Shown in pieces: positions 1-36,584 of a DNA stretch of 36,584 nucleotides; the stretch's first letter is position 1; each line of letters opens with the position of its first letter. Made by a program: the position numbers and the translations under genes. The DNA is from a virus, in the IMG/VR virus record IMGVR_UViG_3300010430_000246, positions 1 through 36,584 of that record. The stretch is one strand, 5' to 3'. Below the pieces are notes generated by a model, which did not search any database, was not told where the DNA came from, and worked only from the letters and a program-made list of their open reading frames with translations.

Positions 1-431
1 ATATTCGCGGCCCATTTCTGTTTCCCTTTCCACCAACTAATCCCAATAACGCCCCTAGTGTTATTTTTCGGGCGGCGGGTGTTACGGGAATTTTCTGAGG
101 GCGTTACTAGGCGTAAATTTTCACGCCTGTTATTCAATCTATCACCGTCGATATGATCTATCTCCGCGTGTACACGCTCCACATCAACTAACATGGCGTA
201 AATTATTCTGTGGAATTTATACTCCACACTGTTAATTTTACCTGTTATATATCCCTCACTACTTAGATGCCCTGCTACAGTGCCGGAATAGCGGGTGTTA
301 AACATACCAAAACCCCGATTACATTTAAAATGGTGGCGGGGTCTAAACCGCCATGTTAACGCGCCTGTATCGGCGTCATAGGTAAAGCACTCGTTTAAAT
401 ATTCTCTATTTGGTAATGGTATTGGTTTCAT
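1..431 (-). CDS. HNH homing-type endonuclease, partial (3' end beyond left edge)
   Basis: An open frame starts with ATG at 431 and runs off the left edge; 143 residues are visible. Residues 72-80 (KFHRIIYAM) and 91-110 hold the HNH core, with IDHIDGD followed by LNNRRENLRLVT, which is the standard HNH_3 pattern. From about residue 125 the sequence NTRGVIGISWWKGKQKW resembles the start of the AP2-like DNA-binding tail common in phage HNH endonucleases. A GAGG ribosome binding site sits 9 nt before the start. These are usually free-standing site-specific nicking or cutting enzymes that spread themselves between phages. The stop codon and the tail end lie outside the window. The palindrome GTGTACAC at 168-175 lies inside the gene. 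The family is sure; the target site is unknown. Confidence 0.9.
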   Translation of the reverse strand, partial: MKPIPLPNREYLNECFTYDADTGALTWRFRPRHHFKCNRGFGMFNTRYSGTVAGHLSSEGYITGKINSVEYKFHRIIYAMLVDVERVHAEIDHIDGDRLNNRRENLRLVTPSENSRNTRRPKNNTRGVIGISWWKGKQKWAAN

Positions 432-447
432 TAACTTTTTCCTCTGG

Positions 448-606
448 TTAGAATTGTAGCACTATTTTGAAATCGAATAGGGCCGCGACTATTGCGCCGA
501 TAAAAGCCGACCCACCGATAAAGTAAATCGCCCCTAGTGTCTTGTTTACACGTGCATCCTCTCGGCGCTGGATTTCACTATTCAATTCTGATTTAAACTT
601 TTTCAT
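448..606 (-). CDS. Small membrane protein, 52 aa
   Basis: ATG at 604-606, TAA at 448-450, 52 residues. The first 22 residues are charged (MKKFKSELNSEIQRREDARV), followed by one hydrophobic segment at about residues 24-43 (LGAIYFIGGSAFIGAIVAAL). The shape is a short cytoplasmic helix plus a single transmembrane helix. Its ATG overlaps the stop of the upstream gene as TAATG, so translation is probably coupled. No family is recognised. Candidate roles are membrane-associated host takeover or a lysis accessory, but nothing in the sequence decides this. A GTTTACAC copy at 544-551 encodes Val-Asn within it. Confidence 0.65.
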   Translation of the reverse strand: MKKFKSELNSEIQRREDARVNKTLGAIYFIGGSAFIGAIVAALFDFKIVLQF

Positions 607-836
607 TATGGGTATTCGCTCTCGTCAGTAAGTGGCTTGCCGGTGTGGGTGATAGTGTACTCGGCACGGTCTAAGGCTATTCCGTTGGCTACTCTGGTAC
701 TATTCTCAAAGCCATAGCAGTAGCAAATAAAGCTATTCGAGCCAGACCTACTATCAGACCACGCTATTTTATAAAGGCCCGTCTCTGGCGTAAATAGCGA
801 GACTCTTATAGTGTCAAAATCCATCATGTTATCCAT
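606..836 (-). CDS. Hypothetical protein, 76 aa
   Basis: The frame is open from a TTG at 851, but I prefer the ATG at 836: it is 4 nt after the stop of the 25-residue peptide upstream and has a G-rich GGGGG about 8 nt before it, whereas the TTG has no ribosome binding site. The product (MDNMMDFDTIRV...) looks like a small beta-rich domain, with LFTPETGLYKIAWSD and FICYCYGFE strands and a polar C-terminus ending DESEYP. Its stop overlaps the next start (TAATG). No family is recognised; it belongs to the run of small leftward genes. Confidence 0.6.
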   Translation of the reverse strand: MDNMMDFDTIRVSLFTPETGLYKIAWSDSRSGSNSFICYCYGFENSTRVANGIALDRAEYTITHTGKPLTDESEYP

Positions 837-840
837 ATTG

Positions 841-918
841 TTAACCCCCAACTATTACAAAAGCAAAAAGAAAAACCAACGCGAAAAATCCTACCTGAAT
901 TAAAATATTTTTTAACAT
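841..918 (-). CDS. Putative 25-residue transmembrane peptide
   Basis: ATG at 916-918, TAA at 841-843. After MLKN the peptide is almost wholly hydrophobic (ILIQVGFFALVFLFAFVIV, then GG), long enough to span a membrane once. GAGG lies 9 nt before the ATG, inside the end of the upstream gene, and the peptide fits the gap between neighbours with a 4-5 nt junction on each side, which argues it is translated. Too small for a family assignment. It could be a membrane toxin or regulator of host functions, or a lysis helper; unproven. Confidence 0.5.
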   Translation of the reverse strand: MLKNILIQVGFFALVFLFAFVIVGG

Positions 919-922
919 TGTT

Positions 923-1129
923 TTATACCTCGGTTTTAGGGGCTAGTTCAGCCTGTACTAGACGATCGAACATATCGTGGTATGTAGGCGGCAAAAGTTT
1001 ATAGCACGCGCCTAGATGGATATGTGAAGTGGTATAGACTGCTACTTTTTCCTTTTCAAGTATCGCGCAATATCCGGCGGCTAAATCGTTTAATAATTGT
1101 TTCATGTTTTCGCTATTTGATAATGTCAT
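923..1129 (-). CDS. Hypothetical protein, 68 aa, paralogue of the 64-aa neighbour
   Basis: ATG at 1129 preceded by AGGA about 8 nt upstream. The product begins MTLSNSENMKQLLNDLA and ends YHDMFDRLVQAELAPKTEV. The next upstream gene (1181-1375) starts MTLTKTDRDMLLNAL and ends with a similarly spaced YQDF..LYERVYHADL, so the two look like a diverged tandem duplication. Mostly helical in appearance; no transmembrane segment or known domain. Typical of small early phage proteins that bind host targets, but no function can be read from it. Confidence 0.65.
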   Translation of the reverse strand: MTLSNSENMKQLLNDLAAGYCAILEKEKVAVYTTSHIHLGACYKLLPPTYHDMFDRLVQAELAPKTEV

Positions 1130-1180
1130 TTTATTATTCCTATGTGATTAGTGGTTGGAGTGTGTAACGTGTACACGTGT

Positions 1181-1375
1181 TTATACGTCGTCTTCTGGCG
1201 TGTAGGGTAAATCGGCGTGGTATACCCTTTCATATAAGGCGTTAAAATCCTGATAATATCCGTCGATAGTTTTACGATAGGCACCGGCACAACTGGCGCT
1301 TGTTTCTAATAATTGCTCTTGTTTACATATCAGTGCGTTTAAAAGCATGTCGCGGTCGGTTTTAGTTAATGTCAT
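1181..1375 (-). CDS. Hypothetical protein, 64 aa, paralogue of the 68-aa neighbour
   Basis: ATG at 1375 with AGGA about 8 nt before it. Sixty-four residues, starting MTLTKTDRDMLLNAL and ending DLPYTPEDDV. It shares the MTL(S/T) start, a helical middle and a Y-x-D-F...(F/Y)-x-R-V/L-x-x-A-(E/D)-L end with the next downstream gene. The stop lies just after a GTGTACAC palindrome at 1169-1176. No domain recognised. Confidence 0.65.
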   Translation of the reverse strand: MTLTKTDRDMLLNALICKQEQLLETSASCAGAYRKTIDGYYQDFNALYERVYHADLPYTPEDDV

Positions 1376-1416
1376 TGTATTAGTCCTATTAAGTGGGGGC
1401 CGTGGCCCCCGTTGGT

Positions 1417-2241
1417 TTACTTTCTGGCGTTCAATTGCTCTAGTGTTAACTTTTTGATGTATTTTACTGCGCTTGCCATACTGCCTAAATGGCGGTCGGC
1501 GTTCATATCAACATAGCCAAAACTTATATCGTAGTCTTTAAACTCTGCCGCCATGCCTGAACCGTAGCCTCTCCCAGTTATACTGCCGCCACGGCCTTTC
1601 ATGTTCTCGGCGGTGCGCCAGCACAATCGACGTTGGAACGAAGCATGGCATAGGGCGAACGCAACGCTGGCTGGTGACCAGTGGTCGGTGCCGTGTTTGA
1701 TACAGGTCTCTACACTGGCGGCCCCTTGTTGGTCGCTATTGCGCCAAATGGCGTGAAGTTCAATAGAGTATCCTTCAAGTGATAACTGGTCTAATACAGC
1801 CATTATCGCGCTACCACGGTTTAATATATGCTCTTGTACGCAACTGGCATATCGGCCTACGTGAACCGCTACCCGTAGCAATTTATCACCGGCGTCGGTT
1901 TCTACAATGTCGAGCATATCGTCTGGCATGCCTGAAAGGTAGTTTGGAACGTTAGGCGCGAAACCTTGTATTCCGCTATCAATATAAGGAGTCGGCAACG
2001 TATCACCCGAAAGTGTTTCATGTGGAACGTTTACACGTGGCATTGCATCGGCCCCTTGTTGCCAGTTGCCGCCAGCAAGGCCGCACTCAATTGCATCGTC
2101 AATAGTCCAATCGCCATAAAAAGACGGGTCATAGTTATCGGTAGACTCGTGGCCCTTGTATTTGCGCGGGGCGTCTTTAATTTGTTTAACGTGGTCGGCT
2201 AATTCGCCCACACTGTCAAACTTGATTGTTTCATAGTCCAT
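1417..2241 (-). CDS. MoxR-partner protein, 274 aa, possibly VWA-like
   Basis: ATG at 2241, GGGAG 9 nt upstream, only 4 nt after the end of the AAA+ ATPase gene, so the two are cotranscribed and probably act together. Residues about 1-115 are polar. Residues about 118-185 (LRVAVHVGR, then RGSAIMAVLDQLSLEGYSIE) alternate strand and helix as in a von Willebrand factor A fold. A clear DxSxS metal site is absent. MoxR-type ATPases are commonly paired with VWA proteins, and N4-like phages carry such a pair, so I infer that this is the adaptor or substrate-binding partner. The assignment rests on position and general fold, not on a diagnostic motif. Confidence 0.6.
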   Translation of the reverse strand: MDYETIKFDSVGELADHVKQIKDAPRKYKGHESTDNYDPSFYGDWTIDDAIECGLAGGNWQQGADAMPRVNVPHETLSGDTLPTPYIDSGIQGFAPNVPNYLSGMPDDMLDIVETDAGDKLLRVAVHVGRYASCVQEHILNRGSAIMAVLDQLSLEGYSIELHAIWRNSDQQGAASVETCIKHGTDHWSPASVAFALCHASFQRRLCWRTAENMKGRGGSITGRGYGSGMAAEFKDYDISFGYVDMNADRHLGSMASAVKYIKKLTLEQLNARK

Positions 2242-2245
2242 TGTC

Positions 2246-3388
2246 TTATACTCCCAATTGGCGGCGTTGGTCGGCGGATAGGCTAGCCCCGAAAGTTTCA
2301 GATATTGCCATTTCAGTTGTATCTCCCATACCTAATACGCTGGCGCCGTTTATGCTCGAACGTGGTGATATTATCACGTCGATTTTAGCCGTCAGGGCGG
2401 CGGCTCTGCATCCTTGAACCGTGTTAACCCATTCCTCACAAACAGCGGTGTCGGTGCCGCCACATGCCGCAAATTCAGCAAGAGCAAGGCGGCGTTCCAT
2501 CTTTTCATCATAGGCTAGTTCAATTCGGTTGAACCGGTCTAAAAACGCTCCATCCAGACTGTTTCTTTTGTAGTTAACAGTTGCTCCTAATCCGTTCGTG
2601 TTCGCGGCGGCTATTACGCGAAAATCATCATGCGCCTTTACCACTTCATTGGGGAAAGTCATTTCCAAATTTTCAATTGCCATGTTGAAAGCAATTACAG
2701 CTTGTGGGTTACTGGCATCTACCTCGTCAAACAAGTACAGGCCGCCGAATTTAAACGCCTCAAAAAATGTTGAAGAGATATAGTCGCCGTTAGCCGTGGT
2801 ATATCCGGTCAATTCATATTTCTGTAATAGCGCGCCGGTATGATAGAAGTCTATCGAAAGTGCGGCGGCGGCCTGTTTGGCTATCGTCGTTTTGCCTGAA
2901 CCGGCGGGGCCGAAAAGATATACTTTTTTACGGGCGGCTAGTCGTTTTACTATTCTGGCTAGTTCTTTATGCGCGCCTTTAATCTTAACCGTGGGGGCGT
3001 TTACACGTGTAACCTGTACCGTGGTTATTGGGTTCGAGTATTTCTGGATTAATTCCTTCAATTGCACTTCATCAAAGGCGGGGGCCGAGGGCGTTAGAGT
3101 GGCGATAAGGGCGGCTAGTGCCTTGTCGGTATCACTAGGGGCGGCGGGGGCCACTGGCACGGCGTCAATCTCATCAAATAGCATAGGGCCGTTGCTAGTA
3201 TCAATAAGCACGGGCGGGATTGTTTGCGTGGTCGGCGTGGCGGCCTGTACAGGGGCGGCCCCTAGCTGGAAGCCGTTGTTAATCGCCAGTTGCATCATGT
3301 CGGCATCATTCAGGCCGGTCTTATCAATAACGGCGGCGGATAGGTGGCGGCGTGCGTTTCGTAGGTCTAATTTGCTGTAATTGCTCAT
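2246..3388 (-). CDS. MoxR/CbbQ-type AAA+ ATPase, 380 aa
   Basis: Residues 1-130 are a variable Ala/Pro-rich region; the AAA+ core follows. Walker A is GPAGSGKT at residues 160-167, Walker B is LYLFDEVD at about 217-224, sensor 1 is AANTNG at 261-266, and LDRF at 283-286 is the arginine-finger region. The YTTANGDYISS stretch after the first helices is typical of the MoxR/GvpN/CbbQ branch. These ATPases form hexamers that remodel or load metal or cofactor into partner proteins, usually together with a VWA protein. Here the partner candidate is the gene 4 nt downstream and a SprT-like protease lies immediately upstream. The substrate is unknown. A GTTTACAC copy lies at 2999-3006. Confidence 0.88.
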   Translation of the reverse strand: MSNYSKLDLRNARRHLSAAVIDKTGLNDADMMQLAINNGFQLGAAPVQAATPTTQTIPPVLIDTSNGPMLFDEIDAVPVAPAAPSDTDKALAALIATLTPSAPAFDEVQLKELIQKYSNPITTVQVTRVNAPTVKIKGAHKELARIVKRLAARKKVYLFGPAGSGKTTIAKQAAAALSIDFYHTGALLQKYELTGYTTANGDYISSTFFEAFKFGGLYLFDEVDASNPQAVIAFNMAIENLEMTFPNEVVKAHDDFRVIAAANTNGLGATVNYKRNSLDGAFLDRFNRIELAYDEKMERRLALAEFAACGGTDTAVCEEWVNTVQGCRAAALTAKIDVIISPRSSINGASVLGMGDTTEMAISETFGASLSADQRRQLGV

Positions 3389-3439
3389 AATATTTATTCT
3401 CTATGGTTGGTTGTTTGGGGGCCGTGGCCCCCGTTGGGG

Positions 3440-4063
3440 TTAATCGTTAACGTTCAAAGTGCCGGTGGCGCATGAAAGGCACTCGGCACGGGTAATACTG
3501 TCAATAATTTTGCGGCTGGCCCTGAATTTGAAGTCGCAGGAATCGCATTCAACCAATAGCTGGCGGTTTTTTTGTTTAGGCGCGCCGTTCAGATCTATAT
3601 CCATTTTGGCGTGCGGGATAGGGCCGAGGTAATCAATAATGGCTTGTAACTCTATTTCGAGTTCAGGCGTTGCGACTGTACAAGTGAATGACTCCTTACT
3701 ACGACCGTTTGACCCGCCTTTCAATCCAACTAATCTACAAAGTTTTTGGAAGGCGGCACCGTGACCTGACTCGTTATTGTCAAAGGCATGCATCTGTTCA
3801 TGTAGTAACACGTCGAGAATTCGCAACGAGTCGTCTAAATTAGAGGAGATAAAAATTTCGTTTGTCTGGTCTGAACTGGCGGCGCGATTCCAACAAGTGC
3901 CTAATACAACCCCTTTCTTATTTTTGGTAGTCGGGGCCGTTAGTGAGTACCGAATGGCTGGCGTAGGTATATCAATAACTGGCGTGATAATTTCATCAAT
4001 CATTATATTTGCGGCGGATTGCAACCAATGTTCGCGAGTGGTGATAGTCGGTGATGTAGTCAT
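3440..4063 (-). CDS. SprT-like zinc metalloprotease, 207 aa
   Basis: I place the start at the ATG at 4063, which has GAGG 6 nt upstream; the frame is open to an ATG at 4126, but those 21 extra codons are made of a 21-22 bp DNA repeat and look non-coding. HEQMH at residues 88-92 is the HExxH zinc site, with a third ligand probably His101 in SGHGAAF, as in the SprT/Spartan family. The C-terminus carries a zinc ribbon with Cys173/Cys176 and Cys195/Cys198. SprT/Spartan proteins cleave proteins crosslinked to or bound on DNA; a phage version may clear DNA-protein blocks or degrade host factors. It is the first gene after the control region, consistent with early expression. Family well supported; target unknown. 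Confidence 0.82.
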   Translation of the reverse strand: MTTSPTITTREHWLQSAANIMIDEIITPVIDIPTPAIRYSLTAPTTKNKKGVVLGTCWNRAASSDQTNEIFISSNLDDSLRILDVLLHEQMHAFDNNESGHGAAFQKLCRLVGLKGGSNGRSKESFTCTVATPELEIELQAIIDYLGPIPHAKMDIDLNGAPKQKNRQLLVECDSCDFKFRASRKIIDSITRAECLSCATGTLNVND

Positions 4064-4071
4064 ATAAACCT

Positions 4072-4120
4072 CGAAAAGTTGTAAGTTAAGGCCCGAAAAG
4101 TGTAAGTAAAGGCCCGAAAA
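4072..4120. repeat. Short direct repeats in the leader of the SprT-like gene
   Basis: CGAAAAGTTGTAAGTTAAGG at 4072 and CGAAAAGTGTAAGTAAAGG at 4094 are consecutive, nearly identical units of 22 and 21 bp, followed by a third partial unit (CGAAAA) at 4115. A further copy, CGAAAAAGTGTAAGTAAG, lies at 4406-4423. They sit in the untranslated leader between the promoter candidate and the start at 4063, so they could be operators or part of the origin. Confidence 0.7.
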
Positions 4121-4159
4121 TGCCATTTTTGGCGCGCCGTTTGTAAGCGGCTTAGGGGC

Positions 4160-4190
4160 ATTATATATAAGGTGTCAAGCCTTGTATATA
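4160..4190 (-). promoter_or_regulatory. Candidate leftward promoter with overlapping inverted repeat
   Basis: On the minus strand a perfect -10 TATAAT (4160-4165) is 17 nt from a -35-like TATACA (4183-4188), which would start transcription near 4153, about 90 nt before the SprT-like gene. The same bases form an imperfect inverted repeat, ATATACAAGG ... CCTTATATAT (4163-4190), a shape expected of a repressor operator lying over the promoter. The -35 match is only 4 of 6. Confidence 0.5.
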
Positions 4191-4320
4191 CGTTACAGCT
4201 AATAATCGTATAGATAGTGGCGATTAATCGAATACAAGGCGGCGGCGGCAGTTTGTAAGTTATTTGTAAGTAACGAATGTAAGTGATACCCCGTATAGCT
4301 TTAACCCCTTTTACTTACTT

Positions 4321-4382
4321 ACTTACAAAATATATAACTCTTAAGATATAAAAAAGGGTAAAAAAAAGGGGGGTTATATAAT
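4321..4382. other. AT-rich core, candidate DNA-unwinding element
   Basis: A stretch made almost only of A and T with short G runs (TATATAACTCTTAAGATATA, then A5 and A8 runs), bounded by TGTAAGT repeats. It ends in a perfect TATAAT at 4377-4382 on the plus strand, but no fair -35 lies 17 nt upstream, so a rightward promoter here is weak. Easy melting next to iterons suggests an origin. Confidence 0.4.
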
Positions 4383-4668
4383 GCCCTATATAGGCGGGAG
4401 CCTCTCGAAAAAGTGTAAGTAAGTATGTGATGTAAGTGGGAACCGTTGCCGACGCCATTTGATACCGGAAAAAGGCGAATTTCGCGACCACGCCACGATC
4501 GCCCCTGTACCGGTGTAATGGGATAGCTTATATATAAATAGCCTAGCGGCCTATATACGGCATTCTAAGCGCTGGCACTATCCGACCCCACTTAATCCGG
4601 CACCGCTGGCACCACCGACCGCACCACCGACACGGCGTAGGTTATCGACCACGCCATGTAATCTATAA

Positions 4669-4682
4669 CACGTGTACACGTG
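4669..4682. repeat. 14-bp perfect palindrome CACGTGTACACGTG
   Basis: A perfect 14-bp palindrome containing the GTGTACAC core. A 12-bp version, ACGTGTACACGT, is at 4790-4801 and another at 1167-1178. Symmetric sites like this suit a dimeric DNA-binding protein. It is the first of four GTKTACAC-type sites within about 205 bp of the control region. Confidence 0.7.
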
Positions 4683-4716
4683 ACGACATGCCGACCGGCA
4701 CCACCACCACCACGCC

Positions 4717-4911
4717 AGTTAATGGGGCCAGACTAACCACGTTTACACCATGCCGACCACCACGCCAGTTAATAGGGCCAGACTAGCCAACGTGTACACG
4801 TGACAACATTAGTAGGGGCAGAGTGTATACATTAGTAGGGGCAGAGTGTATACATATATGGGGGCAGAGTGTAAACGGGGTCAAAGCTAGCAGTTTAATA
4901 GGGACAGAGCG
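4717..4911. repeat. Tandem array of about six degenerate 23-33 bp units
   Basis: Units start at 4717, 4767, 4807, 4831, 4854 and 4892. The shared core is TTARTAGGGGCAGAG or a close variant, and the first five units end in GTTTACAC, GTGTACAC, GTGTATAC, GTGTATAC and GTGTAAAC respectively; the sixth has lost this end. The first two also share a preceding segment (CATGCCGACC, CCACGCCAGTTAAT). Spacing of the middle units is 23-24 bp, about two helical turns, which suits cooperative binding on one DNA face. The genome-wide 8-mer is thus an integral part of an ordered array. Confidence 0.75.
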
Positions 4912-5030
4912 AAGGCACCCCGCCCCCAATTTAAAACCGAACCCTAAGTACCCATACCTAACCACTCACAAAAATTCGCCCAAAAAGTTTTTCATATACA
5001 AAACCCACTACAATATGTAATACTCACGCC

Positions 5031-5597
5031 ATGAGACAGCCGCGTAACAGACAACAGCCTACAGCCCTAGAGCCTATCCCCCATCCAGTAGAACCCGAAG
5101 GGTATCAAGACCCTGCTGAGTTCCTTGACAGGCACCATCCTGAGAACGATCAGTACATGCGCGCCATTGAACATGTCCAAGGTAAGATCATGTACCTGAC
5201 TACCATGCTCCGCTCCAAACAGGTCAACATTCTCAAGTCGATCTTTGCTGGAGAATCGTTTACACAGGCTGGAAAGCGCCACGGGGCCGTACCTACCACC
5301 GTAAGCCGCCTTGTCAAGTCAAAATATGGACAACAACTGCTAAATATGCTCCAATACCACCGTCAGTTGGTTGAAGGGCCAAACGAAGCCCAGCGTAGGA
5401 ATATGCTGTGGCGTATAGCTCAGAACGAAGAAGAGTTAGCCCCTAAAACCAGTATTACCGCCGTCGCGGAGCTGAACAAAATGCACGGACAAGCAATATT
5501 GATCGCCAACCCGAACGCTGGAGGGCAGCAAGCACCGACGCAAGTTACGATTAATATCAATCAGGAGCTAATGCCCAAAGGCAAGCTGGACTTCTGA
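5031..5597 (+). CDS. terS: Terminase small subunit, 188 aa
   Basis: First gene of the rightward block and two genes before the large terminase. Residues about 63-98 form a helix-turn-helix-like segment (QVNILKSIFAGESFTQAGKR, then PTTVSRLVKS) expected for binding the packaging site. A helical oligomerisation region follows with ITAVAELNKMHGQ, and the C-terminus (TQVTININQELMPKGKLDF) is the beta strand plus tail seen in many phage small terminases. No Shine-Dalgarno sequence is visible before the ATG and no alternative in-frame start is near, so it may depend on leaderless or weak initiation. GTTTACAC at 5258-5265 encodes Phe-Thr in the helix-turn-helix. Assignment from motif layout and position. 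Confidence 0.75.
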   Translation: MRQPRNRQQPTALEPIPHPVEPEGYQDPAEFLDRHHPENDQYMRAIEHVQGKIMYLTTMLRSKQVNILKSIFAGESFTQAGKRHGAVPTTVSRLVKSKYGQQLLNMLQYHRQLVEGPNEAQRRNMLWRIAQNEEELAPKTSITAVAELNKMHGQAILIANPNAGGQQAPTQVTININQELMPKGKLDF

Positions 5598-5616
5598 TTG
5601 TCGAGGATTAACCCCA

Positions 5617-5907
5617 ATGCCTTTCGATGAGAAAATCCATGAAGCTGTTACACGCCATGAGTCACGCAGAGTTTCAGATGCCGAGACTGCTGGAGAGTTT
5701 AGAATCCTCCGGTACGAACTTGCAGAATTATCGCAAAAGCAAATTATCGCAGAGCTACGAATTAAAGACCTTGAGGAAGAAGCAAACGAAATCCACAGAA
5801 AGATCAGCATTGGCAAAGGGGTTTTGTATGGCGTTCTCTTTGCTAGCGGGTCTTTGGGGCTTGTTTTGGCTGACAAATTAAAGTCCATAATGGAAATATT
5901 CAGATAA
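5617..5907 (+). CDS. Coiled-coil protein with C-terminal membrane segment, 96 aa (holin candidate)
   Basis: ATG at 5617 with GAGG 10 nt before it. Residues about 25-65 are heptad-like and charged (LRYELAELSQKQIIAELRIKD), followed by one hydrophobic stretch at about 68-87 (KGVLYGVLFASGSLGLVLAD) and a short basic amphipathic end. This topology matches small phage proteins often called holin or hemolysin XhlA-like, which anchor in the inner membrane. It ends directly against the large terminase start (TAA then GTG), so the two are coupled. Placing a lysis gene inside the packaging operon is known in some podoviruses. A structural or packaging-accessory role cannot be excluded. Confidence 0.6.
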   Translation: MPFDEKIHEAVTRHESRRVSDAETAGEFRILRYELAELSQKQIIAELRIKDLEEEANEIHRKISIGKGVLYGVLFASGSLGLVLADKLKSIMEIFR

Positions 5908-7449
5908 GTGGCCCATTTACACCATACAGACCCAGCATATAACACCAGCTACCATGACGAAGACCCGTTTACACGGTTCGGCATAGTCCCAGCCCCTTTT
6001 GACCTAAAAGACCCCCTGAGCCAGTACGGCAGCTACGACAATACCGCTGACTTTCAAAAAACTTTCGGCAACTCAGCCAATAAAGACGAGGACGGCGGGT
6101 GGAACTTACCCTACAAGCCGCGTCAACAGATGCTCACGTTCCATCAGCGGGAGAAAAGGTTCGCCTTCTTGATCTGCCACCGCCGGTTCGGCAAAACAGT
6201 GGCCTGTATTGCTGAACTAATCCTGAGAGCCTTGTATACCACCAAGAAAAACGCCCAGTACGCCTATATTTGCCCATTCAGAACTCAGGCAAAGGCCGTG
6301 GCGTGGAATTACTTAGTGGAAATGACCCAAGGCATTGCTACTGACGTAAAAGTCTCAGAACTCAGCATCACACTGCCAAATGGGGCCAAAATATGGCTCT
6401 CAGGCTCAGATAATGTCAATGCCTTGCGTGGACTGTACCTAGATGGCGCGGTCATTGACGAGTTTGCTCAGTGTAGACCTGACTTGCTGGAGGCGGTCAT
6501 TATGCCTTGTCTAGTCGATCGGAAAGGATGGCTGGTCATCATCGGGACGGCCTATGGCCGCCTTAATCAGTTTTTTGACTACTACGAGAAGTCTCAAAAG
6601 GACGACGAGTGGTTCCATGCCGACATAGAAGTCTATGACTCGGGCGTAATTGACCCAGAAGAAATCCTGCGTATTAAAAACGCCGTCAGTGAGGCTAAGT
6701 TTAGGCAAGAGTTCCTAAATGACTTCTCAGCCGAGCTTGTTGGCACGTATTATGCTTCGATAATCAACGAGATTGAACAAAATGGCCAGATCAACAAAAC
6801 GACCCATTGGAACCCCCACTTACAGGTACATGTGGCCTTTGATATTGGTCGCGGTGATAATACCGTGGCTTGGTTTTGGCAGGAACATGAACACGGTATC
6901 GACGTTATTGATTTCTATATCAACAATGGCGAACAGGCGCAGCATTATATCGACATGCTCAAGGAGAAGCCCTACGACTACAAATCAATCAATCTACCCC
7001 ACGATGCCAAAGCAAAGACCTTTGCCACGCATAAATCGGCAATGGAGCAGTTTATTGATGCTACGTTCGGGCCAGACACTCAGATAAAGATTGTGCCTAA
7101 GCTCTCTGTCGAGGATGGCATAGAAGCGGCACGGCAAATCTTAAAATACTGTAATTTTGACTACGATCGCTGTTACTACGGCGTAGAATGTCTACGTGTC
7201 TACCGCAAGAAGTGGGACGAGCTGAAACAGTGCTTTATGAAGACGCCATTACACGATTATGCCTCGGACGCCAGTGATTCATTCAGGTACATGGCGATAC
7301 AAGCTAACAAGAAATATTTGCCCGCACCGACTGTACATGAGAGTATTAACAAAGCGCTAGCCTCTGGCGGCGAGTACAAACTAGAAAATTTATTCAGTGA
7401 AAGAGAAGCGGCCAATAGTCGCAATTCATTTAGAGCTAAAAGGATATAA
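5908..7449 (+). CDS. terL: Terminase large subunit, 513 aa
   Basis: GTG start immediately after the previous stop. The ATPase half shows a Walker A of the terminase type, LICHRRFGKT, at residues 88-97, and Walker B with catalytic glutamate, GAVIDEF, at 180-186, followed by the coupling motif IIGTAYG at about 211-217. The nuclease half is an RNase H-like fold: first acidic residue Asp312 in VAFDIGRGDNT, and the C-terminal acidic cluster HDYASDASDSFRY at 449-461. The protein pumps DNA into proheads and cuts the genome. Length is normal for the family. GTTTACAC at 5967-5974 is the last copy before a gap of about 3.8 kb. Confidence 0.95.
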   Translation: MAHLHHTDPAYNTSYHDEDPFTRFGIVPAPFDLKDPLSQYGSYDNTADFQKTFGNSANKDEDGGWNLPYKPRQQMLTFHQREKRFAFLICHRRFGKTVACIAELILRALYTTKKNAQYAYICPFRTQAKAVAWNYLVEMTQGIATDVKVSELSITLPNGAKIWLSGSDNVNALRGLYLDGAVIDEFAQCRPDLLEAVIMPCLVDRKGWLVIIGTAYGRLNQFFDYYEKSQKDDEWFHADIEVYDSGVIDPEEILRIKNAVSEAKFRQEFLNDFSAELVGTYYASIINEIEQNGQINKTTHWNPHLQVHVAFDIGRGDNTVAWFWQEHEHGIDVIDFYINNGEQAQHYIDMLKEKPYDYKSINLPHDAKAKTFATHKSAMEQFIDATFGPDTQIKIVPKLSVEDGIEAARQILKYCNFDYDRCYYGVECLRVYRKKWDELKQCFMKTPLHDYASDASDSFRYMAIQANKKYLPAPTVHESINKALASGGEYKLENLFSEREAANSRNSFRAKRI

Positions 7450-7451
7450 CC

Positions 7452-9701
7452 GTGGCCCATACAAACAACAACGCTTCAATAGAGTCCAAAAAGGACTTTG
7501 AAGACACACCGTCAGGTAAGTACAAGTATTGGGCCGAAGAACTAGGCTCTAGCATAAAATCACGGGAAAAATGGTGGAAACAGTCTGACAAGATAGTCAA
7601 CCGCTACCTTGGCGAGTCAACACAGAGCAAAGATAGCCTTGACAACAAGGGTTTTGACCTGAACATGTTTCACAGCAACATCAAGACGCTCGGTGACATG
7701 CTCTATGGCAACACACCAAAGATAGATGTTTCAAGACGCTATGCCCAGCCTAGCGACGACATTGGCCGTGTAGCCGCCGAAATGATGGAAAGGCTACTCA
7801 ACCTAGATGTAGCCGAGAACGGCGCTGAGATCGACGCTGTGTTCCGTTCAACCCTACAAGACCGCCTATTGGTCGGGCTTGGCTGTGCGAAAGTTCGGTA
7901 TGAGGTCGAGACCGAGCAAGTACCGGTCATGGACGAGATGGGCCAGATGGTGATGAACCCAGAAGATGGCTCAACTCCGATGATGGAGGAAAAGCTAGTC
8001 CATGAGGACGCGCCAGCCGATTATTACTATTGGGGTGATATTCTATGGGGATGGTGCCGAAATTGGGCGCAGATGCCTTGGATTGCCTTTCGTAGCTACA
8101 TGACTAAAGATCAGATTGAAGCAAGATGGGGCAAAGAGGTGGCGGATAACGTCAAGCTCAAGAAGCAGACCAAATCTACTTCTGATGAAGGCGAGCAGGA
8201 TGAGAACACTGATTCAGCGTGGATGCGGGCCGAAGTATGGGAAATTTGGTGCAAGGAAACAAGAAAGGTGCATTGGGTTATTCTAGGCTATGACAAACAG
8301 CTAGAAGAAAAAGACGACATTCTTAAACTGAGTGGTTTTTGGCCTTGTCCTCCCTTCTTCCTAGCGAATGGTACCACCACGCTCTACACACCGACCCCTG
8401 ACTTCGTTATGGCCCAAGACCTGTACAATGAGGTCGATAAGCTCCAAACACGCATAGCGGTCATCACAGAGGCTGTGAGAGTGGTTGGTGTCTATAACGC
8501 CTCCGCAGACAATTTAAAGTCCATGTTCAGTGCTGGCAAGGACAATGATCTAATTCCAGTGGAGAACTGGGCCTTGTTTGGTGAGAATGGCGGCCTAGCT
8601 GGTCAGATTGAATGGCTACCCATTGTGGACATTGTGCAAGCCTTACGTGAGCTTATTCAAATACGTGACCAGACCATAGGCTTACTACAGCAGATTACCG
8701 GCATGGTCGATGTTATGCGTGGCTCACTGGATAACCAGTATGAGGGCGTAGGCCAGACAGAACAGAAAACTAAGTTTGGTTCAGTCAGAATCCAAGCCCT
8801 GCAAGAGCAGTTTGCACGGTTCGGTGGTGACTTGATGCAGATTAAGGCGGAAGTAATCCAACGCCATTTCTCTCCAGAGACAATCTACAAGCGCGCTAAC
8901 ATGCAGTTTAGTGTGGACGAGGAATTAGTACCGCAAGCCATTGAGTTAATCAAGAACCCAGAGGATGCACGACTGCGTATTAATATCCGTCCTGAGTCCG
9001 TAGCGATGATCGACTATCAAGCCTTGAAGGGTGAGCGTACCGAGTACATGAACGCTGTAAGCACCTACTTCCAGAGTGCGGGCAGTATCATGGAGAAAGA
9101 CCCATCAGCTAAACCTTTCGTACTACAGTTGTTGCAGTGGGGATTAGCGGGCTTTAAGGGTAGTTCTGAGATAGAAGGCGTGATTGATAAGGCTATCGAA
9201 GCCAGCATGCAAGCTGAGAAGGATAAAGAAGGCCAGCCACCAGAGCCAACACCTGAACAGATAGCGGCACAGGCAGCCACCAGCCTTGAACAACTCAAGC
9301 AGCAAGGCGACATGGCTAAGATTCAGGGTAAGGCCCAAGCTGACATGAAAGTACGCCAGAGCGATATGATGAGCGACATTGCAACAGCACATGAGTCGCA
9401 CACGCGGAAAATGGCTGAGATTCAAGGCGCTCTACAGGCTAAATTGGCCGAGATACAAACCAGCCTACAAGCTGACCTGTTGATGGAGCAAGCACAGGCG
9501 CAGTCAAACATAATGCAGACCCAAGCTACAGTTGAAGGCGAGATTCAGAAAGATGTGATCGAGCATAATATCAACTTGGAATCGGAAGAGGTCAAAACTC
9601 AAAACGCTATGGCACAGATAGTGGCCAGCGCAAACGCTGACATTCAGAAGACCATAGTGGCCGAGAGCGTGAAACCGGAACCAAAGGACAGTGATGATTA
9701 A
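7452..9701 (+). CDS. Portal protein, 749 aa
   Basis: GTG start 2 nt after the large terminase stop. Length and layout fit P22-type portals: an N-terminal region with KYWAEELGSSIKSREKWWKQ, a conserved wing/stem core including FWPCPPFFLANG and QQITGMVDVMRG, and a long Gln/Ala/Glu-rich helical C-terminus (about residues 590-735) with repeating AEIQ/MAQI patterns that would form the barrel projecting into the capsid. The portal is the dodecameric ring through which DNA enters and leaves. It overlaps the next gene by 8 nt. Confidence 0.9.
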   Translation: MAHTNNNASIESKKDFEDTPSGKYKYWAEELGSSIKSREKWWKQSDKIVNRYLGESTQSKDSLDNKGFDLNMFHSNIKTLGDMLYGNTPKIDVSRRYAQPSDDIGRVAAEMMERLLNLDVAENGAEIDAVFRSTLQDRLLVGLGCAKVRYEVETEQVPVMDEMGQMVMNPEDGSTPMMEEKLVHEDAPADYYYWGDILWGWCRNWAQMPWIAFRSYMTKDQIEARWGKEVADNVKLKKQTKSTSDEGEQDENTDSAWMRAEVWEIWCKETRKVHWVILGYDKQLEEKDDILKLSGFWPCPPFFLANGTTTLYTPTPDFVMAQDLYNEVDKLQTRIAVITEAVRVVGVYNASADNLKSMFSAGKDNDLIPVENWALFGENGGLAGQIEWLPIVDIVQALRELIQIRDQTIGLLQQITGMVDVMRGSLDNQYEGVGQTEQKTKFGSVRIQALQEQFARFGGDLMQIKAEVIQRHFSPETIYKRANMQFSVDEELVPQAIELIKNPEDARLRINIRPESVAMIDYQALKGERTEYMNAVSTYFQSAGSIMEKDPSAKPFVLQLLQWGLAGFKGSSEIEGVIDKAIEASMQAEKDKEGQPPEPTPEQIAAQAATSLEQLKQQGDMAKIQGKAQADMKVRQSDMMSDIATAHESHTRKMAEIQGALQAKLAEIQTSLQADLLMEQAQAQSNIMQTQATVEGEIQKDVIEHNINLESEEVKTQNAMAQIVASANADIQKTIVAESVKPEPKDSDD

Positions 9702-10080
9702 AAATACGACACAGAAAGTAAACGATAGCTACGCCGATAACTTCGACAAAATCTTTGGTGGGAAACCACCAGAGGGCGGTGCGTTTACACAGTGCAAGGA
9801 CGGCTCAATCGTGCCTAAAGGATTTGCGGCCGCAACAAGTGTAAACGCTCCAATGGTGATGAAGCCCTTAAAAGACTTTGTGTCGCCCATTGATGGACAG
9901 GTCATTTCTAGCCGCGCACAGCTAGCCAAGCACAACAAACAGCATGGCGTTACTAATTCGGCTGACTACGCTAACGGGTATATCGACAAACGTGCGCGAG
10001 AACGCAATGCAGCGGGCGAGAAGTACCTGAAAGAAACACGCCGGTCAGATATACACCAAGCAATAGATCAACATTCCTAA
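9694..10080 (+). CDS. Conserved podovirus protein between portal and scaffold, 128 aa
   Basis: The ATG at 9694 overlaps the portal stop; a GTG 3 nt earlier is possible. The middle holds PLKDFVSPIDGQVISSRAQL then AKHNKQHGVTNSADY, a segment I recognise as conserved in many podovirus head clusters directly after the portal, where its role is not established. The rest is polar and helical at the end (KRARERNAAGEKYLKETRR). Two GTTTACAC-type sites lie only 56 bp apart in it, at 9783-9790 and, inverted, 9839-9846, encoding Phe-Thr and Val-Asn. Likely a head-morphogenesis accessory. Confidence 0.65.
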   Translation: MIKNTTQKVNDSYADNFDKIFGGKPPEGGAFTQCKDGSIVPKGFAAATSVNAPMVMKPLKDFVSPIDGQVISSRAQLAKHNKQHGVTNSADYANGYIDKRARERNAAGEKYLKETRRSDIHQAIDQHS

Positions 10081-10103
10081 ATCCTACGACAACGAGAACT
10101 ATT

Positions 10104-11183
10104 ATGAGCGATATGAGAGAAGCATTAAACGCGGCCCTTGATGCAAATTCAGAGGACGACGACACCCAAAACTACGACGAGACACCGCAGGAGGTGGAGA
10201 GTGCGCCAGAAGAAACGGCAGAAACGGAAGCAAGCGAAGAAGAAGGAGTTAGCACGGACGGTATCGGTGGCACGGACGCTGCCACAGATTCAGCCGACCC
10301 TACCCCCAGCGATGCGGGAACTGATAAACCGGAGGCCGTAGAGGCTAAACCCAGCGGCGACAGCATTAAAGCGCCGATTGATTGGGGGCCACAAGACCGT
10401 GAAGCATGGTCAAAAATCCCACGCCACTTGCAAGAAAAGGTAATGAGCCGCGAGAAAGAGCTTAATACCATGATGCAGACTACAGCCGACGCACGTAAGA
10501 CACACGAACAGTTTGGGCAGCTATCCCAACAGTACGGGTCTGTCCTAGCTGGCATTGGTGGCGATACTCCGATGGAGACAACTAAGGCGCTGTTTGACAC
10601 GGTGGCTAACCTTCGTATGGGTACCCCTATCCAAAAAGCCCAAACCATTGCTGATTTAATCAGTAGCTTTGGCGTGGACATAAATACCTTGGATAGCGCC
10701 CTTGTAGGTGCTGCCCCAACACAAGGCCAGCAACAGAACACCCAGATGGAAGCCATGCTAGCTGAACGTATGGCCCCGTTTGAAGCAATGCTGGGCCAGC
10801 AGAATGCTCTGAAACAGCAAGAAATCACTCAGCGTGAAGAAAATGCCGTAGGTGAAGTACAGAAATTTGCAGAAACAGCAGAGTTTCTAGCCGATGTGCG
10901 TGTAGACATGGCAGACTTCATTGACATGGCCTCGGCTCGTAACCAGCCAATGACCATGCAGGACGCTTACAACAAGGCGTGTGCGCTTAATCCGCAGATT
11001 CAAGCGGTACTAGCACAACGCGCCCAACATGCTAAACTGACCAGCAACAGCAACACTATGGCTAGTAAGCATTTAGCCAGTAGCAGCATCACAGGCGGTA
11101 AAGGTGGTGGTGGTGGTAGTGGCGCTTCAGGTTCTATGCGTGATGCCCTTTCGGCAGCATGGGATGGCGCGGATAAAATTTAA
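10104..11183 (+). CDS. Scaffolding protein, 359 aa
   Basis: ATG at 10104. Residues about 15-75 are extremely acidic (DDDTQNYDETPQEVESAPEE), then APIDWGPQDREAWSKIPRHL opens a helical, Gln/Met-rich body with no hydrophobic segment. The C-terminus has a Gly run (KGGGGGSGASGS) followed by MRDALSAAWDGA, which echoes the N-terminal MREALNAALDA. Acidic start, long helices and a position between portal and coat are characteristic of podovirus scaffolds, which guide coat assembly and leave the prohead. I do not see a protease motif. Confidence 0.8.
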   Translation: MSDMREALNAALDANSEDDDTQNYDETPQEVESAPEETAETEASEEEGVSTDGIGGTDAATDSADPTPSDAGTDKPEAVEAKPSGDSIKAPIDWGPQDREAWSKIPRHLQEKVMSREKELNTMMQTTADARKTHEQFGQLSQQYGSVLAGIGGDTPMETTKALFDTVANLRMGTPIQKAQTIADLISSFGVDINTLDSALVGAAPTQGQQQNTQMEAMLAERMAPFEAMLGQQNALKQQEITQREENAVGEVQKFAETAEFLADVRVDMADFIDMASARNQPMTMQDAYNKACALNPQIQAVLAQRAQHAKLTSNSNTMASKHLASSSITGGKGGGGGSGASGSMRDALSAAWDGADKI

Positions 11184-11195
11184 CAGGCAAATATC

Positions 11196-11345
11196 ATGTC
11201 AGACACTAAAGAAAATTCGACAGTACGGGAAGACTTAATCAAAGCAGTTAAAGACTTATTCGGCGATAGTATGCTAGGTAAGGCTGCCGATAAGTTAGCG
11301 GGTCGCAAGAAGAAGGTCGAGAAAGATATAGACGACGCTTCATAG
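11196..11345 (+). CDS. Small charged protein, 49 aa
   Basis: ATG at 11196-11198, TAG at 11343-11345, 12 nt after the scaffold stop. The product begins MSDTKENSTVREDLIKAVKD and continues LFGDSMLGKAADKLAGRKKK; it looks fully helical and highly charged, with alternating acidic and basic patches. No known family. Position suggests a head-assembly accessory made with the scaffold and coat. AGG lies 11 nt before the start, a weak ribosome binding site. The reading frame fills the gap well. Confidence 0.55.
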   Translation: MSDTKENSTVREDLIKAVKDLFGDSMLGKAADKLAGRKKKVEKDIDDAS

Positions 11346-11354
11346 TAAAATATA

Positions 11355-11642
11355 ATGCACAATTGGGATAGGGTCTTTGATGAAAAGACCCTGTGCTGGG
11401 TAGATCGAAGGCATGGGGGTGACCCCGTGCCTGATGAAGTATTCAGACTTAGAGATGAAAAGGTTACTCAAAATATCGCAAAGTTGACGAATTTTATGGG
11501 GGCGTGTAAACTCCCCCGTAACAAAGACTTTTCTACGATCTATGGGCCAGCCTCGGTAGCACCCAAAACTAGGTTCCTGAATGGTTATTTGAAACAACGA
11601 CATTCAATTAACTTACTAGGATATTACTATGTCTTTCGCTAA
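11355..11642 (+). CDS. Hypothetical protein ahead of the coat gene, 95 aa
   Basis: ATG at 11355, overlapping the coat gene start by 14 nt. The product has a Trp/Arg-rich start (MHNWDRVFDEKTLCWVDRRH) and a basic C-terminus, with no recognised domain. There is no good Shine-Dalgarno sequence, and two strong hairpins lie in its first 80 nt, so the stretch could instead be a structured leader of the coat message. The length and balanced composition favour a gene, but only moderately. A GTGTAAAC copy at 11504-11511 would encode Cys-Lys. Confidence 0.5.
   Translation: MHNWDRVFDEKTLCWVDRRHGGDPVPDEVFRLRDEKVTQNIAKLTNFMGACKLPRNKDFSTIYGPASVAPKTRFLNGYLKQRHSINLLGYYYVFR
11371..11431 (+). promoter_or_regulatory. 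Two consecutive strong hairpins upstream of the coat gene
   Basis: Hairpin one pairs GGGTCTTT (11371-11378) with AAAGACCC (11384-11391). Hairpin two pairs GGCATGGGG (11410-11418) with CCCCGTGCC (11423-11431) with one wobble pair. Neither is followed by a T run, so they are not classical terminators. They could be RNA processing or stability elements for the abundant coat message, or a coincidence of coding sequence. Confidence 0.4.
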
Positions 11643-12624
11643 CGCAAATATTTCGGACATTTTAGCAACTACTATCGAGTCTCGTACTCGTAAGATCGCT
11701 GACAACGTAACAAACAACAACGCATTATTGATGAAGCTTAAGAAGCAAGGTCGAATTAAGACTTTCTCTGGCGGCCACAAAATCATGCAAGAACTATCAT
11801 TCGCGGAAAACACGAATGCTGGCTGGTATTCAGGTTACGACCTTTTACCCGTTGGTGTTTCTGATGTTATCAGTGCGGCTGAGTTCGACATTAAACAGGC
11901 AGCCGTACCGGTTGTAATCTCTGGTCTTGAGCAACTGCAAAACAGTGGCCGAGAGCGTATGATTGATTTGATGGAATCTCGTTTAGAGGTTGCTGAAGCA
12001 ACAATGGCTAACCTTATCACTGGCGGTCTATATTCAGACGGTTCAGCGGCTGGTGGCAAGCAGATTGACGGCTTAGAAGCTGCCTTACCTGTTGACCCAA
12101 CGGCAGCGCCTTATGGCGGAATCGACGGCAACGTGTTTACTTTCTGGCAGAACGCAGTAAGTGATCAAACCGCTGTAAACGGTCTTGATGAAACAAAAAT
12201 TCAAGGTTTCTGGAACGCGCTTTGGGCTTCTTTGGTTCGTGGCATGGATAGACCAGACCTCATTATGACTGATACAACTGTATGGAACACTTATGTAGCT
12301 TCTTTGCAAGCTCAACAGCGTTTCAGCAACACCAACTCTGCTGACGCGGGCTTTGCTACATTGAAGTTCATGGACGCTGACGTTTGTTTAGACGGTGGTA
12401 TCTACAACGGTAACTCTGGTTCAGGCACACCGGCTGGAACGGCGTTCTTCTTGAACACCAAGTACATCCATTACCGTCCACATGCTGACCGTAACATGGT
12501 TTCTCTTTCACCTAATCGTCGCTACTCAACTAACCAAGATGCAGAAGTGCAAATTCTTGGTTGGGCTGGCAACATGACTTGTTCTGGTCGTCAGTTCTCT
12601 GGACGTTACGACGCTAACGGTTAG
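11629..12624 (+). CDS. Major capsid protein, 331 aa
   Basis: ATG at 11629 with AGGA 8 nt upstream; codon choice differs slightly from its neighbours (many GCT, GGT and TCT codons), as expected for a highly expressed gene. The product begins MSFANANISDILATTIESRT, with a helical region including LEVAEATMANLITGGLYSDG and the segment MDRPDLIMTDTTVWNTYVAS typical of HK97-fold podovirus coats of the size found in BPP-1-like phages. Follows scaffold and precedes a terminator, the classic coat position. Fold assignment is by pattern, not by structure. Confidence 0.88.
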   Translation: MSFANANISDILATTIESRTRKIADNVTNNNALLMKLKKQGRIKTFSGGHKIMQELSFAENTNAGWYSGYDLLPVGVSDVISAAEFDIKQAAVPVVISGLEQLQNSGRERMIDLMESRLEVAEATMANLITGGLYSDGSAAGGKQIDGLEAALPVDPTAAPYGGIDGNVFTFWQNAVSDQTAVNGLDETKIQGFWNALWASLVRGMDRPDLIMTDTTVWNTYVASLQAQQRFSNTNSADAGFATLKFMDADVCLDGGIYNGNSGSGTPAGTAFFLNTKYIHYRPHADRNMVSLSPNRRYSTNQDAEVQILGWAGNMTCSGRQFSGRYDANG

Positions 12625-12655
12625 GTTTTAGCTTAACCTTGTCGTAGGGTTGTAG

Positions 12656-12680
12656 GGGGCGTGTGTAGTTTACACGCCCC
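12656..12680 (+). terminator. Hairpin terminator after the coat gene
   Basis: GGGGCGTGT (12656-12664) pairs perfectly with ACACGCCCC (12672-12680) across a 7-nt loop, followed by TGATTTT. The stem is very GC-rich but the T run is short, so partial termination or 3'-end protection of the coat message is likely. A GTTTACAC copy (12668-12675) spans loop and stem. Confidence 0.7.
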
Positions 12681-12706
12681 TGATTTTCACTTTTAGGAGA
12701 TATAGC

Positions 12707-13054
12707 ATGGGTAATCCCACATATTTTGTAGATGACGTAGCAGTAGCGGCCCGTAAAGCCGAAGCTAGCCAGAGCATCCCTGACGCTTCATGGCTGACAG
12801 GTTTGAATGCTGGTGGGTCATGTGCTAACGGAATCGGTATAAACCAAGGTGAGGGCGCTATTGTAGGCACTCCCGAACAGTTTACACTTCTCGATCAAGC
12901 AGCAGCAGCACGTACACCGCAAGATAGTCAATTGATTGGCGGAGTAATAGAGCCTTTAGATGTAGGAACTAACGCAGCCAGTGGCAGCGGAACACCTACA
13001 CGTACTGGTGCCGCAACATTAGTCAGTCTAGCGGCTGGCTGGACAGCAGTATAG
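12707..13054 (+). CDS. Putative virion protein, 115 aa
   Basis: ATG at 12707 with a strong AGGAG about 8 nt upstream. The product begins MGNPTYFVDDVAVAARKAEA and is rich in Gly, Ala, Ser and Thr with short hydrophobic stretches (GTNAASGSGTPTRTGAATLV) and no charge clusters. This composition and the position between coat and tail genes suit a capsid decoration or minor head protein. It is isolated between two hairpins (12656-12680 and 13062-13085), so its level may be set separately. No family recognised. Confidence 0.55.
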   Translation: MGNPTYFVDDVAVAARKAEASQSIPDASWLTGLNAGGSCANGIGINQGEGAIVGTPEQFTLLDQAAAARTPQDSQLIGGVIEPLDVGTNAASGSGTPTRTGAATLVSLAAGWTAV

Positions 13055-13061
13055 AAACACG

Positions 13062-13085
13062 ATAAGGCCGGATTTCCGGCCTTAT
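13062..13085 (+). terminator. Hairpin terminator between structural genes
   Basis: ATAAGGCCGG (13062-13071) and CCGGCCTTAT (13076-13085) form a perfect 10-bp stem with a 4-nt loop, followed by TGCTTT. It lies 7 nt after the 115-aa gene and just ahead of the AGGAG of the next gene. Being symmetric, it could act in either direction; read-through is needed to express the tail genes. Confidence 0.7.
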
Positions 13086-13106
13086 TGCTTTATAAGGAGA
13101 TAAAGC

Positions 13107-13985
13107 ATGCCTAGCGATTCCACAGTTGTTTTAAACAAAGGCGGGGGTGGCGACCGCGTAGCCTCCAATTTAGTTGATGGCATTGATACCCTAGCGGTAG
13201 CCATTACAACCCCCCTTGAAACCTCAGACAGAGGCGGTACAGGCATACCAGTATTTATCCAAGACCAGACAACAGGTTTGCTGGATTTACACTTTGTCCA
13301 ACTTATCACCGCCTTAACCTTAGCGGTTGATACAGTGGTTAACTCAAACAGCATTACGGTACAGTCGGGCCACGGCCTAACTACTGGCGATGCAGGAACA
13401 CACATAGCACTCTTTGACGTAGCCTCGGCCACCTTCACCAGTGCTGAACTGGTATCAGTTGCGGGCGATGTTTTGCTGCTCGACTCACCAATGCCTAGAA
13501 TATTTGCAGTAGGCGCAGCCACAGCCGGAGCCTTCCTAAAGAACATGAATGTGGATGGGTCAATAACCCCGCAAGTGTTTAGCATCACCGCCAGAGAGAA
13601 TATTTCCGGCGATATAGTAGCCCTAGCTATGGAGTTTAGAGACACAATACCAATGGACTTTGACACATTTGGCGGGCTTCCTGCTTTAACAAATGGCGTG
13701 GTTCTAAGGGTAAACAACGGCGATGGCACATACCGTAACCTGTACAATTTTAAAAGTAATGGCGACATTATACTTATGGCGCAGATGCATGATTTCACCG
13801 AAAACAATGGCGGTGGCATACGAGGCTTTAACGCTCACTTAGTTTTCGGTGGGCAAGAGAATCACGGCGTAGTTATCCGCCTTGATTGGACGCTTAGTGA
13901 AGCACTTGAATTAGTGGTACAAGACGACCTGACCGGCTTGACAGGCATGGATTGGATTGGTCAAGGCTCAGAACCCCAAGACTAA
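13107..13985 (+). CDS. Virion structural protein, 292 aa
   Basis: ATG at 13107 with AAGGAG upstream. The C-terminal half (from about residue 175) contains DTFGGLPALTNGVVLRVNNG, then YNFKSNGDI and HGVVIRLDWTLSEALELVVQ DDLTGL, a pattern I know from conserved structural proteins in the head-tail region of many phages, including podoviruses. The N-terminal half is Ser/Thr/Val-rich and beta-like, with ITVQSGHGLTTGD resembling bead-like beta repeats. Probably a neck, decoration or tail-associated virion protein; the exact role is not known. Confidence 0.65.
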   Translation: MPSDSTVVLNKGGGGDRVASNLVDGIDTLAVAITTPLETSDRGGTGIPVFIQDQTTGLLDLHFVQLITALTLAVDTVVNSNSITVQSGHGLTTGDAGTHIALFDVASATFTSAELVSVAGDVLLLDSPMPRIFAVGAATAGAFLKNMNVDGSITPQVFSITARENISGDIVALAMEFRDTIPMDFDTFGGLPALTNGVVLRVNNGDGTYRNLYNFKSNGDIILMAQMHDFTENNGGGIRGFNAHLVFGGQENHGVVIRLDWTLSEALELVVQDDLTGLTGMDWIGQGSEPQD

Positions 13986-13998
13986 AGAGTAAATAGAT

Positions 13999-14568
13999 AT
14001 GACGAATCAATACAACGGCGATCTAACAACGGACATACAAGGGGATAGGGCGCAAGTCGTAATTCTAGGGACGGTGCTAACTGATACAGTGCATATAGAT
14101 GCCGAAGTAGCGGTCGAGACTGCATTCATGGTCATAGACAAGTCTAACACCGCTGTATGGAAGCACACACAGTCCACAGGCTACCACGTAGTCCTAGAAT
14201 ACATAATCCTAGAGGTAAACCCCGATAACAGCTACGCTGGAGAAGTGAAGCTAGGATTTCTTGAGAATGTATCAGGCACAGATGGGGTTTTTCACCAATT
14301 TCTTGATATAGATTTACGAAAACAAGCAGCAACAGTGATAGAAGTAATAGAGTTTGGCGAGCATGGCTTCCAACTATCCACTAACACGCATTTTGGCCCT
14401 CAAATAACCAGCACACGTTTCCAAACAGATGTAAACCTCGGCGGGCCGGATGACCCAACTACTTTAACTTACCCGTCAGGGGATGGTGATTTAGTGTTAT
14501 GGGTGACTCGCACAGCAGGGACAGTAGATGTGTCCTTAACCGTCGGGTATGAAATGGCGGTTGACTAG
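13999..14568 (+). CDS. Putative virion protein, 189 aa
   Basis: ATG at 13999, 13 nt after the previous stop. The product begins MTNQYNGDLTTDIQGDRAQV and looks entirely beta-rich (VVLEYIILEVNPDNSYAGEV, then LVLWVTRTAGTVDVSLTVGY), with no membrane segment or catalytic motif. It pairs with the preceding 292-aa gene by spacing. A decoration or tail-accessory protein is the best guess from context. No family recognised. Confidence 0.55.
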   Translation: MTNQYNGDLTTDIQGDRAQVVILGTVLTDTVHIDAEVAVETAFMVIDKSNTAVWKHTQSTGYHVVLEYIILEVNPDNSYAGEVKLGFLENVSGTDGVFHQFLDIDLRKQAATVIEVIEFGEHGFQLSTNTHFGPQITSTRFQTDVNLGGPDDPTTLTYPSGDGDLVLWVTRTAGTVDVSLTVGYEMAVD

Positions 14569-14635
14569 CCTTACACGTGTATACTTGGTACTATTAGCTT
14601 TTTAAACCCCCCTACGACAACTAAAGGTGTAAACA

Positions 14636-15322
14636 GTGCAGACAGCAGAATTTAACCATGAAGATTTTACCAACCAATCAGAGGCGGATAAGTCGCTAAT
14701 GGTTCGGTTTTTCTATAAAAACGTAGAAAACAAATTGGAAAGTCAGGCTCAAGGCCGCCCCATTTTCAGGGAAAAGACTTATATTGAGATTCGGGTAGCT
14801 GGACAACGGGACGTACAAGCCTGTAGGCCGGTTACACACGCTGATAAACAGCGGTTTCCACGGCATTTTGAGGCTTTCGAGAAGCGTATGGAGCCACCTA
14901 CTGAGGGTATGCCCTTAGCAGAATGGCCCAAAATCACTCGTACACAGGCAGAAGAGTTGTCGTTTATGAATGTCAAGACTGTAGAACAGCTTGCCAGCAT
15001 GAAAGACAGCAACCTACAGCAGTTTATGAACGGGTATAAACTACGCGATCAGGCTGTAAAATGGCTAGAAACTAACTCGGCTGAAACCGAGGACGCTGAA
15101 AAAGAAGAGATGCGTGAAACTATTAAGGTCATGCAAGCGCAAATTGAGTCACTGTTGGCGCTAAAAACACAAGAGCCAGACTCGGTAGGTAAATTGAACG
15201 TAGTCTCAACATTTACCGAAGCTGATGAGACACAAAAAGAGCCAGCACCGATCGAAGGCGCGGCTGTAGCCGTACCGGCAGCCCCAGCGGGCCTAAAGCG
15301 TAAATCACGACGAGCTAAATAA
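14636..15322 (+). CDS. Conserved phage protein before the head-tail adaptor, 228 aa
   Basis: GTG start at 14636 with AAAGG before it. The N-terminal half includes GRPIFREKTYIEIRVAGQRD and RFPRHFEAFEKR, and then a helix-hairpin-like stretch ITRTQAEELSFMNVKTVEQL; this arrangement is conserved in podovirus structural clusters, where it is usually of unknown function. From about residue 145 it is a charged coiled coil (TEDAEKEEMRETIKVMQAQI) and ends in an Ala/Pro linker with a basic tail RKSRRAK. The basic end may contact DNA. GTGTAAAC (14627-14634) lies between the ribosome binding site and the start. Confidence 0.6.
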   Translation: MQTAEFNHEDFTNQSEADKSLMVRFFYKNVENKLESQAQGRPIFREKTYIEIRVAGQRDVQACRPVTHADKQRFPRHFEAFEKRMEPPTEGMPLAEWPKITRTQAEELSFMNVKTVEQLASMKDSNLQQFMNGYKLRDQAVKWLETNSAETEDAEKEEMRETIKVMQAQIESLLALKTQEPDSVGKLNVVSTFTEADETQKEPAPIEGAAVAVPAAPAGLKRKSRRAK

Positions 15323-15333
15323 AAGGTAATATC

Positions 15334-16086
15334 ATGGCTGGAAATACAGGGATTATAGCAAATGAGATTCTTAACAGAGTAGCAGCCGAAGTAGGCATTG
15401 CGCCTATAATATCTCCTATTTCCAGCCAAGACCCATTTTTTATCCAATTACGGTACTTGCTCAACACGGCTGGCGAAGAGTTAATGCAAGCCTACCCGTG
15501 GGAGAAAATCACTCGCAGCCACCAGATAATCACACTTGACGGTGACACAGGCGAGTACGACATGCCCGATGACTTTGGGTATATCCTAAATCAGACCGAA
15601 TGGGATAGAACCAATAACATCGCTATGGGCGGGCCATTATCGGCCCAAGAATGGACATACCTGAAAGGGCGTGACCTAGCCTCAAACACTCTATACGCCA
15701 GTTTTCGGATAGCACAGGGCAAGTTTAACGTATTCCCTACTAATCCTCCTGCTGGCCTAGACCTTAATTTCGAGTACATATCTACCCATTGGGTACAAGA
15801 TGGCGAGTCAGACCCCTCCGCCCCGACCTATAAGGCCGAGGTAACACTGGCCAGTGATATACCACTTTTCGACAAGACACTGATTACCCGTGCCGTGAAG
15901 GTCAAGTACCTTGAATCAGGGGGTTTTGACACAACCAAAGCACAGGGCGATTACAATCAGATTTTCTCATTCCTAACCGGCACAGATAAAGGCGCTCCTG
16001 TTATTAACGCGGGCCGAGCCGGTGGCCGTTTCCCTTACATAAACAGCTATAACACACCCGACACTGGATTTGGAGGTGGTACTTAG
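15334..16086 (+). CDS. Head-tail adaptor, 250 aa
   Basis: ATG at 15334 with AAAGG upstream. N-terminal helices (ANEILNRVAAEVGIAPI) are followed by LRYLLNTAGEELMQAYPWEK and then TLDGDTGEYDMPDDFGYILN, a layout shared by T7 tail tubular A and P22 gp4-type connectors. Adaptors of this class bind under the portal after DNA packaging and receive the tail. It ends at 16086, 1 nt before the hub gene's ATG, placing both in the same translational unit. Confidence 0.75.
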   Translation: MAGNTGIIANEILNRVAAEVGIAPIISPISSQDPFFIQLRYLLNTAGEELMQAYPWEKITRSHQIITLDGDTGEYDMPDDFGYILNQTEWDRTNNIAMGGPLSAQEWTYLKGRDLASNTLYASFRIAQGKFNVFPTNPPAGLDLNFEYISTHWVQDGESDPSAPTYKAEVTLASDIPLFDKTLITRAVKVKYLESGGFDTTKAQGDYNQIFSFLTGTDKGAPVINAGRAGGRFPYINSYNTPDTGFGGGT

Positions 16087-16087
16087 C

Positions 16088-17743
16088 ATGTTAGGTTCTG
16101 CTCGACGTACAGCGGGCCGTCCTCAACAACGCGCCCACCAGATTATGCGGTACCCTGCACCAGTTGGTGGGGTAGATGCTCGTATATCCATAGGCAGTAA
16201 TGATTTAAACCACTGCGTTTACACGTTCAATTTAGTGCCACATGAGTATGGCATGCGTGTCCGTTCAGGGTATCAAGAATGGGCCGTAGGCGTAAGTTCG
16301 GGTAGCGGGTTAGGTGTACACACGCTCATACCCTTTGACGCGATAGCCGAAGGCACCACAGGTAATAAACTGTTTGCGGTCACTAACGAAGGTATTTGGG
16401 ACGTAACAACCTACGATGCAGCGCCAACTAAGGTTGCTACTTTTAGTGACATTTCCGCCGATGCTGGCTATGGGACGTTTATACACTACGTCAACCAAGC
16501 CGAAACAGATGTGCTGTTCTACGCCGATAACCTGAACGGGTTATGGGAGTATGACGCAGGAACTAATGTATGGGCGGTACCAACACTCATAACCGGCATA
16601 GCAATGGCCGACGTAAACTTCGTCGTTAACCATAAAAATAACGTGTGGTTCGGCCTGAGAGACAGCACGGTAGGGTACTGGCTGCCAATACTAGCCAATT
16701 CAGGCGCAGTCACCCCACAATATTTTGGCGATAAATTTAAGCACGGCGGCACCTTAAAAGGCATGTTTAGCTGGACAGTAGATGGCGGCAACGGCGTAGA
16801 TGATATTTTCGTGGCGGTTAGCGCCTCTGGTGATGTTATTATGTACACTGGTGGCGGCCCTGATGCTGATGATTGGGGCATGAAAGGCATATACTATATT
16901 GGTGCTGTGCCTAACACCCCACGTTTCGGCAGTGAGCAGGGCGGTGAATTGTATTTACTCTCCGCCTATGGTGTCGTCAGCATGAACGACTTGTTACAGG
17001 GCGTAGATACCAGCACTTTAATCGCCGATGTTGAAGGGCATGGCAGTATGGCGTTGAAAATAGCTAGCCTTATACGCAACAAAATGAAAATTAATATATC
17101 CGAGCGTGGCTGGGACGTAGCTTTAGTACCCTCCGAAGGTGGGATGCTCATATCAACACCCCGTGTCGGCAGTGAATATTTTATCCAGTATTACTTCAAC
17201 CTAGCTACCAGAGGATGGGGTATATGGCGCGGTGTGCCTATGGAGTGCTTTACTGACTTCGCGAACTCCGTGTTCTTTGGTACCGCTGACGGCAAGATAA
17301 TGAAAATGGACGTGTCTGTGGATAACGCCATTCTATCGCCGCCTAATCCAGCGGTAAACGGCGACGATATTCCTTTTTCTATACTCACGGCGTTTAGCAG
17401 CATGGCTACTGATGGCGTGTATAAACGTGTCCATCTTATCCGCCCTGATTTCGTGTCCAGTTTACCTCCGGCACATAGCTCGCAGATGCGTTACGATTTC
17501 GATGTGTCAGAAGGTATTGATCTGTCAGGTGGAGCGCCAATAGGCTCTCCTGTTGGAAATTGGGACGTTGGTGATTGGGATGATGCAGTCTGGGGTTCAG
17601 AGGACGGCACTACATTCCCCTCAATAGGCGGTTCATGGGGCTATGGCCGATACGGCGCGGTAGCTACTAGAGGCTCTAGTCGGACAGATACCAGACTTGT
17701 TGGCTGGGACGTTATATACTCTACAGGCGGGCCGATGGTTTGA
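16088..17743 (+). CDS. Tail hub/nozzle protein, beta-propeller-like, 551 aa
   Basis: I use the ATG at 16088, with GGAGG 10 nt upstream; an in-frame TTG at 16070 inside the previous gene lacks support. The start, MLGSARRTAGRPQQRAHQIM then RYPAPVGGVDARISI, is a hallmark of the podovirus tail hub family. What follows are repeated blade-like units with YADNLNGLWEYDAGTNVW and HKNNVWFGLRDSTVGYW. P22 gp10 and T7 gp12 fill this role: they prolong the tail tube and carry fibres. GTTTACAC at 16217-16224 encodes Val-Tyr-Thr, a frame different from most copies, and GTGTACAC lies at 16314. Confidence 0.78.
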   Translation: MLGSARRTAGRPQQRAHQIMRYPAPVGGVDARISIGSNDLNHCVYTFNLVPHEYGMRVRSGYQEWAVGVSSGSGLGVHTLIPFDAIAEGTTGNKLFAVTNEGIWDVTTYDAAPTKVATFSDISADAGYGTFIHYVNQAETDVLFYADNLNGLWEYDAGTNVWAVPTLITGIAMADVNFVVNHKNNVWFGLRDSTVGYWLPILANSGAVTPQYFGDKFKHGGTLKGMFSWTVDGGNGVDDIFVAVSASGDVIMYTGGGPDADDWGMKGIYYIGAVPNTPRFGSEQGGELYLLSAYGVVSMNDLLQGVDTSTLIADVEGHGSMALKIASLIRNKMKINISERGWDVALVPSEGGMLISTPRVGSEYFIQYYFNLATRGWGIWRGVPMECFTDFANSVFFGTADGKIMKMDVSVDNAILSPPNPAVNGDDIPFSILTAFSSMATDGVYKRVHLIRPDFVSSLPPAHSSQMRYDFDVSEGIDLSGGAPIGSPVGNWDVGDWDDAVWGSEDGTTFPSIGGSWGYGRYGAVATRGSSRTDTRLVGWDVIYSTGGPMV

Positions 17744-18177
17744 ACATAAAGTACCGCATGTTTAACGGCCAATATGATTGGGGCTGGGTTAACCAGCAAG
17801 TAGGAATTAAGCGGTGTGAAGACACTAATGGTATAATGGCTATAGATTCGGATACTAACACCACAGTAGGCGCGTGTATAATGGACAACTGGACAGCAAA
17901 TAGTGTGCAATGCCATTTCATGGTGGCTACACCTTTTGTGCTGCGGCATGATTTCTTAGAATGCTGTTTCGAGTTCATTTTTACCGTTTCTGGTGTGGGG
18001 CGTGTATACGGCCTAGTGCCAGCGAATAACGAGAAGGCAGTTAAATTTAACACCCATATTGGCTTTACAGAGAAAGCCAGAATGGAAGAAGCCTACGAAA
18101 AAGGCGTAGATTATTTGTTAATGGAGCTAAAACAGGAAGACTGTTTACACCTCCCCAAACGAGAAAAGGCGGCATAA
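17740..18177 (+). CDS. GNAT-like acetyltransferase in the tail cluster, 145 aa
   Basis: A TTG at 17740 overlaps the hub gene's stop (TTGA) and gives 145 residues; the ATG at 17758 gives 139 and may be the real start. The C-terminal half reads RVYGLVPANNEKAVKFNTHI then GFTEKARMEEAY and DYLLMELKQEDC, which is the acetyl-CoA-binding end of the GNAT fold (x-N-x-x-A-x-x-F-x-x-x-G-F). Such proteins recur among podovirus tail genes; whether they modify a virion protein or a host factor is not known. GTTTACAC at 18143-18150 encodes Leu-His in yet another frame. Confidence 0.7.
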   Translation: MNIKYRMFNGQYDWGWVNQQVGIKRCEDTNGIMAIDSDTNTTVGACIMDNWTANSVQCHFMVATPFVLRHDFLECCFEFIFTVSGVGRVYGLVPANNEKAVKFNTHIGFTEKARMEEAYEKGVDYLLMELKQEDCLHLPKREKAA

Positions 18178-18178
18178 A

Positions 18179-18949
18179 ATGGGAAAGAAAAGCTCGGCAG
18201 CACCAGACGTATCCGGCGCGGCCACAGTCGAAGGTGAGTTCGCTCGCGAGACCGCCCGTGACCAGACTTACGCCGATAGACCTGACCAATACAACGCGCT
18301 TGGCTCCAGTACATGGGGTCAGAAAATGGTTATCGACCCTGCAACTGGCGAAAGAACTACCAAGTGGACGCAGAACCAGAAACTAGCACCAGAAATGCAG
18401 AGCATTTTTAACAGCGATATGGATAGGAATAAAGCGCTAGGCACTCAGGCTGCTGGAATGTCGGGCCGTATAGCCGATGAAATGGGCGCACCGCTTGATT
18501 GGGAACAGTTTGGTGAAGGCGTAGCAGGGCCGGAAGGCTGGACAATGGATGGCGACACGGGCAACCGTGCAGAAGACTTCGCCTACCAACGAGCCACTAA
18601 CCGTTTAGACCCCCAGATGGCTAAGAAAAAAGCTGACATGGAACGCCAAATGGCGGGCCGTGGCTTACGTGCTGGTGATTCAGCGTATGATTCAGCCATG
18701 CAAAACTTCGATACCGGCAGCAATGATGCCTACGAGCAAGCTAGATTAGGAGCTGTTATGGAAGGCATGACCGCCAGCCAGCAACAGTTCAGCCAAGGTG
18801 GGGCAGCCGCAGACAGAGCAAACGCTTTGCGTAGCAACAATATCCAAGAATATCTCGGTAAACGGGGTCAGAGTCTGTCAGAGTCAAATGCTCTGAAAGA
18901 CGCACAAACAACAGGCGATACAATCGCCAATTTCGGCAGCGGAGGTTAG
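18179..18949 (+). CDS. Internal virion protein, 256 aa
   Basis: ATG 1 nt after the previous stop. The first 60 residues, including KKSSAAPDVSGAATVEGEFA, TYADRPDQYNALGSSTWGQK and then DPATGERTTKWTQNQKL, form a pattern I recognise from podovirus internal or ejection proteins. The rest is helical, Gln/Met/Ala-rich, with MAKKKADMERQMAGRGLRAG and no hydrophobic segment. Four consecutive genes from here look like the set packed inside the head and ejected ahead of the DNA. Confidence 0.65.
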   Translation: MGKKSSAAPDVSGAATVEGEFARETARDQTYADRPDQYNALGSSTWGQKMVIDPATGERTTKWTQNQKLAPEMQSIFNSDMDRNKALGTQAAGMSGRIADEMGAPLDWEQFGEGVAGPEGWTMDGDTGNRAEDFAYQRATNRLDPQMAKKKADMERQMAGRGLRAGDSAYDSAMQNFDTGSNDAYEQARLGAVMEGMTASQQQFSQGGAAADRANALRSNNIQEYLGKRGQSLSESNALKDAQTTGDTIANFGSGG

Positions 18950-18953
18950 CAAC

Positions 18954-19616
18954 ATGGCTATGCAATTTGGTAGATTTAGACCCGCAGTAGGGGCAGCAAC
19001 CCCAAAGTTTGCAGCGGCAGCACAGGCCGAGGGTGTAGCGGCAGCAAACGCCAAAGCACAGGCTAACGCTCTACGCTCAGGTAACATGATGGGCGCGGCT
19101 AGTTTATACAACGCTGGCATGGGCGATAGGTCGCCTATTGCTGATGAGCTTTTCGGCCCTGAAAGCTATGAATCAGGTAGCGAAGGGGTTAACGTATATG
19201 ACGGCATGGCTGGCGAGACAGAAGGTCTTGACATGACCGGCGGTGGCGAAGCATCTCAAAGCAGTATTGGTGGTGGAGCAGGGCCAGAAGCAGGGTATGG
19301 CGAGGCTTATTCAGCCGCACCAGCAACTGAAGTTGGCGGTGCAGTAGCTACACCAGTACCCGAAGTGGGAAGTGGTATTGTCACCCCCTTAGCAGAAACA
19401 GGCGCAACTGATGCACTGGCGACAACTGGTGCTGATGCCGCACTAACAACTGGTGCCGAGGCACTGGCAACTGATGCCGCAACCACCGCAGCAATAGAAG
19501 GCGGTTTAGTTGAAGGCGGTGCCGGAGTATTAGGCGGTGCCGGAGGTAGCGCGTTAATGGCCTCTATGCCTTATTTAGCAGCCGCACTAGCCGCTGGCAA
19601 AATGCTTGACCTGTAG
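18954..19616 (+). CDS. Ala/Gly-rich putative internal virion protein, 220 aa
   Basis: ATG at 18954 with GGAGG 9 nt upstream. Start MAMQFGRFRPAVGAATPKFA, then a low-complexity middle in which Ala, Gly, Thr and Glu dominate (TGATDALATTGADAALTTGA EALATDAATT), and a hydrophobic C-terminus (SALMASMPYLAAALAAGKML). The tail end could insert in the cell membrane during ejection. No family recognised beyond its place in the internal protein set. Confidence 0.55.
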   Translation: MAMQFGRFRPAVGAATPKFAAAAQAEGVAAANAKAQANALRSGNMMGAASLYNAGMGDRSPIADELFGPESYESGSEGVNVYDGMAGETEGLDMTGGGEASQSSIGGGAGPEAGYGEAYSAAPATEVGGAVATPVPEVGSGIVTPLAETGATDALATTGADAALTTGAEALATDAATTAAIEGGLVEGGAGVLGGAGGSALMASMPYLAAALAAGKMLDL

Positions 19617-19627
19617 GAGTTTAACAA

Positions 19628-20896
19628 ATGCAAGACCTAAACCAATTATCTTTAGCTCTACGAAGTGGAGCGCAAGGGCAAGCTAATTTAGCGGGTCTTG
19701 ACGAGAAGTATGCCGATGCTAGAGGTTTACGTGACTCTCAGGGGGCGCAGATTAACAAGTACGGCACAGTCTCACCTCTTGCAATAGCCGCAGACGTTAT
19801 AAATAACTCCCGTGGCCGTAAAGACATACGGGGGCTAGATACCCAACGCACAGCCGCTAGGGCAGCTATAGCCGATAACGCTAATGCTTTGCCTTTATAT
19901 CAGGCGAGAGAAAAAGAAAAAGCGGCTACTCAGGCTCAGTCCAATTACGAGCTTGACAACACCAATAGGGCAAACGCGGCGTTAAAATTAGCTACCGCCA
20001 AAGTAGACGCAGACAAATTGGCTGCCTCCAACAGAGCTACCACGGCCCGTACCCTAGCCGATGTAAACGCTACAGCCGCAGGACTTAATGCAAGTGATGT
20101 TACTGAACTGTTTAACACTGCCGACCCTACACAGGTTAAACAGGTCACGGAAAGACAAGGCCAGTATTTTGATATTAATAGTGGTGAGTTGGTAGACCCC
20201 ACCGGATGGCAGATTAAGCCTAAAGTAACACGCGGTTCAGGCAGCAAATTTTCGTCGCCTAAAGGTGATGACGAATTTGGCAATGTCGTGCTAAACACTC
20301 TTAATAAATCCACCGGCCTATGGGATACCCCCCGTTTTGTTGACGGTACGCCGTGGACGTATGAAGCGGCCCAAACTAGGGGGCAAGCTCATGCAGGACA
20401 GCTAGGCGCAGAAGAAGGCGCAAAGAAGAAGTCTAATTTGTCCGAAGTACGACAGGCAGAGCTAGTTAAAGGCGTTAAAAGTAGAGCTAATAGCATGTCG
20501 CACATGAACCAAGCTATCAACGCGCTAGAAAACGGTGCGGGGTCAGGTGATATTGAGAGTAACCTACCTACTTGGATGCTACCTAATGGGGAGGCAACAA
20601 TCTTGCTCCGCAACGCTAAAAAGCAGTTAGGTTTAGAGCAGATAAGCGAGCATACTTTTGGTTCATTATCAGAAGCAGAAGGTTTATGGGTACAACAGTC
20701 TCAAATTCCTGACTTGGATGAAGACGAATTGTTGCCATACATGAGACACCGTAAACAGGCCATGGAAAGAGTTATTATGGCCTCGGACTATGAACGGAAG
20801 GCACTTCTTGCTGGTGAAGAAGTAGACACCACGTTAATATCGGAAATATTAAGTAGTGGCGGTTTTGATATTTCTAATGAGTTTGGGTATAAATAA
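19628..20896 (+). CDS. Internal virion protein, helical, 422 aa
   Basis: ATG at 19628 with AGGAG 9 nt upstream. Residues 1-160 are long charged helices (REKEKAATQAQSNYELDNTN). A middle domain contains EFGNVVLNTLNKSTGLWDTP, and a C-terminal region GLEQISEHTFGSLSEAEGLW then MRHRKQAMERVI resembles segments of podovirus ejection proteins. Its stop overlaps the next ATG (TAATG), so stoichiometric production with the 677-aa protein is likely. Confidence 0.6.
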   Translation: MQDLNQLSLALRSGAQGQANLAGLDEKYADARGLRDSQGAQINKYGTVSPLAIAADVINNSRGRKDIRGLDTQRTAARAAIADNANALPLYQAREKEKAATQAQSNYELDNTNRANAALKLATAKVDADKLAASNRATTARTLADVNATAAGLNASDVTELFNTADPTQVKQVTERQGQYFDINSGELVDPTGWQIKPKVTRGSGSKFSSPKGDDEFGNVVLNTLNKSTGLWDTPRFVDGTPWTYEAAQTRGQAHAGQLGAEEGAKKKSNLSEVRQAELVKGVKSRANSMSHMNQAINALENGAGSGDIESNLPTWMLPNGEATILLRNAKKQLGLEQISEHTFGSLSEAEGLWVQQSQIPDLDEDELLPYMRHRKQAMERVIMASDYERKALLAGEEVDTTLISEILSSGGFDISNEFGYK

Positions 20897-22929
20897 TGAC
20901 CAGTGTAGCCGACGAATACAGAGCTAAAATACAGAGCGGGGGTAGTGTAAACGCTACCGCTACCACTGGTGCTAGTGTTGCTGATGAGTACCGCGCTAAA
21001 ATACAAGGCGGTGGCAGTCAGGGTAAACGCGGAACAATGACCGCCCCACCGGTTAAGAAGTCTGATCTGTCTTTGATGGAACAAGTCAAAGGTGGCTTAC
21101 GGGCCGCTGGGCAAGGCATGACCCTCAACACCGCTGATGAAATAGCTAGCGGCATGGCTACTCTCGGGCATAAAGCCGAGAATTTTATCACTGGCGGTGA
21201 TGATGACCGCGGCTGGGGTGAAGTGTATGACGCCATTATGGCTGACTCTAAAGCACGTCGAGATGCCTTCGCGGAACAAGAACCTACAATAGCATTGACC
21301 TCAGAAGTATTGGGCGGTTTTGCTGGCGGTGGCGCGGCTGGCGGTAAAGTTTTAGCTACACAAGCCGTACAGAACGCACCTAAGCTGTTAAAGGCTGTAG
21401 CGGCGGCTACCACAGGTGGCGTAGAAGGCACGGTTGCGGGCTTTTCACGTGGTGATTCTTACGAGGATAGAATAGAGCAGGGTAAATCGGGTCAAGCACT
21501 TGGCCTAGCATTACCACTGGCATTAAGTGGTGGTGGAACAGCATTACGCGCAGCGTCAGACAAGTTTAAGCTGCCGGAAAAACTAAGGACTCTGAACGGA
21601 AAGCAAGAACCATTAAACATTGCTGACAAAGGCTGGCGCGGGACTGTATACCGCGACATAGTTAACAACTCTTTTGGCGGCGGTAAGCTGGCAGATGACG
21701 CAGCACCATATATACAGGAAGCCGGTGATGCAGTAGTAGATGCTAAACACGCGCTCACTCGGTCTATAGCAGCCGGAAAAGAAAATCTGAAAACTCAAAC
21801 GTCAGGTATCAAGAAGGCAGCCGCACAGGCGACCGAAGACCTCAACCTGAAATTTAGACAGGACGTGACTAATACCAGCTTACCGCAGAAATTATCGGAC
21901 AACGCGAAAGCAATGCTGGCCCAAAACGACCTTTCACCGCAACAGATAGCGGCGCTACTCAAAAAAGAGTGGGCGGATAACGGGTTTGACATGATAAACA
22001 GCAAATACTTCGATATTGACGACAAGTATTTTAAGGCCAGCATGAAAGGGCTATTTGACGACAGCCCCGCCCTAAAATCTCAGGCCGGACAGTATATGAC
22101 AGGGTTTAGGGCCGACCTAAAACGCCTTAAAGATAAAGGCACCGGTCAAATGTCAGGCAAGAACTTTATGGAGTTGCGGAACAGCTATGCCAGAGATGCC
22201 AACGCTTCTGGTGCAGACCCAGCACAAGCCAAAATTTTCAGGACTATATCCAATAAGATAGACGAGTACATGACCGGAAACTTACCTGATGCCGATAAGG
22301 CCGCGTTTATTGCGGAGAAAAAAGCCTATGATAGCCACGCTAACATGATGAAGGCTACTGGCAAAGCTAAACAAAAAGGCGGTAGTTACACGCCTAAAGA
22401 GTGGCTAGCCAGTACGAGTAATGCGAGGGCCGCAACAGGTACAGGGCCACAACAAGACGTTGCTGATGCCGCGTTAGACGCACAGGCTACAGTTAAACGG
22501 GGTATTGACGAGCAGATAACCGCGTTACCTACTAAAGCGCAAAACGATGCCGCTAAACTGGCCGGTGAGGCAGACGTACATGCCGCACAGCAAGGTGTAC
22601 ACGACCTACAGGAGCGACTACCGGTAAACAGTAACCTATGGAATAAGCTTTTATCCACCAAGATGCTTACCCCACCTAGAATGAACTTAGGTCTTTTAGG
22701 CGCGGCTGGCGGTGCTGTTGGCGGGCCACTAGGTGCTGTGGCGGCTATGGGGGCCGGTACTGGGATAGCCAGAGGTTTAGCGTCTAACCCCATGCAAAGA
22801 CTTATTGCTGGGCAGAGTGTAGACGAGTTACTTGATCTAGGTAGCAAAGCTAAAGTGGGCGGTTTGAGTTTAGCTGATATACTCAGGCAAGGTACAACGG
22901 CTGGAACAGTTCAGAGCCAAATCGAATAA
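20896..22929 (+). CDS. Large internal/ejection protein, 677 aa
   Basis: ATG overlaps the previous stop by one base. The N-terminus carries two copies of SVADEYRAKIQ (about residues 3-13 and 27-37) separated by a Ser/Thr/Ala linker. Then a Gly/Ala-rich amphipathic zone (LGGFAGGGAAGGKVL) and long helices including DIDDKYFKASMKGLFDDSPA, and a hydrophobic Gly/Ala/Pro zone near the end (LGAAGGAVGGPLGAVAAMGA) that may interact with membrane. No lytic transglycosylase motif is seen. Position before the tail fibre and composition suit the main ejection protein that helps DNA cross the cell envelope. Confidence 0.6.
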   Translation: MTSVADEYRAKIQSGGSVNATATTGASVADEYRAKIQGGGSQGKRGTMTAPPVKKSDLSLMEQVKGGLRAAGQGMTLNTADEIASGMATLGHKAENFITGGDDDRGWGEVYDAIMADSKARRDAFAEQEPTIALTSEVLGGFAGGGAAGGKVLATQAVQNAPKLLKAVAAATTGGVEGTVAGFSRGDSYEDRIEQGKSGQALGLALPLALSGGGTALRAASDKFKLPEKLRTLNGKQEPLNIADKGWRGTVYRDIVNNSFGGGKLADDAAPYIQEAGDAVVDAKHALTRSIAAGKENLKTQTSGIKKAAAQATEDLNLKFRQDVTNTSLPQKLSDNAKAMLAQNDLSPQQIAALLKKEWADNGFDMINSKYFDIDDKYFKASMKGLFDDSPALKSQAGQYMTGFRADLKRLKDKGTGQMSGKNFMELRNSYARDANASGADPAQAKIFRTISNKIDEYMTGNLPDADKAAFIAEKKAYDSHANMMKATGKAKQKGGSYTPKEWLASTSNARAATGTGPQQDVADAALDAQATVKRGIDEQITALPTKAQNDAAKLAGEADVHAAQQGVHDLQERLPVNSNLWNKLLSTKMLTPPRMNLGLLGAAGGAVGGPLGAVAAMGAGTGIARGLASNPMQRLIAGQSVDELLDLGSKAKVGGLSLADILRQGTTAGTVQSQIE

Positions 22930-22947
22930 TTTTAGGAGACAGACCTT

Positions 22948-25900
22948 ATGCCACGTAATGCAACTGGCACATATTCATTAACAGCGGGCAATCCGGTAGT
23001 AACCGGAACACTGATTGAGTCATCATGGGCGAATAACACCATGACTGACCTATCTACCGAAATGACTGATAGCCTTTCCCGTTCAGGTAAGGGCGGAATG
23101 TTAGCGCCTATAAGGACTACCTCCGGTTCAGCGGTAGCACCGTCACACTCATTCACCGATTTCCCAACGTCAGGTTTATACATGGCGGCTACTGGCGATG
23201 TTCGCCTTACCGTTACTGGTGTTGATCGAATGCGGTGGCTAGCGGCCACTAACAATACTCAGGTCTGGGACAGTGTAAACACGGTCTGGATTGATGTTGG
23301 CGATGTTCGCAGAGTAGGTACTCCGGTTGATAACCAGATTGGTGTTTGGACAAGTAAAGATTCTCTGGAAGGCGACCCATCGTTCACGTTTGATGGAACC
23401 ACCCTGACAGTGCCTCAGATAGCCTCAGTCATCACAGGCGATGTGACAGGTAACCTTACTGGTAATGTACTTGGAAACGTCACAGGCGATGTATTAGGCG
23501 ATGTGACAGGTAACCTTACCGGCAACGCAGACACAGTAACCACCAACGCCGATTTGACAGGGCCAATATCGTCCAACGGTAACGCTACTGTTGTTGACCC
23601 AGCGCAGCCTTCCATTACAAGCCTCGGTACACTTACCGGCCTTACCAGTTCAGGCACGATTCAAGCCCCAGCTTCTACTACTACTCTGGCCCCGATTAAC
23701 GTGCCAAATGGTGATGTTATTGCGGCCCCTACCGATGGTGATGTGTGGTCAACCCCTTCCGGCTTCTTTGGCCGTGTAAACGGTGTGACCCAACCATTCG
23801 GCGTAGGCACGTACAATGTTGGTCAGACTACCCGTAACGGCGTACTCAACCAATTAGCAATAGACCCAGATACTGGCACTCGTTCCGGTTTCAGTGCTGC
23901 TATTTATACTGGTAACGGTACGAGCCTAGCGGTTAACACTGGTGTCGATATGGCTACTGATGACTTCGGTGGTTTGGTTTGGATGAAGCAAAGAAATGGT
24001 GCAGCAGATAGCCATTACCTCTCTGATACAGTACGTGGTACTGCCTCTCAGTTATACTCAAATGCTACATCAGTAGAAGGGACTGCCACTACTGACTTAA
24101 CTTCTTTTGATGCCACTGGATTTACTGTAGGTACAGGCACGGCAGTCAATGAGAATACATTGCTGTTCGCAGCATGGTCATGGCAGACAACTAAGAAGAT
24201 TGAGCCTGACTATGGATCGCATTTATTGCTTAACACTTCTTTCGATGTTGACTTATCTAACTGGACTGATGTCTCAATAGGGTCTTCGGGTGCCACACAA
24301 TCAGGGGGGAGGCTTCTTCTGACTACTGTAGGTTCCGATGAAGCCATACTGGAGCAAGCAATAACTACAGTAATAGGCGAAACCTATATGCTGTTTATTA
24401 TTAAGGATAATTCAGCAAACGCAGCACGAATACGTGTTGGAACCGCATCAGGTCTTTTCGATATACTAGATCAGAATATGGGTTATATCGGTGAGCATAC
24501 TGCAACTTTTGTTGCGGTAGGTACAACCACCTACATAGGTCTAGCCAATATAAATACCTCCCTTATTGCCTATGTGAATAATTGTAACTGTCGGCAAATA
24601 AATCCTGCGGCTATAACCAACCGTGGCAAGCCGTACACCAACCACTACAATCCAGACCTTGGTTTCTCCATCGTAGGTTATCAGGGCGATGGTCTAGCAG
24701 GACACGAGATACCACATCATTTGGGTGTTGTACCTGAGTTGAGTATGTGGAAGAACAGAGACACGGCAGGAAACTGGATAGTACAGTCCTCATTACTGAA
24801 CCTTGGTGATTTCTTGAAGCTGAACCTTAGTGATGCAATAGCTAATTCTTCCAGCGTGGAGACAATTTTTAGTGACAGTGTAGTGCAAGTAGACACCTCA
24901 TCGTCAGTCAATAACTCTGGTGATGACACCATCATGTACAACTTCGCCTCAGTAGCAGGAACATCGAAAATCGGTAAGTTTATCGGTACGGGTGCTGCTG
25001 GTAATTATGTGGACTGTGGTTTCGGTGATGGAAAAGCTGCGTTTGTTCTGGTTAAGAACCTGACTAGTGCTAGTCAGTGGGCGATATTCGATCAAACACG
25101 GAGCGGTGCGGAGGATATGAGTAATATACTGTACCCTGACATACCGAATGTAGAAGGTGTAGGGACTGTATACGGTCACTTTGTTGCTGGTGGTTTTGAA
25201 GTATCACTAAATAATGATACAGCGAACACACTAAACCATGAATACCTCTTCCTAGCCTACGCAGAGTCAGCAACAGGTGGTTCAGGTACTAACACGTACA
25301 CCAACACTGACTACGATTACCCACTGGATGCCGACACGTTAACCATTGTGCAGGACACGTTAATCTCGTTTGCTCAAGGCTTTAACTCTACTGGTCAGAT
25401 TGACTCAGTAGAGAATGTCGGGGCCAGTGTTACTCACGAATTAGGCGCAGGGTTTGAAGACAAGCAACTGTACCTTTATAAAGACTTAGCTGGTGTATAC
25501 GCTACAACCGAGAACCGTCCTCTTGTCGGGGTTACACGCGACACTGCTGATTTCTGGGGTGACGTATCACCACTGGACGTTACCTTACGGACTAATGTTA
25601 GACACTTTGATTACGAGAGTTCTACGGGTGTTGCTTTGGCTAGTTCAGAAGTATCAGCGAACACACTAGCATGGGGCGCACTCACTAAGCTGGAGGGTCG
25701 GGCATCAACTGGTGTAACATCTGACCTGTGGCAAGTATCTACTTCCACACTATCTTGGTGGCAGTACAAGCAAACTGAGAAACGCATATTAAAGTCATGG
25801 CGCATGAGAGAAGTAGGTGCTGCCGATCAGATACCACGGCTGTTCACCATTGAGGGTTCAAATGATGGGCTGAACTGGGTTGCTATTGACAGTAACTATA

Positions 25901-26898
25901 CCGCTTCTAGTTATGTAGGAAATGGAGCAGACCTGTGGGGTGACCTACAGTCAACATCAGGCAACACAACTGCCTATTTGTATCACCGTATAAACATCAC
26001 CGCTAATAACGGAGGTGCTAACACAGGTATATCAGAAATGGAGTTCAACACTATCCTGCCATCAGATTACTACCTGATCGGTGATGGTGTGATGTATGAA
26101 GGAACAACTGGTGACTTCGCTCAGGCTACAAATGGCACATTAGGAACTGGTTGGAGTGCTATAAACAAGAATATCGCTAATTACGCAGGGTCGGGAGTTA
26201 CTAGTTATCTGGAGGCGGCAGTAACAGGGTTGGCTAACGGAGTCACCTACACACTTATTGTATCGTTGGATGACTATACTGGTTCTTCTGATATGGGTGT
26301 AGATAATATTGGTGGTGTAAGCGTATCTGCAAGATTCGCAGCAGATATTGCTAACTACACTGAGGACTTCGTGAGTGATGGTACGGATTTAAGACTATTT
26401 GGTAGGGCAACTAATACAGGTAGAGTTACAATATCCGTAACCCCTGTTGTAACACCAATCAACCGTACCTACCTAGCTGAGTTCAGGACTGACAGTAACG
26501 GTGGGATAATCAACTCAACATTGATTAACACGCCAGTAGCTAAACAGAATCTCGGTGAGACAGAGATATTTGAAGACCTAACGGTTCATGGCGAGATTAA
26601 GAACACTGGTGTTTGTACCGCTTGGGTTAACTTTGATGGTACTCAAGACCCACCTTTAATCCGCGATAGTTATAACGTGGCTGATGTTGTTGATTTGGGC
26701 GTTGGCATTTATAAGGTCGTGTTTGAAACTCCCATGGACAGTGTGGGGTACAGTGCAACCGCCATAGCCAATGATACCTACATTGCGGGTGACAACGGTA
26801 AGAAGATTAATTATGTGGGGCTTACCTGTAGAACTACTGCAGCCGCGCTAATCGATGGCAGTCGGATGACACTTGCAATATTTGGAGGTAAGAAATAA
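22948..26898 (+). CDS. Modular tail fibre / receptor-binding protein, 1316 aa
   Basis: ATG at 22948 with AGGAG upstream. Residues 1-110 (GTYSLTAGNPVVTGTLIESS, then DFPTSGLYMAATGDVRL) are the conserved virion-attachment end of podovirus fibres. Residues about 155-190 contain a GDVTGNLTGN-type shaft repeat. From about 310 lie receptor-type modules: DDFGGLVWMKQRNG and AAFVLVKNLTSASQWAIFD belong to a repeated fibre domain I recall as DUF7483; between them is a carbohydrate-binding-like insert (LNTSFDVDLSNWTDV). Residues about 930-1035 (LKSWRMREVG, FTIEGSNDGLNWVAIDS) resemble an F5/8 C discoidin domain. It determines host range. The section from about 23800 on lacks the genome-wide 8-mer. Confidence 0.85.
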   Translation: MPRNATGTYSLTAGNPVVTGTLIESSWANNTMTDLSTEMTDSLSRSGKGGMLAPIRTTSGSAVAPSHSFTDFPTSGLYMAATGDVRLTVTGVDRMRWLAATNNTQVWDSVNTVWIDVGDVRRVGTPVDNQIGVWTSKDSLEGDPSFTFDGTTLTVPQIASVITGDVTGNLTGNVLGNVTGDVLGDVTGNLTGNADTVTTNADLTGPISSNGNATVVDPAQPSITSLGTLTGLTSSGTIQAPASTTTLAPINVPNGDVIAAPTDGDVWSTPSGFFGRVNGVTQPFGVGTYNVGQTTRNGVLNQLAIDPDTGTRSGFSAAIYTGNGTSLAVNTGVDMATDDFGGLVWMKQRNGAADSHYLSDTVRGTASQLYSNATSVEGTATTDLTSFDATGFTVGTGTAVNENTLLFAAWSWQTTKKIEPDYGSHLLLNTSFDVDLSNWTDVSIGSSGATQSGGRLLLTTVGSDEAILEQAITTVIGETYMLFIIKDNSANAARIRVGTASGLFDILDQNMGYIGEHTATFVAVGTTTYIGLANINTSLIAYVNNCNCRQINPAAITNRGKPYTNHYNPDLGFSIVGYQGDGLAGHEIPHHLGVVPELSMWKNRDTAGNWIVQSSLLNLGDFLKLNLSDAIANSSSVETIFSDSVVQVDTSSSVNNSGDDTIMYNFASVAGTSKIGKFIGTGAAGNYVDCGFGDGKAAFVLVKNLTSASQWAIFDQTRSGAEDMSNILYPDIPNVEGVGTVYGHFVAGGFEVSLNNDTANTLNHEYLFLAYAESATGGSGTNTYTNTDYDYPLDADTLTIVQDTLISFAQGFNSTGQIDSVENVGASVTHELGAGFEDKQLYLYKDLAGVYATTENRPLVGVTRDTADFWGDVSPLDVTLRTNVRHFDYESSTGVALASSEVSANTLAWGALTKLEGRASTGVTSDLWQVSTSTLSWWQYKQTEKRILKSWRMREVGAADQIPRLFTIEGSNDGLNWVAIDSNYTASSYVGNGADLWGDLQSTSGNTTAYLYHRINITANNGGANTGISEMEFNTILPSDYYLIGDGVMYEGTTGDFAQATNGTLGTGWSAINKNIANYAGSGVTSYLEAAVTGLANGVTYTLIVSLDDYTGSSDMGVDNIGGVSVSARFAADIANYTEDFVSDGTDLRLFGRATNTGRVTISVTPVVTPINRTYLAEFRTDSNGGIINSTLINTPVAKQNLGETEIFEDLTVHGEIKNTGVCTAWVNFDGTQDPPLIRDSYNVADVVDLGVGIYKVVFETPMDSVGYSATAIANDTYIAGDNGKKINYVGLTCRTTAAALIDGSRMTLAIFGGKK
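23434..23524 (+). repeat. Shaft-encoding direct repeats in the tail fibre gene
   Basis: GGCGATGTGACAGGTAACCT occurs at about 23438 and again at about 23499, each followed by TAC(T/C)GG, with shorter related units (GGCGATGTATTA, GGAAACGTCACA) between. They encode GDVTGNLTGN-type repeats. Such runs can expand or shrink by slippage and change fibre length. Confidence 0.65.
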
Positions 26899-27335
26899 TG
26901 TTCGCTTACAAACTAGAAGACAACACGGTAGCTCTCTGTAGAAAGTTTACCAGCGTACCGGAGGGCGCTGATTGGATTGAAACGAACGAAGTACCTGACA
27001 GGCGACACAGAGAAGCGTGGCGTATAGCTGGTGGGGCGTTAACCACTAACGCACCTAAGAAACTAGGCATTGAACGCAAGGCCATGATTGCCGCTATTCG
27101 TGAAGAGTCTATGTCACGTATAACCGCCGTCATACCAGCACTCGACACGATAGCTATGGTGGAATTGATCTTAGAGCTTTGGCCTATGATGGATAACGCT
27201 GGTGCTAGTGACGACCTTAAACTGGTACGGTTTACACACCGCTATGCTCGTACTCAGGTACAGGCCATGCGGTCTGCCACCATAGAAGAGGTGCTAGCTT
27301 ATGACCCAACAACAGACACAGGATGGCCGGTATAA
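26898..27335 (+). CDS. Putative tail fibre assembly/chaperone protein, 145 aa
   Basis: ATG overlaps the fibre gene's stop (TAATG). The start, MFAYKLEDNTVALCRKF then PEGADWIETNEVPDRRHREA, resembles the N-terminal domain of fibre assembly proteins that follow phage fibre genes, and the C-terminal part is helical with a repeated RFTHRYARTQVQAMRSATIE. Translational coupling to the fibre supports a chaperone role. Family identity is not certain. GTTTACAC at 27230-27237 encodes Phe-Thr. Confidence 0.6.
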   Translation: MFAYKLEDNTVALCRKFTSVPEGADWIETNEVPDRRHREAWRIAGGALTTNAPKKLGIERKAMIAAIREESMSRITAVIPALDTIAMVELILELWPMMDNAGASDDLKLVRFTHRYARTQVQAMRSATIEEVLAYDPTTDTGWPV

Positions 27336-27505
27336 TGATTAAAAAACTTTTAATTGGGTGGGTATTTGACGCTGTATTTGACGCGATGATTGAGTACGCA
27401 GAGAAGATGGCGAAGCGTACCGATACCAGTATTGACGATGATGCGGTGGCTAAGTTTAAAAGCAACCGCATCATGTTTATCAAGTACGCCAAGGGTAAGC
27501 TATAA
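27335..27505 (+). CDS. Small phage protein with amphipathic N-terminus, 56 aa
   Basis: I use the ATG at 27335 overlapping the previous stop (TAATG). The product is MIKKLLIGWVFDAVFDAMIE, then YAEKMAKRTDTSIDDDAVAK, followed by a basic end. The pattern of a basic, hydrophobic N-terminal helix followed by (A/K)KRTD(N/T)(S/T)IDDxxV is one I associate with short phage proteins near lysis or tail genes; no function is established. It is the last rightward gene and its end overlaps the convergent leftward gene by 6 nt. Confidence 0.6.
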   Translation: MIKKLLIGWVFDAVFDAMIEYAEKMAKRTDTSIDDDAVAKFKSNRIMFIKYAKGKL

Positions 27506-27709
27506 AGCTGTTTTCCAGCCTTTACGTGCTGCTATTCTATGGTAGCAAGGGCTTTTTAGTGGATGGTCTTTAGGCGGTTTACGCTGGGGGCTGGTGTTGA
27601 TTATCTTTTCGTCAGACCAGCCATTTCGTATTCTTCGCTCGGCGGTGGATTGGCTCATGCTGTATTTACACAGGGCCATTAACTCACGCGCTTTTTCTGC
27701 TTGTGTCAT
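27500..27709 (-). CDS. Small HTH-like protein, 69 aa
   Basis: ATG at 27709 with AAGGA 7 nt upstream. The first 45 residues (EKARELMALCKYSMSQSTAE, then RRIRNGWSDEKIIN) look like a small helix-turn-helix of the kind found in phage regulators and HNH-associated proteins, where the Arg-rich helix would contact DNA. The tail is basic and Pro-rich (PQRKPPKDHPLK). Last gene of the leftward arm. Regulator is an inference; partner and target unknown. Confidence 0.55.
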   Translation of the reverse strand: MTQAEKARELMALCKYSMSQSTAERRIRNGWSDEKIINTSPQRKPPKDHPLKSPCYHRIAARKGWKTAL

Positions 27710-27812
27710 AATTTTTCCTTGGTTAAGTTAGCGCCGGTCTGCTAAAAGTGTGCAGCACAAATAGATTTCAACCGGACTTTACTAGAGCCTCGCGCCTAGC
27801 TGCGTGTAAACT

Positions 27813-28223
27813 TTACTGTCCTGACGTTAGCCGGTCTACTTCACGCTGGGCAAACCACAACACCTTCCGCGCCTCACGTAGATCGCCACTATGTTCGCAT
27901 GTGTCGCCACGGTACAGGGACTTGAACATTTCACCTCTGGCAAAATTCATGTTCCGGTATTCGATCAAGTCTTGTATCTGTTCCGCTTTGGGTGGGAGGT
28001 CGTATTGAACTCGCGTCCGGCCACCATTGCCTTCGTCCTCTTGCTTACCATCTTTAAACGCTGCCTCCCATGCCTTTTGTTCCCTTATTCGCTTTTCTGC
28101 GTGAGCCACACCTGTACCGTGGTCTGGTTTAGGCAGTACGTCCCGTGAATATCTAGTGCAATCTTTCATTTCTCTATTTTCCTCGAAGGCTTGTTCCATC
28201 ATTATTTTCTCAATTATGTTCAC
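27813..28223 (-). CDS. DUF3310-like phage protein, 136 aa
   Basis: GTG start at 28223, chosen because AGGAG lies 6 nt upstream; the gene begins 9 nt after the oxygenase-like gene ends. Residues about 78-133 (PPKAEQIQDLIEYRNMNFAR, GEMFKSLYR, then REARKVLWFAQREVDRL) follow the pattern of the small DUF3310 domain found in many phages, sometimes annotated as nucleotide kinase without proof. The N-terminal half is charged. Function not established. GTGTAAAC (27804-27811) sits just beyond its stop. Confidence 0.55.
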   Translation of the reverse strand: MNIIEKIMMEQAFEENREMKDCTRYSRDVLPKPDHGTGVAHAEKRIREQKAWEAAFKDGKQEDEGNGGRTRVQYDLPPKAEQIQDLIEYRNMNFARGEMFKSLYRGDTCEHSGDLREARKVLWFAQREVDRLTSGQ

Positions 28224-28232
28224 GCTGTTCTC

Positions 28233-28895
28233 CTAGAAGTAGACGATAACACCATCGGCAACGTGTACACCATGCCCTTGAAGCGTGATACGCAACTCAC
28301 CTTCTGGGACAGGGGCTACACTGGCAATACGGTGAGGGGTCATGCCGTCGTGGATATACACCTTGCCCAACTCATACGGCACGAACTCAGGCTCGGGGAT
28401 TTCCATCTCAGGGTCAGCCGTGTATTTTTCTATGTCCTCATCAGTAACCCCCCACCAAAAATCAACACCAGCACCAGCAGTCGGTATAGATACCGGCAGG
28501 GTAAAGCTGAACGGGTCATGCCATTCAACACCTTGAAAGTCTACCCGTGTATACGGCTCATCAATATGGATATGGCCTTGCATACCGTTTGAGGTGTGGT
28601 CGAACACATGGAAACTGGGCAGACCAAAACCACTGGTCATACTGCCAACAGGCGTACCGAAATGCTCTGATAACACCTTGTTAACAATGTCATGCATCTT
28701 GCCAAACGCTCGTTCAATGATTAGGTTAAAGGCATTGGCTATGGCGGGGTATGCCTTTGGGTCGTCTTGATATGTGGCCGCGCCAAGTGTCCAGAACCCG
28801 CCTCGGTCAACTAAGAACGGGTCTAGTTTTAATACTTCTTCTGAAATGCTCGCGCACTCGTCGGGTGTAAACACTTCAATTTCTGTTAATGGCAT
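28233..28895 (-). CDS. 2-oxoglutarate/Fe(II) oxygenase-like protein, 220 aa
   Basis: The double-stranded beta-helix signature is present: His110-x-Asp112 in GHIHIDEP, a distal His188 in DGMTPHRIA, and an Arg at 202 in GELRITLQGHG that would bind 2-oxoglutarate. Length fits a single-domain dioxygenase. An N-terminal helix-rich part (EVFTPDECASISEEVLKLD) is typical. Such enzymes in phages may hydroxylate proteins or nucleobases. It is in the replication arm, between the primase-helicase and small genes, which makes a nucleic-acid or nucleotide-related role possible but unproven. Confidence 0.68.
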   Translation of the reverse strand: MPLTEIEVFTPDECASISEEVLKLDPFLVDRGGFWTLGAATYQDDPKAYPAIANAFNLIIERAFGKMHDIVNKVLSEHFGTPVGSMTSGFGLPSFHVFDHTSNGMQGHIHIDEPYTRVDFQGVEWHDPFSFTLPVSIPTAGAGVDFWWGVTDEDIEKYTADPEMEIPEPEFVPYELGKVYIHDGMTPHRIASVAPVPEGELRITLQGHGVHVADGVIVYF

Positions 28896-28921
28896 TTTAT
28901 TTTCTCGTCGTAGTGGTTAAG

Positions 28922-31453
28922 TTAAATTCTATCGTCTTCTTGTAAAGCCTGTACTATCTGTTGGGCTAGGTCAGGGCAGTCAATATTCCGCGAGTCATAG
29001 GCAGAGTTTATACCGTCCGTAGCCCGCGCTATGTCTTTATCGGTACTGGCTGAGTTGGTCATTGCCACATGTTCCTCGGTGCTGGTCATGTACTTGTTTA
29101 ACAGTCTAGGTCTAACAGTCTTGCTGTGTAACGTGTCCCATGCGATAACGCCTTTATATCCTGTACTGGCGTTATTTACTGCCCGCTTAACAAACTTTAC
29201 GTTAGTGTCTTCATCAAAACGCAATGGGCCAGCTATTGTAGGCTGCCTAAACACTTCAAAAAACTCTGTCGCGTTTACATAGGGGCTGGGCCAGATTTCC
29301 AAAAGTTTCTGTGTGGCAAAATCAATGTCAGTTAATGATGCACCGGCCATGTCTATCTTGGCTTGGGTACTCGGTGGCGGTGCGGTCAATGCCTCCATGT
29401 CAACTGTTACCGTTTGTAACCATCTGAATATAGACCGGCCCCATGATGGCATCCCATCGGCATCGTTTTTATTCAGCCATTCATTCAAGGCAGTAAAAAC
29501 CGACGGTGCCGCAGGGGCCAGAGCATTATTCATAATGTAAAAACGTCTGTCGCCTTGAGGTACTGCCAGCGCGTTTACATGGTTCGTCAGGAATAGGTAA
29601 CTGCTGTGTGTCTGTACTTCACGTTTCACGCCGAACTTAGGGTTAATGGTTATGCCTCTGCTGCGTGGGTCAACCAGAGTTTTTAATTTCTCGTAGCTGT
29701 TAAAGAATTTAGATGCATCACCAGATAAAGTTTCTTCTGAAACTATAAAAGGTTTTTCCTGCCACTCATTAAACTTACTGTCTCCTACCATTTCAGCAAA
29801 TGGCACGTCAGCCACATTAGTCTGGCCTAGCAAAGTCTTTATCATGTCGGCCAGAGTCGATCGGCCTACGCCTTGCCTGTTGGCTACCATCACAATAGCC
29901 GCGCCTCTAAAAGACATGTTCTGGCACTTGGCTGCTAGCCACTGGATAAAATATTCACGGTCTTGCTTTTCAGGGATTAGGTAATCTAGGTACTGTGTAA
30001 ACTTGTCCACGTGGGTATCGTTGATCGGCCCCTGCCCCCAATCTGGAATGGAAAACAGGTTCACATAATTCTCGCCCCTGCTGGTCACTATCCTAGCTGT
30101 CGTGTTTGGGTCGTATGTTGCACCGGCCACGGTTACACGCGACGGTGATGTAGCCCAGAGCGAAGTCATGGCCATTAATTTTTCTTTACCGTCCACCGTA
30201 TGCACTAAAGTTTTGTGCGGGTGGAGCGTACCGAAATTGGCCATAGGGATTTTGATTTCTCGCACGTCACTCTTAATATCCCATACCGCGCCTTGAATCT
30301 TGTCGAACACGTATCGGGTAGTCAGTTCTGCTGATGGGTCAAACTGGCCAGCCTGAATGCCGCTGTTGATTGCTACCCACTGCAAAAAATCGGTAGTCTT
30401 GTTGGTGTCTTTACAACTGCCATGATGGCAATGGAACGCTCGTTGCTCTACGTTATCACCACGGCCTAGTGGCTTATATCGGGCTGTGTCGCCTGTTGAA
30501 TGGCCTTCATGCCACGGGCATTTAATATCTATCCATTCACCGCCGTTATCATGCGCCACTAAAAGCTCGTCATACATGTATTCCAGAATCGGGTCGATAA
30601 ACCCATTCATGGCTTGGCCTTTAGGTGACACGCTAGCCCACGGTGTTGAGCCTAGTGATTTTGATGCACGGCTTTTGGTCACGGCATCGGCATCTTCTAA
30701 AACATCTTCCCACTTAACATGAATTTGTAGGGCGTCCATGATTTCTTGTGGTGAGTAGGTCACGTCGGTCAGGCTGGTTAGGTTGCTAACAAATGGCCCC
30801 TTCTCGCCTACCTTACCGTTTACACCCTCCGGTAGTCTGACCAGCTTAACTGGTGTCTTGCCGCCTTCGTCAGAATAGCCAGACTCGTAAACCAACTGGA
30901 TAAGAGCCTCTGCCGCTGGCAAAGTTTCCACTGGCTCGTCCAGAATGTAGCCGTACTGGAAATTACCGGCACTGCTTTCAATTATGTACGATGGTGGGAA
31001 ATCAGCCGGTATCTTGTCCACTGGAACTTTGGTGCCAATGTCATCCAGAACCACAACGCGCAAAGAACCGAACAGCTTTTTCCGGTGGTACAGTTTCCCG
31101 TCTTCACGTTTACACGCTGCCGTAGCGAAGTACAGGCATGACGCCATTTTTGTCACGGCCAGTTTGTCCATTAACTCGGACTCGGACATTGGGTACGCTG
31201 GGTTTTTGGTAGGCGGTACTTTCCACGTCAGAATATTCTCGTCTGCTTCCAGACCGGCATGGAAAACTGCATCCAAAAATCTACCTATGGTGTCTAGGTT
31301 GTATTCTCTGGGTGGAAAAGATGAGTATTTTAAGGTGTTGCTTGTCGTTGGTATGGGTTTTTCTGGGCCTATACTGTCTGCTAATGCGGCTAAATCGTCT
31401 AGGGTTGGTTGCTTTTGTATAGTTATGCCTGTATCTTTCATGTCATCGCTCAC
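28922..31453 (-). CDS. Primase-helicase (AEP/RepB-like primase plus SF3 helicase), 843 aa
   Basis: GTG start at 31453; an ATG lies four codons in. Residues about 130-172 (LRVVVLDDIGTK and PSYIIESSAGNFQYGYIL) are the active-site region of RepB/AEP-like phage primases. Cysteines and histidines at about 312-347 (KCPWHEGH ... FHCHHGSC) form a zinc-binding segment. The C-terminal half is a D5/SF3-type helicase: Walker A is RQGVGRST at 526-533, Walker B is near KPFIVSEET at about 575, and LFLTNHVNALAVPQGDRRF holds the arginine finger. Walker A has Arg instead of Lys. It primes and unwinds for the polymerase next door. Architecture clear; details inferred. Confidence 0.85.
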   Translation of the reverse strand: MSDDMKDTGITIQKQPTLDDLAALADSIGPEKPIPTTSNTLKYSSFPPREYNLDTIGRFLDAVFHAGLEADENILTWKVPPTKNPAYPMSESELMDKLAVTKMASCLYFATAACKREDGKLYHRKKLFGSLRVVVLDDIGTKVPVDKIPADFPPSYIIESSAGNFQYGYILDEPVETLPAAEALIQLVYESGYSDEGGKTPVKLVRLPEGVNGKVGEKGPFVSNLTSLTDVTYSPQEIMDALQIHVKWEDVLEDADAVTKSRASKSLGSTPWASVSPKGQAMNGFIDPILEYMYDELLVAHDNGGEWIDIKCPWHEGHSTGDTARYKPLGRGDNVEQRAFHCHHGSCKDTNKTTDFLQWVAINSGIQAGQFDPSAELTTRYVFDKIQGAVWDIKSDVREIKIPMANFGTLHPHKTLVHTVDGKEKLMAMTSLWATSPSRVTVAGATYDPNTTARIVTSRGENYVNLFSIPDWGQGPINDTHVDKFTQYLDYLIPEKQDREYFIQWLAAKCQNMSFRGAAIVMVANRQGVGRSTLADMIKTLLGQTNVADVPFAEMVGDSKFNEWQEKPFIVSEETLSGDASKFFNSYEKLKTLVDPRSRGITINPKFGVKREVQTHSSYLFLTNHVNALAVPQGDRRFYIMNNALAPAAPSVFTALNEWLNKNDADGMPSWGRSIFRWLQTVTVDMEALTAPPPSTQAKIDMAGASLTDIDFATQKLLEIWPSPYVNATEFFEVFRQPTIAGPLRFDEDTNVKFVKRAVNNASTGYKGVIAWDTLHSKTVRPRLLNKYMTSTEEHVAMTNSASTDKDIARATDGINSAYDSRNIDCPDLAQQIVQALQEDDRI

Positions 31454-31515
31454 GTAATTAAATCTCTATGTGTTCGGTAGTGGTCATTCTCTCCACTTTC
31501 CTTGGTTGGCTTCTT

Positions 31516-31546
31516 AACCCCGTTGCGTAAACAGCGGGGTTTTTTT
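31516..31546 (+). terminator. Rho-independent terminator, plus-strand orientation
   Basis: AACCCCG (31516-31522) pairs with CGGGGTT (31535-31541), extended inward by one wobble and one T-A pair, and is followed by seven T (31540-31546). The T run is on the plus strand, so it ends rightward transcription, although both flanking genes are leftward. It may block read-through from the late block or an antisense transcript. Confidence 0.75.
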
Positions 31547-31557
31547 GTGCCTCGAAT

Positions 31558-33603
31558 TTACTTTCCGTATCTCGCCATCACTACGGGTTCAGCATTTAAG
31601 GGTAAACCTTCTGCCCACTCAGGGCAAGTCTCCATAACTTTTTGTAGTGATTCTTTGTAGTCATCAACCTCTGACTCATGCACTTCCATAATAACTTCAT
31701 CGTGTACATGCCCCACTACGGGAAAGCCGTCGGCATCTAACTCGGCCAGAGCTTCACGCAGTAAACAAGCCGCCGTTGCTTGGGTAATGTTCTCGGCTAA
31801 GAAGCCGCCCCACAATGACATTCTAGGCCATTCATCGTTGCTATCGGCCTTGGGCTGGACTGATGCTTTCATGGCCGTCACGCCCCCTTTTTCGATCTTG
31901 GCGTATGGGTACTGGATTACAGTTTGGTTGGGGAGTATACACATTAATGTTCCGCCCAAAACATGTGGCATATAAATATATGCAACTCGACCAGCTTCAA
32001 AAACTTCTTGAGGGTTCTTCACCGCGTTTACACTGGCTACCTCTAGCTTCCGCCAGAACTTTTGCGCCCACGGGTTGGCTCCACGCCAATCGTTTACATG
32101 CACCTGTACCTCGTCGTCGGGCAGTGACACACCGTAATTTTTCGCCATCGCTTGGAACGCTCCGACCGCACCGCCAAAACCTAGAGACAGATTAGCCACC
32201 TTGCCGATTTGCCGTTCAGGTAGTTTACCCATTTCTTTTTTGGTCATGTTGGCTATGGTTTTGGCAGATAACATGCCCATACTGACTGCCGTATTAACGT
32301 AAACGTCTATGCCGTCACGGAACACTTGCAACGCCTCTTCACCGCCTTCACTCTTCGTCAGCCACGGCAACACTCTTGCCTCAATGGCAGACCAATCGCC
32401 TACAACAAACTTATGGCCCTTGGCCGGTATGATGGTCGGGCGTAGCAAACGGGCCAGAGTGTCCATTACTGTTAGGCCAGTGTGCTTTGTTAGCTCTGCC
32501 CCATCGCGCATCATTTGTTTAATTACTTCCGTATCGTCGGCGCTGAAACAGTCCCGCCTCATGTTGTGCAACTGCAAGCCTTTGCTTGAGTACCGCTGGG
32601 TCTGGCCCGCTCCGGCAAAGATGAATGCACCGTGTACACGTCCTGTCTCTGGGTCGCCTCGGTTCAGCATTGATGTAAACTTGGCCACGCTCGAGTTCCC
32701 ACCTTGATCAATTAGGTCGATTATTTCTCGGTAGCTAGACGGTAGACAAACCAGTTCCAGCAATTGACCACGGGCCGCCTTGTCTAGTGTAAACTTGGCT
32801 ACCTCATGTATATCTTTTTTGGCCTTGGTGATGCACCGCATTAGTCTGGGGTTATCTCTGAACTCGTATTTCAGAACGTCTAGTAACCGCTTGGTCTGGG
32901 TTACTTTAGTTATGACGCCCTTAGTCAGCTTAGACAACTTAACGCCTAACTCTTCTTTTTCTTGCTCGGCGTATGTAGCCGCCAGTTTCGCCAGTTCAGT
33001 GTCAACCAGAACACCACGGTCATTGATGCGCTCGTTAACCAGCCAATCACGCTTGTCGGCTTCGGACATAGGGCGCAGCTTACTGACCATACTTACCATA
33101 GCCCTACTGTCTTGCATGCAATACTTACCCATCTTTTTAGTTAAGAATGGGTCGTCGTTAAATTCACCGGTCTTCTTGTCTGGTATGGAAAGTTTCTTGA
33201 TAAGGGCCGTGCCGCCGTGGTCTTTTTTATGTTTGGCATCGGCGGCTCGGCTCGCAGCATCTAGGCTGGAGGGCAGAGCGTTTACACGACACTGGGCCGC
33301 TGTGCAAACCCACTTGTCTTGGTTCAGAATAGGGAACCCGTAATCGTCCACGGCAATATACTCATATATTAGCTGGTCGAAACGGGCGTTGTGGGCCTCT
33401 ACTTCATCGGCCAATTGCAGAGCCAGTTTAAGCTTGGCTGGTACTGGGTTACCGGCATACCATAACCACTCTTGACCGTTATCTTTATTGATGAATGAAC
33501 AGCAGATTATGTCTGTGCTGGGGTCACTGGCGTACACGTCAGCACCGCATGCTTTCAGGTCAACTCTGCTACGAGTTTCAAAGTCTAGGCCCATGACTTT
33601 CAT
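31558..33603 (-). CDS. DNA polymerase, family A with 3'-5' exonuclease, 681 aa
   Basis: Exonuclease motifs: Exo I LDFETRS with Asp7 and Glu9, Exo II EAHNARFD with Asp76, Exo III YCMQD with Tyr161 and Asp165. Polymerase motifs: A is VVGDWSAIEARVL with Asp403, B is RQIGKVANLSLGFGG at 464-478, C is GHVHDEVIMEV with His634-Asp635-Glu636. All catalytic residues are present, so it should be active and proofreading. There is no 5'-3' exonuclease domain, as usual for phage enzymes. ATG overlaps the previous stop (TAATG). It copies the phage genome with the primase-helicase encoded just downstream. Confidence 0.95.
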   Translation of the reverse strand: MKVMGLDFETRSRVDLKACGADVYASDPSTDIICCSFINKDNGQEWLWYAGNPVPAKLKLALQLADEVEAHNARFDQLIYEYIAVDDYGFPILNQDKWVCTAAQCRVNALPSSLDAASRAADAKHKKDHGGTALIKKLSIPDKKTGEFNDDPFLTKKMGKYCMQDSRAMVSMVSKLRPMSEADKRDWLVNERINDRGVLVDTELAKLAATYAEQEKEELGVKLSKLTKGVITKVTQTKRLLDVLKYEFRDNPRLMRCITKAKKDIHEVAKFTLDKAARGQLLELVCLPSSYREIIDLIDQGGNSSVAKFTSMLNRGDPETGRVHGAFIFAGAGQTQRYSSKGLQLHNMRRDCFSADDTEVIKQMMRDGAELTKHTGLTVMDTLARLLRPTIIPAKGHKFVVGDWSAIEARVLPWLTKSEGGEEALQVFRDGIDVYVNTAVSMGMLSAKTIANMTKKEMGKLPERQIGKVANLSLGFGGAVGAFQAMAKNYGVSLPDDEVQVHVNDWRGANPWAQKFWRKLEVASVNAVKNPQEVFEAGRVAYIYMPHVLGGTLMCILPNQTVIQYPYAKIEKGGVTAMKASVQPKADSNDEWPRMSLWGGFLAENITQATAACLLREALAELDADGFPVVGHVHDEVIMEVHESEVDDYKESLQKVMETCPEWAEGLPLNAEPVVMARYGK

Positions 33604-33980
33604 TAGTGTAGATCGCCTTTGGCTGGTGTAGCGTTCATGGCGGTTACGGTATCAAGCTGATCTTTTGTCACCTCCATGCTTTTTATCTCAACAGGATAGG
33701 AATGCTCGATAGCCGCCAGAGTGAACTCAACACTAAGGTTAACTGTCTGGTCGGTGTACTTGTCGTCCCGTTCCAATGCTGATTCCATTAGGGCTCCAAC
33801 TGTATGCATGGCTGCCGACATTACAGTTAGTGCCACTTCGTCTGGGTTAACTAAACATCTATCGCTGCCGGAATTAATCATGGCGTCTTTAATGTATTTC
33901 AATACCAGCTTGTCTGTGGCTTTTTCCACTCTGGTTAAAAATTCTTGGGCTTCTTTTTCTTTTTGTTGTATTAATAACAT
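33603..33980 (-). CDS. Hypothetical protein coupled to the DNA polymerase, 125 aa
   Basis: ATG at 33980 with AGGA 9 nt upstream; the nucleotides between them are the 8-mer itself (GTGTAAAC, 33981-33988 on the plus strand as GTTTACAC). The product begins MLLIQQKEKEAQEFLTRVEK and looks helical, with a middle DEVALTVMSAAMHTVGALME and no catalytic motif. Stop overlaps the polymerase start. A replication accessory is plausible from the coupling. No family recognised. Confidence 0.6.
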   Translation of the reverse strand: MLLIQQKEKEAQEFLTRVEKATDKLVLKYIKDAMINSGSDRCLVNPDEVALTVMSAAMHTVGALMESALERDDKYTDQTVNLSVEFTLAAIEHSYPVEIKSMEVTKDQLDTVTAMNATPAKGDLH

Positions 33981-34008
33981 GTTTACACTTCCTATTGGTT
34001 GGTTGGAT

Positions 34009-34034
34009 AAAAAACGGCCCGTTGAAGGGCCGTT
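34009..34034 (-). terminator. Rho-independent terminator after the 227-aa gene
   Basis: On the minus strand AACGGCCC (34034-34027) pairs with GGGCCGTT (34020-34013) across a 6-nt loop, and the stem runs into six T (34014-34009). This is a textbook terminator just after the 227-aa gene, leaving downstream replication genes to read-through or their own promoter. GTTTACAC copies flank it at 33981 and 34057. Confidence 0.85.
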
Positions 34035-34063
34035 AGTTTTGCTGCTAGATGGTACTGTTTACA

Positions 34064-34747
34064 CTACGCTGTGCGTTTGGTACGGCGCTTTCGCGTTGGT
34101 GCCGCTGGCTCTGGTTCGGGTGGTGGTTCGATAGCCGCAACAGGTTCAGGTTCAGATTTAGCCGCAACAGGCTCGTCACCTACTTCTGGAATATCCATCC
34201 ACTCGTCAACAGTCAATACAGGCTTGAAAATCTTGCCGTATTTCTTGTGCTTGTAGTTGGAGGTGTCCAGAACGACAACAGGGCAAACTTCCGATTCACC
34301 GGCACGGCCACGGGCGATAATAAGAGATAGCAAACCAGCTATCGCCTCTTTTCCGCCTTGTGATGAAGTTTTGTACAGAACTTGAACACCGTCCTGAGTG
34401 CCTTCAATGCCTTTTAGAGCGAATGAAACTTGAGCGTCCCACTTGCCTTCCGATAGCACTGGCAAACCAGCCACTGTAATAGGAGGCTGACCAGCCACCG
34501 CCATTTCTTCTGCGATCAATTCGCCATCGGCTGACCAAGCAACGTAGCCTTGGGCATAACTCATGGGGTCGATCACGAAGTAAGAACCGTCGGCAACTTC
34601 CGTTTCTTCTGCACCGTAAACCCACTCGCCTTGACGTGTAAGTTTTAAGTAAGAGAAGTCACCGGAACCGGCGTTTGGGGTAGCTTGTTGTGCTGGCTCT
34701 AGTGCGCCGAGCATAGATGTAATTACTGAGGGTACTGATGTAGACAT
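34064..34747 (-). CDS. Candidate ssDNA-binding protein, 227 aa
   Basis: ATG at 34747. Residues about 30-175 look beta-rich (FSYLKLTRQGEWVYGAEETE, QVSFALKG and IFKPVLTVDEWMD), compatible with an OB fold. From 185 on there is a low-complexity acidic Pro/Glu/Ala linker and a basic end RKRRTKRTA, unlike the acidic tip of bacterial SSB. Proteins of this layout lie beside DUF2800 nuclease and polymerase genes in many phages and are thought to bind ssDNA. The private promoter and terminator imply high, separate expression, as expected for a stoichiometric DNA-binding protein. No diagnostic motif; inference. Confidence 0.5.
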   Translation of the reverse strand: MSTSVPSVITSMLGALEPAQQATPNAGSGDFSYLKLTRQGEWVYGAEETEVADGSYFVIDPMSYAQGYVAWSADGELIAEEMAVAGQPPITVAGLPVLSEGKWDAQVSFALKGIEGTQDGVQVLYKTSSQGGKEAIAGLLSLIIARGRAGESEVCPVVVLDTSNYKHKKYGKIFKPVLTVDEWMDIPEVGDEPVAAKSEPEPVAAIEPPPEPEPAAPTRKRRTKRTA

Positions 34748-34807
34748 AATATTTTCCGTTTAGTTTTAGTTTAGTTTACCGGCCACTTGTGGCTGACCGG
34801 TGATGCC

Positions 34808-34836
34808 ATATTAATGTATATAAGTTAGCTTGTCAA
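34808..34836 (-). promoter_or_regulatory. Sigma70-like promoter for the 227-aa gene
   Basis: On the minus strand a perfect -35 TTGACA (34836-34831) is followed after exactly 17 nt by TAATAT (34813-34808). Transcription would start near 34801, about 55 nt before the ATG at 34747. The leader contains a hairpin (CCACttGTGG inside ACCGG/CCGGT, about 34779-34803). This is the best promoter match in the right arm. Confidence 0.7.
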
Positions 34837-34843
34837 ATGTTTA

Positions 34844-35125
34844 TTAAATGTTTTTGTAGCCTAGTGTAAACCTGTCGTAAGCCACCGCCAATTTGGTTTT
34901 TGCCGGTTTCCTTTTCATCTTAGGTTTTGGCCCCGTTGGTAACGCATCCCTGTTAGCTTCCCTGCTTCTGGTTATCATTTCACCGTGGCATTCAGGGCTT
35001 CCACACGTTTTGGTTTTTAACCGCCGCGCATGGTCTATCTTCTTGCCCCTCTTTGTATGGGTTGGAGTCTCACCGTGGCAAATCTGGCATACTGGGTAGA
35101 CGAAAAACGTGAATTTATCGCTCAT
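34844..35125 (-). CDS. Small zinc-finger-like protein, 93 aa
   Basis: ATG at 35125 overlapping the previous stop (ATGA) with GAGG upstream. Cysteines in CQICHGE (about residues 13-19) and CGSPECHGE (about 41-49) form a CxxC...CxxxxC zinc-binding arrangement; the rest is strongly basic (KPKMKRKPAKTK). Likely binds nucleic acid. Ends beyond the promoter for the next gene. GTGTAAAC at 34864-34871 encodes Phe-Thr. No family recognised. Confidence 0.6.
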   Translation of the reverse strand: MSDKFTFFVYPVCQICHGETPTHTKRGKKIDHARRLKTKTCGSPECHGEMITRSREANRDALPTGPKPKMKRKPAKTKLAVAYDRFTLGYKNI

Positions 35126-35406
35126 TCGATCACCTCTTCAAGCTCAAGGTTTTGCTTTATTTGATGCCCAATTCTCACAGCATTAGATTTCGATGGCGCA
35201 TCTATCAACTCAATCAACGCGTTTCTAAGCATACGATTCTCAGCCTTTAGCTTGGCTATCAACTTGTCTCGTCTCATCACCGTCGCGTGGACTAAATCTC
35301 TCGATGATTCAAGCTCATCAATGCGGTCACACACTTCTTCCCAGCGATCTACAGTAACGTCATCCATTAGAAGCTCGCCTTCATCGTTCCACCTTGAATC
35401 GCTCAT
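35122..35406 (-). CDS. Coiled-coil protein, 94 aa
   Basis: ATG at 35406 immediately after the nuclease stop, with GGAGG 7 nt upstream. Residues about 20-65 form a leucine-rich coiled coil (DRIDELESSRDLVHATVMRR, LKAENRMLRNALIELID); the ends are acidic. No catalytic motif or membrane segment. Such small coiled-coil proteins are frequent beside phage replication genes, where no function is assigned. Overlaps the next gene by 4 nt. Confidence 0.6.
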   Translation of the reverse strand: MSDSRWNDEGELLMDDVTVDRWEEVCDRIDELESSRDLVHATVMRRDKLIAKLKAENRMLRNALIELIDAPSKSNAVRIGHQIKQNLELEEVIE

Positions 35407-36584
35407 TTATTCGCCTCCATTCATCTTGTTCAACTGATCAAGACCGGCAAAAGGAATGACTGCCGACCGCTTGTCGGACTCTTTAGCCAGAGTAGTGCCG
35501 CTGGATAGGCTAGACAGCATAGGGCCGTAGGTCTTTTTAAAATCAATCCCTAAATCTTTACAGACCTTTTCCAACTGGGCTGGGGATTTCAACACACTAT
35601 TAAATCCATCGGCCAGTTTGATCTTTTTGGCTTTACGGACTTTTTCCTCTACGGCTGTGGCGTCATTCCATACACGGCTGGCTCGTTTATTAACCAACTT
35701 ATAGCCCTTGATACTGGTGCCTAGTTCAAGCTGTTCATGTGCCAATTTCTTGACGGCTTTGGCCCACGCTTCAACTTCCTCCGCCATCGGCAAATACTCC
35801 GCCAGTTTGTCAGCATTCAACTCGTTTACACGTGTCGCTGCCATAGCGGCTCCAGTTTTTACTGGACAAATCGCCTCGGCTGGGCAGTATTTACACGATG
35901 CGCCTGACTTGGGCATGGCCTCGGGGTCTTCTGACTCATCCACGGCTGTTAGGTACACCGTTTCAAAATGGTCAATCTGGTTAAGATTAGTTTCCCATGT
36001 CTCCAAAACCTCGCCGTCGTTATTGGGCTGGATAATAGCAATGGCGATTGTCTCCAGTTCAGGGCCGAACCAATCAGATGTGGCTGGGTCGGTTGCTGCG
36101 GCAAGGGCATAAAACTGGGCTTGGGGGTTTTCAATAGCTCGGACAGTGTTGAACCCGAACTTATAGTCAACCACTATCACTGCTTTTTTGTCGCCACTGA
36201 TGCCAATCAGGTCAATTGAACCGCCCATGTCGTCAGAGATTTTGACAAACGGTTCTACTTCCCACTTGAAAATGTCGTACCGCTCCATTAAGTCTTCGAC
36301 GGCTTGAATAGCGGGTAGCAATTTAGTTTCAATCAGTTCAGGCGTTAGTTTCTGGCCTTTATGCTCACTGAGGGGCATCTTAAACAAGAAATCCAGTTCA
36401 GCTTCGCCTGAACCGTCATAGTCTAAATCGTCATACCCATCGCCGTAAACATACTCCATACAGTTGTGGAGCATGGTGCCTTCTTCGGCTGCCGGATTGC
36501 TTCCACCGTTAAGTGTAAACGGTACTTCTTGTGATAGTCTCTGCCATGCTGGGCATTGAATAGTTCGTCCTGCGGTGCTGCCGC
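35407..36584 (-). CDS. DUF2800 PD-(D/E)XK nuclease (RecB/Cas4-like), partial at 5' end
   Basis: The frame is open to the right edge; the ATG at 36474 is internal, because the preceding 36 codons encode GSTAGRTIQCPAWQRLSQEV followed by PFTLNGGSNPAAEEGTMLHN, the conserved DUF2800 N-terminus. Only about the first 10-20 residues should be missing. The nuclease core reads GGSIDLIGI ... KAVIVVDYKFG, giving the Asp and Asp-x-Lys of the PD-(D/E)XK site. CKYCPAEAICP is the C-terminal part of the iron-sulfur-type cysteine cluster of Cas4/AddB relatives; an N-terminal cysteine (IQCPAW) would complete it. Probably a recombination or end-processing exonuclease. GTGTAAAC at 36513 encodes Phe-Thr. Confidence 0.85.
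   Translation of the reverse strand, partial: GSTAGRTIQCPAWQRLSQEVPFTLNGGSNPAAEEGTMLHNCMEYVYGDGYDDLDYDGSGEAELDFLFKMPLSEHKGQKLTPELIETKLLPAIQAVEDLMERYDIFKWEVEPFVKISDDMGGSIDLIGISGDKKAVIVVDYKFGFNTVRAIENPQAQFYALAAATDPATSDWFGPELETIAIAIIQPNNDGEVLETWETNLNQIDHFETVYLTAVDESEDPEAMPKSGASCKYCPAEAICPVKTGAAMAATRVNELNADKLAEYLPMAEEVEAWAKAVKKLAHEQLELGTSIKGYKLVNKRASRVWNDATAVEEKVRKAKKIKLADGFNSVLKSPAQLEKVCKDLGIDFKKTYGPMLSSLSSGTTLAKESDKRSAVIPFAGLDQLNKMNGGE

Follow-up and report, generated by a model that had tools for sequence, protein, structure and literature searches.

A SprT-like protease gene adjoins a MoxR ATPase–DUF7192 gene pair in uncultured tailed phages and probably forms a functional module with it

In NorQ-NorD, RavA-ViaA and CbbQ-CbbO, a MoxR-class AAA+ ATPase is encoded beside a VWA-fold partner. 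In NorQD the finger of the VWA partner goes into the pore of the ring, and the partner is twisted and stretched as ATP is turned over (PMC13036017). Combinations of this type are also found in viruses. Jumbo phages possess a MoxR ATPase together with a VWA protein that has a metallopeptidase fused to its N-terminus (Iyer et al. 2021, PMC7824862), the pairs of archaeal tailed viruses and others were named CobST (PMC8651126), and a 'CobS' is known from an N4-like Alteromonas phage (Schitoviridae; PMC11705849). SprT-like proteases have been annotated in actinophages and jumbo phages, and the jumbo-phage review mentions SprT and MoxR-VWA separately (PMC7824862). In the open-access papers searched we found no report that joins SprT with a MoxR-VWA pair in phages or that names DUF7192. 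Human cells use SprT-type proteases (SPRTN) to clear proteins stuck on DNA. Pre-treatment with p97, or with TEX264 and p97, raised the processing of TOP1 adducts by SPRTN (PMC7062751).

The DNA studied here (the window) is one whole virus record of 36,584 bases (IMGVR_UViG_3300010430_000246). The terminase shares 35-40% identity, across most of its length, with terminases from Pelagibacter phages and other small phages. The structural genes run rightward (terminase at 5908-7449, then portal, major head protein, tail and fibre genes), and the replication genes for exonuclease, nucleotidyltransferase, DNA polymerase and primase run leftward at 28-36.5 kb. Three further genes, all on the minus strand, lead leftward from an intergenic region at about 4.1-5.0 kb. 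They encode a 207-aa SprT-like zinc metalloprotease with a zincin domain (HExxH..GH) and a C-terminal 4-Cys zinc ribbon (3440..4063), a 380-aa ATPase with intact Walker A and B motifs, sensor 1 and arginine residues (2246..3388) and, downstream of the ATPase gene across a gap of 4 nt, a 274-aa DUF7192 protein with a predicted VWA fold and a degenerate MIDAS (1417..2241). The three genes thus share the strand of the DNA polymerase, primase and exonuclease genes, which is opposite to that of the structural genes. They are real: the earlier note on this DNA had described a MoxR-type ATPase gene 4 nt from its partner, a zinc-ribbon SprT gene upstream, and all three pointing the same way from a control region, and coordinates, motifs and profiles agree with this.

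As in the jumbo phages, a MoxR ATPase, a VWA co-chaperone and a metallopeptidase are encoded together in a phage. The addition of a metallopeptidase to MoxR-VWA is hence not without precedent, since jumbo phages already carry one fused to the VWA protein (PMC7824862). However, the protease of the window is separate and SPRTN-like, has a zinc ribbon and usually has its gene upstream of that of the ATPase; the VWA protein, unlike that of the jumbo phages, is a member of DUF7192. With the NorQ-NorD group the window shares a MoxR-class ATPase beside a VWA-fold partner, and the NorD VWA domain is the top structural match of this partner; yet the pair lacks the NorD N-terminal domain, its MIDAS is degenerate, a protease is present in the triads, and unlike that group it has no known metal-insertion client. 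The p97-TEX264-SPRTN system likewise combines an AAA+ motor, an adaptor and a protease of the SprT family, and pre-treatment with the motor aids proteolysis. But p97, with its two rings, comes from another AAA+ clade, and TEX264 does not belong to the VWA proteins, so that the likeness is one of logic and not of homology of the whole systems. The CobST pairs of archaeal tailed viruses and cyanophages (PMC8651126) also contain a related ATPase and a VWA-fold partner; in contrast to these, the partner in the window is short and not CobT, and the cobalamin role of phage CobST is itself a proposal. MoxR-VWA pairs in phages are already published (PMC7824862, PMC8651126, PMC11705849), and the earlier note had named N4-like phages as carriers; SprT beside a MoxR-DUF7192 pair is a combination that was not found in the open-access papers searched.

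By its sequence, the protein encoded at 2246-3388 is a MoxR-class AAA+ ATPase. It matches AAA_5 in Pfam above the cut-off (E 1.4e-11) as well as phrog_249 (E 5e-53). Walker A (GPAGSGKT), Walker B (YLFDE), the sensor-1 residue N263, R285 and R343 are all invariant in divergent relatives, and the VWA-fold partner that marks the class is encoded alongside. With phmmer, the nearest solved relatives by sequence were Midasin and CobS. The resemblance to CobS, and the annotations 'CobS' or 'porphyrin biosynthesis' given to published phage proteins, would suit a pair that acts as a viral CobST and works with the CobN of the host to raise cobalamin synthesis, a role that has been suggested for an Alteromonas phage and for tailed viruses of archaea. 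We regard this as highly improbable for the window. The ATPase scores 31.1 bits against the CobS equivalog (TIGR01650), whose cut-off is 558.55; the MIDAS of the partner is degenerate; no CobT family was detected in the partner, for which Pfam returned DUF7192 alone and NCBIfam nothing; and the protease would be left without a role.

The partner matches Pfam DUF7192 (PF23822) with E 1.9e-24 and 86.9 bits against a gathering cut-off of 27, and phrog_1909 with E 4.6e-24; both families are annotated as 'unknown function'. A single-sequence search with the partner yielded no viral relative, and among the sequences of solved structures the DUF7192 profile gave one chance-level match. Since this profile search was uninformative, the fold was taken from structure comparison. 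AlphaFold2, run on a 60-sequence alignment, predicted the structure with pLDDT 89.5 and pTM 0.86. The best solved matches in Foldseek were the NorD VWA domains in NorQD complexes (E 6.8e-5 and 1.5e-4). A second aligner, VIA, placed NorD first (Z 8.1 and 7.9), followed by Rea1-MIDAS (Z 6.7 over 148 residues at 3.7 A) and further VWA domains (Z about 4 to 5), where a Z below 8 in this library may mean merely a common arrangement. In the viral library of Foldseek, CobT and VWFA phage proteins ranked after the DUF7192 members. Because the top match is itself the partner of a MoxR ATPase and the viral library gives CobT and VWFA phage proteins, the predicted VWA fold is well supported, and the possible VWA-like nature of the 274-aa protein which the earlier note had suggested is borne out at the level of the model.

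VWA adaptors usually bind their targets through the MIDAS motif. The partner in the window has no intact MIDAS (DxSxS-T-D), and HVGRY stands at the position of DxSxS; the MIDAS Asp is retained in 13 of 60 DUF7192 relatives and R204 of the partner in 59 of 60. Several of the most conserved positions of DUF7192 lie in the segment ahead of the first VWA strand. This segment is a candidate equivalent of the finger with which NorD enters the pore, i.e. residues 403-448, which lie close to the beginning of the solved VWA fragment (PMC13036017). HExxH is absent from the 274-aa partner, the peptidase being a separate gene.

The protease sequence contains HEQMH(x8)GH and two CxxC motifs, and HExxH and GH are nearly invariant in 57 SprT relatives. 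Position 4063 was preferred to 4126 as the start because a GAGG ribosome-binding site lies ahead of it and the starts of the relatives are nearby. The protein matches phrog_6361 (E 3e-31); with Pfam PF10263 it reaches 21.7 bits, under the cut-off of 25.6. The AlphaFold2 model has a pLDDT of 93.8. Foldseek gave no match for it at E 0.001, the two best hits in VIA were human SPRTN (6mdx/6mdw; Z 8.2, 97-102 residues, 22-23% identity), and a search of solved structures with the SprT profile gave weak SPRTN matches (E 0.2). The SPRTN fold match and the catalytic motif together argue, with moderate strength, that the protein encoded at 3440-4063 is a zincin of the SprT type. Among the short Foldseek matches were MCM proteins, for which the output does not contain the aligned range; we read them as matches to the zinc-binding region, consistent with the zinc ribbon. 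By analogy with SPRTN alone, this ribbon may bind DNA.

The intergenic region at 4064..5030, which separates the leftward module from the terminase genes running rightward, looks like a control region, as judged from its sequence. It contains 23-nt tandem repeats and palindromes of the CGTGTACACGTG type. Four copies of the 23-nt repeat, ACATTAGTAGGGGCAGAGTGTAT, lie at 4806-4914 and appear iteron-like. The CGTGTACACGTG-type palindromes have 12 matches in the window where 0.17 would be expected (1168, 2028, 2998, 4669-4682, 4789-4802, 31105, 32631, 35823). They cluster in the control region, are also present within the ATPase and VWA genes, and are possible operator sites. A perfect 22-nt hairpin, tgggggccgtggcccccgttgg, lies between the SprT and ATPase genes (3416..3437) and recurs with the same sequence just 3' of the DUF7192 gene (1394..1415), so that the ATPase-VWA pair is bracketed by two identical hairpins. 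The core of this hairpin has these two sites in the window, against 0.27 matches expected, and no other copies there.

To what extent the three genes belong together can be seen from their neighbourhoods in other genomes. A first scan of viral contigs, made with an alignment of ATPases from five phages, gave 80 loci. The DUF7192 gene was near the ATPase gene in 79 of them, mostly directly adjoining and in some with the order reversed; SprT was directly upstream of the ATPase in 9. A second scan used an alignment that came partly from triads, and its 60 new loci are therefore biased to triads; the partner was present in 58 and SprT in 32, where it lay upstream of the ATPase in 31 and directly after the VWA gene in one (L285). 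Both viral scans together thus found the ATPase-DUF7192 pair in 137 of 140 loci. In bacterial genome contigs the partner was beside or close to the ATPase in 74 of 80 loci, with a clear SprT triad in one (L179). A strong SprT match was present in 41 viral loci, where it was directly upstream of the ATPase and on the same strand in 40 and directly downstream of the VWA gene in L285.

Whole records were then searched with no limit on the flanks. The 100 pair-bearing records, in two sets of 50 that overlap by at most two records (L017 and L036, added to the second), contained 27 strong SprT matches, and all 27 lay at the pair, almost always in the order SprT-ATPase-VWA; two of these cases (L297, L303) were judged by coordinates, the ATPase being cut by the locus end. 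Since the loci average 15.7 predicted genes, random placement would hardly give such exclusive adjacency. Weak, short SprT-like ORFs of about 155 aa, not linked to the pair, were seen in the records of L015, L016 and L268. Most viral records are contigs and possibly fragments, and homology was detected with models built in this analysis, so that divergent SprTs may have been missed.

Because 71 of the 80 pairs in the less biased first scan are without SprT, the protease is not an obligatory member. The earlier note had taken the three genes as one module; co-occurrence in other phages proved strong and specific, which supports this, and the many pairs without SprT limit it. Conversely, DUF7192 was found in 3 of 50 SprT records, each time with the pair beside SprT. 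As pairs without SprT and SprT phages without the pair are both common, each part can work alone. No replacement HExxH protease was found beside the SprT-less pairs; the HExxH matches near them look like chance and fall in unrelated ORFs. In triads across at least three groups, no other gene family recurred nearby, apart from those of the terminase/portal type, overlapping ORFs and a primase-like gene. We found no cultured phage with all three genes, and among the records listed the host genera of ATPase and SprT do not overlap. In the Sinorhizobium phage phiM5 (L007), a small ORF annotated within the ATPase gene (1349-1546) is noted as detected in the proteome of the phage particle.

Long contigs of bacterial chromosomes, from Streptomyces, Amycolatopsis, Actinomadura and others, also contain ATPase-DUF7192 pairs (L201, L207, L217, L231, L240 and similar). 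These pairs are possibly not of prophage origin, because ordinary host genes lie nearby where this was checked (in L217 an aldo/keto reductase and an M1 peptidase). The chromosomal pair of Halpernia frigidisoli (L187) has as neighbours a type I restriction gene and a YgjP-like metallopeptidase, which is distantly SprT-like. The neighbours of the chromosomal pairs in Halpernia, Amycolatopsis and Streptomyces showed no common function.

The adjacency could also have a simple historical cause. SprT might act alone, for example on DNA-protein crosslinks or as a protease for host proteins, and have nothing in common with an unrelated pair beyond an early promoter and an inherited slot. That 47 of the 50 SprT records have no DUF7192, and that the pair without SprT is common too, would agree with this, as would the slot beside the terminase, which is common to triads. 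In many of them, relatives of the window among them, the module is divergent beside terminase or portal genes, and a second large triad group has another packaging set in common. Since triad phages largely share one slot beside the terminase, inherited synteny may account for part of the adjacency. In most triad phages, no similarity of a terminase to that of the window is detectable; some do have a window-like terminase or portal. At least 8 changes of the SprT label are required on the ATPase tree, compared with 12.3 for shuffled labels; starred branches force two, and the 8 may include losses. On the SprT tree, in which the row L005 is the window itself and is labelled as lone, triad members occur in several clusters, and starred branches force at least three changes.

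Two cases go beyond synteny. One is L285, in which the order is permuted and SprT directly follows the VWA gene. The other is L133/L134, a sister lineage whose terminase is 45-46% identical to that of the window. Here (L133 5944-8801; L134; also L321 1-1086) SprT is present, and the place of the DUF7192 pair is taken by a CbbQ_C-type ATPase together with a CobT-like protein. In L133/L134 the CobT-like protein has HESLH, an acidic repeat and a VWA domain with a DVSSS MIDAS. Its gene is split across contig ends, as the contigs break inside the repeat; the shared repeat suggests that it is continuous. These two cases, and the finding that every strong SprT match in pair-bearing records adjoins the pair, speak against a SprT that acts alone, which we consider rather unlikely. 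Recurrent specific adjacency, repeated changes on the ATPase tree, the order in L285 and the swapped pair support the view that SprT, the ATPase and DUF7192 are one functional module, and we think that they probably are.

What this module does is less certain. A role in virion assembly or maturation, with the MoxR-VWA pair as chaperone of a structural complex and the protease processing structural proteins, has been proposed in similar form for the MoxR and peptidase-VWA pair of jumbo phages (PMC7824862) and also for the Acidianus two-tailed virus, and in many triad phages the module adjoins the terminase and portal genes. However, both in the window and in relatives the transcription of the module leads away from the structural genes and has the direction of the replication genes. 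In Staphylococcus phage G15 and phiM5, genes for nucleotide metabolism and recombination surround the pair. We hold a virion role to be unlikely. Because the strand is that of the replication genes and opposite to that of the structural genes, an early, DNA-related role is favoured.

A possible interpretation is that the module remodels and then degrades a target early in infection. In this mechanism the three genes would be expressed early, as their strand and position suggest. The MoxR-class ATPase would assemble as an AAA+ hexamer, and DUF7192 would be a VWA-fold adaptor that docks on the ring in the way NorD docks on NorQ. The target held by the adaptor would be pulled or twisted through ATP turnover. 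SprT with its zinc ribbon would then cut what the ring remodels, probably a target bound to nucleic acid, so that it would be destroyed and not merely re-shaped; DNA as the binding partner is suggested by SPRTN alone. This reading, the most economical one, joins the mechanisms of NorQD and of p97-TEX264-SPRTN. The earlier note had likewise proposed a complex that first remodels and then degrades a target on DNA, for which host chromatin or a defence complex would be candidates. The degenerate MIDAS of the adaptor, the absence of SprT from 71 of 80 pairs and the shared terminase slot count against it, and we put it forward as tentative. As a special case, the module could dismantle and degrade a host defence complex, e.g. 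a nucleic-acid-bound nuclease or helicase. The location with the replication genes and the patchy distribution would fit such a role; yet no particular defence is indicated, the PADLOC matches being weak P-loop similarities, and we regard this variant as quite improbable.

DUF7192 (phrog_1909), an unnamed family, adjoins nearly every sampled phage ATPase of the group labelled 'porphyrin biosynthesis' (phrog_249). DUF7192 as a VWA-fold adaptor would correct this misleading metabolic label and predict a role in protein remodelling. The recurrent SprT neighbour predicts a remodel-and-degrade system of phages in which the substrates of SprT would depend on the ATPase. Many uncultured tailed phages might thus possess an undescribed machine of MoxR ring, DUF7192 VWA adaptor and SPRTN-like protease, which extracts and destroys DNA-bound proteins early in infection and is an independently reached counterpart of p97, adaptor and SPRTN; taken as a whole, this is speculative and somewhat unlikely. 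If the target is indeed DNA-bound, the module would be a parallel to the way in which human cells clear proteins trapped on DNA.
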